From positions 62,001 through 126,000 of the forward strand of contig NZ_JAHLPY010000002.1 of NCBI RefSeq assembly GCF_018918155.1: a stretch of 64,000 nt of DNA, read 5' to 3'. Shown piece by piece: positions 1 through 64,000 of the stretch. The stretch's first letter is position 1. Each line of letters starts with the position of its first letter. Origin of the DNA: Anaerostipes sp. MSJ-23. GTDB taxonomy: Bacteria > Bacillota > Clostridia > Lachnospirales > Lachnospiraceae. The notes under the pieces were generated by a model, which worked only from the letters and a program-made list of their open reading frames with translations, was not told the origin of the DNA and made no database searches. The position numbers and the translations under genes are program-made.

Positions 1-197
1 GTGAAAAAGAAGATTCTGATTCTTCTGATGATTTAGATATTACAGATGGAATAGCGATTCGTGTGGAAGGAAGTAGATCTTATCAAACAGAATCCTGGTC
101 AGGAGATACTGAAAATCAGACGATGGAAATTAGAGGAACTGCATATATGATAAAAAAAGATGGCAAATGGGTGATTTATGGTGCCAAGTCATATTAA
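1..197 (+). CDS. C-terminal end of an unidentified protein (5' truncated)
   Basis: The reading frame is open from the window edge to a TAA at 195-197 and gives 64 residues. It is acidic at first (Glu/Asp/Ser-rich) and ends in GTAYMIKKDGKWVIYGAKSY. A 'kkDGKWvi' tail is common at the end of NTF2-like extracytoplasmic domains, as in zinc-ribbon membrane proteins of the TcaA/YvbJ kind. The next gene encodes a zinc-ribbon membrane protein, which fits such a setting, but the start and the other domains lie outside the window. It is spaced 21 bp from that gene and is probably co-transcribed with it. Confidence 0.5.
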   Translation, partial: EKEDSDSSDDLDITDGIAIRVEGSRSYQTESWSGDTENQTMEIRGTAYMIKKDGKWVIYGAKSY

Positions 198-218
198 AAA
201 AACGAGAGGAGAAAAAGC

Positions 219-1268
219 ATGGCAAATTTTTGTACAAAATGTGGGAAACCATTAGTAAATGGACAACCGTGTGACTGTCAGAAAAAAGTTCAAAAGGAGA
301 TGGAGGCAGTTAAACAGCAGGCAGAATCTTATGAACAAAAAAATGATAGTTCTAGAGAGCAAAAGCAGGAAGCTTATGTGTCAAAGCAACAGAAGCATAC
401 GCAGGGGTATGGACCAGGGCAGCAACAACAGTATACGCAAGGGCAGGGGTATGGACCAGGGCAGCAACAACAGTATACGCAAGGGCAGGGATATGGACCA
501 GGGCAGCAACAACAGTATACGCAAGGGCAGGGATATGGACCAGGGCAGCAACAGCAGTATACGCAGGGGCAAGGATATGAACAGCCGCAACAGCCTCAAA
601 AAGACTATGTTCAATATGGAAAAAATATTTTAAAAGAGGCACTTGTGTTGATCAAACAGCCGGTGGAAGGATTTCTTCAATCAGTAGCAGATGAACAGAA
701 TAAAATTGGATTGATTTTGATGGGAATAGAGTCTGTGTTAAGTGGTTTGGCTCTTTACCTTTTGGTCAATAGAATTTATTCTGCTGCTTATTCTGCAAGT
801 TCTTCTATTTTTGGACATTCTTTAACAAGTGCAGTTAGTGACCAGTTAAGGATACCATCTGCTGGAATGTTCTTTTTCCAGGGATTTTTTATTACAGCTT
901 TGATTTCATTGATTTTTACAGTTATTATTTTTGCAATTATGCGTTGCATGGGAAAAGCGGATATGAATTGGTTGCAAAGCTGTCAGATTATAGGAATGAA
1001 AAGCCTTGGAGTTTCTATTGGACTTTTAGTTGCAGTTCTTTCACTGATTATGGGACTTTTTTTCTTTGCTGCAATTGGATATGTTCTTGGAGTTGCTCTT
1101 GGACAGATTTATTTTATGTCTTCAATTATGCATTATCCGGCAAAATCAAAAACAGGAGTTGTCTATGGAATGCTTGTGATGATAGGTATTATTGTCTTGA
1201 TTGTTATGATGCTTTTCGGACAGGCTTTACTATCTGCAATTTCTTCTGCAGGAGGTTCTATTTTCTAG
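219..1268 (+). CDS. Zinc-ribbon membrane protein with Gln/Gly/Tyr-rich repeat
   Basis: A 349-residue protein. The N-terminus FCTKCGKPL...CDC (residues 4-20) is a short zinc-ribbon. A charged Gln-rich stretch follows, then four exact-length repeats of 14 residues (YGPGQQQQYTQGQG, residues 64-119), then a hydrophobic C-terminal half (about 150-349) with roughly five membrane segments, reminiscent of Yip1-like integral domains. It starts at an ATG preceded by a GAGAGGAG ribosome site. Zinc-ribbon plus membrane-domain proteins are common in clostridia and mostly uncharacterised, so no enzymatic role can be assigned. It sits in a run of same-strand envelope genes, 33 bp before the next. Confidence 0.7.
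   Translation: MANFCTKCGKPLVNGQPCDCQKKVQKEMEAVKQQAESYEQKNDSSREQKQEAYVSKQQKHTQGYGPGQQQQYTQGQGYGPGQQQQYTQGQGYGPGQQQQYTQGQGYGPGQQQQYTQGQGYEQPQQPQKDYVQYGKNILKEALVLIKQPVEGFLQSVADEQNKIGLILMGIESVLSGLALYLLVNRIYSAAYSASSSIFGHSLTSAVSDQLRIPSAGMFFFQGFFITALISLIFTVIIFAIMRCMGKADMNWLQSCQIIGMKSLGVSIGLLVAVLSLIMGLFFFAAIGYVLGVALGQIYFMSSIMHYPAKSKTGVVYGMLVMIGIIVLIVMMLFGQALLSAISSAGGSIF
408..575 (+). repeat. In-frame 42-bp tandem repeat, 4 copies
   Basis: Four consecutive 42-bp units begin at 408, 450, 492 and 534, each starting TATGGACCAGGGCAGCAACA, with a few third-position differences (GGG/GGA, CAA/CAG). Each encodes 14 residues rich in Gln, Gly and Tyr in the linker between zinc ribbon and membrane domain. A unit of a multiple of three keeps the frame if the copy number changes. 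Confidence 0.95.
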
Positions 1269-1301
1269 CAAAATAGCAGATAGTAGAAGGGGGAATTATG
1301 A

Positions 1302-2582
1302 ATGAAAATTTTGTCAGTAGTAAAATATCTGTTGCTCTGTGTTATTGTTATTGGTGCTTCCTTTTTTGTCACCAATCAAATGGGTGTTTTTAAACAAACA
1401 AAAGAAACTAAAAAAAGTACATATCAGAGTAAAGAAACATCGAATCAATCATCTGGAACAGAAAAAGCATCGGATGTTTATCAAGACTCAGATGGGAATA
1501 CTTATTACTGGAGATATCATAAGGGAAGTTATGAAGATTCTGCTGTGATTGCCGGTTATCAGCCGGTTGCGGGACAGATTAATGAATTGGTACAAGTTGC
1601 ATCTTCAGGAAAAGAAAAAACAATTCTAAAAACAGATGGAGCAAAAAAGTTTATCATATCTGGGAATATGATTTTTTATGAAAAGCCAATAGGAAATGAC
1701 CAGGCAGATCGTACCAAAATGATGGTATGCCGTTATAAATCTGGAGACAAACAGGCGTATGAATTGTTTGAGGGACGACTGAAGGCGAAAATTGGAGATT
1801 GGATCATTTGTAGTGGCAATGAAAATAGTAGTATGAAAAGTATTAATGTAAAAAATAAAGAAGTTAAACAACTAACAGGGAGTGATACGACATATTTGAC
1901 TTCGCATGATGGTCTTATATATTATCAGACGGGCACGGATAGTAAACAAAATGTAAATCTTTGCAAAATGAAGCCGGATGGAAGTGATCAGAAAGATCTT
2001 TGTAATTTGGATGGAGAATTAGAAGTTGCTACTGGAGCTCCAAGGGTTTGTTTTATGGTTTTTCGAAATGATGATATTTACTTTTCTGTAGGAACCTATG
2101 GCGGAGGAGGTTTGTTGTATGATGGGGGAAAAATATTAAAAGTAAAACAGAGTGGAAGTGATAAAACAACGGTTGCAGGTGAGTCAGGAGACGCACAGGC
2201 AACATTTCAGGTCAAATCAGATGGAAGTGTAGAAAGCAAGACGACAGATGAGGTAGATTTTTCTATTGATCCTATGGATACCTATGCTTGTCTCGATGGA
2301 AATGTTTATTTATTTGGAGATGATGGAAAACAACAAAAGGTAATTACAAAAGATGATTATCAAAGTATAGGAAGCGGACTTTGCGGAAAATTGGATGGTG
2401 ATGAAGAGATCAATGTAAAATATGTAGAAAAAATAGGAAATGATGTATATTTTCTTGTAGATCATGGTACAAAAAGTTCAGAAGGTGGCATGGGATGGCG
2501 TTATGAATATAACTGGGATCGTAGTGCAATGATGAAGAAAAATCTCTCTACAGGAGAAACAAAAACAATTTATAAATATTGA
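1302..2582 (+). CDS. Membrane-anchored extracytoplasmic protein, DUF5050/beta-propeller-like
   Basis: A 426-residue protein with one N-terminal hydrophobic segment (about residues 5-27, signal anchor) and a Ser/Thr/Lys-rich linker. The long extracytoplasmic part has recurring short motifs such as YYQTGTD, NLCKMKPDGSDQK, IYFSVGTYGGGG, ILKVKQSGSDK and VYFLVDHG. The pattern (aromatic pair, then 'K.k.dGs...k.l') is typical of the DUF5050 repeat, a propeller-like fold found in clostridial surface proteins. The ATG at 1302 is chosen because AAGGGGG lies 8 bases upstream and it gives the hydrophobic leader; the ATG at 1298 is out of frame. Function is unknown. It lies 36 bp before a PPC-repeat secreted protein and is likely in the same operon. 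Confidence 0.65.
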   Translation: MKILSVVKYLLLCVIVIGASFFVTNQMGVFKQTKETKKSTYQSKETSNQSSGTEKASDVYQDSDGNTYYWRYHKGSYEDSAVIAGYQPVAGQINELVQVASSGKEKTILKTDGAKKFIISGNMIFYEKPIGNDQADRTKMMVCRYKSGDKQAYELFEGRLKAKIGDWIICSGNENSSMKSINVKNKEVKQLTGSDTTYLTSHDGLIYYQTGTDSKQNVNLCKMKPDGSDQKDLCNLDGELEVATGAPRVCFMVFRNDDIYFSVGTYGGGGLLYDGGKILKVKQSGSDKTTVAGESGDAQATFQVKSDGSVESKTTDEVDFSIDPMDTYACLDGNVYLFGDDGKQQKVITKDDYQSIGSGLCGKLDGDEEINVKYVEKIGNDVYFLVDHGTKSSEGGMGWRYEYNWDRSAMMKKNLSTGETKTIYKY

Positions 2583-2618
2583 TATTTTTAAGAATCTATA
2601 AGATTGGGAGGAAATGGT

Positions 2619-4367
2619 ATGAAAAAAAAGATTGTAGCAATTGTGATGACTTTTTTATTAGCAGTCAGCATGAACATTCCAGTTTCGGCAGCACCTGCTA
2701 TATCAAAGATTGATTGTAAGAGAGTATCACAGGATTTTATGTCAACAGCACAAGATCTTTCGTTTGACCAGACTTATACAGGAACGCTGTCAGATTCGGC
2801 AGCAGCGAGATCTTATAAGATCAAATTGCCATCATCAGGAAGGATTAATTTGGAATCCATTTCAAAAAATAAAGAAGTGTATTATAAGTTATACGATCAT
2901 TCTGGAGAAGAGCTATGGAGTAAAAGTACCTTTATTTATGATATGCCAGGTTCCAGTACAGTAAAGGAAACTTTTGATCTGACAAAGGGAACATATTATT
3001 TAACGATAGAAAAGGAATCGTATTATGATGATGGAGCAAGAAATTTTTCTCTAAAAATTGGATTTGATAGTGCAAATGAAAGTTTTGAAGAAGCTGAAAA
3101 TGGAATAGATAATGAAATAAATTGTGCGCATAATATTTCAATTGGGCAGGAATATCGTGGGCAAATTGCGAGAAACGATGATAAAGATTTTTATTGCTTT
3201 ACATTGCCATCATCAGGTCGAATTAGCTTATCAGCTCTGTCTAAAATGAAGACAAGTAATTATACAATTTATGATAGCTCTGGTCAGGAAATATGGGGTG
3301 ATTCTACATGGGGAGATGATGTACTTGGTGGAAGTTCCACAAAAAAAGAGCTGGATCTTGTAAAAGGAACATATTATTTTGCAGTAAGTAAAAGAAACGA
3401 TGATGATACAGGAATTTATTCTTTTACCTTAAATTTTAAAAGTGCAGAAGAAAGTTTTGAAGAAACAAAAGATAGTCAGAATAATGATATGGAACATGCC
3501 AGCAAGATTGATTTTGGGCAGGAATATAAGGGGCAAATTGCTGAAAATGATGAAAAAGATTTTTATCAATTTACATTATCATCCTCACAAAAGATCAATG
3601 TTCAGACAATTGCACAAATGCAGAGCCTTTGTTACACAATTTATGATACATCGGGTCAGGAAATATGGAGTGATTATGGATGGGACGAAAAAGATGTTGG
3701 ACAATGTGTACTGAAAAAAGATATTTATCTTGAATCAGGAACTTATTATTTTGTTGCATCAAAAAGAGATGGGACAGGAAATTATAAACTTCATTTGTCT
3801 TTAGCATCCAGTGATGCATCTAATGGTTCTTCTAATAATACATCAAATGATGTGGAAGAACAATCTTTTGATGTATACCTTTCAAGAGCATCCTATACTT
3901 ATACAGGAAAAACAATCAAGCCATCGGTCACAGTAAAAGATGGATCAAAAAAATTAAGGAACCGAAAAGACTATACGGTTTCCTATTCCAATAATAAATA
4001 TGTAGGGACAGCGGAAGTTACAGTGAAAGGAAAAGGAAATTATAGTGGTGAAATAACAAAGACGTTTACAATCAATCCAAAGGGTACTTCTATCAGCAGA
4101 GTAAGAGCGTATTCCGGAGCATTTACGGCATCATGGGGAAGGCAGACAAGGCAGATAAGTGGATATGAAATTCAATACGCAGCAAATAGAAATTTTTATG
4201 ATAGTATAACAAAAACGGTTTTAGGGTACAGACAGACATCATTAAAAATTTCAGACTTGGAGCGTAAGAAAACATATTATGTAAGAGTAAGAACATATAA
4301 AACAAATGAAGATCAGACGTATTTTTCATCGTGGTCTAAGGTGAAAAAAGTGACAACAAAAAGATAA
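2619..4367 (+). CDS. Secreted protein with three PPC-like repeats, Ig-like and FN3-like domains
   Basis: A 582-residue protein starting at the ATG 2619, with GGGAGG at 2606-2611. A TTG at 2604 would only add five residues and overlaps that site. A cleavable signal peptide (ending near SAAPA) is followed by three homologous blocks of about 110 residues. Each has 'Q.Y.G.i..nD.kdfY.F.LpSSg.I', '.YtIYD.SGqEiW' and 'l..GTYYf...k', the hallmark layout of bacterial pre-peptidase C-terminal (PPC) beta-sandwich domains. After a Ser/Asn linker comes a block with YTYTGKTIKPSVTV and a GNYSGE turn (an Ig-like fold often found in clostridial surface proteins), then a C-terminal FN3-like domain (SGYEIQYA, YYVRVRTYK). 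No catalytic domain is visible, so it is probably an adhesive or carbohydrate-binding surface protein. There is no sortase motif. Confidence 0.75.
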   Translation: MKKKIVAIVMTFLLAVSMNIPVSAAPAISKIDCKRVSQDFMSTAQDLSFDQTYTGTLSDSAAARSYKIKLPSSGRINLESISKNKEVYYKLYDHSGEELWSKSTFIYDMPGSSTVKETFDLTKGTYYLTIEKESYYDDGARNFSLKIGFDSANESFEEAENGIDNEINCAHNISIGQEYRGQIARNDDKDFYCFTLPSSGRISLSALSKMKTSNYTIYDSSGQEIWGDSTWGDDVLGGSSTKKELDLVKGTYYFAVSKRNDDDTGIYSFTLNFKSAEESFEETKDSQNNDMEHASKIDFGQEYKGQIAENDEKDFYQFTLSSSQKINVQTIAQMQSLCYTIYDTSGQEIWSDYGWDEKDVGQCVLKKDIYLESGTYYFVASKRDGTGNYKLHLSLASSDASNGSSNNTSNDVEEQSFDVYLSRASYTYTGKTIKPSVTVKDGSKKLRNRKDYTVSYSNNKYVGTAEVTVKGKGNYSGEITKTFTINPKGTSISRVRAYSGAFTASWGRQTRQISGYEIQYAANRNFYDSITKTVLGYRQTSLKISDLERKKTYYVRVRTYKTNEDQTYFSSWSKVKKVTTKR

Positions 4368-4428
4368 AAAGTGATATACTGAAAGAGAAGTAGTATAAAG
4401 TTGAGGCTAGTTATGAAAGGAGCTACAA

Positions 4429-5043
4429 ATGAAAAGTAGGATGAAAAAATCATTAGCCATGATATTTAGTCTGATTTTGATGGTATGTGTTTGTGGAGTG
4501 AATCTTCAAACGGCGAGTGCAGCAAAAAAAACTTCTTATAAAAAATTGTATAAGAATTTCCTGGCAAAGAAGCCAAAGGCTAACCGATGGTTTTATGTAT
4601 TAAATGTTGATAAAAGTGGGGTTCCTGAGCTAATTACAACAGAATCTGGTGGAGGTGTGACAAATTTTTGTGTTTACACAGCCAGCAACAACAAAGTAAT
4701 AAAAGTTGGAGAGTATATTACAAGAGGTACTAGCCAAGAGCATCCGGAAATTGATTATGTATCAAAATATAAATGTTTATATGCAAGCGGATGGATCAAC
4801 GGTGTTGGTGGTGCCTGGGCAAATTTGTATGGAATTTCAAAAAAACATCTGGTAAGTAAATATCATTTAAGAGAAACTCATGAACAAAAAGATTTATATT
4901 ATATTGGGACAAGTGATAAAAAAAGTAAAAAAGTATCAAAAAAAGAATATTTGAAATATTATAATAAATATTTTAATCAATATAAAAGTTATAAAACAAA
5001 AGAAAATACAAAGAGTGTATTAGATCAAACATTTGGAAAATAA
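4429..5043 (+). CDS. Secreted hypothetical protein
   Basis: A 204-residue protein with a clear signal peptide (MKSRMKKSLAMIFSLILMVC... ending near ASAA). The mature part is strongly basic at its C-terminus (runs of Lys/Tyr). A central 'vLNVDKSGVPELITTESGG' segment resembles calcium-loop-like or propeller motifs of clostridial exported proteins. The ATG follows AAAGGAG by 7 bases. I do not recognise the family. A rho-independent terminator sits directly after it, so it is the last gene of the 219-5043 set. Confidence 0.6.
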   Translation: MKSRMKKSLAMIFSLILMVCVCGVNLQTASAAKKTSYKKLYKNFLAKKPKANRWFYVLNVDKSGVPELITTESGGGVTNFCVYTASNNKVIKVGEYITRGTSQEHPEIDYVSKYKCLYASGWINGVGGAWANLYGISKKHLVSKYHLRETHEQKDLYYIGTSDKKSKKVSKKEYLKYYNKYFNQYKSYKTKENTKSVLDQTFGK

Positions 5044-5051
5044 AAAGATAG

Positions 5052-5090
5052 AAAAGAATCTCGTGCTTATAACATGGAGATTCTTTTTTT
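5052..5090 (+). terminator. Rho-independent terminator
   Basis: AAAAGAATCTC (5052-5062) pairs with GAGATTCTTTT (5077-5087), with a 14-nt loop and a continuing T run. It lies 9 bp after a stop codon. Confidence 0.85.
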
Positions 5091-5208
5091 TGTTAAATTT
5101 CTTATGACATATTAACAACTGTTTGTGCGCTATTTTATTATGATGGAATGAAAAATGATATACTGGAAAAAAGAAAATAGGAAATTTAGTAAAGAAAGGA
5201 AGTATATT

Positions 5209-5934
5209 ATGAAGAAAAAAATATCTATGAAAAACATTTTAGTGATATTCTTTTTATTTGTAGTAGTATTTACAATAACAATTCCAACGGTACCGGTGAA
5301 AGCAGAAGAATATGGTCAAACATTTCAGTCGGGGAGACGAAAATATTATCTTACAGATAATGATACTGGGGAAGTGAAGTTATATGAAGAAAAGGGATCA
5401 GATAATATTCTTGTAGCACAGATGCAAATCAATGACTATGATAAGGAAAAAAGCGGTGGATATACAGAGTATGTTTTTACTTATAATCATAAATTGTATT
5501 TTACTTATTACCCACAAGGCGGAACAACAATGACTTTTAGTTATAAAATAGGTGGAGATCATTTTGAATTAGATCAATATGGGATGGGTGTAATAAATCA
5601 TAAAAATCAGTATGCTATTGGATATACTAGTTATGCAACGGATGTTTCATCAATGGGGTTAGGACTTTACAACTTAAAAACAAAAAAAGTAAAGAAACTT
5701 GGTAATGGATATACCGTTAAGTTAATTAGTGGGAAAGTATATTATGATTCTATGAGCAGTAATTATAAAAAATTTAAAGTTATTCGTTGTAATCTTGATG
5801 GAAGCAGAAAAAAAGTTTTAAAAACAGTTACAAATAAAAAAGAAATGGTTGGTGTACAGGTATACAAACATTATGCAACCTATTGCGTTATGATAGAAAA
5901 TGGTAGAAGTGTTTCCAAGAAGGTTCGATATTAA
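5209..5934 (+). CDS. Secreted hypothetical protein, DUF5050-like
   Basis: A 241-residue protein. The ATG at 5209 is preferred because AAAGGAAG lies just upstream and the protein then starts with a clean signal peptide (MKKKISMKNIL... to VPVKAEE); the upstream in-frame ATG at 5155 adds 18 residues with no ribosome site. The mature part has short repeats such as 'kvYYDSMSSNYKKFKVIRCNLDGSRKK', similar to the propeller-like repeats of the protein at 1302-2582. Function is unknown. It follows a terminator, so it probably has its own promoter, and it heads a run of small secreted proteins. Confidence 0.6.
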   Translation: MKKKISMKNILVIFFLFVVVFTITIPTVPVKAEEYGQTFQSGRRKYYLTDNDTGEVKLYEEKGSDNILVAQMQINDYDKEKSGGYTEYVFTYNHKLYFTYYPQGGTTMTFSYKIGGDHFELDQYGMGVINHKNQYAIGYTSYATDVSSMGLGLYNLKTKKVKKLGNGYTVKLISGKVYYDSMSSNYKKFKVIRCNLDGSRKKVLKTVTNKKEMVGVQVYKHYATYCVMIENGRSVSKKVRY

Positions 5935-5967
5935 CTCTTTATCTATTAAATAAGACGGAGGAGATTT

Positions 5968-7155
5968 ATGAAAAGAGTAGTTATACATGTTGTTAGTATC
6001 ATGTTTGCTTTAGGGGTAATTTTTTGTGGTACAAGAAAAGAAACTTATGCCGAGATGAAATATCTTAATTTTGTGGCAGATGCAAAATCTATGACAACTG
6101 TTTCTCTATCATGGAAAGCTGGGAATGTTACAAAATATAAAATATATCGAGCAGTATGCAATGGTAATCATCATTATCATGAGGAAGAAGATGAAGAAAA
6201 CAATACAGATCAGGGTATAAAAGAGGAATATCAATTAATTGCAACGCTCAGTAAAAAGAAAACAGAATATTTGGACCAGAAGGCAGAAAAAGGAAAAACG
6301 TATCATTATGAAATTAAAGGATATAAAAATGGAAAACAAAAATATGATGATGAGGTCACAATTTATTTAGGATTGTTGTGTAGTTTTGGTGGTGATGGTG
6401 AAGAACTTCCAATATTTCCTGCTTTCGCTAATGCAGAATCAGCGACATTAATATTAAGATATGACAATGGTTATGATAGTGATGTTGGAATTATACCCGA
6501 TGGATATAAGATTTATCGAAAAAAGGGAGGAAAAGAAAAATTTCATTTTTTAACGAATATAAAACTTGATAGAAATGCAGAAAAATTCAAAGATGCATGT
6601 TGTGTGCTATATACCGATCATCATGTGGAAGAAGGAACAACCTATTATTATAGGGCAAGGTCATATAAAACATTTGAAAATAAACAATATTATAGTCCAT
6701 ATACAGATGAGATTTCTGTTTATACTGTCAATGAAGAAGGTACCTATCAGGTAAAATTCGTTCAAGATGAAACTTGTGCAGAAGATGAAGCAGTCATTTT
6801 ATTAATGGGCCAAAAAGGAAATGAAAAAATGATTTTAAATTCCTGGAATCAAATAAGCTTTAAAAAGAAGGATGGTACATCAGGTGAAATTGATACTGAT
6901 ATTATAAAATACAGCAAAGACGGAAAGAATTGGAAAAGTTATGATATAAACCAAAAAGAGGATTTGAGCTTAAAAGAAGAAGAGGCCATTTGGTTAAAAA
7001 TAAAGAGTAGTGGGAAGGAAAAGATCAATTGTGTCGATGAATTTACAGAATTTTATGCGCATTCACAAGTAATCTACAACAATGAAGAAGACCATTATTT
7101 TTATATGGACTTAATAGATGGAAAGGCCTGGACGGAAAACGAATCAGAATTTTGA
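5968..7155 (+). CDS. Secreted FN3-domain protein, copy A of a tandem pair
   Basis: A 395-residue protein with a signal peptide ending near RKETYAEM. An N-terminal fibronectin-III-like domain has 'LSWKAGNVTKYKIYRA' and 'YHYEIKGYKNGKQKY'. A second FN3-like unit has 'GYKIYRKKGGKEKFHFLTN' and 'TTYYYRARSYKTFENKQYY'. A C-terminal domain has 'ETCAEDEAVILLMGQKGNEKMILN' (in part) and 'EEAIWLKIKSS'. The next gene encodes a close paralogue along its whole length, so this is a tandem duplication. It starts at an ATG after a GACGGAGGAG site. Likely role is surface or secreted binding; no catalytic motif was found. Confidence 0.65.
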   Translation: MKRVVIHVVSIMFALGVIFCGTRKETYAEMKYLNFVADAKSMTTVSLSWKAGNVTKYKIYRAVCNGNHHYHEEEDEENNTDQGIKEEYQLIATLSKKKTEYLDQKAEKGKTYHYEIKGYKNGKQKYDDEVTIYLGLLCSFGGDGEELPIFPAFANAESATLILRYDNGYDSDVGIIPDGYKIYRKKGGKEKFHFLTNIKLDRNAEKFKDACCVLYTDHHVEEGTTYYYRARSYKTFENKQYYSPYTDEISVYTVNEEGTYQVKFVQDETCAEDEAVILLMGQKGNEKMILNSWNQISFKKKDGTSGEIDTDIIKYSKDGKNWKSYDINQKEDLSLKEEEAIWLKIKSSGKEKINCVDEFTEFYAHSQVIYNNEEDHYFYMDLIDGKAWTENESEF

Positions 7156-7213
7156 TGAAGCAATAGAAAATAAGTAAATTTAAAGTGCATGTAAGGATAA
7201 ATGGAGGAGGTTT

Positions 7214-8365
7214 ATGAAAAAAAAGATAGTCTATATTGTCTGTGTTATGTTCATTTTAGGGGCGATTTTTTGTGGTAAAAGAAAAGAAACCTATGCAGAG
7301 ATGAAAATGCTCAATTTTTCTGTAGAAACAAAATCTATGACAAAACTTTCTTTGTCATGGGAGGCAGGAAATGTTACAAAGTATAAATTATATCGATCAG
7401 TATGTAAAGGTAAGCATGATAATCCAAGTGAAGAATATGATGAAGGAGAAACATATAGATGCATTGCAGTGCTTAGTAGAAAAAAGACGAGCTATTTAGA
7501 CCGAAAAGTAAAAAAAGGGAAAATATATCATTATATGATAAAAGGTTATAAAGGTTCGAAACAAAAATATTGTGATAAAGATACAGGTTATACAGGGATT
7601 ACATGTAATTTAAGCAGCGATGATGATTCTTTTTCAGATAATCCAGTTTTTGCTGATGCGCAATCGGTTACATTGCCATTGACTTATGATTATGTAGGAT
7701 TCATACCTGATGGATATGAGATTTATCGAAAAAAAGAGGGAGAAAAAACATTTCATTTTTTAACAAATGTAAAATCAAATAAACAAGAAGAGTTAGGGGT
7801 TACGATATACACCGATGATCATGTGGAAGAAGGAATAACCTATCATTATAAAGCAAGATCATACAAAACAGTTGAGAAAAAGAAGTATTATAGTTCTTAT
7901 ACGAAACCTGTTTCTGTTCGGACTGTCAATGAAAATGGTACTTATAAGGCAAAGTTTGTTATGAATGAGACTTGTGCAGAGGATGAAGCTATTATTTTAT
8001 TAACGGGACAAAGAGGAAATGAAAAAATGATTTTAAATCCTAGAGGTTATGTGAATTTTGAAAAAAAAGATGATACCTTAAATTATATGGATATTTCTAT
8101 TGTAGAATACAGTAAAGATGGAAAAAATTGGAGAACTTATGACGAAAATCAAGAAGAGGATCTGAGTTTAAAAGAAGATGAGGCTATTTGGTTAAAAATA
8201 AAGAGAGATGAGAACTATGAGGATGTCGAAAGTCATAAGAAGGAAAAAATTAATTGTGCGGAAGAATTTACAAAATTTCATGCTTGTTTACAAGCAACAT
8301 ATAAAGAGGAATACCGCTACTTTTATATGGATTTAATGGAGGGAAAAGCCTGGACGCAGAAATAA
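7214..8365 (+). CDS. Secreted FN3-domain protein, copy B of a tandem pair
   Basis: A 383-residue paralogue of the preceding gene product. The two share the signal peptide (FCGkRKETYAEMK), both FN3-like units, the 'NETCAEDEAIILLTGQRGNE' block and the 'YFYMDLMEGKAWTQ' end. Differences cluster in the acidic/His-rich linker (HHYHEEEDEE in copy A, shorter in B) and in an insertion before 'KINCAEEF' in B. An ATGGAGGAGG site precedes the ATG. The downstream region is decayed DNA with transposase remnants, consistent with local rearrangement. Confidence 0.65.
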   Translation: MKKKIVYIVCVMFILGAIFCGKRKETYAEMKMLNFSVETKSMTKLSLSWEAGNVTKYKLYRSVCKGKHDNPSEEYDEGETYRCIAVLSRKKTSYLDRKVKKGKIYHYMIKGYKGSKQKYCDKDTGYTGITCNLSSDDDSFSDNPVFADAQSVTLPLTYDYVGFIPDGYEIYRKKEGEKTFHFLTNVKSNKQEELGVTIYTDDHVEEGITYHYKARSYKTVEKKKYYSSYTKPVSVRTVNENGTYKAKFVMNETCAEDEAIILLTGQRGNEKMILNPRGYVNFEKKDDTLNYMDISIVEYSKDGKNWRTYDENQEEDLSLKEDEAIWLKIKRDENYEDVESHKKEKINCAEEFTKFHACLQATYKEEYRYFYMDLMEGKAWTQK

Positions 8366-8424
8366 TATATAAATATAGATTAGAAAATAAAAAAAGTAAA
8401 TTTAAAAGCCGTAAAGGGGATGTT

Positions 8425-8601
8425 TTGTTATCTATTAATAACAAAATAGTGCTATCGGATTTAGGAGAGAGAGGTGCTGTTTTTATTGTAGATACAAATC
8501 GATCGGATAAACAAATGGAAATTCTGAGTACTGATAATTATTGGGAAAATACACACGAGGATCTTGCATTAAAATACTATCGTTATTCTGAAGGAGAGTA
8601 A
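8425..8601 (+). pseudogene. Short coding remnant of unknown origin
   Basis: An open stretch ending in TAA at 8599-8601 encodes 58 residues (…GERGAVFIVDTNRSD…WENTHEDLALKYYRYSEGE) with protein-like composition. The frame is also open further upstream, overlapping the end of the previous gene out of frame. There is only a TTG with a poorly spaced AAAGGGGA as a possible start. Another protein-like fragment in a different frame lies at about 8648-8755 (MEEIHGASSKR…GNLIFRI). These look like pieces of a destroyed gene rather than a functional small ORF. The family is not recognised. Confidence 0.3.
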
Positions 8602-8739
8602 AAAAAATACAAGATTTAGAGAATGTTGCAAAAGCAAAGTATAAAAAATGGAAGAAATACATGGTGCATCCAGTAAGAGAGTTCTTACTACAGATCAGAA
8701 AGGAAATTTGATATTTAGAATATGTCTTAGAGTGGAAAA

Positions 8740-8950
8740 TCACTTGAATTATGATTAACTTCATTTTATCAAAATGATTGATATCAACGATTTCGGCCAT
8801 AATTCCGGCTGTTAATATACGGAACCTATTCCCGGAATGAATGTCAATACGTTTGGTAAGAGTTCCATCTGAGTTTTGATAGTTTTATCAAACTCTTTGC
8901 CTTTCTTTTGAGAAGTTCTGAACAACAGCATAGTAACGTGCCAGTGTAAA
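8740..8950 (-). pseudogene. Remnant of an IS110-family transposase
   Basis: On the minus strand the three frames together spell ARYYAVVQNFSKER, then KEFDKTIKTQMELLPNVLTF and IPGIGSVY, then TAGIMAEIVDINHFDK, split by frameshifts. 'IPGIG.v.a..i.aEIgDi.rF' is the conserved helix-hairpin-helix signature of the C-terminal domain of IS110-family transposases. No start codon, catalytic N-terminus or element ends are visible, so this is a dead fragment. The bases 8950-9067 downstream hold no recognisable gene. Confidence 0.7.
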
Positions 8951-9133
8951 CTTCCATGTCAGGGAACAGAATTATTATAAAGCAACCATTACTGGTTCAA
9001 CAGGCCAACAAAGAACTATTACTTGATTGACACTATGACAATTATATCATGGAATTAATTAAAGCTATTGAATAAAAATATTAAATTATTAAGATATAAT
9101 TATGTATCTAAAGATATTACACGAGGAGAATAT

Positions 9134-10102
9134 ATGATGAGAAAAAAAACAGTACATATCCTTTCAAAGATATTTTGTATTGCAGGAATGATGCTATTTT
9201 GTATAATAGCCATTAAGTCCACTGTTTATGCAGCAAAAGGTGATGTAAAAATCAACAAAAAAAATTTCCCAAACGCGGTTTTTAGGGAAAATGTCAGTTA
9301 TTATTATGATAAAAATAAAAATGGAATTTTATCAAAGAAAGAACTTCAGTCAGTAAAAAAAATGGATTTGTACTTGGGAGATCCAAATAATGTACAATCG
9401 ATCAAAGGAATAGAATATTTTTCAAATTTGGCATCTCTTGATCTTTCTGATAACTGCCTTGAAAGTTTGGATGTAACAAAAAATAAAAAATTAGAAGAAC
9501 TGTCGGTGAATGATAACTATAATTTGAAAGAACTTAATATATCAGGAAATAAAAAGTTGAAAAAATTAAATTGTTATAATACATCTGTACAATTAGATTT
9601 GAGCAAAAATACACAATTGGAGACGTTATATTGTTATGGGAGTCATTTGAAAGCTTTGGACGTAAGTAAAAATTCCAAATTAAAAATCCTAGATTGCTCG
9701 GATAATGATTTAACTGAATTAAATATAAATAAAAATTCAAAACTGCAAGAATTAGCTTGTAATTATAATCAATTAGCAAATCTGAATGTAAAAAAGAATT
9801 TAAAGTTAAGAAAATTAGATTGTGGGAATAATCAATTAGAAGATTTGAATATAAGCCATAATTTAGAATTAACAAGTTTGGAATGTTCGGATAATCATTT
9901 AACCCAAATTGATGTAAGTAAAAATTCAAAATTGAGAGATTTGTTTTGTATAAACAATCAATTAACAGAGTTGAATATTAGTAAAAATTTGGAATTAGAA
10001 TTATTAAATTGTGAAGGAAATCAGTTGAATAAACTAGATGTAAGTAAAAATTTCAAATTAGAAGAAATTACCTGTGATGACAATGTAGTAATAACAAAAT
10101 AA
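9134..10102 (+). CDS. Secreted leucine-rich-repeat protein with EF-hand-like loop
   Basis: A 322-residue protein starting at ATG 9134 (GAGGAG at 9123-9128); an upstream in-frame TTG at 9068 lacks a ribosome site. The signal peptide runs to about residue 34 (VYAAKG). It is followed by 'DVKINKKNFPNAVFRENV' and a loop DKNKNGILSKKE that fits the Ca-binding positions 1, 3, 5, 7, 9 and 12 of an EF-hand. About ten leucine-rich repeats of 20-21 residues follow, with consensus LxxLDVSKNxxLxxLxCxxNQ, ending shortly after the last repeat. Such LRR proteins are common on gut clostridia and mediate protein binding. No cell-wall anchor is seen, so it may be secreted. Convergent with the two-component operon. 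Confidence 0.8.
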   Translation: MMRKKTVHILSKIFCIAGMMLFCIIAIKSTVYAAKGDVKINKKNFPNAVFRENVSYYYDKNKNGILSKKELQSVKKMDLYLGDPNNVQSIKGIEYFSNLASLDLSDNCLESLDVTKNKKLEELSVNDNYNLKELNISGNKKLKKLNCYNTSVQLDLSKNTQLETLYCYGSHLKALDVSKNSKLKILDCSDNDLTELNINKNSKLQELACNYNQLANLNVKKNLKLRKLDCGNNQLEDLNISHNLELTSLECSDNHLTQIDVSKNSKLRDLFCINNQLTELNISKNLELELLNCEGNQLNKLDVSKNFKLEEITCDDNVVITK

Positions 10103-10164
10103 AACAGATACAAATGGGATTGCTTATCTTATGCCCGAAAGTATTATGGGCAATAAAGTGAAAG

Positions 10165-10242
10165 AAAAAAGTGGAGTTGAAGCTTTAAACAATAACTTAA
10201 TTGAAAGATATTGTTATGTGACAACTCCACTTTCTTTTTATT
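10165..10242. terminator. Bidirectional terminator between convergent genes
   Basis: GTGGAGTTG (10171-10179) pairs with CAACTCCAC (10222-10230), flanked by A-rich and T-rich runs on both sides. Inside the long loop AACAATA and TATTGTT also pair. It can serve both the LRR gene (plus) and the two-component operon (minus), whose last stop codon overlaps its T-rich flank. Confidence 0.7.
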
Positions 10243-10948
10243 AGTTGGCCATAAATAATTTCAAAAATCTTTGCTTTACTTCTGGAAGATATTTTTGGCT
10301 GACTGGTGCAAAATTATCTCCTGTCAATGTAATACAGTTATTTTTAAAATCAATGACTTTGTCAAGATTTACAAGATAACTTCTGTGGCAGCAGATGAAA
10401 TTAGAATCCAGTCGTTTAATTAAATCGGGTAATCGTTCGGATGTATGGTATACTTCTGTACTTGATTGAACATGAATGTTGGTTGTTCGTAGTGTTCGTT
10501 CCATGTAGATAATATCATCAAGTAAGATGCTATGTTCTTTTCGATTCCACGAGATTGTTAAATATTTTGTCTTTTGGTTGTTAATATTCTCCATTGCCTT
10601 TTGGATAGCAAGAGGGAGATAGCGGTGAATCGTTGGCTTATGAATAAAATAAGTATGTTCTGTCTCATACACATCACTGCAGTATTGGGCATATTGAGTA
10701 ATATAAATAATTTGGGTTTTCGGATGAATCTGAAGAATTTTTTTTGCTATGTAAATACCAGACATTTCAGGTAGTTCAATGTCCATTAGGATAATATCAG
10801 ATGACAGAGAATCTGGTTGGTATAGTTGCTGGCGCTCCTTTGGTGTCACACATTCTATAATTTCTGCATCCGGACAGCATTCTGTCAGAAATTTTTTGAG
10901 TTCCTGAAGGTAGATTTGATCGTCTTCACAAATTGTTATTTTTATCAT
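10241..10948 (-). CDS. LytTR-family response regulator
   Basis: A 235-residue protein. The N-terminal receiver domain has acidic residues ICEDD near residue 10, the phospho-acceptor D56 in DIILMDIELPEMSG, and a conserved Thr/Lys region (YITQYAQY, FIHKP). The C-terminal LytTR DNA-binding domain (about 130-235) has ILLDDIIYMERTLRTTNIH and FICCHRSYLVNLDKVIDF. This is the AgrA/LytR class that activates transcription at direct-repeat sites. The gene is last in a three-gene minus-strand operon and overlaps the upstream kinase gene by 4 bp. No agrB/agrD genes are in view, so the stimulus is unknown. Confidence 0.9.
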   Translation of the reverse strand: MIKITICEDDQIYLQELKKFLTECCPDAEIIECVTPKERQQLYQPDSLSSDIILMDIELPEMSGIYIAKKILQIHPKTQIIYITQYAQYCSDVYETEHTYFIHKPTIHRYLPLAIQKAMENINNQKTKYLTISWNRKEHSILLDDIIYMERTLRTTNIHVQSSTEVYHTSERLPDLIKRLDSNFICCHRSYLVNLDKVIDFKNNCITLTGDNFAPVSQKYLPEVKQRFLKLFMAN

Positions 10949-11859
10949 AGCGTTTTCTCCTCTCCGGTCTGACTGGCTGGCATTTGGAGCATTAAAGTGG
11001 AAGTAAAAAAGTCTCCATGATCTTCCCAGTTACAGGTGCCGTTGTATTTGTCTGCAATATTTTCAATAATTGATAGTCCATGTCCATGTAATATTTTCTG
11101 TTCTTTTTTTGTTGTTTTTTTAGTAAAAATATTCTGCGGATTTTTACTGTTTTTCATATGAATCATAAAAGTATTTCCACGAAAATCTGTTTTTAATTCT
11201 AGAATTCGGGAAGAATTAGCGGAATCTAAATTCCGGCAGGCTTCTAGAGCATTATCAAGAAGATTAGAAAAAAGGCTTGTGATGGTAATATCAGGAAAAG
11301 CCTGGTCAAAATTATTTGGAAGCAAAATATGAAAATGACATGCAACGTGTTCTTTCTCCGCCGCTGTTTTCTTTGCCTGCAAGATAGTATTTAGCAAAGG
11401 ATTTTTACAAAAAGTTTCTGGCCGTTTTTCTTTTATGCGAGAAGAAAGAGAAGAAATTAGTTGTGCCATCTTTTCGTAGTCTCCATTTTGGCCATATTGA
11501 TAAGCTTCTTCCAATTTTTGATCAATATAGTTTTGATGTTTTGAAATCCGTTCTTGCAATTGTTCTAGATCTGTTTGTTGTTGGATGATGGTATTTTGTG
11601 TTGTTTCTTCCATATATAGAGCATACGAATCATGTGCACATTTCCATGTAGTAATAATAATGTGTGCAAAACATCCCATGCTGATGGAAAAGAAAACAGC
11701 AACGAGACTTGAAGTGTAAATCTGCATGGAAGAATGAGAAAAATTTGCTGCAAATTTTGGAAAAAGTTTTGCGAAAGACAGTACCAATCCCATCAATGGG
11801 AAACTAAAAATACAGATAAATATCAAAAATTTTTGAGATTTTGAGATTGTCGAGTGCAT
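10945..11859 (-). CDS. GHKL histidine kinase with intact ATPase but degenerate H-box
   Basis: A 304-residue protein with two N-terminal membrane segments (about 11-32 and 47-70), a coiled-coil linker, then a dimerisation region and a GHKL ATPase domain. The N-box NLLDNALEA (199-207) and G-box HGHGLSII (258-265) are intact. Where the family normally has RHDxxNH at the phospho-acceptor histidine, this protein reads KHQNYID (H108): a histidine is present but the Asp, Asn and second His are lost. The following 'NGDYEKMAQLISSL' and 'CKNPLLNTIL' match the usual DHp helices. The upstream gene encodes the reverse case (good H-box, no ATPase). Start ATG 11857-11859 overlaps the upstream stop (TAATG), and its ribosome site lies inside that gene. 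Confidence 0.8.
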   Translation of the reverse strand: MHSTISKSQKFLIFICIFSFPLMGLVLSFAKLFPKFAANFSHSSMQIYTSSLVAVFFSISMGCFAHIIITTWKCAHDSYALYMEETTQNTIIQQQTDLEQLQERISKHQNYIDQKLEEAYQYGQNGDYEKMAQLISSLSSRIKEKRPETFCKNPLLNTILQAKKTAAEKEHVACHFHILLPNNFDQAFPDITITSLFSNLLDNALEACRNLDSANSSRILELKTDFRGNTFMIHMKNSKNPQNIFTKKTTKKEQKILHGHGLSIIENIADKYNGTCNWEDHGDFFTSTLMLQMPASQTGEEKTL

Positions 11860-12746
11860 TATAAAGTTCCTCCTTTTGTAGATTTGAGCTGTCTGATGTA
11901 ATCCAAAGCTTTTTTATATTCTCCGCGCTGAGATAAGATGGATAGCGCCATCAGATGATTTGCAATGTCATGATTCCAACGATATAGTTGTTCATATTCA
12001 GAATTCATATCATGAATATGTGCAACTTCCTTTTGTAAGAGTACGATTTGATTATGTTGTTCCATATATTGTTGTTCTTGTAATTCCAACTTTTTTAGCC
12101 CATGAGAAAAGGTGCGCATAGCAAAAAAAGAAAGGATGGCGGCAATTATAAATTCAATGAATAAGTATTGGAAAGATTTCGCACCTATACTTAACAAAAT
12201 ATTTCCAGTAATATTTACAAAAACAATCGGAAGACAGAGAAAAAGTAAAACTTGATCTGTGATCAGATGAAGATACTTCTTTGAAAACTTCTTAATATAA
12301 ATAAGTAATATAATTTTCCAAAAAATATTAAAGCAGGAAACAATAAAAAAAGAAAGTTCATTTCCAGCCAGTCCACTGAAAATACTACTGATATGCCATT
12401 TAGGAAAGGCAAGGCTAACAATTGCTGCACAGGTAGAGGAAACTGCTTCCATAAAAACTTCTAATACATAAAAGGTTACAAATATGGAAAATCGAAATAA
12501 TTTACTACCCTCAACAAAAAAGTATGTATTTAAAATTAGTGGAATAAAGAGTAAAAAACTAAATAAGGAAACTAAAGTTTCTTTTGAAATAAATAATGTC
12601 CATGATAAAAGGACAGCATAACTGAAACATGTTAAAACGACATGTTTCAGCTGCAGTCCTTTTCTTGGAGATATATAGAAATAACTGATTAAAGGTATGA
12701 CAATATATGATAATAAGTATAAATAATATACAAAACTTTTCAACAT
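11859..12746 (-). CDS. Membrane sensor with canonical H-box but no ATPase domain
   Basis: A 295-residue protein with about six hydrophobic segments in the first 200 residues, then a coiled coil (ELQEQQYMEQHNQIVLLQKEVAHIH). It ends in WNHDIANHLMALSILSQRGE (H259), an excellent match to the H-box of GHKL/AgrC-type kinases. It stops 37 residues after that histidine, so the N- and G-boxes of the ATPase domain are missing. The end is not obviously a mutation: the ribosome site (AGGAGG) of the next gene is built into its last codons (KGGTL) and the stop overlaps that start. I infer it is phosphorylated in trans by the next gene product. First gene of the operon, behind a promoter with a palindrome. 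Confidence 0.75.
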   Translation of the reverse strand: MLKSFVYYLYLLSYIVIPLISYFYISPRKGLQLKHVVLTCFSYAVLLSWTLFISKETLVSLFSFLLFIPLILNTYFFVEGSKLFRFSIFVTFYVLEVFMEAVSSTCAAIVSLAFPKWHISSIFSGLAGNELSFFIVSCFNIFWKIILLIYIKKFSKKYLHLITDQVLLFLCLPIVFVNITGNILLSIGAKSFQYLFIEFIIAAILSFFAMRTFSHGLKKLELQEQQYMEQHNQIVLLQKEVAHIHDMNSEYEQLYRWNHDIANHLMALSILSQRGEYKKALDYIRQLKSTKGGTL

Positions 12747-12798
12747 CTGCGGACCTCTTTTCTTCCCCTCTAAAAAATGACATATCCCAACAAATTAC

Positions 12799-12827
12799 AT
12801 TATACAACTTGTATACATTTTTTAAAA
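12799..12827 (-). promoter_or_regulatory. Promoter of the two-component operon with 15-bp palindrome
   Basis: On the minus strand a -10 TATAAT (plus 12799-12804) is preceded by a weak -35 (TTTTAA, plus 12822-12827, 17-bp spacer). A perfect inverted repeat TATACAACTTGTATA (12801-12815) overlaps the -10. It also contains CTTGTATACA (12808-12817), which resembles one half plus core of the gnt operator. This suggests repressor control of the operon, possibly by a GntR- or TetR-type protein. Confidence 0.5.
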
Positions 12828-12950
12828 ATTAAATATTACATATAAACAGTCATTTATGAACTTTAAAATATTTTATATGGAATATAATAGGATAACAAGT
12901 ATAAGTCAAGATAAGGCGAATACATTGTGTGAAAAAACTTATAAGGTACT

Positions 12951-13520
12951 TTATGAAAAAATTTGGATGCCTTTTTGGACCATTTCAGCAGCTAGTTTTG
13001 CAACCTGTTGTGGTGGTTCGACAAATCCGTTTTGTACCCAAGTTTCTACCATTCCAAGACATCCGGAGATAATAAAATTTGAATAATATTGGAAATAGTC
13101 GGTTCGGTATGCGTTTTCTTTCCATATAAAATGCATGCGTTCTTGAACAATATTTTTCATATAATTTTTAAAGTTGAAATCTCCATGGCGTCCGAGAAGA
13201 GCTGAGATCATCATTTGATGTTCATTCATGTAAGTGAAGAATTCTAACATAAATGGGTAGGGATCTGGGTCAGGAGTTGTATTGATACAGGAGTTTAAAA
13301 TGGCATTAAACTCTTCTACAATTTCAGCTTCGATTTTTTCAAGCATATCATAGACATCTTTATAGTGGAGGTAAAAGGTACAGCGATTGATATCGGCATA
13401 GTCTGCTAGTTCTTTTACAGAGATATCTTTGATATCCTTAGTTTGCAGCAATTTCATAAATCCTTCTAAAAGCATTTTTCTTGTGCGCAGAACTCTGCGA
13501 TCGGTCTTTTTTTGTTCCAT
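12951..13520 (-). CDS. TetR/AcrR-family transcriptional regulator
   Basis: A 189-residue protein. The N-terminal TetR helix-turn-helix has the typical order 'TRKMLLEGFMKLL', 'ISVKELADYADINRCTFYLHYKDVYDMLEKIE' (residues about 35-70), followed by an all-helical ligand domain with many aromatic residues. The gene diverges from a disrupted MmpL-family transporter operon, and the shared intergenic region carries three copies of one 11-bp motif. The likely role is local repressor of the exporter and of itself, responding to a compound the transporter would move. It is intact although the transporter operon is not. Confidence 0.9.
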   Translation of the reverse strand: MEQKKTDRRVLRTRKMLLEGFMKLLQTKDIKDISVKELADYADINRCTFYLHYKDVYDMLEKIEAEIVEEFNAILNSCINTTPDPDPYPFMLEFFTYMNEHQMMISALLGRHGDFNFKNYMKNIVQERMHFIWKENAYRTDYFQYYSNFIISGCLGMVETWVQNGFVEPPQQVAKLAAEMVQKGIQIFS

Positions 13521-13559
13521 GATAACTCCTTTTTTAACAGATAGTGGTGAAAGTGTTGT

Positions 13560-13652
13560 TTAATTAACAGCAAGGTATTAATTGATTATTGTAATTGTTT
13601 TTCAAGGCTATTGTAATTCAAAACAGTTAATTAAGCAACAGCTGTTAATTAA
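13560..13652. promoter_or_regulatory. Divergent operator region with three TTAATTAA motifs
   Basis: The 11-mer CTGTTAATTAA is present at 13642-13652 and exactly inverted at 13560-13570. A near-identical CAGTTAATTAA lies at 13624-13634, 18 bp from the first in the same orientation. These are the likely binding sites of the divergent TetR regulator, controlling both directions. Confidence 0.6.
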
Positions 13653-13671
13653 AAATATAGGAGGAGTGAAT

Positions 13672-15749
13672 GTGGATCATTATACAAAATTTGTTGTGAA
13701 ACATAAGAAAACAATTGTATGTATTTTTATTGTTGCAGCCTTGATCTGTGCAGTATTATCGACGATGGTCGGCGTGGATTATAAATTTTCGGATTATCTT
13801 CCGGATGATGCGGCATCTACAAAAGCACTTGATGTTATGAATGAAGAATATGATCAAGCAGTTCCAAATGTGAGAGTGATGATCAAGGATGTGTCCATTC
13901 CAAAAGCACTCGAGTATAAAGAAAAGCTTGAAAAAGTAGATGGAGTGCAGGAAGTAAATTGGCTAGATGATGCAACGGATATTTATCAACCATTACAGAT
14001 GATGGATCATGATACAGTGAATGATTGGTATAAAAATAAAAATGCATTGTATCAGATTACAATTGATGAAACAAATGGTTATCAAGTTATCTCTAATATT
14101 CGGAAGGTTATTGGAGATAGCAATTATATGAAAGGAGAGGCTGTTACAAATGCTTTGACTCCGGTGACAACAGCAAAAGAAATTCAGAAGATTATTATGA
14201 TTGTTGTGCCAATTGTGTTTTTAATTCTTCTTTTAGCAACAAATTCGTGATTTGAACCGGTTCTTTTTATGGTAACAATCGGAATTGCAATTTTGATCAA
14301 TCGTGGTACGAATTTAATGTTTGGTACAATTTCTTTTGTTACGAATGCAGCCGGAAGTATTCTTCAGCTGGCAGTATCGATGGATTATGGAATTTTTCTT
14401 TTGCATCGGTTTGCAGAAAATCGTGAACAGGGGCAAGAAGTGCAGGATGCAATGGTGCATGCGGTTAAGCAGTCTGTGGGAAGTGTTCTTTCTAGTGGAC
14501 TTACAACAGTGACAGGATTTGCAGCACTCATTCTTATGAGATTTAAGATTGGACCGGATATGGGATGGGTCATGGTAAAGGCAATTATTCTTAGTTTGTT
14601 TGCAGTTTTATGTTTGTTGCCTGCATTGACTATGATCTTTTATCCGTTGATTGATAAGACAGAACATAAGTCTTTTTTGCCGAGTTTTCGTTTATTATCT
14701 AAAATTGTTTTGAACTGGAAACCAGTTATGATCGTGTTGTTTGTTATTCTTATAATTCCATCTTATTTTGGACAGCAGAAGAACAACTTTTTCTATGGTG
14801 GAAGTAAAGTTTATCAAACAAATGCAACCCAACTCGGAAGAGATATGAATGAAATTGAGAAAGAGTATGGGGTATCGAGTCAGATCGTTTTGATGGTTCC
14901 CAAAGGGAATATGGAAAAAGAGATTGCATTAAATCGACAGTTGAAAAAAATTGATGGTGTGACATCGATTGTTTCTTATATAAATTCGGTAGGAGAATCA
15001 ATTCCAAAAAGGATTTTGTGCCGCAAGAACAGGTATCAAAGCTTTATTCTGAGCATTACAGCCGTTATGTTATAACAGTTGATAAAGAAGAAGGAAATGC
15101 TGGATGGGATCGTCTGGTTGAAACAATTGAGAAAACTGGAAAGAAATATTATGGAAAAGAATCTTTGATGGCAGGAAATCTTGCTAGTACACAGGATCTT
15201 AAAAATAAGATTACACAGGATATGACAAGAGTCAATATCTTATCGATTGCATTTGTCTTTGTCATTTTACTTGTAAACTTTCGGTCGATTTTGCTTCCGG
15301 TGATTTTAACGCTTGTGATTGAAGCTTCTATTTGGATAAATCTAACAGTGCCTTATTTTGCTGGAAGTAATCTTTATTATATTGGGTATTTGATTATCTC
15401 ATCGGTTCAGCTCGGAGCGACGATCGATTATGGTATTTTATTTACCGATCGTTATCGTGACTATCGAAAGTCCATGGGTAAAAAAAGAGTAGCTTTTCGG
15501 ACGATTCAAAGTTGTACAATGTCGATTCTTACTTCTGCGTCAATTCTTACCGTTTCTGGAATTGTACTTGGAAGTGTATCAACCAATGGTGTATTGAGTC
15601 AGCTTGGAATTTTGATTGGACGTGGAGCAATCATTTCATTTATTCTTGTGATTTTTGTATTGCCGGGACTTTTAATGATATTTGATAAAGCAATTGAAAA
15701 GTTAACGCTTCATGCTGACTTTTATAAAGGAGGAACTTTACATGAATAA
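13672..15749 (+). pseudogene. MmpL/RND-family exporter, disrupted by a nonsense codon and a frameshift
   Basis: The three open pieces 13672-14250, 14269-15075 and about 15009-15749 are consecutive parts of one MMPL-family transporter (restored length about 692 residues). It starts at GTG 13672 after AGGAGG. The first piece has the N-terminal membrane helix and the large loop. The second has 'SMDYGIFLLHRFAENREQG', typical of RND helices. The third has the repeat unit 'GATIDYGILFTDRYRDYRKSMG'. The break at 14248-14250 is an in-frame TGA where the sequence …ATNS-FEPVLF expects Trp. The second is a frame change at the A run 15006-15010, between SIPK and DFVPQEQ. Family members export lipids or amphipathic compounds. 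It is probably inactive in this strain unless the lesions are assembly errors. Its stop overlaps the next gene's start by 8 bp. Confidence 0.85.
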
Positions 15750-18087
15750 TAAAAAAATATATCGTCCAGTGATTGCAGCAGCATTATCTGTCATTATGGT
15801 CACAGGTTCTGTGATGCCTGTATTTGCAGCAGATGATACAAAGAAAGAAGAAAATGTATATGTGAATTTGCAAAATGATGGTTCTGTGGATGGCATTTAT
15901 GTTGTAAATTCCTATGACTTAAAAAAAGATCAAAAGATCACAGATTACGGAGACTATTCTTCTGTAAAAAATTTGTCTTCAGATCGTTCTTTGAAAGAAA
16001 ATGGAGATAAAATTACGGTCGATGCAAAGAAAGGAAAATTTTATTATCAAGGAAATCTGGATTCGGCAAGTATTCCATGGACCATTGATTTGACTTATGA
16101 ACTTAATGGAGAGGAAATTTCTCCAGATGATTTGGCTGGAAAAAGTGGAAGATTAAAAATTCATTTGAATATTCGAAAAAATGAGCATGCAGATCAGGAT
16201 TTTTTTAAAAATTTTCTACTGCAGATCTCTGTGACATTGAATACAAAGCATTGTAAAAATATTAAGACAAAAGGTGCAACAGAGGCTAATTCTGGTGATG
16301 ACAAGAAGGTTATGTATAATATTATGGCAGGTCAGGAGAAAAATCTTGTGATTGAGACAGAGGTAAAAGATTTTGAAATGGATCCGATTTCCATTAGTGG
16401 TGTGCCAATGTCTTTTGATATTGATAGCAGTCAGCTTGATACTGGGAAATTGACAGATAAAACAAAGAAACTAAAAAGTGGAGTTTCTTCTTTAAAAGAA
16501 GGAGCGAATCAGGTGAATGAGGGCTCCAAAGCGATGAAATCTGGATTATTGGCTTATGGCCAAGGTGTTGATGCTGTTTATAAAGGAGCGGATACATTAT
16601 TTGCAGGGCTTAGTCAGTTGAATCCAGGAGTTGCTTCTTATACAAATGGTGTGGATCAAGTAGCTTCTGGTGCAAAACAGTTGGAACAAAAAACACAAAA
16701 TTTTCCAGTATTGATGGGACAGATAACAAGTGCAGTTAATCAGCTAAAAAGTGGAAGCAGCAATCTTTCGAATCCATCGGCATGGAAACAAGTAGAACAG
16801 GGATTTTTTCAAATGAAAAGTGGTCTTTCTAGGATGAAAGAAGGAATTCAGAAGATGGATTCTCAAGGGCTTGCTCCAATGAAAGCAGCACTTTCCGATG
16901 GGGGACAGTTAAAGAATGGTGTAGAAAATTTGGAAACTGGGATTTCTGCAGCAAAAATGTACAGTGAAAAATTAAATAGTGTGTCTTCAGCATATGATCA
17001 GCAGACACAGACACTTGGAAAAATTATAAGCAATCAAAAGTCCGCAGCTGGGGGAAGTCGGACGGTAAAAGATGGTCAGACAACAAAAGATACTCAAAAA
17101 GAAGAAGGAACTTATACAAAGGACCATACAGAAACAAAAAGAGAAACATCTACGGATGAAAATGGGAATACGGTTATTAATGTAACAAATGATATTTATA
17201 TGACAAAAACGGATACTGTAACAAAGACAAAAGAGGTAACAGAATCTTCTAGAGCAGAAAAGACAGCAGAACTTCAAAGTCTATATGGGAGTATGAAAAC
17301 GAATGCAGCAATTTTCCATGCAATTTTAGATGGAAATGGATCGAATCCAGGACTATCGACAATTCTTACGAAACTTGGAAGCGGAACTAGTCAGCTGAAG
17401 TTTGGTTTATATGAAGGAAATAGCAGTATGAGGGCGTATCTTGAGATCTTACAAAAACAGATGACAGGAAAAGGTGGATTGACGGATGGTGTTGATACAA
17501 TGATGAGCGGTCTTTCTAAATTAGAAACATCGATTTGTGGAAACCAAGAGAAAAGTGTAAAAAATGGAATATCAGCACTTGATCAAGGAATTGGTACTTT
17601 AAAGACATCAACGAATTCGATTCCTGGACAGATGAATCAGCTTCAAAATGCGATTGCTCAGCTTTCTTCTGGAACAAGTCAGTTATCAAAAAAATCATCA
17701 AACCTTACAGATGGAACAAAACAGCTAGTTTATGGAGCTTCTTCTTTAAAAAATGGAAGTCAGACATTGGCTTCTAAAACATCCTCTTTAAATGAAGGGG
17801 CATAGAAACTTACAGATGGAACAGGAAAACTTTATGAAGGAACAAAAACATTCTCCAATCAAACGGGAAATATTGATGAGCAGATTCTGGATGGAATCGA
17901 TCAGGAAATATCAAAATTATCTGGAAAAGATTATAAAGTAAAGTCATTTGTTTCATCTAAAAATAAGAAAATAAGTGCGGTTCAATTTGTGATGAAAACA
18001 AAAGGAATCGAAAAGAAAAAAGAAACGAAAAAGAAGGAAACGAAGAAAAAAGAAATAATACTTGATAAATTAAAAAATCTGTTTTAA
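15742..18087 (+). pseudogene. XXXLXXG heptad-repeat exported protein with an in-frame stop
   Basis: The start is ATG 15742 with AAGGAGG at 15727-15733. A signal peptide (to VFAADD) is followed by an extracytoplasmic beta-rich region (about 40-230) and then long runs of the 'xxxLxxG' heptad (LKSGVSSLKEGANQVNEGSK, LVYGASSLKNGSQTL). This type of protein is regularly encoded next to MMPL transporters and resembles the YhgE/Pip group. A TAG at 17803-17805 interrupts 'NEGA-KLTDGTGKLYEG', where CAG (Gln) is expected. The frame then continues for 94 codons to TAA 18085-18087 and ends in a Lys-rich tail without the usual C-terminal membrane segment. Together with the two lesions in the transporter gene, this points to operon decay. 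Confidence 0.8.
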
Positions 18088-18094
18088 AAAAGCA

Positions 18095-18128
18095 AAAGGC
18101 GTTCTGAAAAAAATCAGAACGCCTTTGT
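18095..18128 (+). terminator. Rho-independent terminator
   Basis: AAAGGCGTTCTGA (18095-18107) pairs perfectly with TCAGAACGCCTTT (18114-18126) around a six-A loop. It ends the TetR-controlled operon. Confidence 0.85.
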
Positions 18129-18249
18129 CATAATTTATGAATTATTATAAAAAGGAAGGAAAAAGAAAGATTGTAAAAATTGGAACTTATTTGTTTTCTC
18201 TTTTTTCTCTTAGAAATTTACGGTATGATAAAAAAATGGAGGTGTGAAA

Positions 18250-18897
18250 ATGAAAATCCCGAAGTCATCATTATTTGATGGAGTAGAAGAGCAAGATTTA
18301 AATTCTATGATGCACTGTCTTTCTGCCAAAAGACGGCATTATAAAAAGAAAGAATTTATTTTTCACAGTGGAGATAGGGCACAGCAGATTGGAATGGTGC
18401 TTTGTGGAACTGTTCATATGATGAAAGAAGATTTCTGGGGAAATAGGATGATTCTTGGAGAAGCCGGCCCTGGAGATTTATTTGGTGAAGTTTATGCCTG
18501 TGCGGGAGTCCAATGGTTAGAGGTAAATGTAATTGCAAAAACAGATACAGATATTTTGTTTTTGGATATTCAGAAGATATTAACCGTCTGTTCAAACGGA
18601 TGCGAATTTCATTCACGGATGATACGCAACTTGCTTTCTTCTATTTCTAGACGGACTCTTGCGATGACAAGAAAAGTAGAACATATGTCACAAAGAACTT
18701 TAAGAGATAAGGTTTTGTCATATTTGTCTTCTCAAGCGATGATTACAGGCTCTAGAGAATTTACGATTCCGTACAATCGGCAACAGCTGGCAGAATATTT
18801 GTCGGTAGACCGGAGTGCATTGTCATCAGAACTTGGGAAAATGAAAAAAGAAGGCATTCTTGAATTTCGTAAAAATTGGTTTCGATTGCTGGAATAA
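18250..18897 (+). CDS. Crp/Fnr-family transcriptional regulator
   Basis: A 215-residue protein. ATG 18250 is chosen because GGAGG (18238-18242) is 7 bases upstream; an in-frame GTG at 18244 overlaps that spacing. The N-terminal cyclic-nucleotide-binding-type beta barrel has 'FIFHSGDRAQQIGMVLCGTVHMMKE' (in part) and 'GPGDLFGEVYACAG'. A long helix is followed by a winged HTH with 'YNRQQLAEYLSVDRSALSSELGKMKKEGIL' (in part). It lacks the N-terminal Cys cluster of FNR, so its effector is not predictable. It lies upstream of a dehydrogenase gene with its own promoter and could regulate it. Confidence 0.88.
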   Translation: MKIPKSSLFDGVEEQDLNSMMHCLSAKRRHYKKKEFIFHSGDRAQQIGMVLCGTVHMMKEDFWGNRMILGEAGPGDLFGEVYACAGVQWLEVNVIAKTDTDILFLDIQKILTVCSNGCEFHSRMIRNLLSSISRRTLAMTRKVEHMSQRTLRDKVLSYLSSQAMITGSREFTIPYNRQQLAEYLSVDRSALSSELGKMKKEGILEFRKNWFRLLE

Positions 18898-18932
18898 ATC
18901 CTACATTGCGAGTGTTGTACCGTGAAAAAAGC

Positions 18933-18961
18933 TTGTTTTATACTTTGTGCCGCAATATAAT
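18933..18961 (+). promoter_or_regulatory. SigA-type promoter for the dehydrogenase gene
   Basis: TTGTTT (18933-18938), 17-bp spacer, TATAAT (18956-18961), 38 bp before the ATG of the downstream gene. Confidence 0.65.
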
Positions 18962-18999
18962 ATTCATAATATATTAAATATTAGAAAGGGATAGAAAAG

Positions 19000-20103
19000 A
19001 TGAGCGATTATAGTATAAATTTACCAAGTTATACAATAGGTGCAGGGTGTTATAGACGGATTCCATATGTTACACGTTTTTTTGGGAAAACAGCGGTTGT
19101 TATTGGTGGAAAGACAGCAATGTCAAAGGCAAAAGAGAAGCTTCTTGATGGAATTAAAGATTCTCAGGTAGAAATTCTTGATTTTTTATGGTATGGTGGA
19201 GATTCCACTTATGAAAATGGAAATGCCTTAATGGAACAGGATGTCGTTAAAAAAGCAGATATGATTTTTGCTGTCGGTGGGGGAAGAGCTTGCGACACAT
19301 GTAAATATCTTGCGAATGAGCTGGATAAGCCATTATTTTGTTTTCCAACAGTTGCTTCTAACTGTGCAGCAGTTACAGCAATCTCGGTTATTTACAATCC
19401 AGATGGATCTTTTAGAGAATATTACTATCCGAAAAATGCAAATCATACTTTTATTGAATCTTCTATCATTGCGGATTCACCGCAAGATCTTTTATGGGCT
19501 GGTATTGGTGATGCATTGAGCAAAGAATGTGAAGCAATTTTTGCATCGAAAGAAGATGAACTATCACATACTCCGATGATGGGAGTTCAAATCAGTCGAA
19601 TTTGTACAACACCACTGGTAGAATATGGGCAGAAAGCATTAGAGGATTTAAAACAGAAAAAGGTTTCTTATGATTTGGAACAAGTAGCGTTGGATATCAT
19701 TATCAGTACAGGACTTGTTTCAAATATGGTAAGTTCCGCACCGGATTATTATTATAACTCTAGTCTTGCACATTGTGTATATTATGGATCAACGGTAACA
19801 GAAGGTGGAGAAAAGCATCTGCATGGAGAGGTTGTATCACTTGGAGTATTATGTCTTCTGACATTTGAAAATGCATTGCCAGAAAGAGATCGTATTGCAG
19901 CTTTTAATCAGAGTATGGGACTTCCAGTTTGCTTTGATGATATTGAAATTAAAGAAGAGGAATTTGATGCAATGGCAGAAAAAGCAATGACAACGACCGA
20001 GTGGGAATTCCGTCCAAAAGGTGCGAATGTAACAAAGGAAAGTTTTATTCAGTGTATGAAAGATACTAATGCGTATGGACGTGCACTGAAACAAAAGAAA
20101 TGA
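19000..20103 (+). CDS. Iron-containing alcohol dehydrogenase, glycerol dehydrogenase-like
   Basis: A 367-residue protein of the GldA-like group in the iron-containing ADH superfamily, which uses NAD(H) for oxidation or reduction of glycerol and similar polyols. Dinucleotide-binding features include VVIGGKTA and AVGGGRACD, with 'FCFPTVASNCAAVTAISVIY' after them. Metal-ligand candidates are the Asp of GIGDALSKECEA, the His of LAHCVYYG and the His of KHLHGEV. Length is usual for the family. GAAAGGGA precedes the ATG. The next gene begins 8 bp after the stop, so they are probably co-transcribed despite unrelated functions. Confidence 0.8.
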   Translation: MSDYSINLPSYTIGAGCYRRIPYVTRFFGKTAVVIGGKTAMSKAKEKLLDGIKDSQVEILDFLWYGGDSTYENGNALMEQDVVKKADMIFAVGGGRACDTCKYLANELDKPLFCFPTVASNCAAVTAISVIYNPDGSFREYYYPKNANHTFIESSIIADSPQDLLWAGIGDALSKECEAIFASKEDELSHTPMMGVQISRICTTPLVEYGQKALEDLKQKKVSYDLEQVALDIIISTGLVSNMVSSAPDYYYNSSLAHCVYYGSTVTEGGEKHLHGEVVSLGVLCLLTFENALPERDRIAAFNQSMGLPVCFDDIEIKEEEFDAMAEKAMTTTEWEFRPKGANVTKESFIQCMKDTNAYGRALKQKK

Positions 20104-20111
20104 GATAATTT

Positions 20112-22748
20112 ATGAAAAAATTGACAATTGGTGTGCTCGCTCATGTGGATGCTGGAAAAACAACATTGTCCGAAGGCATTTTATACAAAACCGGGATGAT
20201 TCGGGAAATGGGACGTGTGGATAATGGAAATGCGCACCTTGATACAGATGCTCAGGAGAGAGCACGTGGAATTACGATTTTTTCCAGACAGGCGGTATTT
20301 TCGCTTGGGGATAAAGAAATAACACTTTTGGATACTCCAGGGCATGTAGACTTTTCTGCAGAGATGGAAAGAACTCTGCAGGTACTTGATTATGCCATTC
20401 TTGTAATCAGCGGAGCGGATGGCGTGCAAGGGCATACAAGAACATTATGGCGTTTGTTAAATCAGTATCATGTGCCGGTCTTTTTGTTTATTAATAAAAT
20501 GGATCAGCAAGGGACAGATAAAGGCAAACTGATGGAAGAACTACAAAGTAATCTTTCTAGTGGTTGCATTGATTTTGCAACTTTTGATCAGAAAGATTTT
20601 TATGAAGCAGTGGCAATGGAAGATGAGGATCTTTTGGATTTTTTCATTGAACATGAGATGATAAAAACGCAGGATCTTTTGAATATGATTTCGGCTCGAA
20701 AAATTTTTCCTTGCTTCTTCGGCTCAGCATTAAAGATTCAGGGAATTGATGAATTTCTTAAGGGCTTGGAAGAATTTACACAAGTTCCAAAATACTTAGA
20801 TGACTTTGGAGCAAGAGTTTTTAAGATTACAAGGGATGAGCAAGGGAATCGTTTGACACACTTAAAAGTAACCGGTGGAAATTTTTCTGTGAAAGATCGT
20901 TTATCAGATGATGAAAAAGTTAATCAGATTCGAATTTACTCTGGTGACAAATATGAAACAGTGAAAGAAGCACCAGCAGGTACAGTCTGTGCTGTAACGG
21001 GTTTGTCTAAAACGAGGCCAGGCCAGGGACTTGGAATGGAACAAGATGGAATAGAACCGTTTCTTGAGCCAGTGCTTACTTATCAGATGATATTGCCAGA
21101 GGAATGTAGTCCTACCGTTTTGCTTCCAAAACTTTATGAACTGGAAGAGGAAGAACCACAGCTGCATATTATATGGAAAGAAGAACTTCAGGAAATTCAA
21201 GTACAACTGATGGGAAAGGTTCAGATTGAAATCTTAAAAAATATTATACAGGAGCGTTTTGGCGTTTCAGTAGAATTTGGTACTGGAAATATTGTTTATC
21301 GTGAAACAATCCAAGATAAGGTTGAAGGGGTTGGTCATTTTGAGCCTCTTAGACATTATGCAGAAGTTCATTTGATTTTGGAACCTCTAGAATGTGGCAG
21401 TGGAATGAGGTTTGAGACGGCATGTAGTGAAGATGTTTTAGATAAAAACTGGCAGAGACTTGTTATGACACACCTTTTGGAACGGGAACATAAAGGTGTT
21501 TTGACAGGCTCTTCCATTACAGATATAAAGATTACATTGGTATCTGGGCGTGCACATCAAAAACATACGGAAGGTGGAGATTTCCGACAAGCTACCTATC
21601 GTGCAGTCCGACAAGGACTTCGGCAGGCACAGTCAATTCTTTTGGAACCGTATTATGAATTTCGGTTAGAAGTGCCCCAAAACTGTATCGGAAGAGCTAT
21701 GACGGATCTTGAAAAGATGCATGGGACTTTTGAGCCACCACAGACGGAAGGAAATCTATGTCTTTTCACCGGGAAAGTACCGGCATCCTGCGTGCAGGAT
21801 TATCAGATGGAAGTGATTGCTTATACGAAAGGAGCCGGAAGATTTTCTATTTCATTTGGAGGATATGAACCATGTCATAATGCGCAAGAAATTATTGAAG
21901 AAAAGGGATATGATCCAGATAGAGATACAGAAAATCCGTGTGATTCCGTCTTCTGTTCTCATGGCGCAGGATTTTTGGTTCCATGGGATCAGGTGAAGGA
22001 TTATATGCATATAGAATCTGTTCTTGAAAAAGAAAGATTACAGGATGAAGAGGAAGTTATTCATTCGTCTGTTTATGAGGAAGAACAGTGGATTGATGCT
22101 GAAGAAGTTGATCAAATCTTAAATCAAACTTATTATGCAAACCAGAGCCGCAAAAATAAATGGAAGAAAAAGAAAAAAAGTCAAATCATAGAGGATTATA
22201 AATCGTCAGCGGTTCCTTCTATTAAAAGAGATCCTTCAAAAAAATATCTTCTGGTAGATGGATACAATATCATTTACGCCTGGGAGGATCTAAAGGAACT
22301 TTCAGATGCAAATATGGATGCAGCCAGAGGAAAACTTATGGATGTTTTATGCAACTATCAGGGAATTAAAAAGTGTGAATTGATTGTTGTATTTGATGCT
22401 TATCGCGTGAAGGGACATGAGACAGAAGTGATGGATTATCATAATATTCACGTTGTGTATACAAAAGAGGCAGAAACTGCTGATCAGTATATTGAAAAAT
22501 TCGCACACGAGCATGGAAGAAAGTATGATGTGACAGTAGCAACATCGGACGGTTTGGAACAGATCATTATTCGTGGTCAGGGATGTAGGCTTTTGTCAGC
22601 AAGAGAGTTTCAGAAAGAAATAGAAGAAGAATCGAAAAAATTAAAAGAGGAGTATCTTTTGAAAAAAGAGCATCATAAAAATTATTTGATAGATGAACTT
22701 TCGGAAGAAGTAAAAAATAAAATTTTGAAATGTACCAAAGATACTTGA
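20112..22748 (+). CDS. Tet(M)/EF-G-like translational GTPase fused to a YacP/Rae1-type NYN domain
   Basis: An 878-residue protein. Residues 1 to about 660 form a translational GTPase of the ribosome-protection type: G1 AHVDAGKT (10-17), G2 RGIT (52-55), G3 DTPGH (74-78), G4 NKMD (128-131), then EF-G-like domains II-V. After a Lys-rich linker, residues about 710-850 form an NYN/PIN-like nuclease domain: LLVDGYNIIY (D716), DAARGKLMDVL, ELIVVFDAYR, TKEAETADQYIE and VATSDGLEQ. This matches YacP/Rae1, which in Bacillus cuts mRNA at the ribosomal A site. The C-terminus is a charged coiled coil. A GTPase that binds the A-site region joined to an A-site nuclease suggests ribosome-targeted mRNA cleavage or rescue rather than simple tetracycline resistance; that is inference. 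Confidence 0.85.
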   Translation: MKKLTIGVLAHVDAGKTTLSEGILYKTGMIREMGRVDNGNAHLDTDAQERARGITIFSRQAVFSLGDKEITLLDTPGHVDFSAEMERTLQVLDYAILVISGADGVQGHTRTLWRLLNQYHVPVFLFINKMDQQGTDKGKLMEELQSNLSSGCIDFATFDQKDFYEAVAMEDEDLLDFFIEHEMIKTQDLLNMISARKIFPCFFGSALKIQGIDEFLKGLEEFTQVPKYLDDFGARVFKITRDEQGNRLTHLKVTGGNFSVKDRLSDDEKVNQIRIYSGDKYETVKEAPAGTVCAVTGLSKTRPGQGLGMEQDGIEPFLEPVLTYQMILPEECSPTVLLPKLYELEEEEPQLHIIWKEELQEIQVQLMGKVQIEILKNIIQERFGVSVEFGTGNIVYRETIQDKVEGVGHFEPLRHYAEVHLILEPLECGSGMRFETACSEDVLDKNWQRLVMTHLLEREHKGVLTGSSITDIKITLVSGRAHQKHTEGGDFRQATYRAVRQGLRQAQSILLEPYYEFRLEVPQNCIGRAMTDLEKMHGTFEPPQTEGNLCLFTGKVPASCVQDYQMEVIAYTKGAGRFSISFGGYEPCHNAQEIIEEKGYDPDRDTENPCDSVFCSHGAGFLVPWDQVKDYMHIESVLEKERLQDEEEVIHSSVYEEEQWIDAEEVDQILNQTYYANQSRKNKWKKKKKSQIIEDYKSSAVPSIKRDPSKKYLLVDGYNIIYAWEDLKELSDANMDAARGKLMDVLCNYQGIKKCELIVVFDAYRVKGHETEVMDYHNIHVVYTKEAETADQYIEKFAHEHGRKYDVTVATSDGLEQIIIRGQGCRLLSAREFQKEIEEESKKLKEEYLLKKEHHKNYLIDELSEEVKNKILKCTKDT

Positions 22749-22773
22749 CAAGAAAATATAATGAATATATACT
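22745..22773 (+). promoter_or_regulatory. SigA-type promoter of the amino-acid ABC transporter
   Basis: TTGACA (22745-22750) overlaps the stop codon of the previous gene. A 17-bp spacer leads to TATACT (22768-22773), 48 bp before the first permease ATG. Confidence 0.75.
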
Positions 22774-22820
22774 ATTTCCATATCGAATTAATATGAAATA
22801 AGAAAATGAGAGGTGAAATC

Positions 22821-23480
22821 ATGGATTGGAATTTTATTGTCCAATACAGCGATTTGTATAAGGAGGCAGCTCTTCTAACTGTAAGAATTGCCTGGATTGG
22901 TATTCTTGGATCTTTGATTCTTGGATTAATATGTGGAATGATTCGCTATTATAAAGTACCAGTACTATCACAAATTGCAGGAATATATATTGAACTATCT
23001 AGAAATACGCCATTACTGATCCAATTATTCTTTTTATACTTTGGTCTGCCAAAGATAGGAATTGTTTTGCAGTCAGAAACATGTGCGATTGCTGGTCTGA
23101 TCTTTCTTGGTGGAAGTTATATGGCTGAGGCATTCCGAAGTGGAATTGAAGCCGTGGACCGGATTCAAATGGAAAGTGGATTGAGCCTTGGACTTACGAG
23201 AAGGCAAGTCTTTTTCTATATTATATTTCCGCAGGCGGCTGCAGTGGCAGTACCAGGGATCGGAGCAAATGCTATTTTCCTGATTAAAGAGACATCTGTT
23301 TTTAGTGTGGTAGCGTTAATGGATTTGATGCATGTAGCAAAGGATTTGATTGGATTATATTATAAAACAGATGAAGCACTATTTATGTTGGTTGTATCTT
23401 ATTTGATCATCCTGCTTCCAGTTTCTATTATATTAACATTTTTAGAGAGGAGACTTCGTTATGCAGGATTTGGGAATTAA
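22821..23480 (+). CDS. Polar amino-acid ABC transporter permease 1
   Basis: A 219-residue integral membrane protein of the HisM/GlnP family. The ATG at 22821 is preferred over the in-frame ATG at 22806 because AGAGGTG lies between them at proper spacing. It has about five membrane helices and the family motif around 'RNTPLLIQLFFLYFGLP' plus the cytoplasmic EAA-like loop 'EAVDRIQMESGLSLGLTRRQ' (in part). It overlaps the next permease gene by 20 bp. Together they form the heterodimeric channel of an uptake system for a polar amino acid. Confidence 0.92.
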   Translation: MDWNFIVQYSDLYKEAALLTVRIAWIGILGSLILGLICGMIRYYKVPVLSQIAGIYIELSRNTPLLIQLFFLYFGLPKIGIVLQSETCAIAGLIFLGGSYMAEAFRSGIEAVDRIQMESGLSLGLTRRQVFFYIIFPQAAAVAVPGIGANAIFLIKETSVFSVVALMDLMHVAKDLIGLYYKTDEALFMLVVSYLIILLPVSIILTFLERRLRYAGFGN

Positions 23481-24138
23481 AATTTTACTCCAGGGAGATA
23501 ATTTGGTCAGATTACTTCAAGGACTTGGTGTTACGATTAGCATTTCAGTAATTTCTGTTTTATTATCCTTGGCGTTTGGGGTTCTTTTAGGAATTGTTAT
23601 GATGGTAAAGAATCCTTTGATACGTTTTATTACAAGATTATACCTTGAATTTATTAGAATTATGCCGCAACTTGTATTATTGTTTCTTGTATATTTTGGA
23701 AGTGCTAAGCATCTTGGATGGGATCTTGGCGGAGAGACGGCATCTGTGATTGTATTTGTTCTCTGGGGAACAGCAGAAATGGGAGACCTTGTTCGTGGAG
23801 CTCTTCAGTCCATTTCTGTGCATCAGACGGAAAGCGGAAAGGCTCTTGGTCTTACCAAAGGCCAGATTTATTATTATATTCTGATTCCACAAGCAGTTAA
23901 GCGTCTCATTCCTCAGGCCATGAATTTGGTAACAAGAATGATTAAAACAACATCTTTAATCGTATTGATTGGTGTTGTAGAGGTTGTAAAAACAGGGCAG
24001 CAGATTATTGAATCTGCAAGACTGACATCTCCAAGCGCTGCATTATGGATTTACGGAGTGATCTTTTTTATGTATTTCATTATCTGTTATCCAATTTCAT
24101 TGATTGCAGGACATTTGGAGAAAGTATGGAAAGAATAA
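23461..24138 (+). CDS. Polar amino-acid ABC transporter permease 2
   Basis: A 225-residue HisM/GlnP-family permease, partner of the preceding gene product. It has the signature '[20 protein letters not shown]' and an EAA loop '[20 protein letters not shown]', with about five membrane helices. It starts inside the upstream gene (20-bp overlap), which suggests translational coupling, and ends 16 bp before the ATPase gene. Confidence 0.92.
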
Positions 24139-24154
24139 AAGAAGGAGAGAGATC

Positions 24155-24898
24155 ATGGAAAAACCAGTTCTTGAAATTAATCATATAGAAAAAGCATATG
24201 GAGATCATAAAGTATTAGATGATATTTCATTTTCTGTAAAAAAAGGAGAAGTTGTTGTGGTACTTGGACCATCGGGATGTGGAAAAAGTACACTGCTTCG
24301 ATGTCTCAATGGTCTTGAAAATATTCAGGGAGGAGAGGTAAAACTGAATGGAGAACAAATTTCTCAGAATGCAAAGAATATCCATCAGATTCGCCAGAAA
24401 ATTGGCATGGTATTTCAGAGCTATGATTTATTCCCTCATATGAATATTTTAAAGAATATTATTCTTGCTCCAATGAAAGCTCAGCATAGAGCAAAGGAGG
24501 AAGTAACAAAGGAAGCGGAAAAACTGCTAAAGAGAGTTGGCTTGCTTGAAAAGAAGGATGCCTTTCCAAGACAACTTTCTGGAGGACAGAAACAGCGTGT
24601 TGCGATTGTGCGTGCACTGTGTATGCATCCAGAGGTTATGCTTTTTGATGAGGTGACAGCATCACTAGATCCTGAAATGGTGCGAGAGGTTTTAGATGTT
24701 ATGCTTGAAATGGCCCAAAATGGAAGTACAATGGTCATTGTCACTCATGAAATGCAATTTGCAAAAGCAGTCGCAGACAGAATTATTTTTATGGATCAGG
24801 GAAAAATTGTGGAGGAAGGAACTCCGGAAGAATTTTTTGAAAATCCAAAAACCGACCGTGCAAAACAGTTTTTGAACGTTTTCGAATTTGTAGCGTAA
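24155..24898 (+). CDS. Polar amino-acid ABC transporter ATP-binding protein
   Basis: A 247-residue ATPase, GlnQ/HisP type. ATG 24155 follows AAGGAGAGA; an upstream in-frame ATG at 24104 lies in the permease gene. Walker A is GPSGCGKST, the Q-loop is in [11 protein letters not shown], the signature is [15 protein letters not shown], Walker B is [14 protein letters not shown] and the switch His is in VTHEM. It energises the two permeases encoded immediately upstream. The D-loop and C-terminal '[17 protein letters not shown]' are typical of this subfamily. Confidence 0.95.
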
Positions 24899-24920
24899 AA
24901 GTAATCAGGAGGAAAAAATT

Positions 24921-25793
24921 ATGAAAAAATTACTTGTAGCATTTCTGACTGTCGTATTGGCACTTGGTGTTTTCACAGGATGCGGTGGAAGCAAAAATAG
25001 TTCTGATGATACGACAAAAACACAGACCACAAGCAAAACAAAAGCAAGAACATTAAAAGAAATCAAAAAGAGTGGAGAAATCGTGATCGGTGTCTTCAGT
25101 GATAAAAAACCATTTGGTTATGTAGATGAAAAAGGAATTTATCAGGGATATGATGTTTACTTTGGAAATCGTCTTGCAAAAGATCTCGGTGTCAAAGTAA
25201 AATATGTGCCAGTAGAAGCAGCAAGCCGTGTAGAATATCTTGTAACAGGAAAAGTAGATATTATTCTTGCAAACTTTACTGTAACAGATGAACGTGCAGA
25301 ACAGGTAGACTTTGCACTCCCATATATGAAGGTATCTCTTGGAGTTGTATCTCCAAATGGAAAAATCACAAAAGAGAGCCAGTTGGATGGAAAAACTTTG
25401 ATTGTCAGCAAAGGAACAACAGCAGAAACATATTTTACAAAGAATCATCCAAAAGTAAAACTTCTGAAGTTTGACCAGTACAGTGAAGCATTCAATGCAC
25501 TCGCAGATGGAAGAGGAGATGCACTGTCTACAGATAATACAGAGGTACTTGCATGGGCACTGGAAAATAAAGGATTCAAAGTAGGAATTGATTCTCTTGG
25601 AAATGTAGATACAATCGCACCTGCAGTTCAAAAAGGAAATAAAGAACTGAAAGATTATATTAACAAAGAAATCAAATCTCTTGCAAAAGAAAAATTCTTC
25701 CATAAAGACTATGAAAAAACATTAAAACCGGTTTACGGAGCATCCGCAAATCCGGAAAATCTCGTAGTAGAAGGTGGAGTTGTAGAAAAATAA
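24921..25793 (+). CDS. Amino-acid ABC transporter substrate-binding lipoprotein
   Basis: A 290-residue protein with a lipoprotein signal peptide ending LGVFTGCGGS (lipid-modified Cys). A Ser/Thr/Lys linker leads to a family-3 solute-binding domain: 'IKKSGEIVIGVFSDKKPFGY' begins the fold, followed by 'GYDVYFGNRLAKDLG', 'VDIILANFTVTDERAEQVDF' and 'ALSTDNTEVLAWAL'. The signature fits cystine, glutamine or aspartate/glutamate binding proteins; the substrate cannot be told by eye. Last gene of the transporter operon, followed by a terminator. Confidence 0.92.
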   Translation: MKKLLVAFLTVVLALGVFTGCGGSKNSSDDTTKTQTTSKTKARTLKEIKKSGEIVIGVFSDKKPFGYVDEKGIYQGYDVYFGNRLAKDLGVKVKYVPVEAASRVEYLVTGKVDIILANFTVTDERAEQVDFALPYMKVSLGVVSPNGKITKESQLDGKTLIVSKGTTAETYFTKNHPKVKLLKFDQYSEAFNALADGRGDALSTDNTEVLAWALENKGFKVGIDSLGNVDTIAPAVQKGNKELKDYINKEIKSLAKEKFFHKDYEKTLKPVYGASANPENLVVEGGVVEK

Positions 25794-25810
25794 AAGAGAA
25801 AAATCTCTAA

Positions 25811-25846
25811 ATAGCCGGACTGGAAAGTCCGGCTATTATATTATAT
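25811..25846 (+). terminator. Rho-independent terminator
   Basis: ATAGCCGGACT (25811-25821) pairs perfectly with AGTCCGGCTAT (25826-25836) around a GGAA tetraloop. The downstream run is T/A-rich rather than pure T. Confidence 0.75.
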
Positions 25847-25904
25847 AATCAAATATAAAAGAGTGAAAAAATTAAGGCACGGAAGGAGATGAGGTTAAAA
25901 ATTT

Positions 25905-26675
25905 ATGGGAAAAATAGAATTAACAGGTGCAGATAATGCAAGGGATCTTGGCGGCATCAGAACAATGGATGGGGCCGTTATCAAAGAGGGATATCTTATT
26001 CGAAGCAATCGTCTTTCAAGAATTACGCAAAGAGATACCAAGATTTTAAGTCAGCAGTATCATCTGCATAAAATCATTGATCTTCGGACGCCAATGGAAA
26101 TTGATCAGGAAGCTGATTTGAAAGTTCCAGGTGCTGTTTATATGAATATTCCATTTTTCCTGGAAAGTATGGTTGGCATTAGTCATGAAAAGAAGACAAA
26201 AAGACATATGATGCATATGGATGATATCCCAAAGATGACCGAACTTTATAAAATGATGATCCAAAAATCCTTTTGCAGAAAACAGATAGCAAAAGCATTA
26301 AATGAAATTATTGCGATGGAGAACGGATCGGTTTTGTGGCATTGTACGGAAGGAAAAGATCGATGTGGATTATTATCTGCTATGGTGCTTTCGTTGCTGG
26401 ATGTTTCGAAAGAAGATATCATGGAGGATTATCTGAAAACCAATCATTTTGCAGCAAGAAGAATTGAAAAAATTCAAAAAAAATTTCATAACATGGGTTT
26501 CCATAGAGAGAAAATTGAGCGGATGGAAGGTCTTTTCCTTGCAAAAGAAGAGTATTTACAGGCCGCTTTTGATGTTATGGAAGAACAAAATCATTCTGTT
26601 TCTGGATTTTTGAAAGAAAGTCTTGGAATTTCAGAGGAACAAAAAAATAGATTAAAAGAGAAAGTATTAGCATAA
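25905..26675 (+). CDS. Tyrosine/serine-protein phosphatase (dual-specificity-like)
   Basis: A 256-residue protein of the bacterial Y_phosphatase3 type. The N-terminus has 'NARDLGGIRTMDGAVIKEGYLIRSNRL' (in part), the conserved 'nfRDLGG' entry, then 'HKIIDLRTPMEID'. The catalytic P-loop is HCTEGKDRCG, fitting HCxxGKDRxG with nucleophilic Cys and phosphate-binding Arg. Family members dephosphorylate Tyr/Ser or phosphoinositides; the substrate here is unknown. It begins a closely spaced set with an SGNH hydrolase (13 bp) and a HAD phosphatase, which may form an operon. Confidence 0.88.
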   Translation: MGKIELTGADNARDLGGIRTMDGAVIKEGYLIRSNRLSRITQRDTKILSQQYHLHKIIDLRTPMEIDQEADLKVPGAVYMNIPFFLESMVGISHEKKTKRHMMHMDDIPKMTELYKMMIQKSFCRKQIAKALNEIIAMENGSVLWHCTEGKDRCGLLSAMVLSLLDVSKEDIMEDYLKTNHFAARRIEKIQKKFHNMGFHREKIERMEGLFLAKEEYLQAAFDVMEEQNHSVSGFLKESLGISEEQKNRLKEKVLA

Positions 26676-26688
26676 GAAGGAAAAAACT

Positions 26689-27249
26689 ATGAAGCAAAAA
26701 AGAGTAGTAATGTTCGGAGATTCATTGACGGATTATTTTCCAATGAATAAGCTTCAAGATCTTCCGGTGGAATTTATAAATCGTGGAGTGGCAGGAGATA
26801 CCATTCCAGAGATGAAGGCTAGGGTACAATATGATGTTATCTCTTACAATCCTGATGTGATACTTATGCAGGGTGGGGCTAATGATTTTCAAATGTCTTT
26901 GTATCGTGGATATAAAATTGTTGCTGGGCAGCTTGTAAATCTGGCAAAAAAAATTAGAGAATCACTTCCGCAGACAGAAATTTATATCGAATCATTATAT
27001 CCAGCATATACAAGAAGGATCGGATTGATGCCATCGTGGGCAAAAGAAAAATCAAATGAAGAAATTCGTAAAATTAATGGAGAAATTGAACGCCTTTGTG
27101 TGTTAGAAAATTTCCCTTATGTCAATATGTATGAGCGGTTGGCAGACAAAAATGGAGAGCTTCCTCTTGACTATACAATGGATGGAATTCACCTTCAAGA
27201 GAAGGCATATGATATTGTGTCAGAGTGGATTCATGAAGTGATAAAATAA
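26689..27249 (+). CDS. SGNH/GDSL-family hydrolase
   Basis: A 186-residue cytoplasmic esterase/lipase-like protein. The four family blocks are visible: block I FGDSLTDYF (nucleophile Ser), block II Gly in NRGVAGDT, block III GGANDF (Asn) and block V DGIHL (catalytic Asp/His). There is no signal peptide. The type is close to acylneuraminate/platelet-activating-factor-like bacterial hydrolases; the natural ester is unknown. Starts at an ATG after AGAAGGAA, in tight spacing with its neighbours. Confidence 0.88.
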   Translation: MKQKRVVMFGDSLTDYFPMNKLQDLPVEFINRGVAGDTIPEMKARVQYDVISYNPDVILMQGGANDFQMSLYRGYKIVAGQLVNLAKKIRESLPQTEIYIESLYPAYTRRIGLMPSWAKEKSNEEIRKINGEIERLCVLENFPYVNMYERLADKNGELPLDYTMDGIHLQEKAYDIVSEWIHEVIK

Positions 27250-27265
27250 GAAGAAAGGCAATACA

Positions 27266-27955
27266 ATGGAAAGACAAAAATTAAACGAAATTCAGGCAGT
27301 CGTTTTTGATCTGGATGGTTTGATGTTTGATAGTGAGCGCTATGTACAAAAATCTTGGGATCTTGCGGGAGAAGCGATGGGATATGGTCCCCTAGGTCAT
27401 AATATCGAACATACTCTTGGTTTAAATGTACAAAACAGAGAGAAATATTTTAAAAAGAACTATGGAGAAGAATTTCCTTTTGAAAAATTTCTTGATACAT
27501 ATCGAGCGGCTTATCAAAAATTAATAAAAAAAGAACAGGTTCCGGTAAAAAAAGGCTTATATGAGTTGTTGGATCTTCTAAAAAAGTATAAGATAAGAAG
27601 AGCGGTTGCAACTTCATCCAGCGGACAATACGTGCATTCGAATCTTGAACGAGTTCATATTTCACAAAGTTTTGATGCGGTGATTACAGGAGATATGGTA
27701 GAGCATGGGAAACCTGCACCGGATATTTATGAGAAAGCGTGTGAACAACTGCAGATTCATCCATCGAAGGCGATTGCTCTTGAGGATGCTCCAAACGGTA
27801 TTGAATCAGCTTATAAAGCTGGATTAATGCCGGTGATGATACCAGATCTTGTAAGAGATACAAAAAAGGTTGACTGGATGCTTGCAGGAACTTATGATTC
27901 TTTGCTCGACTTTGCCAGAGTATTACAGGAGGTTTTCGATGGAAAAGAAGCTTAA
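27266..27955 (+). CDS. HAD-superfamily phosphatase, beta-phosphoglucomutase-like
   Basis: A 229-residue HAD hydrolase of subfamily IA. Motif I is VFDLDGLMFDSE (nucleophile and acid/base Asp), motif II is VATSSSGQY, motif III Lys is in GKPAPDIYEKAC and motif IV is ALEDAPNGIESA. An alpha-helical cap lies between motifs I and II. Substrates in this family are sugar phosphates or similar metabolites. The gene's last 17 bases overlap the start of the next small gene. Confidence 0.88.
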   Translation: MERQKLNEIQAVVFDLDGLMFDSERYVQKSWDLAGEAMGYGPLGHNIEHTLGLNVQNREKYFKKNYGEEFPFEKFLDTYRAAYQKLIKKEQVPVKKGLYELLDLLKKYKIRRAVATSSSGQYVHSNLERVHISQSFDAVITGDMVEHGKPAPDIYEKACEQLQIHPSKAIALEDAPNGIESAYKAGLMPVMIPDLVRDTKKVDWMLAGTYDSLLDFARVLQEVFDGKEA

Positions 27956-28130
27956 AAGTGCAGGATGTGAATATTGTAGTAATTATGTCTATGACGAAGA
28001 TTATGAATATTATGTATGTGAAGTAAATCTAGATGAAGATGAAATGGCAAGATTTATGAGTTATAGCGACTGGGACTGCCCGTATTTTCAGATGGATGAT
28101 GAGTATGCGATCGTTAGAAAGCAAATGTAG
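27939..28130 (+). CDS. Small acidic Cys-containing protein, DUF6472-like
   Basis: A 63-residue protein starting at ATG 27939, with AGGAGG (27927-27932) just upstream, inside the end of the HAD gene. CEYC (12-15 region), a later Cys in 'YYVCEVNLDEDEMARFMS' and Cys in DWDCPYF could together bind a metal ion. The strongly conserved-looking 'dEDEMARF' and 'CPYF' fit the clostridial DUF6472 family, whose function is unknown. Very acidic. Translationally coupled to the phosphatase gene, followed 14 bp later by the aminotransferase. Confidence 0.75.
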   Translation: MEKKLKSAGCEYCSNYVYDEDYEYYVCEVNLDEDEMARFMSYSDWDCPYFQMDDEYAIVRKQM

Positions 28131-28144
28131 GAGGATTTTGTAAT

Positions 28145-29362
28145 ATGGATAAATTTGAAAAATCATCAAAACTGGATCATGTCTGTTATGATATCCGTGG
28201 ACCAGTTATGGATGAAGCAAACAAGATGATCGCAGAAGGAATCGATATTTTAAAATTAAATATCGGAAATCCGGCACCATTTCAATTTATGGCACCGGAT
28301 GAAATTGTACAAGACATGATGATGAATTTGCGTGATACGGAAGGTTATTCTGATTCAAAGGGTCTGTTTTCTGCAAGAAAAGCGATTATGCAGTATTGTC
28401 AGTACAAAAATATTCCAAATGTAGATATCAATGATATTTATACAGGAAATGGGGTTAGTGAACTGATTACGATGTCAATGCAGGGGCTTTTAAATCCTGG
28501 AGATGAGATTCTGGTTCCTTCTCCAGATTATCCATTATGGACAGCTTCTGTAACACTGGCAGGTGGAACTGCTGTACATTATATGTGTGATGAAAAGGCT
28601 GAGTGGTATCCAGATATTGAAGATATCCGCAAAAAAGTAACGCCAAGAACCAAAGGGATTGTTGTCATTAACCCAAATAATCCAACAGGTGCATTATATC
28701 CAAAAGAAGTTCTTAATGATATTGTACAGGTGGCAAGAGAACATGGACTTCTATTATTTGCAGATGAAATTTATGATCGTTTGGTAATGGACGGACAGGA
28801 ACATACAGCTCTTGGATCTTTAGCCCCAGATCTTATGGTATTGAATTTTAATGGTTTATCAAAGTCTCATAGAATTGCAGGTTATCGAAGTGGATGGCTT
28901 TGTCTGAGCGGAGATAAATCGAAAGCCAAAGGTTATATCGAAGGATTGAACCTATTATCCTCGATGCGTCTTTGTGCAAATGTTCCGGCACAGTCGATTA
29001 TTCAGACCGCACTTGGAGGACCGAAAAAGACTGACGAAGCATTGCTTCCGGGAGGAAGAATCTATGAACAGCGAGAATATATTTATAATGCCTTAAATGA
29101 TATCCCTGGTATCTCTACGGTAAAACCAAAGGCTGCATTTTACATTTTCCCGAAAATTGATGTTGAGAAATTTAATATTCATGATGATGAGCAGTTTGTG
29201 TTGGATTTCCTGAAGGAAAAACATATTCTTTTAACACATGGTGGAGGATTCCATTGGGAAAAACCAGATCATTTCCGAATTGTTTATCTGCCAGATCTTG
29301 ATCAATTAAAGAAAGCATGTAAAGGACTTGGAGATTTTCTTGCAGATTATCATCAGGCGTAA
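28145..29362 (+). CDS. Class I/II aminotransferase, alanine aminotransferase-like
   Basis: A 405-residue PLP enzyme of the AlaA/AlaT group (pyruvate + glutamate <-> alanine + 2-oxoglutarate). Seen: 'LKLNIGNPAPFQFMAPDEI' at the N-terminus, 'YTGNGVSELITMSMQGLLNPGDEIL' (in part), 'VINPNNPTGALY' with the Asn that contacts PLP, 'LLFADEIYDRLVMD', and the Schiff-base lysine in GLSKSHRIAGYRSGW. The C-terminal 'FRIVYLPDLDQLKKA' has the substrate-carboxylate Arg. Length is normal. Preceded by AGGAGG. It is followed by a long structured non-coding stretch. Confidence 0.88.
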   Translation: MDKFEKSSKLDHVCYDIRGPVMDEANKMIAEGIDILKLNIGNPAPFQFMAPDEIVQDMMMNLRDTEGYSDSKGLFSARKAIMQYCQYKNIPNVDINDIYTGNGVSELITMSMQGLLNPGDEILVPSPDYPLWTASVTLAGGTAVHYMCDEKAEWYPDIEDIRKKVTPRTKGIVVINPNNPTGALYPKEVLNDIVQVAREHGLLLFADEIYDRLVMDGQEHTALGSLAPDLMVLNFNGLSKSHRIAGYRSGWLCLSGDKSKAKGYIEGLNLLSSMRLCANVPAQSIIQTALGGPKKTDEALLPGGRIYEQREYIYNALNDIPGISTVKPKAAFYIFPKIDVEKFNIHDDEQFVLDFLKEKHILLTHGGGFHWEKPDHFRIVYLPDLDQLKKACKGLGDFLADYHQA

Positions 29363-29388
29363 ATTTCACAAGAAATAAGAAATGAAGA

Positions 29389-29542
29389 AACGGCCATCTT
29401 CTGTCTTAATAAGATAAGGCAGAAGGTGGCCGTTCTCACCTCTGGAAAAGAGGAACCGGAGATCTAAGGGGGAATCTCCGGTTATTATGAAAAAGTATGA
29501 AAAAAAGTTCTAACAAGATCCGCTGGCTATCGTCTCTTGTTA
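29389..29542. other. Cluster of four consecutive hairpins (possible structured RNA)
   Basis: Hairpin 1 is a 15-bp stem, 29389-29403 with 29420-29434 (one G-U pair). Hairpin 2 is CCTCT/AGAGG with a GGAAA loop (29439-29453). Hairpin 3 is AACCGGAGAT/ATCTCCGGTT (29454-29463 with 29474-29483). Hairpin 4 is TAACAAGA/TCTTGTTA (29511-29518 with 29535-29542). None has a clear T tract. They lie between the aminotransferase stop and the promoter of the aromatic-leader transcript, so they are probably the 3' end of the upstream transcript or an independent RNA. Bases 29543-29661 are AT-rich with nothing recognisable. Confidence 0.55.
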
Positions 29543-29661
29543 TAGATATAGTATAACCTGAAAATGTGAAAAAGTTGTGAAGAAAATGATATTTTTTTAT
29601 AAAAAAAATTCGAATTTATAGAAAAAAATTATTATAGTTATAAATTTCTTCTATGAAACTA

Positions 29662-29690
29662 TTGACATTCTATGCTATATACGATATTGT
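29662..29690 (+). promoter_or_regulatory. SigA-type promoter of the aromatic leader/aroF transcript
   Basis: TTGACA (29662-29667), 17-bp spacer, TATTGT (29685-29690). Transcription would start near 29697, about 10 bases before the leader's ribosome site. Confidence 0.75.
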
Positions 29691-29719
29691 AAGATTATCA
29701 AAAGTAGGAGTTATGGAAA

Positions 29720-29827
29720 ATGCTGACAAAACAGATGACAAATTGCGCATACTATTTTTACTTTCAGGGTTATTATTTTTATCCTGAATCTTTTTGTTGC
29801 AATGAATCATCGCCAGGAAGCAGATAG
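29720..29827 (+). CDS. Tyr/Phe-rich leader peptide
   Basis: A 35-residue peptide from ATG 29720 to TAG 29825-29827, with AGGAG at 29706-29710 spaced 9 bases before the ATG. Residues 10-25 read AYYFYFQGYYFYPESF: ten aromatic residues (six Tyr, four Phe) in the 15 codons 11-25. An earlier ATG at 29713 is in another frame and is too close to the ribosome site. The peptide is followed by a terminator and by the DAHP synthase gene. This is the layout of a ribosome-mediated attenuator in which stalling at Tyr/Phe codons reports scarcity of charged tRNA. The last ten codons overlap one strand of a predicted antiterminator. Confidence 0.85.
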   Translation: MLTKQMTNCAYYFYFQGYYFYPESFCCNESSPGSR

Positions 29828-29870
29828 CTTCGAACATATTTAGAGAAAATATAAGGCATGCATTCTTGCA
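29798..29870 (+). promoter_or_regulatory. Predicted antiterminator of the aromatic attenuator
   Basis: TGCAATGAATCATCGCC (29798-29814), inside the leader ORF just after the last Phe codon, can pair with GGCATGCATTCTTGCA (29855-29870), the 5' arm and loop of the terminator, through GCC/GGC, AT/AT, GAAT/ATTC and TGC/GCA with small bulges. A stalled ribosome at codons 11-25 would leave it free; a ribosome at the stop codon would cover it. A small GAAGC/GCTTC hairpin (29817-29831) lies between. Confidence 0.65.
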
Positions 29871-29895
29871 CAGAATGTATGCCTTTTCCTTTTTG
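29853..29895 (+). terminator. Attenuator terminator upstream of aroF
   Basis: AAGGCATGCATTCT (29853-29866) pairs with AGAATGTATGCCTT (29872-29885), 14 bp with one G-U pair, loop TGCAC, followed by TTCCTTTTT. It stands 58 bp before the aroF start and 25 bp after the leader stop codon. Confidence 0.85.
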
Positions 29896-29943
29896 GAGTT
29901 TGTCAGACATCTGTGGAGAGTGCATAAAGAAAAGGAGTACATT

Positions 29944-30951
29944 ATGATTATTATTTTAAAAAAGCAGGCAGAAGAAAAACGGGTTGATGCACTAAAGCAG
30001 GAAATGGAACAGCAGGGACTTTCTATTCATGAATCGAATGGAGAAAATACAAGAATTCTTGGATTAGTAGGAGATACATCCATTGTGGATATGCGTCATA
30101 TTATGGCGAATGATATTGTGGAAAATGTGCAACGAATTCAGGAACCTTACAAAAAAGCAAATCGTAAGTTCCATCCAGATGATTCGGTAATTGAAGTTGG
30201 AAATGTAAAGATTGGCGGAGGAAATTTTGAGGTCATTGGAGGACCTTGTTCGATTGAATCCAAAGATCAAATGATTGAAGTTGCACAGAAAGTCAAAGAA
30301 GCAGGCGCTGGGTTGCTTCGTGGAGGAGCTTTCAAACCACGTACTTCCCCATACTCTTTCCAGGGACTTCATGGAGACGGATTAAAACTTCTTTTGGAAG
30401 CAAAAAAAGCAACAGGACTTCCAGTCGTTACAGAAATTATGGATGCTAGTCACCTTCCTTTATTTGAAGATGTAGATTTAATCCAGGTTGGAACAAGAAA
30501 TATGCAAAACTTTGAATTATTAAAAGAGCTTGGTAAAATTGATAAACCAATTCTTTTAAAACGAGGAATGGCAAGCACGATTGAAGAATGGTTAATGAGT
30601 GCAGAATATATTATGGCTGGTGGAAATGAAAAAGTAATTCTTTGTGAACGTGGAATCCGTACCTATGAGACAGCAATGAGAAACACGCTGGATCTTTCTG
30701 CAATTCCAATGATTAAAAAGAAATCTCATTTGCCAGTTATTGTAGATCCATCGCATGCAACAGGAATCCGTGAGATGGTAGAGCCGATGTCTCTTGCAGC
30801 AATTGCGGCTGGTGCAGACGGACTCATGATTGAGGTTCATAATGATCCCGCAAAAGCTCTTTGCGATGGTCCACAGTCTTTAACACCAGAAGCATTCAAA
30901 AAATTAATGGAAAAAGTAAAGAAAACAAGAACATTTTTCCAGTCTTTATAA
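29944..30951 (+). CDS. aroF: 3-deoxy-7-phosphoheptulonate (DAHP) synthase, type I-beta
   Basis: A 335-residue enzyme for the first step of the shikimate pathway, condensing phosphoenolpyruvate and erythrose 4-phosphate. Residues 1 to about 70 form a ferredoxin-like regulatory domain as in Thermotoga-type DAHP synthase, in which it mediates Phe/Tyr feedback. The catalytic barrel follows: 'VIGGPCSIESKDQM' with the metal-binding Cys, 'LLRGGAFKPRTSPYSFQG', 'KPILLKRGM', 'VIVDPSHATG' with metal His, and 'LMIEVHNDP' with the last ligands. ATG 29944 follows AAAGGAG. Allosteric domain and Tyr/Phe leader would give control at both enzyme and transcript level. Confidence 0.95.
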   Translation: MIIILKKQAEEKRVDALKQEMEQQGLSIHESNGENTRILGLVGDTSIVDMRHIMANDIVENVQRIQEPYKKANRKFHPDDSVIEVGNVKIGGGNFEVIGGPCSIESKDQMIEVAQKVKEAGAGLLRGGAFKPRTSPYSFQGLHGDGLKLLLEAKKATGLPVVTEIMDASHLPLFEDVDLIQVGTRNMQNFELLKELGKIDKPILLKRGMASTIEEWLMSAEYIMAGGNEKVILCERGIRTYETAMRNTLDLSAIPMIKKKSHLPVIVDPSHATGIREMVEPMSLAAIAAGADGLMIEVHNDPAKALCDGPQSLTPEAFKKLMEKVKKTRTFFQSL

Positions 30952-31038
30952 AATTTCCTTTTATCCTACGGGAAAATTTCAGTAGACGAAAAGAAAGTTT
31001 CTTGTTAAAATAAACAACAGAACGAAGAATTATAGAAG

Positions 31039-31066
31039 CCCGGGAATCAAATGGTTCCCGGGTCTT
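31039..31066 (+). terminator. Probable terminator after aroF
   Basis: CCCGGGAA (31039-31046) pairs with TTCCCGGG (31055-31062), extended by A/T pairs, followed by a weak TCTTAAGT tail. It stands 88 bp after the aroF stop and 54 bp before pth. Confidence 0.55.
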
Positions 31067-31115
31067 AAGTATGTAAAAAATAGGAAATGGACTAGTATGG
31101 AAGGAGTTAAAAAAT

Positions 31116-31685
31116 ATGAAAATTATTGTGGGACTTGGAAATCCAGAAAAGAAATATGAAAATACGAGACATAACATTGGTTTTGCAGCCATTGATTATA
31201 TTGCAGAGAAAGTAGGAATAAATATAAATACAGGCAAATATAAAGCTTTGATTGGAAGTGGTTATATAGAAGGTGAAAAAGTTCTTCTTGCAAAGCCACA
31301 GACTTATATGAATCTAAGTGGAGAAAGTCTTCGGCCGATTATGGATTTCTATAAGCTTGAGCCAGAAGATTTTTTAATTATATTTGATGATATTGATTTA
31401 GATGTAGGAAGACTTCGCATTCGACGAAAAGGAAGTGCAGGTGGACATAATGGAATCAAGAGTATTATCAGTCATCTTGGAAGTATGGAATTTCCTAGGA
31501 TTAAGATCGGAGTAGGCGCAAAACCAAAAGGATATGATCTCGCAGATTATGTACTTGGGCATTTCAGTAAGGAAGATCAGGCTATCTTATCAGAACGAAT
31601 GGATGATGTTTATGATGCAGCCAAATTGATCGTATCTGGAGATATTACAGAAGCCATGAATCGTCATAATAATAAAAAGAAGTAG
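31116..31685 (+). CDS. pth: Peptidyl-tRNA hydrolase
   Basis: A 189-residue enzyme that releases peptides from prematurely dropped peptidyl-tRNA. The N-terminal 'VGLGNPEKKYENTRHNIGF' contains the catalytic His and conserved Asn, followed by 'LLAKPQTYMNLSGES', 'DDIDLDVGRLRIRRKGSAGGHNGIKSI' (in part) and 'FPRIKIGVGAKP'. Full family length. It is 9 bp upstream of mfd, a common pth-mfd arrangement in Firmicutes, so the pair is probably an operon. Confidence 0.97.
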   Translation: MKIIVGLGNPEKKYENTRHNIGFAAIDYIAEKVGININTGKYKALIGSGYIEGEKVLLAKPQTYMNLSGESLRPIMDFYKLEPEDFLIIFDDIDLDVGRLRIRRKGSAGGHNGIKSIISHLGSMEFPRIKIGVGAKPKGYDLADYVLGHFSKEDQAILSERMDDVYDAAKLIVSGDITEAMNRHNNKKK

Positions 31686-31694
31686 GTTGAAAAA

Positions 31695-34600
31695 GTGTTG
31701 GAAGAAATCTTAAAAAATGATAATGAGTATGAACAAATCAGACAGGCTTTTAAGAAAGATAAGGCTCCGGTTTTTATATCTGGGTGTACGGATACAGGAA
31801 AATGGCATTTAACAAGTCTTCTTGGAGAAAATGGAAAAAAGAATTATAAAATAGTTGTCGTGCCTGATGAAGAAAGTGCTAGACAATGGATAGATGGATA
31901 TCCGTTTTTTGGAGAAAAAGTATTTTTTCTTCCGGCAAAAGATCCTCTTTTTTATAGCGCAGATGTTCATGGAAATGCAATTGCCAGAGAGAGAATGCAG
32001 TGTATTAAGAAGATTATGGAAGGCGAGGGCGGCGTCTATGTTATGACGATTGATGCCGTTATGGATCGAGTTGTTCCACTTTGTGAGATTCAAAAACATA
32101 AAATGATATGGAAGCCGGGAGATACTGCAAAAGAAGAAAATCTTTCTAAAAAATTAGTGGAAATTGGCTATGAAAAAACAGGATTTGTAGAGGCACCGGG
32201 AGAATTTGCAATCCGAGGAGGAATTGTTGACGTTTATCCATATACTGGGGAATGTCCATATCGTATGGAATTTTGGGGAGATGAAATTGATTCTATTCGA
32301 AGTTTTGATGCGGAGAGTCAGAGATCGATAGAGGAAGTTCAAAGCCTTACCATCTATCCGGCAACGGAAATTGTTTTAGAACAGAAAAGAATTGATCAGG
32401 CTTTGTCTGGAATGGAAGAAGATTATAAAAATCTAAAAAAGCACTTCCATAAAAATCAGGAAGCAGAAAAAGAGGGGCGTCTGACAAAAGAAATAAATAG
32501 AGTTCGGGAAGAACTTTCGGAACTTCATATGCTGATTGGAGTAGAAGGATATCTTCCGTATTTTTATGAAAATCTTGTCAGCATTTTATCTTATTTCCCA
32601 GAAGACAGTATTCTTTATGTCGATGAATTGAAGCATATCAAAGAACGTGCGAATGGTTTTTATATGGAATTTACGGAAAGTATGAAAAGTCGCCTAGAAG
32701 GAGGATATCTTCTTCCTAAACAGACAGAAACAGTAACGGAATTTAATCAGGCAATTGTTCAGATGCAAAAGCATAAGATGGTATGTTTTAGTACATTATC
32801 AGCGCAGATTGAAGAAGTTCCGGTTTTTAAAACATATTTTATGGAAAATCGATCCATACAATCTTATAACAATAGCTTTGAAGAGCTAATAAAAGATTTG
32901 AAAAAATATCAAGAAGATGACTATCATATTATTGTTGTTTCACCTTCTGTAACAAGGGCTAAACGTTTGGCTGAAGATATGAGGGACCATGAACTTACTG
33001 TGACTTATGATAAAAATCTGTCAAAAGAACCACAAAAAGGACAGATCATTGTTACGGCCGGCAAATTGAAGGCTGGGATTGAATATCCAAAGACACGTTG
33101 GGTTCTAATTTCAGAAAGTGATATTTTTAAAGGAAGAAAAGCAAAACAGAGGAAAAAAGAAAAGTCAAGGATTAAAGGGAATAAGATTCATAGTTTTGCA
33201 GATATTAATATTGGAGATTATGTTGTCCATGAAAAGCATGGAGTTGGAATTTACCGTGGAATTGAGAAAATTACGGTAGCTGGTGTTGAAAAAGATTATA
33301 TTAGTATTGAATATCAGGGTGGCGATAATCTGTTTATTTTGGCATCGGATTTGGATCAAATTGCAAAATATGCAAGTTCGAATGCAAGAAAGCCGAAACT
33401 TCATAAGCTAGGTGGAAGCGAATGGAAAAAAACAAAGAAAAAAGTTAGAGGACAGGTACAAGATATTGCAAAAGAGTTGGTAGAACTTTATGCAGTTCGT
33501 CAGGCAAAAGAAGGGTATGTTTATCAAAAAGACAGCATATGGCAGAAGGAATTTGAAGAATTATTTCCATATGATGAAACACAGGATCAGTTGAACGCGA
33601 TTGAAGATACAAAACATGATATGGAAAGTAAAAAAATCATGGATCGTTTGATTTGTGGGGATGTTGGTTATGGAAAAACAGAGGTTGCCATACGTGCAGC
33701 ATTTAAAGCCGTAGATAATGGGAAGCAGGTTGCTTATTTAGTGCCAACGACAATTCTTGCGCAGCAGCATTTTAATACATTTTCTGAACGATTCAAAAAT
33801 TATCCAATCAGTGTTCGTATGATGTCTCGTTTTTGTACTCCTAAGGAACAAAAGGAAACATTGGAAGGATTAAAAAATGGAACAGTAGATGTTGTTGTTG
33901 GAACTCATCGATTGCTTTCAAAAGATATGCAGTATAAAAATCTTGGGCTTTTAATCATTGATGAAGAGCAACGTTTTGGTGTCAATCATAAAGAAAAAAT
34001 TAAAAAAATGAAAAAAGATGTGGATGTACTTTCACTGTCAGCAACTCCAATTCCAAGGACATTGCATATGAGCCTTATTGGAATTCGTGATATGAGTCTT
34101 CTTGAAGAACCGCCACATGATCGAAGGGCAATTCAGACTTATGTTATGGAATATAATGAGGAGCTTGTGAAAGAGGCAGTTTACCGTGAAATGACACGTG
34201 GAGGACAAATATATTATGTATATAATCGTGTGAATAATATTGCAGAAATTACGGCACAATTGAAAAAAATACTGCCAAACGTTCGGATTGCTTATGCCCA
34301 TGGACAAATGAAAGAACGTGAATTGGAAAAGATCATGATGGAATTTATGAATAAAGAAATAGATCTGCTTGTTTCTACAACGATTATTGAAACTGGACTT
34401 GATATTCCGAATGTTAATACGATGATTATTCATGATGCAAATCAGTTAGGTCTTTCTCAATTATATCAGCTTCGTGGACGTGTTGGACGTTCGAATCGTA
34501 ATGCATTTGCATTCTTAATGTATAAGCAGAATACTTTATTAAAGGAAACTGCAGAAAAACGACTGCAGGCAATTCGTGAGTTTACAGATCTTGGATCTGG

Positions 34601-35216
34601 TTATAAGATTGCCATGAGGGACCTTGAAATCAGGGGGGCTGGCAACCTTCTCGGACAGGCGCAGTCTGGTCATATGGAAGCAGTTGGATATGACCTTTAT
34701 TGCAAGATGTTAAATGATGCTGTCATGCGGTTAAAAGGAAATCTTACAGAAGAAGAGGAATTTGAGACAACCCTGGATCTTGATGTCAATGCATTTATTC
34801 CATCTTCTTATGTGAAAAATGAGTATCAAAAACTTGAACTTTATAAACGCATTTCTTCTATTGAAAATAAGGATGAGATGGAGGATATGACAGATGAATT
34901 AATCGATCGTTTTGGAGAACTTCCAAAAGCTGTTTATAATCTTTTGTATGCAGCATTTTTAAAAGCATTGGCACATCGGGCTTATATCTCAGAAGTAAAA
35001 CAGAAAAAATCAGAAGTTTTCTTTGGAATGAGACCGAATGCAAAAGTCGATATTGATAGGATTCCGGAAATTTTAGAGGAGAGCAAAGGGGAACTTTCTT
35101 TCCGCCCAGGGAAAACACCTTTTTTTGTATTGAACCTTGAAAAAACAAGAAAATGCGAGGAATTGGAAAAAATTGAACATTGTGTGAACTCGCTGAATTC
35201 GTTGATAATGAGATAA
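31695..35216 (+). CDS. mfd: Transcription-repair coupling factor Mfd
   Basis: A 1173-residue ATP-dependent translocase that removes stalled RNA polymerase and recruits UvrA to the template strand. The UvrB-like N-terminal region (degenerate, with [18 protein letters not shown]) is followed by the RNA-polymerase-interacting domain ([20 protein letters not shown]). The RecG-like motor has [11 protein letters not shown] (Walker A), [12 protein letters not shown] (DEEQ box), [10 protein letters not shown] and [11 protein letters not shown] (motif VI), and a C-terminal TRCF domain ends the protein. It starts at GTG 31695, close behind pth. uvrC lies further on in the same window. Confidence 0.97.
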
Positions 35217-35230
35217 CATTGTAGTATAAT
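35202..35230 (+). promoter_or_regulatory. SigA-type promoter of the foldase-like lipoprotein gene
   Basis: TTGATA (35202-35207), 17-bp spacer, TATAAT (35225-35230); the -35 lies inside the end of mfd. Confidence 0.75.
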
Positions 35231-35281
35231 AGTCCAAGTGAAATGCGAAGTTCAGAAAATTTATGAAGGAGACAAATTGAA

Positions 35282-36376
35282 ATGAAGAGATTAGCAAAGA
35301 AGCTTTTATGCTTGGTTGCAGTACTCACTTTGTCAGCTTCTGTTCTTACAGGATGTAAAAGTAAGAATGAAAAGACATTATTTGAGTATGCAGGACAGAA
35401 AGTTACATTCCAGGAAGCTCATGTATATGCAAGAATTATGCAGTATCAGGCAGAAGCTCAGTATGGATCTTATTTTGGAGACAAAATGTGGTCTACACAG
35501 GTAGGAACAGACAGTAAAGGTAAGAAAATTACAATGCAGGATTCTGTAAAGAGCAGCGTTATCAATCAGTTAAAACAAATTAAAGTACTTGCAGCTCATG
35601 CAGATGATTATAAAGTAAAACTGACAAAAGCAGAAAAGAAACAGTTAAAAGAAAACGTGAATGCCTTTGTAAAAGATGAGACTGGTAAGAAAGTCATGAA
35701 AAAAACAGAAGCAGACAAAGATGCGATTACAGCACTTTACAAAGAAAGTATGATTGCAAGTAAGGTTATGAATGCAATTATTAAAAAAGCAAATGTATCT
35801 GTATCTGATGAAGAAGCAAAGACGGTAAAAGTTTATAAACTTGTATTCACAACACAGAAGACAGATAGTAAGACAGGAAAAGCAACTGCAATGTCAGCAT
35901 CTGAAAAGAAAGATCAGTTAACAAAAGCAAAATCTGCATTAAAGGCAATTAAAAATGGAGAAAGCGTATCCGATGTAGCAAAGAAATTCTCTGTTAATAC
36001 AGATAACGAAGAATCTTATACAAAAGGAAAAGCAGAACTTGGAACAAAATTCGAAGATGCAGCAGCAAAATTATCAAAGAACGAAGTTAGTGATATTGTA
36101 GAAACAGATAATGCTTATGTTATCATTAAAATGCTGAATCCAAATGATAAGAGTGCAGCAAAAACCAATAAGACAACACTGCTTCAGGAAAAACAGCAGG
36201 CTGCTTATGAAAAAGTCTATAAGAAATGGACAAAGAAAGCAGATAAAGAATGGGATGATAGTAAATCCGTTGATCAGGATCTGTGGAAAGAAGTAAAATT
36301 CAGCTATAAAGCAACAACAACTGCTACAACACAAACACAGACATCAACAACAACTGCAACACAGAAAAGTAAATAA
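35282..36376 (+). CDS. Peptidylprolyl isomerase-like lipoprotein (PrsA/SurA type)
   Basis: A 364-residue protein. The lipoprotein signal ends SASVLTGCKS. An N-terminal helical chaperone-like region is followed by a parvulin-type (PPIC) segment at about residues 180-280: 'VYKLVFTTQKTD', 'ALKAIKNGESVSDVAKKFSVN' (in part), 'GKAELGTKFEDAAAKLSKNEVSDIVETDNAYVIIKM' (in part). The C-terminal tail is Thr/Gln-rich. By family it assists folding of exported proteins at the outer face of the membrane. It has its own promoter and ends before a bidirectional terminator. Confidence 0.85.
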   Translation: MKRLAKKLLCLVAVLTLSASVLTGCKSKNEKTLFEYAGQKVTFQEAHVYARIMQYQAEAQYGSYFGDKMWSTQVGTDSKGKKITMQDSVKSSVINQLKQIKVLAAHADDYKVKLTKAEKKQLKENVNAFVKDETGKKVMKKTEADKDAITALYKESMIASKVMNAIIKKANVSVSDEEAKTVKVYKLVFTTQKTDSKTGKATAMSASEKKDQLTKAKSALKAIKNGESVSDVAKKFSVNTDNEESYTKGKAELGTKFEDAAAKLSKNEVSDIVETDNAYVIIKMLNPNDKSAAKTNKTTLLQEKQQAAYEKVYKKWTKKADKEWDDSKSVDQDLWKEVKFSYKATTTATTQTQTSTTTATQKSK

Positions 36377-36398
36377 TTCATTGATAAAATGAAAAAAG

Positions 36399-36432
36399 AA
36401 AAGATCCGACAGATTCTGCCGGATCTTTTTTA
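36399..36432. terminator. Bidirectional terminator (foldase gene / phosphoglucomutase)
   Basis: AAAAGATCCG (36399-36408) pairs with CGGATCTTTT (36420-36429), with a T run on the right and an A run on the left, between convergent genes. Confidence 0.85.
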
Positions 36433-36445
36433 CATATGTAAATTT

Positions 36446-38170
36446 TTATCCTTGAGCTTTTGCCCATGCATCCAGTTTATCGCTCTCTGCCTGAGCAGCT
36501 TCCATAGTGTCAGCTTTTACACCATAGTAGAATTTAATCTTTGGTTCTGTTCCAGATGGGCGTACACATAACCATGCTCCGCCTTCCAGTTCATAATAAA
36601 GAACATTGGAGGAAGGTAATCCGATCGGTTCTGTTTTTCCAGTTGCTACATCAAGAATGGTATCGTTGCTGTAATCACGAACTTTAACAACTGGATATCC
36701 TGCAATTTCTTTTGGTGGATTTTCACGGAATGCAGAAAGTATGCTCTTCATCTTATCCATACCTTCTAATCCAGGGAAATCCATAGCTGTGATGCGATCA
36801 ATATAGTATCCGTATTTTTCATACATTTCGATCATAACATCCCATAAAGTTTTGCCTTGAGTTGCATAGTAAGCTGCAGCTTCGCAAAGAGCAACTGTTG
36901 CAGATACGGCATCTTTATCTCTTGCATAAGTACCAATCAGGCATCCATAACTTTCTTCCAGTCCAAACAGATAAGTACCTTTTCCGCTTTGTTCAAATCC
37001 AAGAATTTCTTTTCCAATCCATTTAAATCCAGTTAATACTTCAATCAGTTTTACACCATATCCTTTTGCAACAGCATCTACAAGGTTTGTTGTTACAATA
37101 GATTTTACAACAGCTCCGTCTTCTGGAAGAGAGCCATTGATTGCTTTACGCTGGCTTAATACATATTCACATAACAAAGAACCAGACATATTTCCTGTTA
37201 ATGGGATATATTCCCCGGATTTAGTGTCTTTTACATAAACTCCAAGACGGTCAGCATCAGGGTCAGTTGCAAGAACAAGATCAGCATCTTTTTCTTTTGC
37301 AAGTGCAAGACCAAGAGTGAAAGCTTCTTTTGCTTCAGGGTTTGGATAACTTACAGTTGGGAAATCACCATCAGGAAGTTCCTGTTCTGGTACAACATAA
37401 ACATGTTCAAATCCAAGATCTTTCAGAACGCGTCTTACAGGTAAATTTCCGGTTCCATGAAGAGGAGTGTAGACAATCTTCAATTTGGAAGACATTTCAT
37501 CAATCGCCTTTTTATTTAATACCTGTTTTTCAACCTCAGCGATGTAGGCATCATCGACTTTGGATCCGATGACTTCATATAATCCAGCTTTTTGAGCATC
37601 TTCTTTTGGCATTGTTTTGCAGATAGAAATATCTGTAATTGCATTAACCTTGGCAGTAACTCCTGAGGCATGCGGATCTGTAAACTGAGCACCATCTTCC
37701 CAGTATACTTTGTATCCATTATAAGCTGGTGGATTATGGCTGGCAGTTACATTAATACCAGCAATACAGTCAAGGTATCTTACAGCAAAAGATAATTCAG
37801 GTGTTGGGCGCAGAGATTCAAAAATAAATGCTTTGATACCATTGGCAGCCAGACAGCGTGCAGCTTCGTCTGCGAATTCTGGTGACATATGTCTAGAGTC
37901 AAAAGCAATAGCAACTCTCTTTTTGTCTGTATTTTGTTCAAGAATATAATTTGCCAATCCCTGTGTTGCTTTTCTTACCACATAAATGTTCATGCGGTTA
38001 ATACCGGCACCAATAATTCCACGAAGTCCGGCAGTACCGAAAGCAAGGTCAGCGTAAAAACGTTCCTTGATTTCGTTATCGTCATTTTCAATAGCTTTCA
38101 GTTCCTTTTTTGTATCCTCATCAAAATAGGGATTGCTAAGCCATTCCTGATAAGTTTCTTTGTAGTTCAT
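36446..38170 (-). CDS. Phosphoglucomutase (alpha-phosphohexomutase family)
   Basis: A 574-residue enzyme of the bacterial PgcA/PgmB-like group that interconverts glucose 1- and 6-phosphate. The phosphoserine loop is TASHNPPAYNGYKVYW, the metal-binding loop is ATDPDADRLGV, the sugar loop is in GLEESYGCL, and the phosphate loop near the C-terminus is RPSGTEPKIKFYYGV. Full length, ending with the typical 'AQAESDKLDAWAKAQ'. GGAGGAG precedes the start. It feeds glucose 1-phosphate to glycogen and cell-envelope precursor synthesis. Confidence 0.95.
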   Translation of the reverse strand: MNYKETYQEWLSNPYFDEDTKKELKAIENDDNEIKERFYADLAFGTAGLRGIIGAGINRMNIYVVRKATQGLANYILEQNTDKKRVAIAFDSRHMSPEFADEAARCLAANGIKAFIFESLRPTPELSFAVRYLDCIAGINVTASHNPPAYNGYKVYWEDGAQFTDPHASGVTAKVNAITDISICKTMPKEDAQKAGLYEVIGSKVDDAYIAEVEKQVLNKKAIDEMSSKLKIVYTPLHGTGNLPVRRVLKDLGFEHVYVVPEQELPDGDFPTVSYPNPEAKEAFTLGLALAKEKDADLVLATDPDADRLGVYVKDTKSGEYIPLTGNMSGSLLCEYVLSQRKAINGSLPEDGAVVKSIVTTNLVDAVAKGYGVKLIEVLTGFKWIGKEILGFEQSGKGTYLFGLEESYGCLIGTYARDKDAVSATVALCEAAAYYATQGKTLWDVMIEMYEKYGYYIDRITAMDFPGLEGMDKMKSILSAFRENPPKEIAGYPVVKVRDYSNDTILDVATGKTEPIGLPSSNVLYYELEGGAWLCVRPSGTEPKIKFYYGVKADTMEAAQAESDKLDAWAKAQG

Positions 38171-38228
38171 AATTACTCCTCCTTTAGTTCTTAAAAAATG
38201 CCTTTGTTTAATTATACCTCAAAATGGT

Positions 38229-39206
38229 TTAAAAAACATTATAAGTTTGTAAATATTTTTCGAGAAAAATCGTCCGAATCTCTCTTGAAACGATAAATTG
38301 ATTCAATTTGTCAATATAACGCGGAGAAACGAAGTGTTTTTTGTGGGCCATATACTGATTTGAAATTTTCCAGAACTTTTCTGGAAATAAAAGAAGCCCG
38401 TAAAGGCAGGTCAGATCCTGTCTGGAAAGAGGATATTTTATTTGATATCCTTGAAGGATCGTTTCACAAAAACGAAATTGATAATCATTTTTTTCCAGGA
38501 CTTTTTGTAAAAAGTAATATAAGTCAAGGAGCGGATAGCCATAAAAAAAATGTTCAAAATGAATGATAGCTGTATGGTTGCCAGACAAGATGACATTATG
38601 GTGTTGGAAAGCACCATGACACCAGCCGGTATGAGAAGGTGGGCTACTGCCAAGGAGTGTTATGGCGTATTCCATCTGTTTTAAAATATCATTTATTTCA
38701 TTTAAAAACAGATATTCGAAAGTTCCTTTGTTCTTTTTCTTTTTTATATAGCGGAAAATGCTTTTTATTTCCGTATATTTTTGATGATAATGGCGGCAGA
38801 TAGAAGTATATTTATGCAGATAATCGGAAGAAAAAGTAAGGTCCATTGAGATACAATGAAGGAAAGCCAGGGAAGAGGCTGCTGTCTTTATATCTTTTAA
38901 AGAATGAATATCACATTCCGGTCCGGAAAATGTTTTTCTTAAAGCATAAGGTTCATAATACTTATCATAAGAAAGAAAACAATTATTTTTATTTAAAATA
39001 TATTGATCTACATAAGGGAAACCTGCATCTTTTAATTTTTGTGTCCATTGTGAAACAGCCGTTAGACGTTCTTCAGATAGAGATGTTCGTGCAAGAGAAA
39101 AAATCCCATGATCGCTATAACAAAGAATGCCGCCTCTGTTTCGACGAAAATGGTCTGCATGAATATCGTATTGGTCTAACAAAATTTGATATTTTTCGTT
39201 CAACAT
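38229..39206 (-). CDS. CotS-family spore coat protein, probable pseudokinase
   Basis: A 325-residue protein with an aminoglycoside-phosphotransferase/CotS-like fold: 'WCHGAFQHHNVIL' at the catalytic-loop position and 'TAIIHFEHFFYGYPLLDLYYFLQKVLEK' (in part) after it; 'DLY.Fl.KvlEk' is typical of clostridial CotS proteins. The normal HGD becomes HGA and the metal-binding D/N-F-D becomes HFE, so kinase chemistry is unlikely and a structural role in the spore coat is more plausible. A SigE-like promoter upstream fits mother-cell expression. Confidence 0.75.
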   Translation of the reverse strand: MLNEKYQILLDQYDIHADHFRRNRGGILCYSDHGIFSLARTSLSEERLTAVSQWTQKLKDAGFPYVDQYILNKNNCFLSYDKYYEPYALRKTFSGPECDIHSLKDIKTAASSLAFLHCISMDLTFSSDYLHKYTSICRHYHQKYTEIKSIFRYIKKKKNKGTFEYLFLNEINDILKQMEYAITLLGSSPPSHTGWCHGAFQHHNVILSGNHTAIIHFEHFFYGYPLLDLYYFLQKVLEKNDYQFRFCETILQGYQIKYPLSRQDLTCLYGLLLFPEKFWKISNQYMAHKKHFVSPRYIDKLNQFIVSREIRTIFLEKYLQTYNVF

Positions 39207-39232
39207 ATATCCTCCTCAAAGTTCTACCTCTA

Positions 39233-39261
39233 ATGATATGAAGAAAACAGAAGGAATATGA
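39233..39261 (-). promoter_or_regulatory. SigE-like sporulation promoter of the cotS-like gene
   Basis: On the minus strand TCATATT (plus 39255-39261), 14-bp spacer, CATATCAT (plus 39233-39240). This fits the Bacillus SigE consensus KMATATT-N14/15-CATACAHT in all of -35 and 6 of 8 positions of -10, and lies 27 bp before the ATG. Confidence 0.55.
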
Positions 39262-39293
39262 TATAAATTTGCTTAGAGGTGATGGCGGATCGC

Positions 39294-39322
39294 TTGCCTT
39301 CTGTCGGCAAATGGGATATACT
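39294..39322 (+). promoter_or_regulatory. SigA-type promoter of the small lipoprotein gene
   Basis: TTGCCT (39294-39299), 17-bp spacer, TATACT (39317-39322), 40 bp before the ATG. AGGAGG stands at 39350-39355. Confidence 0.65.
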
Positions 39323-39361
39323 AAACTTAGGGTACCAATATGACACTAGGAGGAAAAAAAG

Positions 39362-39805
39362 ATGAGAAAGAAATTTTTATTGATTTCTACTATATTGGTC
39401 ATTAGTGCATCAGCAGCTCTGGTGGCATGTGGAAAGAAAAGTCCGAGCAGTCCGGAATCTTCTGTATCAAGTGATAAGACAACACAGGAAGAAACATCAA
39501 AGGGACAGACTGTTGCAACAACAGAAACGAAAACAGAAGGAACAACAGAGGCTGTAAAAAAAGATGATATTGCAACAAAACAAGATGAAAAGGCAAAACC
39601 CAAGGAAGCTTCGGGAACTTTTGAAGGATGGGCAGATTCATCTTCTGTTGAGGTTAAAATGTCAGACGGAGAATATCAGACATTTTTTGTAGAAAAAGAA
39701 GAAGTGAAAAAAGCATTAAATGAAAAAGGAGAAGGAGCTTCTATTTCCTTTACTTATGGAGCTTTGGAAGGACAGGTGAACAAACAGATTCTTTCTGTGA
39801 AATAA
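39362..39805 (+). CDS. Small hypothetical lipoprotein
   Basis: A 147-residue protein. The signal peptide ends ALVACGKKS (lipobox). A low-complexity Ser/Thr/Glu/Lys linker (about 27-80) leads to a compact C-terminal domain with 'GTFEGWADSSSVEVKMSDGE' and 'ASISFTYGALEGQVNKQILSVK' (in part), probably a small beta barrel. I do not recognise a named family. It has its own promoter and terminator, so it is monocistronic. Confidence 0.65.
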   Translation: MRKKFLLISTILVISASAALVACGKKSPSSPESSVSSDKTTQEETSKGQTVATTETKTEGTTEAVKKDDIATKQDEKAKPKEASGTFEGWADSSSVEVKMSDGEYQTFFVEKEEVKKALNEKGEGASISFTYGALEGQVNKQILSVK

Positions 39806-39852
39806 AACCTGAAATATATGAATGAAAAGAGATGTTCCGCAACGGTGCGAAG

Positions 39853-39877
39853 GCTCCGTAAGCGGAGCATTTTTTAT
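39853..39877 (+). terminator. Rho-independent terminator
   Basis: GCTCCG (39853-39858), loop TAAG, CGGAGC (39863-39868), then ATTTTTTAT. A second small hairpin (CGCA/TGCG) precedes it. Confidence 0.8.
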
Positions 39878-39999
39878 ACTATAAGAATTTTTGATGTTTT
39901 CATAAGAAAAATGTAAGAAAAATTCAGTATTTCTGTCATAAATCATAAATGCTATCTGTATATAATAGATAATGGAAGCATCAGTAGGAGGTGGAGCAA

Positions 40000-40764
40000 A
40001 TGAAAAAGAAATGGATCATTTGTCTGATTGTCTGTTTGATTGGTTTTTACTCGGCATTGCCGGTATCAGCAGGAACGATACAGGATCGGATGATGTCCAA
40101 TCAGGGACAGGATGTCGTATTCGCAGGCAAAGTGTCTCATGTATCAAAACATTATATTGTACTGAAAGTGACGGATTATATTAATGTTCAGTTAAGCGAC
40201 ACCTCGATCGAAAAAAGAGAAAAAAATCATCGTTATGTCATTCCAAGAAAAAAAGAGATTTCTTATCAATGGTCTTACCATGGGAAGAAGATGATGGAAG
40301 AAGGAGATTGTATTGTAGCTTCCTTGAAAAAAGAAAAAGGGAAATGGGTGATAGCCAATGGACTTTACGAGACGGATACCGATCATTACAATACATTGTC
40401 ATTTGCTCCATTTCAGAAAAATCAAGATTTTCAGAAAACAAAACTTAAGTATTTTATTAACTCAGATGGACGGATGAAAAAATTTACAGTGAATAAAAAT
40501 GCAACAAGGTTTTATTATAAAGGAAGAAAAATATATGATATAAGGTGGAATATAAAAAAATATTTAACAATTGAACAGATTTGCAATACAGAAAAATTAA
40601 AAACGATGGATCAGGACAATCATCTTCCTACAGAAACTGATTTAACTGGAAAAAGTATTTATAATACAAAAAGAATTTTATTGTTTATGCTTGATTTTCT
40701 TGCGATTGTTGCACTTGTGGCAATCTTGAGAAAGAGGAGCAAAAGAAAAAAGAGCCAGTGCTAA
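40000..40764 (+). CDS. Exported, membrane-anchored protein of unknown function
   Basis: A 254-residue protein starting at ATG 40000; TAGGAGG (39984-39990) is 9 bases upstream, whereas the in-frame GTG at 39991 directly abuts it. The signal peptide ends near PVSAGT. A beta-rich ectodomain has 'VFAGKVSHVSKHYIVLKVTDYI' (in part), recalling small OB-like folds, and 'TRFYYKGRKIYDIRW'. A single C-terminal membrane helix (about 226-245) is followed by a short basic cytoplasmic tail. Family not recognised. Convergent with rubrerythrin. Confidence 0.6.
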   Translation: MKKKWIICLIVCLIGFYSALPVSAGTIQDRMMSNQGQDVVFAGKVSHVSKHYIVLKVTDYINVQLSDTSIEKREKNHRYVIPRKKEISYQWSYHGKKMMEEGDCIVASLKKEKGKWVIANGLYETDTDHYNTLSFAPFQKNQDFQKTKLKYFINSDGRMKKFTVNKNATRFYYKGRKIYDIRWNIKKYLTIEQICNTEKLKTMDQDNHLPTETDLTGKSIYNTKRILLFMLDFLAIVALVAILRKRSKRKKSQC

Positions 40765-40770
40765 AAAATA

Positions 40771-40804
40771 AAGCAGATTTCGCTTGCGAAATCTGCTTAT
40801 TCTT
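40771..40804. terminator. Bidirectional terminator
   Basis: AAGCAGATTTCGC (40771-40783) and GCGAAATCTGCTT (40786-40798) form a perfect 13-bp inverted repeat, with A-rich left and T-rich right flanks, between convergent genes. Confidence 0.85.
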
Positions 40805-41346
40805 TAATAATCTTTTATACGAAGTTGAAAGTATTTTTGAGGATGAGCACATACCGGACATTCTTTTGGTGCTTCTTTTCCATAGTGAACATGACCACAG
40901 TTTGTACAGATCCATGCAACTTCAACATCCCGATGGTAGACAATGTCTTTTTCAAGGTTGGAAGTTAGCTGCTGATAGCGTTCATCATGATGCTTTTCGA
41001 TGGCAGCAACCATTTCAAATAAATTGGCAATTTCATCAAATCCCTCTTCTCTGGCTTCTTTTGCAAAGGAAGGATACATTTGAGACCATTCAAAATTTTC
41101 ACCATTTGCAGCATCTTTTAAATTTTCAATCGTGGAAGGAACGTTACCTCCGTGAAGAAGCTTAAACCAGATTTTTGCATGTTCTTTTTCATTTAGAGCA
41201 GTTTCTGAAAAAATATTCCCAAATTGAATATATCCGTCTTTTTTTGCCTGACTTGCATAAAAATCATATTTTGTACGAGCCTGTGATTCTCCTGCAAAAG
41301 CAGCCATTAAATTTGCTTCTGTTTTTGTACCTTTTAAATCAGCCAT
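40804..41346 (-). CDS. Rubrerythrin
   Basis: A 180-residue non-haem iron protein that reduces hydrogen peroxide in anaerobes. The ferritin-like diiron domain shows the paired E…ExxH pattern ([53 protein letters not shown] in part). The C-terminal rubredoxin domain has [20 protein letters not shown] with two CxxC knuckles. Normal length. Its promoter carries a Fur/PerR-like palindrome, which fits oxidative-stress induction. Confidence 0.95.
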
Positions 41347-41366
41347 AGAAAAACCTCCTTCTTATA

Positions 41367-41385
41367 AATAGTAATGATTCCTATT
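41367..41385 (-). promoter_or_regulatory. Fur/PerR-like operator of rubrerythrin
   Basis: A 19-bp dyad, on the minus strand AATAGgAATcATTaCTATT (one mismatched pair), with the AATnATT core of Fur-family 7-1-7 boxes. It lies directly downstream of the -10, so binding would repress. Confidence 0.6.
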
Positions 41386-41388
41386 CTT

Positions 41389-41418
41389 ATTATAGTGGAT
41401 ACAAATATACTTTGTCAA
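41389..41418 (-). promoter_or_regulatory. Promoter of rubrerythrin
   Basis: On the minus strand TTGACA (plus 41413-41418), 18-bp spacer, TATAAT (plus 41389-41394). GGAGG precedes the start codon. Confidence 0.8.
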
Positions 41419-41632
41419 TATATCATATGATATTATGGATAAAAGTTTTAAATAATATAAAGAAATCGCGATTTTTTGTAACTAGTTAGATGTTATAAAA
41501 TATACAGGTGAAAACCCAGTGGCTTGCCTCTGGGATGAAGCCATATTCCAAAATAAAAAATAGAAAGCATCTTGTATTATGCATAGAATCATTATATAAT
41601 CTATGTATAATATTTTTGTTTTGGAGGATATC

Positions 41633-41803
41633 ATGGGAAGACCAAGAACGAATAACACGCAAGTAAATATCTCAATTCCATCTGAATGGAAAACACAGCT
41701 TGAAAACCTCGCACGCATTTATTCTGTAGAGGAAGGAAAAACGATCACGTTTCAACAGCTTATGCGACGCGCAATCAAGGAAAAATTCCAATTGGAGGAT
41801 TGA
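41633..41803 (+). CDS. Small ribbon-helix-helix-like protein of the IS element
   Basis: A 56-residue protein starting at ATG 41633 with GGAGG at 41623-41627. 'NTQVNISIPSEWKTQLENLA' followed by 'KTITFQQLMRRAIKEKFQLE' fits a CopG/Arc-like ribbon-helix-helix: one strand, then two helices. The stop is one base before the tnpA start, so the two are translationally coupled. A role as transcriptional regulator of transposition or DNA-binding helper is inferred. Confidence 0.7.
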   Translation: MGRPRTNNTQVNISIPSEWKTQLENLARIYSVEEGKTITFQQLMRRAIKEKFQLED

Positions 41804-41804
41804 G

Positions 41805-42233
41805 ATGGAAAATATGTATCATACGAAAAGCCATTGCAAATACCTGATACAGTATCATATCATATGGTGTCCGAAGTTTCGTTTCTCCGTATTAAAAGAC
41901 GGTATTGATGAATCATTAAAAAAGATCCTTGCAGAAATTTGTGATAGATACCGATATATCATAAAGGCAATGGAGATCATGCCGGATCATATCCACATCT
42001 TTGTAGATTGTCCACAAACAGTCGCTCCATGCGATATTGTTCGGACGTTAAAGAGTATCAGCGCAATAGAACTTTTCCGTTTGTATCCAGAATTAAAAAA
42101 TTTTTATGCAAGATGTGGAGTTTTATGGTCTCCAGGGTATTTCGTCTCAACGATTGGACATATCAGTGCAGAAACTGTAACAAAGTATATCGAGGAACAA
42201 AAAAATAAAATGATCAGAAATGAGAAGCCATGA
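41805..42233 (+). CDS. tnpA: IS200/IS605-family Y1 transposase TnpA
   Basis: A 142-residue HUH single-strand transposase. Seen: 'YHIIWCPKFRFSVL' at the N-terminus, the HUH motif in MPDHIHIFVDC, and the catalytic Tyr in VTKYIEEQKNK. Length and all core motifs are intact, so it may still be active. It cuts and joins single-stranded ends folded as hairpins, which are visible at both sides. Overlaps the tnpB start by 4 bp (ATGA). Confidence 0.93.
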   Translation: MENMYHTKSHCKYLIQYHIIWCPKFRFSVLKDGIDESLKKILAEICDRYRYIIKAMEIMPDHIHIFVDCPQTVAPCDIVRTLKSISAIELFRLYPELKNFYARCGVLWSPGYFVSTIGHISAETVTKYIEEQKNKMIRNEKP

Positions 42234-42694
42234 CAGAACGAAAGAAACATCAGGTAACAGAATATGAAAAATGTCTGCGAGAGTATCATAAAGCTTCTCC
42301 AAGATATGTCCTGATCCTGGAAACGAACCTTCCGGAAGATGAGAAACGACATCTGTTCCATCAGGCAGATCTGCTCCGTCAGTGTGGAAATGAACTACTG
42401 GGGATCATGAAACGGAACCTGGAACAGCTGCTACGAACAAAGAAATACCGTGGTATGCGAAAAAGTTACAGCAAGATCAACAAAAGCATCAAAGCACTGC
42501 AGCAGATCAAAGAACTGTCAAACGTACAGAAAAGGCATCTGAAAGATCTGCAGAAAGATCTTCGAACGGTCAGTGACCAGATGAATGAAATGCAGGAAGT
42601 ATATCATGTTACGTGGGATCATTGCAGGAATGCGATGAAAGATCTCTGTTTAAAGAAATGTATCATAAATTCCGGCATCCGTGTCGCTGCTTAA
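42230..42694 (+). pseudogene. tnpB: TnpB-like protein, N-terminal part joined to its last residues
   Basis: An open frame of 154 residues. The first ~140 are a helical, charged N-terminal region of the long clostridial TnpB-type protein (for example SPRYVLILETNLPEDEKRHL and TWDHCRNAMKDL). They run directly into '…INSGIRVAA' and stop; the same tail (NSGIRAVA) ends the second tnpB fragment at 43342. The RuvC-like nuclease core is therefore missing through an internal deletion. It begins by 4-bp overlap with tnpA. As it stands it should not be an active RNA-guided nuclease. Confidence 0.75.
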
Positions 42695-42912
42695 AAGAAA
42701 AGATAGAACAGGGCATCCGACTGTGTGTCCTTTGAGACAAAGTGTCTTGAGAATACGAGACCGTTCAATGATTTGAACAATTGTGGCCGCTGGGCTGCAT
42801 GTCCGTATCTACTGCTCCGGAGCAGATGTGCCAGCCAAAGTCTATGAACTTTGTTCGTAAGATGTACGTTGGTACTAGAATCTCGCCAGTAGAACCCCAT
42901 GGGTTCAGTCAG
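42695..42912 (+). ncRNA. Right-end/omega-RNA-like segment, copy 1
   Basis: A non-coding segment following the tnpB stop, sharing long stretches with copy 2: GAGAATACGAGACCG, GAACAATTGTGGCCG, GGAGCAGATGTGCC, AAAGTCTATG, CTAGAATC and the final GGGTTCAGTCAG. In IS605-type elements the right end beyond tnpB is transcribed as the guide-carrying omega RNA. The conserved hairpins and position support that reading. The base after 42912 would begin the guide (GATAGCAGTA…), which here is internal DNA. Confidence 0.6.
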
Positions 42913-42941
42913 GATAGCAGTACTAAAATAGATAACGGGCA

Positions 42942-43342
42942 ATGGACCGTTCCAGACGTGCGATGAACCCGGAAAATTACAACCCAGATGGCACGATCCA
43001 AAAAGGCAAAAGTAGAACAACTATTTACATTGACTGGCGGGACCTATATCGAAGTTTCGGCAGACGATCGGGTCAAGTCAGTATGACCATACCGCAGATG
43101 TTTCTATCAAAAAGAAACTATCGCAGAGAATGTACTACTACCTACAGGATGGGACCAAAGTCCAGAGAGATTGGTGTTCCTCCTTCCTGTTGTACTGTAT
43201 CGATCTGATAACAAAGACCATTGACCGGCAGAAATGCCTTGCAACTTTTGAAACTCAGTTAAACAAAGAACAGGACATGATCGAAGAGATCATCCGTTCC
43301 AGGAAACATGTGAAAAACTCCGGCATTCGTGCCGTTGCATAA
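42942..43342 (+). pseudogene. Fragments of a second TnpB-like gene (centre and C-terminus)
   Basis: The three frames together spell 'MDRSRRAMNPENYNPDGTIQKGK', then 'VEQLFTLTGGTYIEVSADDR', then 'KKLSQRMYYYLQDGTKVQRD' and 'IDRQKCLATFETQLNKEQDM' to '…KNSGIRAVA' and stop at 43340-43342. These are parts of the central and C-terminal region of the same long TnpB-type family, interrupted by frameshifts and a deletion. The catalytic RuvC motifs are not all present, so the gene is dead. Confidence 0.65.
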
Positions 43343-43344
43343 AA

Positions 43345-43557
43345 TAAAGAAAAAAGGGTGTCTGACTGTGCATCCTTCAAAGAAGCAATTTATGCTTTGA
43401 GAATACGAGACCGTTTAGATCACTGAACAATTGTGGCCGTTGGGCTGTCCGTATCTGTTGCTTCGGAGCAGATGTGCCTGTCAAAGTCTATGGACTAGAT
43501 CCATAAGATGCACGCTGGCACTAGAATCCCGTCAGCAGAATCCTAGGGTTCAGTCAG
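43345..43557 (+). ncRNA. Right-end/omega-RNA-like segment, copy 2
   Basis: Homologous to 42695-42912, with many compensating-looking differences in stems (for example GCACGCTGGCACTAG against GTACGTTGGTACTAG), which suggests conserved structure. It ends GGGTTCAGTCAG at 43557, the likely outer right end of the element. The adjoining host bases ACTGTGAATAAAAGAAAAAC would form the guide if the RNA is made. Confidence 0.6.
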
Positions 43558-43594
43558 ACTGTGAATAAAAGAAAAACAGACAGGAGGTGTTCCT

Positions 43595-44902
43595 ATGAGA
43601 ATGTATGATTTGATTTTAAAAAAGAGAAATGGACAGGTTCTTGCCGAGGATGAGATTGGATGGATGATCAGCCAGTATACAAAAGGTGAGATTCCGGATT
43701 ATCAGATGTCAGCTATGATGATGGCTATTTATTTTCAAGGTCTTACAAAGAAAGAAACCATACAGCTTACGATGGCAATGGCAAACAGCGGTGATTTCCT
43801 TGATTTATCTTCCATTCCAGGAATTAAGGTAGATAAGCATAGCACTGGAGGCGTTGGAGATAAGACTTCTCTTGCTTTAACACCCATCGTTGCGGCTCTT
43901 GGAGTGCCGGTTGCAAAAATGTCAGGGAGGGGACTTGGTCATACTGGAGGTACAATTGATAAACTTGAGAGTATTCCTGGATTTTCAACAAACCTTTCTG
44001 AGGAAGACTTTATGAAACAGGTAAAGGAGATTGGCGTTGCTATTATGGCGCAGACAAAAGATCTGGCTCCTGCAGATAAAAAATTGTATGCGTTAAGAGA
44101 TGTAACAGCAACAGTTGATCAAATGTCTTTAATTGCCAGTAGTATTATGAGTAAAAAACTTGCAGCAGGTGCGGATGCGATTGTCTTGGACGTGAAAACA
44201 GGAAATGGTGCATTTATGAAGAAAGAAGAAGATGCAAAAGCTCTAGCAAAGGAAATGATCATGATTGGAAAAGGTGCTGGAAGAAATATGACAGCGGTGA
44301 TTTCCAATATGGATGAACCTCTTGGCTATGCAGTTGGAAATGCACTAGAAGTAAAAGAAGCGATAGATACCTTAAAAGGTCATGGGCCACAGGATTTTAA
44401 GGAACTTGTCTACCATTTGGCGGCCTATATGTTACTCGCTGCAGGTAAAACAGATACACGGGAAGATGCACTTCAAAAAGTTCAAAAATGTGTGAAAAGT
44501 GGAAAAGCATTAGAAAAATTTCGTGAATTTATTAGTGCGCAAGGTGGTAATCCAGAAGTAACAGAAGATACCAATCTTTTCCCACAAGCATCGATAGTAG
44601 AAGAGGTTTTTTCAAAGGAAGAAGGGTATATTGCAAAAATTGATACAGAAGAAATTGGAATTTGTTCACTGATGCTTGGAGGAGGAAGAGAGACGAAGGA
44701 TAGCATCATTGATCCTTCTGTTGGTTTGATCCTTCATAAAAAAGTGGCAGACTTTGCAAAAAAAGGAGAATCTCTTGCAACGATCTATGGAAATGATTTA
44801 AAAAAAGTAAAACAGGCAAAAGAACACTTTTATCTTTGTTATCACATAGAAAAGGAAAAAACAGAAAAAAAATCCATGATTCAGAATGTCTTATTTTCCT
44901 AA
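43595..44902 (+). CDS. pdp: Pyrimidine-nucleoside phosphorylase
   Basis: A 435-residue enzyme that splits thymidine/uridine with phosphate in nucleoside salvage. The family signature is visible: 'SGRGLGHTGGTIDKLESIPG', with 'KVDKHSTGGVGDKTSLALTP' before it and 'ALRDVTATVDQMSLIASSIM' after. Length and order match thymidine/pyrimidine-nucleoside phosphorylases. It starts at ATG 43595 behind AGGAGG. The IS605 right end is only 37 bp upstream, so native promoter sequences may have been displaced and expression may depend on the element. Confidence 0.93.
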   Translation: MRMYDLILKKRNGQVLAEDEIGWMISQYTKGEIPDYQMSAMMMAIYFQGLTKKETIQLTMAMANSGDFLDLSSIPGIKVDKHSTGGVGDKTSLALTPIVAALGVPVAKMSGRGLGHTGGTIDKLESIPGFSTNLSEEDFMKQVKEIGVAIMAQTKDLAPADKKLYALRDVTATVDQMSLIASSIMSKKLAAGADAIVLDVKTGNGAFMKKEEDAKALAKEMIMIGKGAGRNMTAVISNMDEPLGYAVGNALEVKEAIDTLKGHGPQDFKELVYHLAAYMLLAAGKTDTREDALQKVQKCVKSGKALEKFREFISAQGGNPEVTEDTNLFPQASIVEEVFSKEEGYIAKIDTEEIGICSLMLGGGRETKDSIIDPSVGLILHKKVADFAKKGESLATIYGNDLKKVKQAKEHFYLCYHIEKEKTEKKSMIQNVLFS

Positions 44903-44937
44903 GAATTGCATAAAATAATCAAAAAGCAGGAAGATTT

Positions 44938-45339
44938 ATGAGACAGAAGTTATGCTGTTTGCTTTTTGGATTGTTAACAATCTGTTGTGCTGGATGTAGT
45001 CGGCAGGAAATAAAGACAAAACGGGATCCAGTTGTTTATGTAGTTTGCAGAGAAAATGTGATCCCAAGAGAATTGAAAGAGCTGATCCTGAAAGAGAAAG
45101 GAGAGGCTTTTCATTTTACTTATACAACGATGGATTACACTTATTATGTAATCGGATATGGAAGACAACCAGGGAAAGGCTACAAGATCAGGGTGAAAGA
45201 ATTTACAATGGATAAGACTCATATTTACATTGATACAACTCTGATCGGGGTGACAAAAGAACACCAGAAGGAAGGAATATCTTTTCCATATATCGTTTTA
45301 AAGAGTCAATTTTATGAAAAAGATGCCAGTTTCCGTTAA
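44938..45339 (+). CDS. PrcB-like lipoprotein
   Basis: A 133-residue protein with a lipoprotein signal ending CCAGCS. The C-terminal half has 'YYVIGYGRQPGKGYKIRVKE' and 'THIYIDTTLIGV', the 'GysI.v.ev....iyVdttL.gP' pattern of the PrcB C-terminal domain, first noted in a protease-complex subunit of spirochaetes. Function in Firmicutes is not known. AGGAAG precedes the ATG. It stands just before ftsH but has a separate promoter between them. Confidence 0.65.
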   Translation: MRQKLCCLLFGLLTICCAGCSRQEIKTKRDPVVYVVCRENVIPRELKELILKEKGEAFHFTYTTMDYTYYVIGYGRQPGKGYKIRVKEFTMDKTHIYIDTTLIGVTKEHQKEGISFPYIVLKSQFYEKDASFR

Positions 45340-45366
45340 AATTATAAAAAGTTTAGAATGGTTTTA

Positions 45367-45395
45367 TTGATTTATAAAGGAAGAAACCATATAAT
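45367..45395 (+). promoter_or_regulatory. SigA-type promoter of ftsH
   Basis: TTGATT (45367-45372), 17-bp spacer, TATAAT (45390-45395), 30 bp before the TTG start. Confidence 0.7.
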
Positions 45396-45424
45396 GGTGT
45401 TTATGAATCGAAGGAGGAACAATT

Positions 45425-47413
45425 TTGGATAATAATCAAGACAAAAGAAATAAGAAAGATGATGAGAATAAGAAGAAAACCGCAAAAATGCTGGTGATAT
45501 TTCTTGTAATTTCGATTCTTGGAACAATCTTTTTTAATCAGGTAGTATCAAAATGGAAAAATGGTACAGAAACAACGATTTCTTATGATAAATTTATCAG
45601 TATGTTGGATAAAAATCAGGTGAAAAGTGTTGAAGTTACAGATGAACAGCTGAATGTAACACCGAAGAAGAGTGGAAACCCGATTTATAAGACGACATAT
45701 GTGGTTCAAAGAATCAGTGGTGATTATAAGCTGGTGGATCGTTTGTCAAAGAATGGAAATGTAAAGTTTTATCAAAAGCCGCAGGATTCTATGAATACGA
45801 TCCTGGCAATCGCATTAAATCTTGTGCCTACGATCTTAATTTTTGGGTTCCTTGTTCTCATGATGAAGAGAAGCAGTGGAATGATGGGAGTTGGAAAATC
45901 CAATGCAAAAGTTTATGTCGAAAAGAAGACAGGAGTTACTTTTGCAGATGTAGCCGGTCAGGGAGAGGCAAAGGAAAGTCTTACAGAAATGGTAGACTTT
46001 CTTCATAATCCTGGAAAGTATACAGCCATTGGTGCTAAACTTCCAAAAGGGGCATTGCTTGTGGGACCTCCAGGAACTGGTAAAACATTACTTGCAAAGG
46101 CTGTGGCAGGAGAAGCCGGTGTACCGTTTTTTTCTCTGTCAGGTTCTGACTTTGTAGAAATGTTTGTCGGTGTTGGTGCGTCCAGAGTTCGTGATCTGTT
46201 CAAACAGGCACAGCAGATGGCACCTTGCATCATTTTTATTGATGAGATTGATGCTATTGGAAAGAGCCGTGATAATGGAATTCAAGGTGGAGGAAACGAT
46301 GAACGTGAGCAGACATTAAATGCCTTACTTGCTGAGATGGATGGATTTGATACATCCAAAGGAATTATTATTCTGGCAGCAACAAACCGCCCGGAAGTTC
46401 TTGATAAGGCTTTATTAAGACCAGGACGTTTTGATCGTCGTGTTATTGTAGAACGTCCAGATTTGAAGGGTAGAATTGAGACATTAAAAGTTCATGCGAA
46501 AGATGTCAAAATGGATGAAACGGTTGACTTTGAGGAAATTGCACTCGCGACTTCCGGAGCCGTGGGATCAGATCTTGCGAATATGATTAATGAAGCTGCC
46601 CTTGGTGCAGTGAAAGCCGGAAGGAAAGCAGTATCACAGAAGGATCTTTTTGAAGCTGTAGAGGTTGTTATTGCAGGTAAAGAAAAGAAAGATCGAATTC
46701 TTGGAGATAAGGAAAAACAGATTGTTGCATATCATGAGGTTGGACATGCGCTTGTTATGGCCTTACAAAAAGAATCAGAACCTGTTCAGAAGATTACAAT
46801 CGTACCTCGTACAATGGGAGCACTTGGATATACAATGCAGCGCCCGGAAGAAGAAAAATATTTAAATTCTAAAGAAGAAATGCTTGCAGATCTTGTATCT
46901 TTCTTTGGAGGACGTGCAGCAGAAGAAATAAAATTCCATTCTGTAACAACTGGTGCATCCAATGATATTGAACGTGCAACAAAGATGGCAAGAGCTATGG
47001 TTACACAGTATGGAATGTCTGAGGAATTTGGTTTGATGGGATTAGAATCTATTACAAATCGATATTTGGATGGACGTGCCGTTATGAATTGTGCAGAGTC
47101 TACAGCAGCAAAAGTTGATGATGTTGTCATGAGAATTTTAAAAGAAGCTTATCAGCAGGCATTGACTTACATTCGTGACAATATGGATATTCTTGATGAA
47201 GCAGCGCAATTTCTGATTTCAAAAGAAACCATTACCGGCAAAGAATTTATGGAAATTTTTGATAAATATAAAAATCCAAAGCCGGAAGAAGCGAAGGAAG
47301 CAGTTGAAGAAAAAACAGAAGAAACATCATTAGAAAAACAAGAAGAAGAGCCATTTCAGAGTGGATATGCTCAATGGGTAGAAGATGATGACGATGATGG
47401 ATCACAGGAATAG
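45425..47413 (+). CDS. ftsH: ATP-dependent zinc metalloprotease FtsH
   Basis: A 662-residue membrane protease that extracts and degrades membrane and short-lived cytoplasmic proteins. Two membrane helices (about 22-40 and 123-147) flank the extracytoplasmic domain. The AAA module has Walker A GPPGTGKT (214-221), Walker [12 protein letters not shown] and the second region of homology [20 protein letters not shown]. The zinc site is HEVGH (437-441). The acidic C-terminus (VEDDDDDG) is variable in the family. The start is TTG at 45425, with AGGAGG 6-7 bases upstream. Confidence 0.97.
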
Positions 47414-47436
47414 AGAGATTGTGTTTTAATAAAATT

Positions 47437-47483
47437 CGGCTGGGAAAGCAAAAAAATGTTTTCCCAACCGTTTTTTATTTTTT
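47437..47483 (+). terminator. Rho-independent terminator after ftsH
   Basis: CGGCTGGGAAA (47437-47447) pairs with TTTCCCAACCG (47460-47470), with one C/A mismatch, followed by TTTTTTATTTTTT. Confidence 0.9.
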
Positions 47484-47566
47484 AATAGGTAATTTATTAA
47501 AAATGAAAGATTTTGGATATTAAAAAAAGTTATAGCAAATGGTGTAAATCAATAGATAGGGGATTC

Positions 47567-47595
47567 TTTACAGTAGAAAAATAACATGATAATAT
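47567..47595 (+). promoter_or_regulatory. SigA-type promoter of the metF-metH operon
   Basis: TTTACA (47567-47572), 17-bp spacer, TAATAT (47590-47595), 44 bp before the metF ATG. No SAM riboswitch or T-box fold was recognised in the short leader. Confidence 0.6.
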
Positions 47596-47639
47596 GAAAA
47601 GTAAGGAATAGAGAATGAAAGAAAAAAGGAGAAAACAGA

Positions 47640-48536
47640 ATGAAAATATCGGAAATTTTAAAAAAGAAAGCAACCATTTCTTTTGAGGTATTCCCTCCAA
47701 AAAATAAAGAAGGAGATATTTCTTCTATTTATCATACGATTGAAGAACTTGCAAAATTATCACCGGATTTTATTAGCGTTACTTATGGTGCCGGCGGATC
47801 AACCAAAGGAAAGACGATTGAAATTGCATCTGCGATTAAACATCAGTATGGAATTGAGTCCGTTGCACATCTAAGTTGTATTTCTTCTACAAAAGATGAC
47901 ATTTTATTTGAATGCAATCGTTTAAAAGAAGAAGGAATTGATAATATCCTTGCACTTCGTGGGGACTATCCAGCGGATGCTGTGGATTTTAATCCAGAAA
48001 ATCTTCAATTCCATTATGCAAGCGAATTAAATGAATTTATTGGAGAGCATTTTCCTGGTCAATTCTGCTTGTCTGGTGCGTGTTATCCAGAAACTCATCA
48101 GGAAGCCGATGGATTTAAGAAAGACTTGGAAGCATTAAAAAAGAAAGTTGATGAGGGGGCAGAATATCTTGTAACGCAGATTTTCTTTGACAATGATTAT
48201 TATTACCGCTTGGTAAGGGAAGCAAGAAAGATTGGCATCAATGTTCCAATTCTTGCAGGAATTATGCCGATCACAAATGCAAAATCATTGATTCGTACAA
48301 CAAAAATGTGTGGATGCACAGTTCCTTATCAGCTTTCGACAATGATTGAAGCTTATTATGACAATCCAGAAGCCATGAAGGAGGTTGGAATTAATTATGC
48401 AGCACAGCAGATTATCGATCTGATTACAAATGGAGTTGATGGAATTCACATTTATACAATGAACAGACCAGAAATTGCAAAGAGTGTTTTTGAAAGTATT
48501 CCAACTATCTTGAAAGAACTGAATAAAAATGCTTAA
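47640..48536 (+). CDS. metF: Methylenetetrahydrofolate reductase
   Basis: A 298-residue FAD-dependent TIM-barrel enzyme making 5-methyl-tetrahydrofolate. Seen: 'ISFEVFPPKNKEGD' (catalytic Glu), 'FISVTYGAGGSTKGKTIEIA', 'HLSCISSTKDDI', 'ILALRGDYP' and 'VTQIFFDNDYYYRL'. First gene of a methionine-synthase operon; its stop overlaps the next start (ATGCTTAA). Product and next enzyme are matched: the methyl group is passed to homocysteine by metH, encoded two genes on. Confidence 0.95.
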   Translation: MKISEILKKKATISFEVFPPKNKEGDISSIYHTIEELAKLSPDFISVTYGAGGSTKGKTIEIASAIKHQYGIESVAHLSCISSTKDDILFECNRLKEEGIDNILALRGDYPADAVDFNPENLQFHYASELNEFIGEHFPGQFCLSGACYPETHQEADGFKKDLEALKKKVDEGAEYLVTQIFFDNDYYYRLVREARKIGINVPILAGIMPITNAKSLIRTTKMCGCTVPYQLSTMIEAYYDNPEAMKEVGINYAAQQIIDLITNGVDGIHIYTMNRPEIAKSVFESIPTILKELNKNA

Positions 48537-49164
48537 AGAAACAGCCCTTAAATATCTTGGATATGGAAATCAGGAGCCATCGATAGAAATTTCAAATTTG
48601 TTGGATGAATGTATAGAGGAAATTAAGAAGGTATCCGATCCAAAAGTAACGGTGCAAAAATTCCATTTGGAAAGAAATCCATTAAGAATTGCAGAAACCG
48701 GAGATGAAATCAAAGGGAAACAAATGGAAGAACTTTTGGAAGGATGTGAAGAATGTCTTCTTATTGGATGTACGCTTGGAATTGCAATGGAACGTAAGAT
48801 TAAATTTTACAGCAAGCTAAATATGACGAAATCAATGATTATGGATGCTGCGGCCAGTGCTTATTTGGAACAGTTTTGTGATGATTACGAGATGGGTCTT
48901 GGATATTCAGATCGTACATACCGTGCCTGCCCTGGATATGGGGATTTTCCATTGGAATTTAATAAAAGAATTGCAGCTATTTTGGATATATCGAAGAAAA
49001 TAGGGGTAACAATTACACCAAATCATCTTTTAATTCCACAAAAATCCATGCTTGGACTGATTGGAATTGGAAGTAAAAGACAAAAGAAATCATGCGGGGA
49101 TTGTGTTATGAAAGAAGACTGCCCGTTTAGAAAGCGAGGACAAAGATGTTACGAGACCGAATAG
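48529..49164 (+). CDS. Stand-alone methionine-synthase activation-domain protein
   Basis: A 211-residue protein resembling the reactivation (AdoMet-binding) domain found at the C-terminus of enterobacterial MetH: 'MDAAASAYLEQFCDD' and 'YRACPGYGDFPLEFNKRIAA' with the RxxPGYGD motif, then 'PNHLLIPQKSMLGLIGI'. The last 35 residues carry Cys motifs (CGDCVMKEDCPF) that may bind an Fe-S cluster. It is encoded between metF and a metH lacking this domain, so it is inferred to reductively re-methylate the cobalamin of MetH in trans. Confidence 0.88.
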   Translation: MLKETALKYLGYGNQEPSIEISNLLDECIEEIKKVSDPKVTVQKFHLERNPLRIAETGDEIKGKQMEELLEGCEECLLIGCTLGIAMERKIKFYSKLNMTKSMIMDAAASAYLEQFCDDYEMGLGYSDRTYRACPGYGDFPLEFNKRIAAILDISKKIGVTITPNHLLIPQKSMLGLIGIGSKRQKKSCGDCVMKEDCPFRKRGQRCYETE

Positions 49165-51512
49165 GGAAAGACCTGCTTATATTTGATGGTGCTATGGGAA
49201 CCCAGCTTCAAAATGCAGGGCTTGCTGCCGGTGATATTCCGGAAGAATTAAATATTGACCGACCAGAGTTGTTAAAAAACATTCATATGAATTATTTAAA
49301 AGCAGGAGCAGATTTTATTACAACAAATACGTTTGGATGTAACAGAATCAAAATGGAAGAAGCAAAGTATGAAGCAAAAGATATGCTTCTTGCTGCTGTA
49401 GAAAATGCAAAAGCTGCAAGAAAAGAAGTCGGAAGAGAGAAAGATGCTTACATTGTATTGGATATTGGACCGATTGGACAGCTTTTAGAACCGATGGGAA
49501 CTTTAACATTTGATGAAGCATATGATATTATTTTGGAACAGATTGAAACCGTAAAAGATCAAGTAGATGCTGTTTTATTTGAAACGATGAGTGATCTTTA
49601 CGAGGTAAAAGCAGGAATTCTTGCAGTGAAAGAACATACTGATCTCCCAGTATTTGTTACAATGACTTTTGAGCAGAATGGGCGTACATTGTCTGGAAAT
49701 GATGCAGAAACATTTATTAATGTAGCGGAAGGTCTTGGTGTTGATGTACTTGGAGTCAATTGTTCTTTAGGACCAGATGAATTAAAACCAATTATTGACG
49801 AGATTCTTGAGAAAGCAACGGTTCCTGTCATGCTTCAGCCGAATGCGGGACTCCCTTGTTTGGAACATGGGGAAACTCATTATCATGTAACACCGGAAGA
49901 ATATGTAGAATCCATGAAAGACTATATGAATCGTGGAGCAGCGATTGTTGGCGGATGTTGCGGAACAACACCAGAATTTATTGCACAGCTTTCCCAAGCG
50001 GCACCTGAAACAGTAGCAGAACGTGTTGTAGAAAAGAAAACAAGAGTATCTAGTCAGACACAAACAGTTACATTTGGAGATCATGTTATCGTATGTGGAG
50101 AACGTTTAAATCCAACTGGAAAGAAAAAAATGAAAAAGGCACTATTGGAAGAACGTTATGATGAATTGGTTGTAGAAGCTGTCAAACAGTCAGAAGCTGG
50201 GGCAGAAGTGCTGGATGTCAATGTCGGATTACCAGGAATTGATGAACCAGAGACAATGAAAAAAGTTGTACGCTTGTTACAGGAAGTTATTACATTGCCG
50301 CTACAGATTGACAGTTCTAATGCAGAGGCAATTGAGAAAGCTTGCCGTTATTATAATGGAAAACCTTTGATCAATTCTGTCAATGGAAAAGATGAAGTCA
50401 TGGAAGCAGTCTTCCCAATTGCACAGAAATATGGTGGAGTCGTGATTGGATTGACACTGGAAGACGGAATTCCATTAAAAGCGGAAGAACGATTTGAAAT
50501 CGCAAAGAAAATTATTCATAAGGCAGCACAGTATGGTATTGGAAAAGAAGATATCATTATTGACTGTTTGACGCTGACAGCATCTGCACAGCAAAAGGAA
50601 GTGCGGGAAACACTTCGTGCGATTAAAATGGTAAAAGAACTAGGAGTTCATACAGTGCTCGGGGTATCGAATGTATCCTTCGGACTTCCAAATCGTCCAT
50701 TATTGAACCGTACTTTTCTTGCACTTGCTATGGAAGCAGGGCTGGATCTTCCGATTATCAATCCATTGGATGCAGAGTTGATGGGAACCATCGATGCATT
50801 CCATGTTCTGTTTTATAAAGATGTAGATAGTCAGATTTATATTAAGAATCAGTCAAAAGCAGCAGAGGCAAAACCGGCAGCTGCGGCAAATGCAGCATCT
50901 TTTACTTTGAAGGATGTCATTGTACATGGATTAAAAGATGAAGTGGAAAATGCAGTAAAGGCAGAGCTTAAGGAAAAAGAAGCATTAACAGTGATTAATG
51001 AAATTATTATTCCAGCTTTGAATATTGTAGGAAAAGATTATGAAACTGGAAAAATTTTCCTTCCACAGCTGATACAATCAGCGGAAACAACAAAAAAAGC
51101 ATTTGAGGTTGTGAAAGAATCTTTTGCATCAAATGATGGAGAAGAAAAAGGACCGGTTATTATGGCAACCGTAGAAGGTGATATTCATGATATCGGAAAA
51201 AATATTGTGAAAGTTGTGCTGGAAAGTTATGGATATCGAATTATTGACCTTGGAAAAGATGTAAAAGTTGAAGCTGTTGTAGAAGCGTATGAAAAATATC
51301 AGCCAAAAGCCATTGGATTAAGTGCATTGATGACAACGACGGTTGCATCAATGGAGCGAACCATTCAGGCATTGCATGAAAAAGGTTGTACTGCACCAAT
51401 TTGGGTTGGGGGAGCTGTACTTACAGAAGATATTGCAAAAAATATTGGAGCAGATTATTATGCCGAGGATGCTATGGCATCCGTCAATTTGCTAGAAAAA
51501 ATTATTGCATAA
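49146..51512 (+). CDS. metH: Cobalamin-dependent methionine synthase lacking the activation domain
   Basis: A 788-residue protein. The homocysteine-binding barrel (1 to about 290) has zinc Cys residues in GVNCSLGP and GGCCGTTPEF. The pterin-binding domain (about 310-560) has 'GERLNPTGKKKM' and 'VLDVNVGLPGID'. The B12-binding module (about 590-788) has VEGDIHDIGKNIV (cobalt-ligating His) and GLSALMTTTV. No C-terminal reactivation domain is present; that is supplied by the overlapping upstream gene (19-bp overlap). Confidence 0.95.
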   Translation: MLRDRIGKDLLIFDGAMGTQLQNAGLAAGDIPEELNIDRPELLKNIHMNYLKAGADFITTNTFGCNRIKMEEAKYEAKDMLLAAVENAKAARKEVGREKDAYIVLDIGPIGQLLEPMGTLTFDEAYDIILEQIETVKDQVDAVLFETMSDLYEVKAGILAVKEHTDLPVFVTMTFEQNGRTLSGNDAETFINVAEGLGVDVLGVNCSLGPDELKPIIDEILEKATVPVMLQPNAGLPCLEHGETHYHVTPEEYVESMKDYMNRGAAIVGGCCGTTPEFIAQLSQAAPETVAERVVEKKTRVSSQTQTVTFGDHVIVCGERLNPTGKKKMKKALLEERYDELVVEAVKQSEAGAEVLDVNVGLPGIDEPETMKKVVRLLQEVITLPLQIDSSNAEAIEKACRYYNGKPLINSVNGKDEVMEAVFPIAQKYGGVVIGLTLEDGIPLKAEERFEIAKKIIHKAAQYGIGKEDIIIDCLTLTASAQQKEVRETLRAIKMVKELGVHTVLGVSNVSFGLPNRPLLNRTFLALAMEAGLDLPIINPLDAELMGTIDAFHVLFYKDVDSQIYIKNQSKAAEAKPAAAANAASFTLKDVIVHGLKDEVENAVKAELKEKEALTVINEIIIPALNIVGKDYETGKIFLPQLIQSAETTKKAFEVVKESFASNDGEEKGPVIMATVEGDIHDIGKNIVKVVLESYGYRIIDLGKDVKVEAVVEAYEKYQPKAIGLSALMTTTVASMERTIQALHEKGCTAPIWVGGAVLTEDIAKNIGADYYAEDAMASVNLLEKIIA

Positions 51513-51522
51513 TTGTATAAAT

Positions 51523-51551
51523 TTGACAGAATGCGGGAATAATGTTAACAT
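51523..51551 (+). promoter_or_regulatory. SigA-type promoter of veg
   Basis: TTGACA (51523-51528), 17-bp spacer, TAACAT (51546-51551); transcription should begin near 51558. Confidence 0.75.
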
Positions 51552-51573
51552 AGTAAGGAAACGATGTAGAATG

Positions 51574-51583
51574 TTGTATACAA
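51574..51583. promoter_or_regulatory. gnt-operator-like palindrome in the veg leader
   Basis: TTGTATACAA is a perfect palindrome about 16 bases after the predicted start site, flanked by a partial outer repeat (ATGTAGA/TCTACAT). It matches the core of the Bacillus GntR operator (CTTGTATACAAG). A GntR gene lies about 3 kb downstream. Confidence 0.45.
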
Positions 51584-51609
51584 TCTACATATAGAATGGA
51601 GTGAATTTT

Positions 51610-51858
51610 ATGGGACAATTAAACCTGCAGAGTGTTCGTCATTCAATTAGACAGCAAGTTGGCAACAAGATTAAAATCAGTGCAAACAGAGGAAGACATA
51701 AATTTGAAACAGCTCATGGAATTATTAAGGAAACGTATCCAAATATTTTTGTTGTTGAGCTGGAAGATGAATCCGGCAAGGATCAAAACAAGACGGTAAG
51801 CTTTAGTTATCAAGATGTAATTACAAGAGATGTCCGGATGATGCTTGTTGAGAATTAA
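51610..51858 (+). CDS. veg: Veg family protein
   Basis: An 82-residue protein starting at ATG 51610 with GGAGTG 6 bases upstream (an in-frame GTG at 51601 lies inside that site). 'IRQQVGNKIKISANRGRHKF', 'GIIKETYPNIFVVEL' and 'TVSFSYQDVITRDVRM' are typical Veg motifs. In Bacillus veg is strongly expressed, lies upstream of ispE and affects biofilm formation. Here sipL lies between veg and ispE, a usual clostridial order. Confidence 0.92.
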   Translation: MGQLNLQSVRHSIRQQVGNKIKISANRGRHKFETAHGIIKETYPNIFVVELEDESGKDQNKTVSFSYQDVITRDVRMMLVEN

Positions 51859-51881
51859 TTTATAAGATGAAGGCATAGGTT

Positions 51882-51930
51882 CCTTCCTGTCAGAATATAT
51901 TGGTATATACAGACAGGGAGGAGTTTTTTT
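51882..51930 (+). terminator. Terminator-like hairpin overlapping the sipL ribosome site
   Basis: CCTTCCTGTC (51882-51891) pairs with GACAGGGAGG (51912-51921), ten pairs with one G-U, and an inner ATATA/TATAT helix. Seven T residues (51924-51930) follow, then directly the sipL ATG. The 3' arm contains the Shine-Dalgarno GGGAGGAG (51916-51923). The structure could end veg transcripts or hide the sipL ribosome site. Confidence 0.7.
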
Positions 51931-53502
51931 ATGGAATTTAGTAAAAAAGATTTTTATGGAATTGCAGTCAAAGAGCGCAAACAGGTGCAGATTACAATTG
52001 ATCAGGATTGTAATGTCCCGGACACAAAACCTGATGTGGAAAAGATGATACAGACAAAAGGAATTGTGACGATTCAGGAAACAGAGATGATGGTGGACAG
52101 GATCCGACTAAAAGGAGAATTCCATTTTCAGGGGCTTTATGGAACAAATGATCCAAGAACATTTTTAGAATCTTTAGATTATGCATTGCCATTTGAAGAA
52201 TATATACATATTGACGGAGTTGTTCCGGCAGATTATGTAAAGGTACAATATCATGTAGACGATATTAACACAGTTTTGATTAATTCCAGAAAGTTAAGTA
52301 TCCGTGTTCTGTTAATGTTCACGCTTCAAATCAATGAAGAAATGAAAGAGGAAGTTATTGTTGATATTTATAATGAAGGAGTTTCAACATTAAAAAAAGA
52401 AATCCAGGTTACAGATCTGGTTGTCAGTAAAAAAGATATTGCAAGGATGAAAGAGGAACTTGTTCTTCCAGCCAATAAGTCGAATATTTATCAGATTTTA
52501 TGGAGTCAAATTGACATGGAAAATCTGCAGGGAAGGCTTGCAGATCATACAATAGAAATTCATGGAACCATGCATGTATTTTTATTGTATCTTGGGGAAG
52601 ATGAGCAAGTGCCAGTACAATATGCAAGATGGGAAGTTCCAATTCATACGGAAATAGAATGTCAAGAATGTATTCCTGGCATGGTTGGAAGAATTGGTAT
52701 TATTCCAGGAAATCAGCAGCTGGAAGTGCGACCAGATACGGATGGAGAAGAACGGCTGATTTCTGTGGACATGGCTTTAGACTGTGATATTAAAATTTAT
52801 GAAGATCAAGTGCTTTCTTATGTCGATGATGGGTATACAATGAAAGCAAAATTAGTTCCAGAATATAAGATGTTTGATTTTGAAACATTGATTGGAAAAA
52901 ATCAGGCGGTTATGAGAGATTCGAAACGGTTTGCCATTCAGCAAGAGCCTGGAAAACTTTTGCAGATTTTAACGGTAAAAGGAAGTTGCAGTGTGGATGA
53001 TATTGAGGTGACTGATCAAGGCTTGAAAGTAGAAGGAGTATGGATGGCAGATGTTTTGTATCTTTCAACAGAAGATCAAATGCCAGTTATGAGCGATTCT
53101 TATATGGAACCATTCACGTTTTTTGTTGAAGCAAAAGGTCTTACAAAAAAAGATGATTATCAGTTGGATGTTCAGCTTGATCAAGTTACAGGAAACCCGG
53201 TAGAAGGTGATGAAATAGAAATCAAGGTGTCTATTTTATTTGATTTTATTTCTTTTCACAAGAAGCAGCAAAGAGTAATGGTTGACATGAAGGAAGAAAA
53301 ACTAGATTATCAGGCGATTCAGAATATTCCAGGAATTGTCGGGTATATTGTAAAAGAAGGGGATACGCTTTGGTCTATTGCTAAAAAGTATTTCACAACG
53401 GTAGAAAGTATTCAAGAGCAAAATGAGGGTGTGGAAGAAGTTAAACCAGGAGATAAATTGCTGATTGTAAAAGAGATTATGACTATTGCAAAAGATTTGT
53501 AA
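51931..53502 (+). CDS. sipL: SipL-like spore morphogenetic protein (SPOCS + LysM)
   Basis: A 523-residue protein. The N-terminal region starts 'FSKKDFYGIAVKERKQVQ' and 'DCNVPDTKPDVEKMIQTKG', typical of clostridial SPOCS/DUF3794 proteins. Further SPOCS-type blocks follow ('NEGVSTLKKEIQVTDL', 'CSVDDIEVTDQGLKVEGVWM'). The C-terminal LysM domain (about 475-520) has 'YIVKEGDTLWSIAKKYFTT' and 'VKPGDKLLIVK'. In Clostridioides difficile SipL binds SpoIVA through LysM and is needed for coat assembly on the forespore. The start is fixed by GGGAGGAG 7 bases upstream. Confidence 0.88.
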   Translation: MEFSKKDFYGIAVKERKQVQITIDQDCNVPDTKPDVEKMIQTKGIVTIQETEMMVDRIRLKGEFHFQGLYGTNDPRTFLESLDYALPFEEYIHIDGVVPADYVKVQYHVDDINTVLINSRKLSIRVLLMFTLQINEEMKEEVIVDIYNEGVSTLKKEIQVTDLVVSKKDIARMKEELVLPANKSNIYQILWSQIDMENLQGRLADHTIEIHGTMHVFLLYLGEDEQVPVQYARWEVPIHTEIECQECIPGMVGRIGIIPGNQQLEVRPDTDGEERLISVDMALDCDIKIYEDQVLSYVDDGYTMKAKLVPEYKMFDFETLIGKNQAVMRDSKRFAIQQEPGKLLQILTVKGSCSVDDIEVTDQGLKVEGVWMADVLYLSTEDQMPVMSDSYMEPFTFFVEAKGLTKKDDYQLDVQLDQVTGNPVEGDEIEIKVSILFDFISFHKKQQRVMVDMKEEKLDYQAIQNIPGIVGYIVKEGDTLWSIAKKYFTTVESIQEQNEGVEEVKPGDKLLIVKEIMTIAKDL

Positions 53503-53521
53503 AATAGTATGGAAATAAGGA

Positions 53522-53564
53522 TTGCATTTTTATAAGAACAATACTATAATGTACTGTATACAAG
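53522..53564 (+). promoter_or_regulatory. Promoter and gnt-like operator of ispE-gntR
   Basis: TTGCAT (53522-53527), 17-bp spacer, TATAAT (53545-53550), followed at 53554-53564 by CTGTATACAAG, one base short of the Bacillus gnt operator CTTGTATACAAG. A repressor bound there would cover the transcription start. Confidence 0.6.
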
Positions 53565-53607
53565 ACATAACAGAAGATAAAGATTGGAAAGAGGTAAAGG
53601 AGCGTAT

Positions 53608-54486
53608 ATGGATAGTGTTGTTCTAAAATCATATGGGAAAATCAATCTTGGACTGGATGTTCTTAGAAAACGGCCGGATGGATATCATGAGGTGCGGATG
53701 ATCATGCAGACGGTAGGTCTCTATGATATGCTCACAATGAAAAAGAAAAAAGAAGATAAAATTTCTATGAAATGTAATCTTTCTTTTCTTCCGGTAGATG
53801 AGAAAAATCTGGTATACCGGGCGGCCTCACTTATAAAAGAAACGTATGGAATTTCAGAAGGGGTTGATATTTCATTAAATAAAAAAATTCCGGTAGCAGC
53901 AGGAATGGCTGGGGGAAGTTCAAACTGTGCAGCGGCGTTAAAAGGAATGAATCAGTTGTTTGACCTAGGTTTGACAACGGATGAGTTGTGTGATCTTGGT
54001 GTGAAACTTGGTGCAGATGTTCCTTATTGTATCTGGGGTGGCACAGCGCTTGCAGAAGGAATAGGAGAGAAACTTACAAGAATTGCATCGATGCCTTCTT
54101 GTAGCATTCTGATTGCAAAACCAGGGATTAGTGTATCAACTGCCTTTGTATACAAAAATTTGAAACTTGATCAGCTGGATCACCATCCGGATATTGATGG
54201 AATGATTAAGGATCTGGAATCTAAAGATTTAAAAGGAATTTGTGAAAAACTTGAAAATGTTTTAGAAACAGTGACTATACCGGAATACCCGGTGATTGAG
54301 CAGATTAAGAAATTTCTGAAGAACCATGGAGCTATGGGATCTTTGATGAGTGGAAGTGGGCCTACAATTTTTGGAATTTATAAAGATAAAAAGACAGCCC
54401 GTGAAGCATTGGCAGCTTTAAAAGATATGAAAGAAGTCCGTCAGGCATATGTGGTAGATCCAGTAGATGATCCGGACCAGATGTAA
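53608..54486 (+). CDS. ispE: 4-diphosphocytidyl-2-C-methyl-D-erythritol kinase
   Basis: A 292-residue GHMP kinase of the non-mevalonate isoprenoid pathway. ATG 53608 follows AAAGGAG; an upstream in-frame ATG at 53584 has no site. Seen: 'YGKINLGLDVLRKRPDGYHEV' (in part; catalytic Lys/His region), ATP loop 'PVAAGMAGGSSNCAAAL' and 'MSGSGPTIFGIY' (GHMP motif 3). Usual length. 44 bp upstream of a GntR regulator and probably co-transcribed with it. Confidence 0.95.
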   Translation: MDSVVLKSYGKINLGLDVLRKRPDGYHEVRMIMQTVGLYDMLTMKKKKEDKISMKCNLSFLPVDEKNLVYRAASLIKETYGISEGVDISLNKKIPVAAGMAGGSSNCAAALKGMNQLFDLGLTTDELCDLGVKLGADVPYCIWGGTALAEGIGEKLTRIASMPSCSILIAKPGISVSTAFVYKNLKLDQLDHHPDIDGMIKDLESKDLKGICEKLENVLETVTIPEYPVIEQIKKFLKNHGAMGSLMSGSGPTIFGIYKDKKTAREALAALKDMKEVRQAYVVDPVDDPDQM

Positions 54487-54530
54487 TACACAAGCGGATA
54501 TACAAAAAAGAGAAGCAGGAGGAAGCAACA

Positions 54531-55205
54531 ATGAGCGATAAGTTAAAAGTAAACATGAATGAGTATCTGCCTCTTAGGGATGTGGTATTTAATACTCTCA
54601 GACAGGCAATTATTACAGGAGAATTTGCACCTGGGGAACGTCTGATGGAAATTGCGCTGGCAAATCGTCTTGGAGTCAGTCGTACACCAGTCAGAGAAGC
54701 CATTCGCAAACTAGAATTGGAAGGTCTGGTTGTCATGATTCCAAGAAAAGGTGCGGAAGTAGCGCGGATTACAGAAAAAGATTTAAGAGATGTTCTGGAA
54801 GTTCGCAGTTCTTTGGAAGAACTGGCAGCAGAACTTGCCACAGAGCGTATGAATGATGAATATAGAGAAAAAATTGAAAAATCATTAAAGGAATTTGAAC
54901 AGGCAATTCAGCGTGGAGATAATGGAGAAATTGCAGATAGTGATATGGAATTTCACGATGTTATTTTTGATGCGACAGGAAATGCAAGACTGATTCAGAT
55001 TTTGAATAATTTAAGAGAACAGATGTACCGTTATCGTCTGGAATATGTAAAGGATACAGAATATCATGCAGTTCTTTTAAGAGAGCACCAGGAACTGGTC
55101 GCTGCAATGTTTGCCAGTAAGAAAGATGAAGCAAGAAAAATCATGAAACGTCATATTGATAATCAAGAAATGACTGTGATACGCAATATAAAAGAAGAAA
55201 ATTAA
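54531..55205 (+). CDS. GntR-family regulator, FadR/FCD subfamily
   Basis: A 224-residue protein. The N-terminal winged HTH has 'GERLMEIALANRLGVSRTPV' and 'REAIRKLELEGLVVMIPRKG'. The helical FCD ligand domain has 'SDMEFHDVIFDATGN' and His residues in REHQEL and KRHIDNQ, the usual D/H/H/H metal or acid-binding set. The effector is unknown (typically a small carboxylate). Its own operon promoter and the nearby veg leader carry gnt-operator-like palindromes, so autoregulation is likely. Ends at a strong terminator. Confidence 0.92.
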   Translation: MSDKLKVNMNEYLPLRDVVFNTLRQAIITGEFAPGERLMEIALANRLGVSRTPVREAIRKLELEGLVVMIPRKGAEVARITEKDLRDVLEVRSSLEELAAELATERMNDEYREKIEKSLKEFEQAIQRGDNGEIADSDMEFHDVIFDATGNARLIQILNNLREQMYRYRLEYVKDTEYHAVLLREHQELVAAMFASKKDEARKIMKRHIDNQEMTVIRNIKEEN

Positions 55206-55219
55206 TAAAAAAGCAATTG

Positions 55220-55270
55220 GAGTGTCGCAAAATAACGAAGTGATTCGTTGTTTTGCGATGCTCTTTTTTT
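55220..55270 (+). terminator. Rho-independent terminator after gntR
   Basis: A long stem from GAGTGTCGCAAAATAACGAA (from 55220) to TTCGTTGTTTTGCGATGCTC (to 55263), with two mismatches and a GTGA loop, followed by a run of T. Confidence 0.9.
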
Positions 55271-55275
55271 ATATT

Positions 55276-55306
55276 TGAATAAAAAACTCCTGTTTTTTCC
55301 ATAATA
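55276..55306 (+). promoter_or_regulatory. SigG-like forespore promoter of the ger operon
   Basis: TGAATA (55276-55281), 18-bp spacer, CATAATA (55300-55306). This agrees with the Bacillus SigG consensus (TGMATA, CATNMTA), the sigma factor that drives gerA-type operons. It lies 25 bp before the gerA ATG. Confidence 0.65.
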
Positions 55307-55330
55307 AGAGAAAAAAGAAAGGGTGAGATC

Positions 55331-56842
55331 ATGGATCAGTTTCATGGAAGAGATCATCGATTAAAAGGAAAGATTTTGCCAGATCTTCAGTCTAATATGA
55401 ATTATGTGGAAAATGTCATGAAGAACTGTGATGATCTGGTGAAAAAGCAATTTTTTATTGGTAGCAATCATGATCTGAAAATATATGCAGTTTATATGGA
55501 TGGTCTTGTGAATGCTGAGATGTTACAGGAATCGGTCTTAAGACCAATGCTTCAGGAGCCATTTGAGAATGGAAGAAAGGCAGTTGAATATTGGATCATT
55601 GAGAGTGCAGATTGGAACTGGATTTCTGATATGGAAGAGGCAATGGTGGCTGTTCTGTCAGGAAATACGGTATTATTTCTAGATGGATTCCATGAAGCAG
55701 TGTTAATATCGACAAAATTTTTTCCGACTAGGGGAATTCAGAATGCAGATCAGGAAGTTTCCATGGTGGGGCCCAAAGACAGTTTTAATGAAAGTTTGCG
55801 GACAAATACAGCATTGATTAGAAGAAGAATCCGCGATACCAGACTGAAAGTTGTTCAAAAGCAGATTGGAACAAGAAGTAAAACGGATTGTGCGGTTATG
55901 TATATGGAAGATTTGGCTTCACAAGATACGGTAGAAAAAATTAAAGAGCAGTTAGATGAAATATGTGTGGATGGAATTTTTGATAGTGGGATGTTAGAAC
56001 AATTTCTTCAAAAACATGAGAAAAGTCCGTTTCCAACATATCAACTGACACAAAGGCCAGATAAGACAGCGAGTGCACTGATGGAAGGAAGGATTGCGGT
56101 TGTAGTAGACAATTCTCCGATGGTTATGCTTCTTCCTGTGACTATGAATGTTTTTTTTCAGGCAAGTGATGATTATTATAATCGTTGGGAAATTGCAACT
56201 TTTGCAAGATTGCTTCGATATTTCTCGTCATTTCTTGCAGTAGGGTTGCCAGGATTTTATGTGGCCATTGCAAGTTTTCACCCAGAAGTGCTTCCGACTC
56301 CATTTTTGCTTGCGCTTGTATCTGCAAGAGAAGGAGTTCCATTTCCGGTTGTAGTAGAAGTTCTTTTGATGGAACTGTCATTTGAATTGCTGAGAGAAGC
56401 AGGAATTAGACTTCCAGGGCAGTTGGGGAGTACGATTGGAGTCGTTGGAGGGTTAATTGTTGGTCAGGCAGCGGTAGAAGCGCATCTAGTCAGTACAATT
56501 GTTGTAATTGTTGTGGCATTGACAGCAATTGCCTCCTTTTCTATTCCCAATGAGATCTTTACCGGAGCTTTTCGTCTGTTAAAATTTTTCTTGATTTTGA
56601 TGTGTGCATTTTGGGGGGTGTATGGATTTTTCCTTGGATTTCTTGCTATTTTTATTCATTTATTTTATTTGGAAAACTACGGAGTTCCATACATGTATCC
56701 AACAACAGCAAAAGAAGGCAATCATATTTCTTCCTTTCAGGATTATGTTATGCGTGCGCCATTAAGAACAATGAAATTTCGTCCAGAGTTTACGAGAAGT
56801 GATGCCAGAAGAAGACAGAAGGAGGAAAAGGATGGAAAATAA
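55331..56842 (+). CDS. Spore germination protein, GerA subunit
   Basis: A 503-residue inner-spore-membrane protein of the GerAA family. The hydrophilic N-terminal region has 'GSNHDLKIYAVYMDGLVNAE' and 'NTALIRRRIRDTRLKV', then the conserved 'EGRIAVVVDNSPMVMLLPVT', followed by about five membrane helices with 'LPGFYVAIASFHPEVLPTPF', 'REAGIRLPGQLGSTIGVVGG' and 'YPTTAKEG'. With the two following genes it forms a nutrient germinant receptor. Last codons overlap the next gene. Confidence 0.93.
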   Translation: MDQFHGRDHRLKGKILPDLQSNMNYVENVMKNCDDLVKKQFFIGSNHDLKIYAVYMDGLVNAEMLQESVLRPMLQEPFENGRKAVEYWIIESADWNWISDMEEAMVAVLSGNTVLFLDGFHEAVLISTKFFPTRGIQNADQEVSMVGPKDSFNESLRTNTALIRRRIRDTRLKVVQKQIGTRSKTDCAVMYMEDLASQDTVEKIKEQLDEICVDGIFDSGMLEQFLQKHEKSPFPTYQLTQRPDKTASALMEGRIAVVVDNSPMVMLLPVTMNVFFQASDDYYNRWEIATFARLLRYFSSFLAVGLPGFYVAIASFHPEVLPTPFLLALVSAREGVPFPVVVEVLLMELSFELLREAGIRLPGQLGSTIGVVGGLIVGQAAVEAHLVSTIVVIVVALTAIASFSIPNEIFTGAFRLLKFFLILMCAFWGVYGFFLGFLAIFIHLFYLENYGVPYMYPTTAKEGNHISSFQDYVMRAPLRTMKFRPEFTRSDARRRQKEEKDGK

Positions 56843-57878
56843 ACATCAAAGGATTACGCAGAGACAGGGGAATCGGATTTTTATTCTGGAGACTTTTTCG
56901 GCAGCAGCATTGTTTTTGCCGCAGATTGTTTTACGTGGGAATTATGGAAGTGGAATTCTTTCTGTCGGTGTCGTATGGATTCTTTTAGCTTGCTATGTTT
57001 TGATTGCTTCCAAGGTAGCGGATGGTATTCCAATGGAACAGGTATTAAAACATCATCGGTGGGCAGCAATAATTTATTATATTCGTTTTTGGATTAACGC
57101 AGCTTTTTTTTATACTTATATTGTTTTTATGGTAGGAAGATATATGCTGCCACAAAATCAGGGATTTGTCATTGGATTTCCATTACTTGTTCTTGCCTGG
57201 CGGATGAATCGGGGAGGATTAAAGGAACGAGGAAGAGTGATGGAAGGTATTTTTTGGTTTGTTCTGCTCCCAGTAATTTTCGTATTACTTTTAAGTATTA
57301 CAGATCTTTCTTTTAAGGAAATAGCAGTGTCTGATTTTCAATGGAAGGAGTTTTTTAAAGGAAGTCTTCTTTTGCTGGCTCTTCTTCATCCAATGGAACT
57401 TGTTTGGTTTTATCGAGGAAATATGAGCAATGGAGGAATGAAATTTCGGACCTTTTTTGGCATTGGTATTTTACTTATTGGCATTTTTTGTGCAGTAGTC
57501 GGTTCACTTGGAAGGAAATTGACACTTTATGATGAAAATCCGGTGATGTCTATGGCACAGGGAGCAGCAATTCCTGGAGGAATTATGGCAAGACTTGATA
57601 TTTTTTTAATCGCTTTTTGGATTGTTGGTGTATTTTGTGTATTCAGTGGGTATTTGTTTTATGGAAATGAAGGATTAAAACATGTTTTTTTTAGAGGAAG
57701 AATGATTGGAAATCTGCTTTCTTATGGAGGATTATTTTTGGCAACGAATGTATTGTTTCATTTCTGGTATCTGATTTGGAATTCTTTTTCATGTTTTTTA
57801 TATGCAAATCTTACGATTGGTTTATTATTTCCGCTGTTTTTATTTTATATGGAAAAAATAAGAAGGAGAAAAATATAA
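56832..57878 (+). CDS. Spore germination permease, GerB subunit
   Basis: A 348-residue protein with about ten membrane helices, of the GerAB/YndE family in the APC transporter superfamily. ATG 56832 is preceded by AGGAGGAAAAGG inside the gerA end; an in-frame ATG at 56799 has no site. 'NRIFILETFSAAALFLPQIV' is the first helix. In gerA-type receptors this subunit binds the germinant amino acid. The stop overlaps the start of the third subunit (TAATG). Confidence 0.88.
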   Translation: MENKHQRITQRQGNRIFILETFSAAALFLPQIVLRGNYGSGILSVGVVWILLACYVLIASKVADGIPMEQVLKHHRWAAIIYYIRFWINAAFFYTYIVFMVGRYMLPQNQGFVIGFPLLVLAWRMNRGGLKERGRVMEGIFWFVLLPVIFVLLLSITDLSFKEIAVSDFQWKEFFKGSLLLLALLHPMELVWFYRGNMSNGGMKFRTFFGIGILLIGIFCAVVGSLGRKLTLYDENPVMSMAQGAAIPGGIMARLDIFLIAFWIVGVFCVFSGYLFYGNEGLKHVFFRGRMIGNLLSYGGLFLATNVLFHFWYLIWNSFSCFLYANLTIGLLFPLFLFYMEKIRRRKI

Positions 57879-58405
57879 TGAAAAAAAGGTATATCGTATG
57901 CGGTCTTTTCTTTTTAATTGTTGTGTTGTCCGGATGTAATCATAAAAGAGATATTGAAGATAGCAGTTATGTTCTTGCAATGGGATTTGAAAAGATCAAC
58001 GACAGACGATATCTGGTTCGCTATTCTTATGCAGACTTTGATTCAGAGAAAAGCAATGCAGGTATTAAGATTCCATCCAGATCGATTACATTCCTTGCAG
58101 ATTCTTTTGCAAATGCAAATAAAATCTGGGATGATCATGAAAGCAAGCAATTAAATTTCGGACATTTAAAAGTTGTCGTTTTTGGAAATGGAAAAAAAGA
58201 TAAAAAAATAATCAAAGAGCTTCTTTTACATCCACAAATCGCGAAATCTGTATATATTCTTAAGACAAAAAACAGCCTTGCAGAAGTCTTTGGAAAAGAA
58301 CAGAAATTGGCGGTTTCTTTTGGTGAATATATGTCCGCTGCAATTGAAAATTCAGGGAAAATAAAGGATCCGAAAAAATATACACTTGGAAGGATTATGT
58401 ATTGA
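57878..58405 (+). CDS. Short GerC-type germination lipoprotein (N-terminal domain only)
   Basis: A 175-residue protein. ATG 57878 overlaps the gerB stop; AAGGAG lies upstream. The lipoprotein signal ends VVLSGCNHK. 'RDIEDSSYVLAMGFEKINDR', 'SFANANKIWDDHESKQLNFG' and 'HLKVVVFG' are the typical Ger(x)C domain-1 motifs. GerC proteins are normally about 370-400 residues with three domains; this one ends after domain 1 with 'KYTLGRIMY'. No further GerC coding is seen before the nrdD promoter, so it is a truncated or naturally short form. Confidence 0.82.
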   Translation: MKKRYIVCGLFFLIVVLSGCNHKRDIEDSSYVLAMGFEKINDRRYLVRYSYADFDSEKSNAGIKIPSRSITFLADSFANANKIWDDHESKQLNFGHLKVVVFGNGKKDKKIIKELLLHPQIAKSVYILKTKNSLAEVFGKEQKLAVSFGEYMSAAIENSGKIKDPKKYTLGRIMY

Positions 58406-58430
58406 CTTTCTTATCTTGTGGTGATAGTAT
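58402..58430 (+). promoter_or_regulatory. Candidate promoter of nrdD
   Basis: TTGACT (58402-58407, overlapping the gerC stop), 17-bp spacer, TAGTAT (58425-58430). A TATAAT at 58457-58462 without a good -35 is an alternative closer to the operator. Confidence 0.45.
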
Positions 58431-58473
58431 TGAAATACTTGACGCCATATGGTGTGTATAATGTTAGACAAAA

Positions 58474-58489
58474 ACACTATATATAGTAG
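58474..58489. promoter_or_regulatory. NrdR box upstream of nrdD
   Basis: ACACTATATATAGTAG matches the NrdR box consensus (acaCwATATATwGtgt) with the palindromic core CTATATATAG. NrdR is the general repressor of ribonucleotide reductase genes. The usual second box about 31 bp away is not clear. Confidence 0.75.
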
Positions 58490-58520
58490 ATAAGATAGAA
58501 AACAGGGAGGAAATAGTTCC

Positions 58521-60641
58521 ATGATCAAAGTGGTGAAAAAAGACGGAACCAGAGAAAATTTTAATGTGCAGAAAGTTGTTGTGGCAGTAAATAAATCAGC
58601 GCGGCGCGCATTGATTGAATTTACAGAGGAAGAACTGGATTTTATCTGTAATTTTGTGACAGATAAGGTTCAGGGAATGCACAAAAATGAGGTCCATATT
58701 TCCGAAATGCATAATGTAGTGGAAGGAGCTTTAGAGAAAACAAATCCAACCGTTGCAAAAAGTTACCGTGATTACCGCAATTACAAACAAGATTTTGTAC
58801 AGATGCTGGATGAGGTATATAAAAAAAGCCAGTCTATTATGTATATTGGAGACAAAGAAAACAGTAACACAGACAGTGCCCTTGTTTCTACAAAGCGAAG
58901 CCTGATTTTTAATGAATTAAATAAGGAACTTTATCAGAAATTCTTTATGACAACAGAAGAATTGCAAGCTTGTCGTGACGGATATATTTATATTCATGAT
59001 ATGTCTGCAAGACGAGATACAATGAATTGTTGTCTATTTAATGTGGAAGAAGTATTAAAAGGCGGTTTTGAGATGGGAAATCTCTGGTATAATGAGCCAA
59101 AAACACTGGATGTTGCTTTTGATGTGATTGGAGATATCGTTCTAAGTGCGGCAAGTCAGCAATATGGAGGGTTCACAGTACCAAATATTGAACTTATCCT
59201 GGAGCCATATGCGGAAAAATCTTATGCAAAGGCGGTTAGCCGTTATAAAGAGCTTGGACTTTCACAGGAACGTGCAGAGAAAGAAGCAATGAAGGATGTA
59301 CAAAGAGAATTTGAACAGGGGTTCCAGGGACTGGAATATAAATTCAATAGTGTGTCTTCTAGCCGAGGAGATTATCCTTTTATCACGATTACAGCAGGAA
59401 CTGGAACGGGCCGCTTTGCTAAAATGGCAACGATTTCTATGTTGGATGTCAGAAGAAATGGACAAGGAAAAGAAGGACATAAAAAACCGGTATTATTCCC
59501 GAAAATCGTATTTTTGTATGATGAAAATCTTCATGGACCGGGCGGAGAGTTGGAAGATGTATTTGAAGCAGGAATTCGCTGCTCTGGAAAGACAATGTAT
59601 CCAGATTGGTTAAGTCTTACAGGAGAGGGTTACATTGCAGATATGTATAAAAAATATGGAACAATCATTAGTCCGATGGGATGTCGTGCATTCCTTTCCC
59701 CTTGGTATGAAAGAGGTGGTATGTATCCTGCGGATGAAAAAGATAAGCCAGTTTTTGTTGGAAGATTTAATATTGGAGCGGTAAGCCTTCATCTGCCAAT
59801 GATCTATGCGAAGGCGCAACAGGAAAATAAAGACTTTTATGAAGTGTTGGATTATTATTTGAATTTGATTCGAAAACTTCACATTCGTACTTATGAATAT
59901 CTCGGAGAAATGAAAGCTTCTACGAATCCGCTGGCTTATTGTGAAGGAGGATTTTTAGGCGGGCATCTTGGAATTCATGACAAAATTAAACCATTATTAA
60001 AATCCGCAACTGCATCATTTGGAATTACAGCGCTAAATGAATTGCAGCAGCTTTATAATCACAAATCTCTGGCAGAAGATGGGGAATTTGCAATTGAAGT
60101 TCTTCGTTATATTAATGACCGGGTGGAAGAATTTAAGAAAGAAGATGGAAATCTTTATGCAATTTATGGAACACCTGCAGAAAATCTGTGTGGATTACAA
60201 GTAAAACAATTTCGCAGAAAATATGGAGTTGTGGAAAATGTTTCAGACAGGGAATATGTTAGTAATTCATTTCATTGTCATGTTACAGAAAATATTACAC
60301 CAATTGAAAAACAAAATCTGGAAGGAAGATTTTGGGAACTTTGTAATGGCGGAAAGATTCAGTATGTAAAATATCCGATTGATTATAATGAGCAGGCTAT
60401 TAAGACACTTGTTCGACGTGCAATGGATCTTGGATATTACGAAGGAGTAAATCTTTCTCTGGCTTATTGTGATGATTGTGGACACGAAGAGCTTGAGATG
60501 GATGTGTGTCCAGAATGCGGAAGTAAAAATCTTACGAAAATTGATCGTATGAATGGATATCTTTCTTATTCCAGAGTCAAAGGCGATACACGTCTAAACG
60601 ATGCAAAAATGGCAGAAATTGCAGAAAGGAAGTCAATGTAA
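58521..60641 (+). CDS. nrdD: Anaerobic (class III) ribonucleoside-triphosphate reductase
   Basis: A 706-residue glycyl-radical enzyme making dNTPs without oxygen. The N-terminal ATP-cone begins 'MIKVVKKDGTRENFNVQKVV' and is the allosteric site. The catalytic barrel includes 'RRDTMNCCLFNVEEVLKGGF' and 'MGCRAFLSPWYERGG'. The C-terminal zinc site CDDC…CPEC is followed by the radical glycine in RMNGYLSYSRV. GGGAGG precedes the ATG. Its activase is encoded immediately downstream, overlapping by one base. Confidence 0.96.
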   Translation: MIKVVKKDGTRENFNVQKVVVAVNKSARRALIEFTEEELDFICNFVTDKVQGMHKNEVHISEMHNVVEGALEKTNPTVAKSYRDYRNYKQDFVQMLDEVYKKSQSIMYIGDKENSNTDSALVSTKRSLIFNELNKELYQKFFMTTEELQACRDGYIYIHDMSARRDTMNCCLFNVEEVLKGGFEMGNLWYNEPKTLDVAFDVIGDIVLSAASQQYGGFTVPNIELILEPYAEKSYAKAVSRYKELGLSQERAEKEAMKDVQREFEQGFQGLEYKFNSVSSSRGDYPFITITAGTGTGRFAKMATISMLDVRRNGQGKEGHKKPVLFPKIVFLYDENLHGPGGELEDVFEAGIRCSGKTMYPDWLSLTGEGYIADMYKKYGTIISPMGCRAFLSPWYERGGMYPADEKDKPVFVGRFNIGAVSLHLPMIYAKAQQENKDFYEVLDYYLNLIRKLHIRTYEYLGEMKASTNPLAYCEGGFLGGHLGIHDKIKPLLKSATASFGITALNELQQLYNHKSLAEDGEFAIEVLRYINDRVEEFKKEDGNLYAIYGTPAENLCGLQVKQFRRKYGVVENVSDREYVSNSFHCHVTENITPIEKQNLEGRFWELCNGGKIQYVKYPIDYNEQAIKTLVRRAMDLGYYEGVNLSLAYCDDCGHEELEMDVCPECGSKNLTKIDRMNGYLSYSRVKGDTRLNDAKMAEIAERKSM

Positions 60642-61135
60642 TGCGTTACCATAATATTACAAAAGATGATATGTTAAACGGAGATGGATTGCGTGTTGTT
60701 TTATGGGTGGCTGGATGTACACATAAGTGCAAAAATTGTCATAATCCGGTAACATGGGATATTTGTGGAGGCATTCCATTTGATGAAAAAGCAAAGAAAG
60801 AAATTTTTGAATGTTTACAAAAACCATATATTTCTGGAATAACCTTAAGTGGCGGAGATCCGCTTCATCCGGCAAATTGTAGTGATATTGCAAATTTAAT
60901 TAAAGAAATTCGTAGAGACTATCCAGAGAAAACCATTTGGTTATATACGGGGTTTTGTTGGGAAGAAGTATGTACTCTGGATGCAGTACAAAATGCAGAT
61001 ATACTTGTAGATGGCCCATACATAGAAGAAGAAAAAGATACATCTCTTCACTGGAGAGGTAGTGCGAACCAGAGGGTTATCGATGTAAAAAAATCATTGG
61101 AAGCAGGAAAAGTAATTCTTTACTGTGAAGATTAA
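60641..61135 (+). CDS. nrdG: Anaerobic ribonucleotide reductase activating protein
   Basis: A 164-residue radical-SAM protein that installs the glycyl radical on NrdD. The cluster motif is CTHKCKNCHNP (CxxxCxxC), followed by 'ISGITLSGGDPLHPAN' (SAM-binding GGD/P region). Full length for the family. Its start overlaps the nrdD stop (TAATG). Ends just before a terminator. Confidence 0.95.
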   Translation: MRYHNITKDDMLNGDGLRVVLWVAGCTHKCKNCHNPVTWDICGGIPFDEKAKKEIFECLQKPYISGITLSGGDPLHPANCSDIANLIKEIRRDYPEKTIWLYTGFCWEEVCTLDAVQNADILVDGPYIEEEKDTSLHWRGSANQRVIDVKKSLEAGKVILYCED

Positions 61136-61137
61136 AA

Positions 61138-61212
61138 AACAACTAGGAAGCGGCACAGTTATTCGTAAATGAAGGCGGAGCTGTGCTGTGAACTGGTTGT
61201 TTTTTTGTATTA
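61138..61212 (+). terminator. Rho-independent terminator after nrdG
   Basis: AACAACTAG pairs with CTGGTTGTT (one G-U) and an inner GCACAG/CTGTGC helix lies within, followed by a T7 run near 61206-61212. Confidence 0.75.
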
Positions 61213-61257
61213 GGACGTGGTAGAATAAGAAATATGCAAAAAAGGAGGTAGCACATC

Positions 61258-61797
61258 ATGGAAGAAGTAAGAATTGACTTAAGAATACCAAATGAAGAAC
61301 GCAGAAAAGAAGGAAAAAGAAGCCAGCAGCTTTGTTTTAAGATTAATCATACAATGCCGGGAACAGAGGAGTGTAATAAGCTGATCCGCGAACTTTTTGA
61401 AGATCGTCTAGGAGAAGGATCTATCATTAATCCTCCAATGTTTATGAATCAGGCAAAGAACGTAAAAATCGGAAAAAATGTTGTAATTATGAACAATTTC
61501 CAGTCAATGTCTGCAGGGGGAGTCATAATTGACGATGACGTACGTATTTCTTTAAATTGTACAATTGCAACAAATAATCATGATGTTTATGATAGAGATG
61601 TACTGACTTGTAAACCGGTGCATATTAAGAAAAATGCATGGCTTGGTGTGAATGTCACAGTATTGCCAGGAGTTACTATTGGAGAAAATGCGGTTGTCGG
61701 AGGTGCATCTGTTGTTACAAAAGATGTTCCGGATAATGCAGTTGTTGTTGGAAATCCGGCTAGAGTTATCAAATATTTAGATGCAGATAAATTTTAA
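61258..61797 (+). CDS. Sugar O-acetyltransferase, hexapeptide-repeat (Maa/LacA-like)
   Basis: A 179-residue left-handed beta-helix acetyltransferase. Hexapeptide repeats run through 'IGKNVVIMNNFQSMSAGGVI' and 'IDDDVRISLNCTIATNNHDV', with the catalytic His in TNNHD. The end has 'IKKNAWLGVNVTVLPGVTIG', 'ENAVVGGASVVTKDVPDNAV' and 'VVGNPARVIK'. It uses acetyl-CoA to acetylate a sugar or similar alcohol; the exact acceptor is unknown. AAAGGAGG precedes the ATG. Confidence 0.88.
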   Translation: MEEVRIDLRIPNEERRKEGKRSQQLCFKINHTMPGTEECNKLIRELFEDRLGEGSIINPPMFMNQAKNVKIGKNVVIMNNFQSMSAGGVIIDDDVRISLNCTIATNNHDVYDRDVLTCKPVHIKKNAWLGVNVTVLPGVTIGENAVVGGASVVTKDVPDNAVVVGNPARVIKYLDADKF

Positions 61798-61817
61798 ATA
61801 ATAAGTAGAGGAAAAGA

Positions 61818-63683
61818 ATGTTTGATATTCAGGAGGAATTAAAAAAGCTACCGGCCAAACCAGGTGTTTATTTAATGCATAATCAAAAAGATGAAATTAT
61901 TTATGTTGGAAAGGCAATCAAACTCTGTAATCGGGTTCGTCAGTATTTTCAGGATAGCAGAAATCTTTCCGTGAAAATTCAGCATATGGTTCAGAATGTT
62001 GCCTGGTTTGAATATATTATTACAGATTCTGAATTGGAAGCTTTGGTTCTTGAAAGTAATTTGATCAAAGAGCATCGTCCGAAATATAACACAATGTTAA
62101 AGGATGACAAGAATTATCCTTATATTAAAGTAACAACGAATGAAGATTATCCCAGAATTCTGCTTGCAAGACAAATGAAACAGGATGGATGTAAATACTT
62201 TGGACCTTATACGAGTTCTGCAGCTGTGAATGATATCATTGAACTTTTACGAAAAATTTTTCGGATAAGAACGTGCAGCCGTCGTCTGCCAAAAGATATT
62301 GGAAAGGACAGGCCATGCCTTTATTATCAAATCAAGCAATGCAATGCGCCGTGTCAGGGATATATTTCGAAGGAAGATTATGAAAAACAGGTGCGAGAAG
62401 TTCTTGAATTTTTGAATGGAAATGATAAAAATGTAGCAGAACAAATTCGCCATAAAATGGAAGAAGCATCGAAAGATTTGGAATTTGAAAAAGCAATGGA
62501 ATATCGTGATCTTTTAAAAAGTATTGAACGTGTTATGGATCGGCAGAAGATTAATACAAAAGGATTTGAAGATCGAGATATTATTGCAATGGATCAGGAT
62601 GAAAAGGATGCAGTGGTTTCTATCTTTTTTATTCGACAGGGGAAATTGCTTGGAAGAGAACATTTTCATATGGAATCTAAGGAGCAAACAAAAGATTCAG
62701 AAATTCTGGGTGCGTTTGTTAAGCAGTTTTATGCTGGAACACCTTATCTGCCAGCTGAGATTTTTTTGGAACAACCAATTGAAGATATGGATATCATCGA
62801 AGAATGGCTTGAAAAAAAACGAGGATCTAAGGTACATGTAAGGGTACCTGTTCGAGGACAAAAATATCGGATGGTAAAAATGGCCAAAGAAAATGCTCAA
62901 AATGTTTTGAAAATGGATCGTGATAAATTAAGACGAGAAGAAAAAAGAACGATTGGAGCAGTCAGGGAAATAGAACAACTTATCGGAGTTTCAGGGCTTC
63001 ATCGGATGGAGGCATTTGATATTTCTAATATTAGTGGTTTTCAGACAGTAGCATCTATGGTTGTCTTTGAAAAAGGAAAACCAAGACGTCAGGATTATCG
63101 AAAATTTCGCTTAAAAACAGTGAATGGACCAGATGATTATGCCAGCATGGAAGAAGTTCTTACAAGACGTTTTCTCCACGGACAAAAAGAACGAAAAGAA
63201 ATGGAAAAAACAGGAAAAGATTTGAAACTTGGGAGTTTTACAAAATTTCCAGATTTGCTTTTAATGGATGGAGGAAAAGGGCAGGTCCGTATTGCACAAA
63301 AAGTATTAAAGCATTTAGATCTCCATATTCCAGTTTGCGGAATGGTAAAAGATGATCATCATAGGACAAGAGGTCTCTATTATAACAATAAAGAAATTAT
63401 TTTTCCAAAACAAAGTGAGGCATTTCTTCTTATCACAAGAATTCAGGATGAAGCTCACCGCTTTGCCATAGAGTATCATCGTTCCTTGAGAACGAAAGGA
63501 CAGGTACATTCTGTCCTTGATGATATCAAAGGGGTTGGACCAAAGAGAAGGAAAGCTTTGATGAAATATTTTAAAGATATTGGAGAGATAAAAACAGCCA
63601 AAATAGAAGAATTACTGCAAGTTCCAGGCATTGATCGAAAAACTGCACAGCAAATACACTATTTTTTCCATTCTGCTAAGTGA
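61818..63683 (+). CDS. uvrC: UvrABC nuclease subunit C
   Basis: A 621-residue nucleotide-excision-repair endonuclease. N-terminal GIY-YIG domain: '[20 protein letters not shown]'. UVR motif at about 200-235: '[20 protein letters not shown]'. C-terminal RNase H-like nuclease: '[20 protein letters not shown]' and '[12 protein letters not shown]'. Terminal helix-hairpin-helix: '[18 protein letters not shown]' and '[12 protein letters not shown]'. It makes both incisions around damage; mfd, in the same window, feeds the same pathway. Confidence 0.97.
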
Positions 63684-63729
63684 AAAAATATGATAAAATA
63701 AAAATAATATATAGAAGGGAGACAACAGT

Positions 63730-64000
63730 ATGAACCAGGAACATAAAGTTTCCGTATATGATATGATCAAAAAAATGAATCTTGAGGAAGTAATTCCGGA
63801 GATTAATACAAGAGAAATCTTTATTAATCAAGCAGAAGTGAATCGTCCTGCTTTACAGCTTGCAGGATTTTTTGATCATTTTGACAGTAATCGCGTACAG
63901 ATCATCGGAAACGTAGAAGCTCTGTATATGAAAGAAGTCCGAAAAGACGATGCAACCGAAGGTGTAATTCTGGAACGATTATTTAGCGCAGGAATTCCAT
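63730..64000 (+). CDS. hprK: HPr kinase/phosphorylase, N-terminal part (3' truncated by window)
   Basis: The frame is open from ATG 63730 (GAAGGGAGA upstream) to the window end, 90 residues. 'VNRPALQLAGFFDHFDSNRVQIIGNVE' (in part) and 'LERLFSAGIP' are typical of the HprK N-terminal domain, and the uvrC-hprK order is common in Firmicutes. The enzyme phosphorylates HPr on Ser46 in carbon catabolite control. The P-loop and C-terminal domain lie beyond the window. Confidence 0.9.
   Translation, partial: MNQEHKVSVYDMIKKMNLEEVIPEINTREIFINQAEVNRPALQLAGFFDHFDSNRVQIIGNVEALYMKEVRKDDATEGVILERLFSAGIP

Follow-up and report, generated by a model that had tools for sequence, protein, structure and literature searches.

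How does Anaerostipes sp. MSJ-23 decide whether to transcribe aroF, the gene for a type I-beta DAHP synthase, when a short open reading frame crowded with Tyr and Phe codons and an intrinsic terminator both lie between the promoter and the gene? In Clostridia, the genes for aromatic amino acids are usually thought to be under other kinds of control. The locus lies in a stretch of 64,000 nucleotides (the window, whose coordinates are used throughout). The reading that we favour, at a probability of about nine in ten, is that the aroF leader acts as a ribosome-mediated transcription attenuator that senses charged tRNA-Tyr and tRNA-Phe. The anatomy of the leader and the co-variation of its stems come directly from computation; from these we infer ribosome stalling, tRNA sensing and read-through. 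The features concerned are as follows:

29662..29690, + strand: promoter TTGACA-17-TATTGT (from the sequence and its recurrence in the genus and at leader loci)
29706..29710, + strand: Shine-Dalgarno sequence AGGAG of the leader ORF (from the sequence)
29720..29827, + strand: leader peptide ORF of 35 codons, with ten Tyr/Phe (from the sequence and the comparison of upstream regions)
29733..29748, + strand: segment 1, the protector, directly 5' of the first Tyr codon and able to pair with segment 2 (from the fold and a pairing test on 120 loci)
29750..29794, + strand: Tyr/Phe codons, as YYFYF (29750-29764), YYFY (29771-29782) and F (29792-29794) (from the sequence)
29798..29814, + strand: segment 2, the 5' strand of the antiterminator, coding for the NESSP region of the leader (from pairing tests)
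29855..29870, + strand: segment 3, the 3' strand of the antiterminator, comprising most of the 5' arm of the terminator and part of its loop (from pairing)
29853..29895, + strand: intrinsic terminator with arms 29853-29866 and 29872-29885 and a T-rich tail to 29895 (from a scan and the genus alignment)
29944..30951, + strand: aroF, type I-beta DAHP synthase of 335 aa with a ferredoxin-like regulatory domain (PF00793, PF18152, NF006421, TIGR01361)

The elements from which the initial annotation had built its proposal are all present in the sequence, namely a leader ORF (MLTKQMTNCAYYFYFQGYYFYPESFCCNESSPGSR) with ten Tyr/Phe among codons 11-25, a ribosome site, and a terminator with a T-rich tail that is followed by aroF, whose ATG is at 29944. 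The terminator (29853-29885) consists of 14 pairs, then TTTTCCTTTTTG, and its hairpin ends about 50 nt 5' of the aroF ribosome site. The segment at 29798-29814, which had been picked out as a partner of the terminator, does form 15 pairs with 29855-29870. In the window, aroF is followed by pth (PF01195), and the Tyr/Phe mix of the leader is balanced there. Two additional hairpins, at 29454-29483 before the leader (terminator-like on the minus strand) and at 31040-31063 after aroF, suggest that the leader and aroF form a separate transcription unit. Farther upstream, positions 27870-28127 encode a small protein with a DUF6472 domain (PF20076), which precedes an aminotransferase gene (28145-29362). 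At curated scores, Rfam gave no match in the window, and the sub-threshold matches around the leader belong to unrelated families. The Rfam leader families, such as those of the proteobacterial Phe and His leaders, likewise gave no match at curated scores, and a search of 20 related loci returned tRNAs only. Among the models of Pfam and NCBIfam, none matched the leader peptide.

The proposed mechanism would operate as follows. Transcription would start near 29697, as judged from the position of the promoter, and a ribosome would load on the leader. When Tyr-tRNA or Phe-tRNA runs low, this ribosome is expected to stall on codons 11-21, where it would cover segment 1 or block its re-pairing and leave segment 2 free. 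Segment 2 (29798-29814) could then pair with segment 3 (29855-29870), so that the terminator would come too late and aroF would be transcribed. If both tRNAs are charged, the ribosome would reach the stop codon and cover segment 2, and the terminator (29853-29885) would form. With no ribosome loaded, segments 1 and 2 might pair with each other and termination would be favoured, though weakly in this species.

We collected the regions upstream of aroF relatives by one scan that kept the best 80 loci, by searches at the levels of genus, family, order, class and phylum, and from fetched stretches. Among the best 80 loci, the closest aroF is that of a Lachnospiraceae MAG (90% identical), and the nearest named record is Anaerostipes hominis (83%). 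Each region was scored by the count of Tyr/Phe in the best 12-codon window of a short ORF. The initial set of 280 distinct upstream regions (350 nt) was without 34 aroF regions whose start was not aligned by tblastn (restored later), L152, six duplicates and regions with less than 200 nt upstream. In this set, 139 regions have at least 7 Tyr/Phe in 12 codons, compared with 0 on the reverse strand and 2.8 in each dinucleotide shuffle; with a threshold of at least 6, the numbers are 167 of the 280 regions, 10 on the reverse strand and 9.0 in the shuffles. After restoration of the distant rows, 179 of 313 regions scored at least 6 within 400 nt. A terminator scan, which had no chance control, was positive for 161 of these 179 candidate leaders; 159 of the 161, with a segment length of 25-160 nt, were kept, and L041, L076 and L155 were added by eye to make 162. 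Under these criteria, a leader (score of at least 6) with a terminator is found in 162 of the 313 aroF upstream regions (159 by scan, 3 by eye), and 151 regions are without leader.

The leader is present in 11 of the 11 sampled genomes of the genus and, among the rows outside the named records, in 44 of 67 family codes (summed over kinship classes). As for the named records, it is found in 45 of 69 Clostridia, 4 of 6 Bacillota without class and the single Tissierellia. It also occurs in one Coriobacteriales MAG and one Flexilinea (Chloroflexota) MAG, where binning errors are possible. No leader was found in the one MAG labelled Planctomycetaceae (L070), a contig whose aroF is Clostridia-like (69% identical), perhaps through a binning error. 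At one locus (L021:2501-4566), a tandem pair of aroF genes lies behind a single Tyr/Phe leader. Upstream of aroF in L006, L007, L013, L015 and L028 we observed short Tyr-rich ORFs that stay below the threshold (e.g. YAKYYYVLY), and L006 has tyrA behind aroF; these ORFs are possibly Tyr-only leaders.

We also looked for leaders before other genes. In 80 genomes, a profile of 25 leaders yielded five matches with E<1e-9, all directly before aroF, but all five are the profile's own rows; the next match (E 3e-4) appears to be antisense to a Lys-rich gene. The profile missed leaders already found in other genomes of this set (e.g. L097 and L115), and its sensitivity is therefore too low to rule out leaders at other genes. 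A five-codon TWY pattern gave 236/196 matches in the window's genome versus 309/222 for the pattern read backwards, and it was dropped. Around pheA and tyrA of the window's genome, no short ORF reached 6 Tyr/Phe in 12 codons; one of 21 codons, with 5 Tyr/Phe, ends about 30 nt before tyrA. Similarly, inspection by eye detected no Tyr/Phe leader upstream of the second DAHP synthase of this genome (type I-alpha, AroFGH-like; L002:331-1402). The strand opposite this gene carries a putative FMN riboswitch before a RibU-like gene.

The leader is probably translated, and transcribed from its own promoter, as judged from the signals that accompany it. A Shine-Dalgarno sequence of at least 4 bases precedes 135 of the 159 leaders but only 21 of 159 control starts. 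The promoter proposed in the initial annotation is borne out by its recurrence: TTGACA with a 17-nt spacer is found in all 11 of the 11 genus members, and 119 of the 159 leader loci have an upstream promoter that deviates at no more than 2 positions, compared with 3.3% of shuffles. Taken alone, the stretch 29300-30300 has 3 promoter-like sites for 4.4 expected, which is not above chance. Pairwise comparison of the 11 genus leaders gave 181 synonymous versus 361 non-synonymous single-base differences in their codons, and the signal was only weak, so these counts were set aside as support for the leader.

Three pairings make up the putative switch. In the genus alignment of 11 sequences, the terminator (3:4) covaries: it is 94.8% paired, and 7 of its 14 pairs have changed on both sides. 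For the antiterminator (2:3) of the genus, which joins 29798-29814 to 29855-29870 and has three more pairs on its 5' side, the paired share is 87.0%. Both partners have changed in 5 of its 18 pairs, and sliding the stem by 1-3 columns makes it worse. Three of the 18 pairs are poorly kept, being unpaired in 5/11, 4/9 and 7/9 of the sequences, and the 'further pair types' in the same alignment are not above shuffles.

Across loci, pairing was assessed by swapping arms between them. For 2:3, the 60 nt after the Tyr/Phe run were set against the terminator arm and loop of the same locus; in 159 loci, the mean energy is -13.2 kcal/mol with the own partner and -9.45 (sd 0.18) with swapped ones, and 0 of 1000 permutations reached the own value. 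In the control stretches it was reached by 228 of 1000 permutations for the Tyr/Phe run, 169 of 1000 for the upstream stretch and 428 of 1000 for the downstream stretch (n=132), and the reversed-sequence control lies somewhat below its permutations (-9.60 vs -9.02, 1/1000). When segment 2 was paired with the 5' arm of the terminator alone, the signal was weak (mean z -0.53); with the loop added, it was strong (mean z -1.74). For 1:2, the stretch used began 20 nt ahead of the leader start and stopped 6 nt short of segment 2, so that the segments did not overlap; in 120 loci, own partners give -13.1 and swapped ones -10.4 (sd 0.23), with 0/1000. A similar result is obtained when this stretch stops where the Tyr/Phe run ends (-11.8 vs -8.9, sd 0.22, 0/1000), and the controls are borderline upstream (51/1000) and null downstream (307/1000). 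Own-partner pairing that beats swapped pairing indicates that 2:3 and 1:2 are maintained in cis across loci. The comparison thus supports the attenuator that had been proposed at the outset: leader ORF and competing stems are conserved, the opposite of the outcome that would have counted against it.

The spacing of these segments would suit a stalled ribosome. The median distance from the last Tyr/Phe codon in the densest window to the start of segment 2 is about 16 nt (both in 106 strong loci and in 120 loci). Segment 2 mostly ends near the leader stop codon, and the median ends of segment 1 are -16 and +2 around the first Tyr/Phe codon. Ribosomes were modelled as masks, placed on a transcript that stops at the terminator loop. 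The predicted antiterminator probability with the mask at the first Tyr/Phe codon exceeds that with the mask at the stop codon by more than 0.2 at 102 of 159 loci and is lower at 4. With the mask at the last Tyr/Phe codon versus the stop codon, it is higher in 72 and lower in 7 of 159, and for the first Tyr/Phe codon versus no ribosome, it is higher in 70 and lower in 3 of 159. In the window, the model predicts antiterminator probabilities of 0.77 for the first codon, 0.63 for the last (codon 21), 0.06 for the stop codon and 0.65 with no ribosome; this last value points to a weak protector in this species. The Phe codon 25 (29792-29794) is only 3 nt 5' of segment 2, which a ribosome standing on that codon would cover, so that a regulatory stall would have to occur at codons 11-21. 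In the full-length RNA at equilibrium, the terminator is predicted to form in every state (0.91-0.97 in the window), and the switch must therefore be kinetic if it operates as proposed. Known attenuators do decide kinetically.

The amino acids encoded in the run vary with the genes behind aroF. Among the 159 leaders, the mean Tyr fraction is 0.50 where the next recognised gene is tyrA (69 loci) and 0.13 where it is pheA (8 loci; Mann-Whitney p 7e-6). Runs without Tyr, as judged by the densest 12-codon window of the leader and not by the whole peptide, were counted in a set of 165 leaders with up to about 2.2 kb downstream; it consists of the 159 and L041, L076 and L155, together with L177, L184 and L292, which were added without inspection. 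Such runs are present in 5 of 11 leaders with pheA and absent from all 97 with tyrA, from all 54 that have neither gene downstream and from the 3 whose downstream sequence was too short (Fisher p 5e-7 for pheA versus tyrA and neither together). All five leaders without Tyr in their run have pheA, of the Phe branch, behind aroF; for one of them, L186, pheA came to light once the downstream sequence was fetched. Pfam identified a prephenate dehydratase behind these five and behind L118, L131, L308 and L134, and for the other class it identified a prephenate dehydrogenase in nine examples. Placed on the aroF tree, the link between pheA and codons amounts to 5 independent pairs only, of which 4-5 are as predicted and 0 against (p 0.0625-0.125). 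This is suggestive, although not proof, of a codon mix that follows the branch gene.

We think it probable that these leaders represent one widespread, unannotated attenuator family, found across Clostridia and at one MAG locus each under the labels Chloroflexota and Coriobacteriia, and that its Tyr:Phe ratio has been retuned by evolution to the branch gene of the operon. If true, one could read from the codons of an unannotated leader which amino acid its operon serves. Sensing of a third amino acid is possible as well; by raw count, 41 of 161 leaders have a Trp close to the run of Tyr/Phe. In L131, L134, L135, L136, L288 and L291, Trp lies within the run itself (SWGYFYF-like). To the extent that comparison can tell, the classical leader logic invoked in the initial annotation holds, and it is refined by the 1:2 protector, by codon 25, which would be unusable for the stall, and by a codon mix that varies with the operon.

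Could the peptide rather than the decoding rate be what is sensed? In a TnaC-like mechanism, the nascent chain would arrest the ribosome in response to free Tyr or Phe, in place of the slow decoding that a lack of charged tRNA brings about. Among 25 selected leaders, a Gly that hardly varies and a recurrent FCC-like stretch could be taken as marks of such a peptide. However, Tyr and Phe interchange and no residue is invariant in the 25 rows; the region conserved in the genus after the run overlaps an RNA pairing segment, which can explain its conservation, and the Tyr-less runs before pheA fit the counting of codons. We regard arrest of this kind as very unlikely. The small ORF might also encode a functional aromatic-rich peptide and be followed by an ordinary, constitutive terminator. 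The ORF does show signs of translation in its Shine-Dalgarno sequence, but the RNA segments favour partners of the same locus in cis, their distance from the codons suits a ribosome, and the composition of the peptide follows the operon, which leaves this idea barely plausible.

Attenuation by stalling on Tyr and Phe codons would coexist in the window's genome with T-boxes at other genes. Nine T-box matches were found in this genome, eight of them above the curated score; none of the nine is at aroF, and RF00230 has no match at the locus. Judged by eye from the protein sequences encoded nearby, their sites are apparently near leuA, trpE, pheST, thrS, ileS, aspS, a cys locus and two transport-type genes. 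In the relatives, a pattern search detected a T-box motif ahead of aroF for 6 of the leaderless regions and for no leader row. Rfam searches of 20 leaderless loci identified a T-box directly before aroF in 5 (L143, L198, L212, L214 and L297); in leaderless L300, a T-box is located about 600 nt upstream of aroF. It seems from these distributions that tRNA sensing at aroF has been exchanged between leader and T-box in some lineages. The same T-boxes might lead one to view the leader as a relic, with aroF controlled mainly by translation initiation, a protein or another riboswitch, but the locus has no curated-score Rfam match, its hairpin has a T-rich tail and ends some 50 nt before the aroF ribosome site, and covarying stems are maintained in the genus, all of which makes this the least credible alternative.

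The favoured attenuator and the T-box have the same input, tRNA charging. A T-box reads one specifier codon and needs no leader ORF; a mixed leader can presumably respond to either tRNA, unlike a single T-box with its one specifier codon. Aromatic regulons of low-GC Gram-positive bacteria were reportedly treated by Panina in 2003. T-boxes are treated in PMC2494555, and Actinobacteria in PMC1262725. The pheL, trpL and hisL leader-peptide attenuators of Enterobacteria, as summarised in PMC11802643 and PMC9413887, share with the aroF leader the runs of cognate codons, the 1:2, 2:3 and 3:4 pairings and an intrinsic terminator before a biosynthetic gene. The aroF leader differs from them in that it precedes a type I-beta aroF, mixes two amino acids about equally, occurs mostly in Clostridia and has a segment 3 that includes the terminator loop.

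Two further leaders, one of them a candidate, have been described for aroF. Corynebacterium glutamicum aroR (Neshat 2014, as described in PMC11802643) is a leader with a Phe-Tyr-Phe peptide upstream of an operon with the DAHP synthase gene aroF, and stalling on it enhances transcription. It differs in belonging to Actinobacteria, in having one FYF motif and in reportedly responding to limitation of Phe, not Tyr. uORFC-13-1, a candidate uORF upstream of aroF, contains Phe codon(s), is accompanied by a terminator and has been proposed as an attenuator (PMC8632094). It comprises 24 sequences of Acholeplasma and environmental origin only, with at least one Phe codon (PMC8632094). In our searches of the open PMC literature, these two, the Acholeplasma candidate uORF and C. 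glutamicum aroR, are the only leaders for aroF that we found. The same searches of open PMC papers turned up no Tyr/Phe leader described before aroF in Clostridia.

The initial annotation had considered a stalling leader noteworthy in Firmicutes. Stalling leaders had, however, already been proposed in that phylum, according to PMC2965389, PMC9413887 and PMC5794164. They include His leaders in the Bacillus cereus group, Peptostreptococcaceae/Lutispora and Erysipelotrichales (PMC9413887) and in Bacilli (PMC2965389), and the Ile/Leu leader of Staphylococcus aureus ilvD (PMC5794164). They have in common with the aroF leader the proposed stalling of ribosomes, some of them replacing T-boxes, and they differ in serving other amino acids and operons in narrower lineages.

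Judged from the sequences compared here, the Tyr/Phe leaders before aroF appear to be a family that is widespread and undescribed, although its kind is well known. This family would give gut and environmental Clostridia a large class of regulatory RNA not listed before, and it would show that leader-peptide attenuation can be common, not exceptional, in Firmicutes. It would also show one leader reading two tRNAs where a T-box reads one, with a codon mix that may predict the function of the operon.
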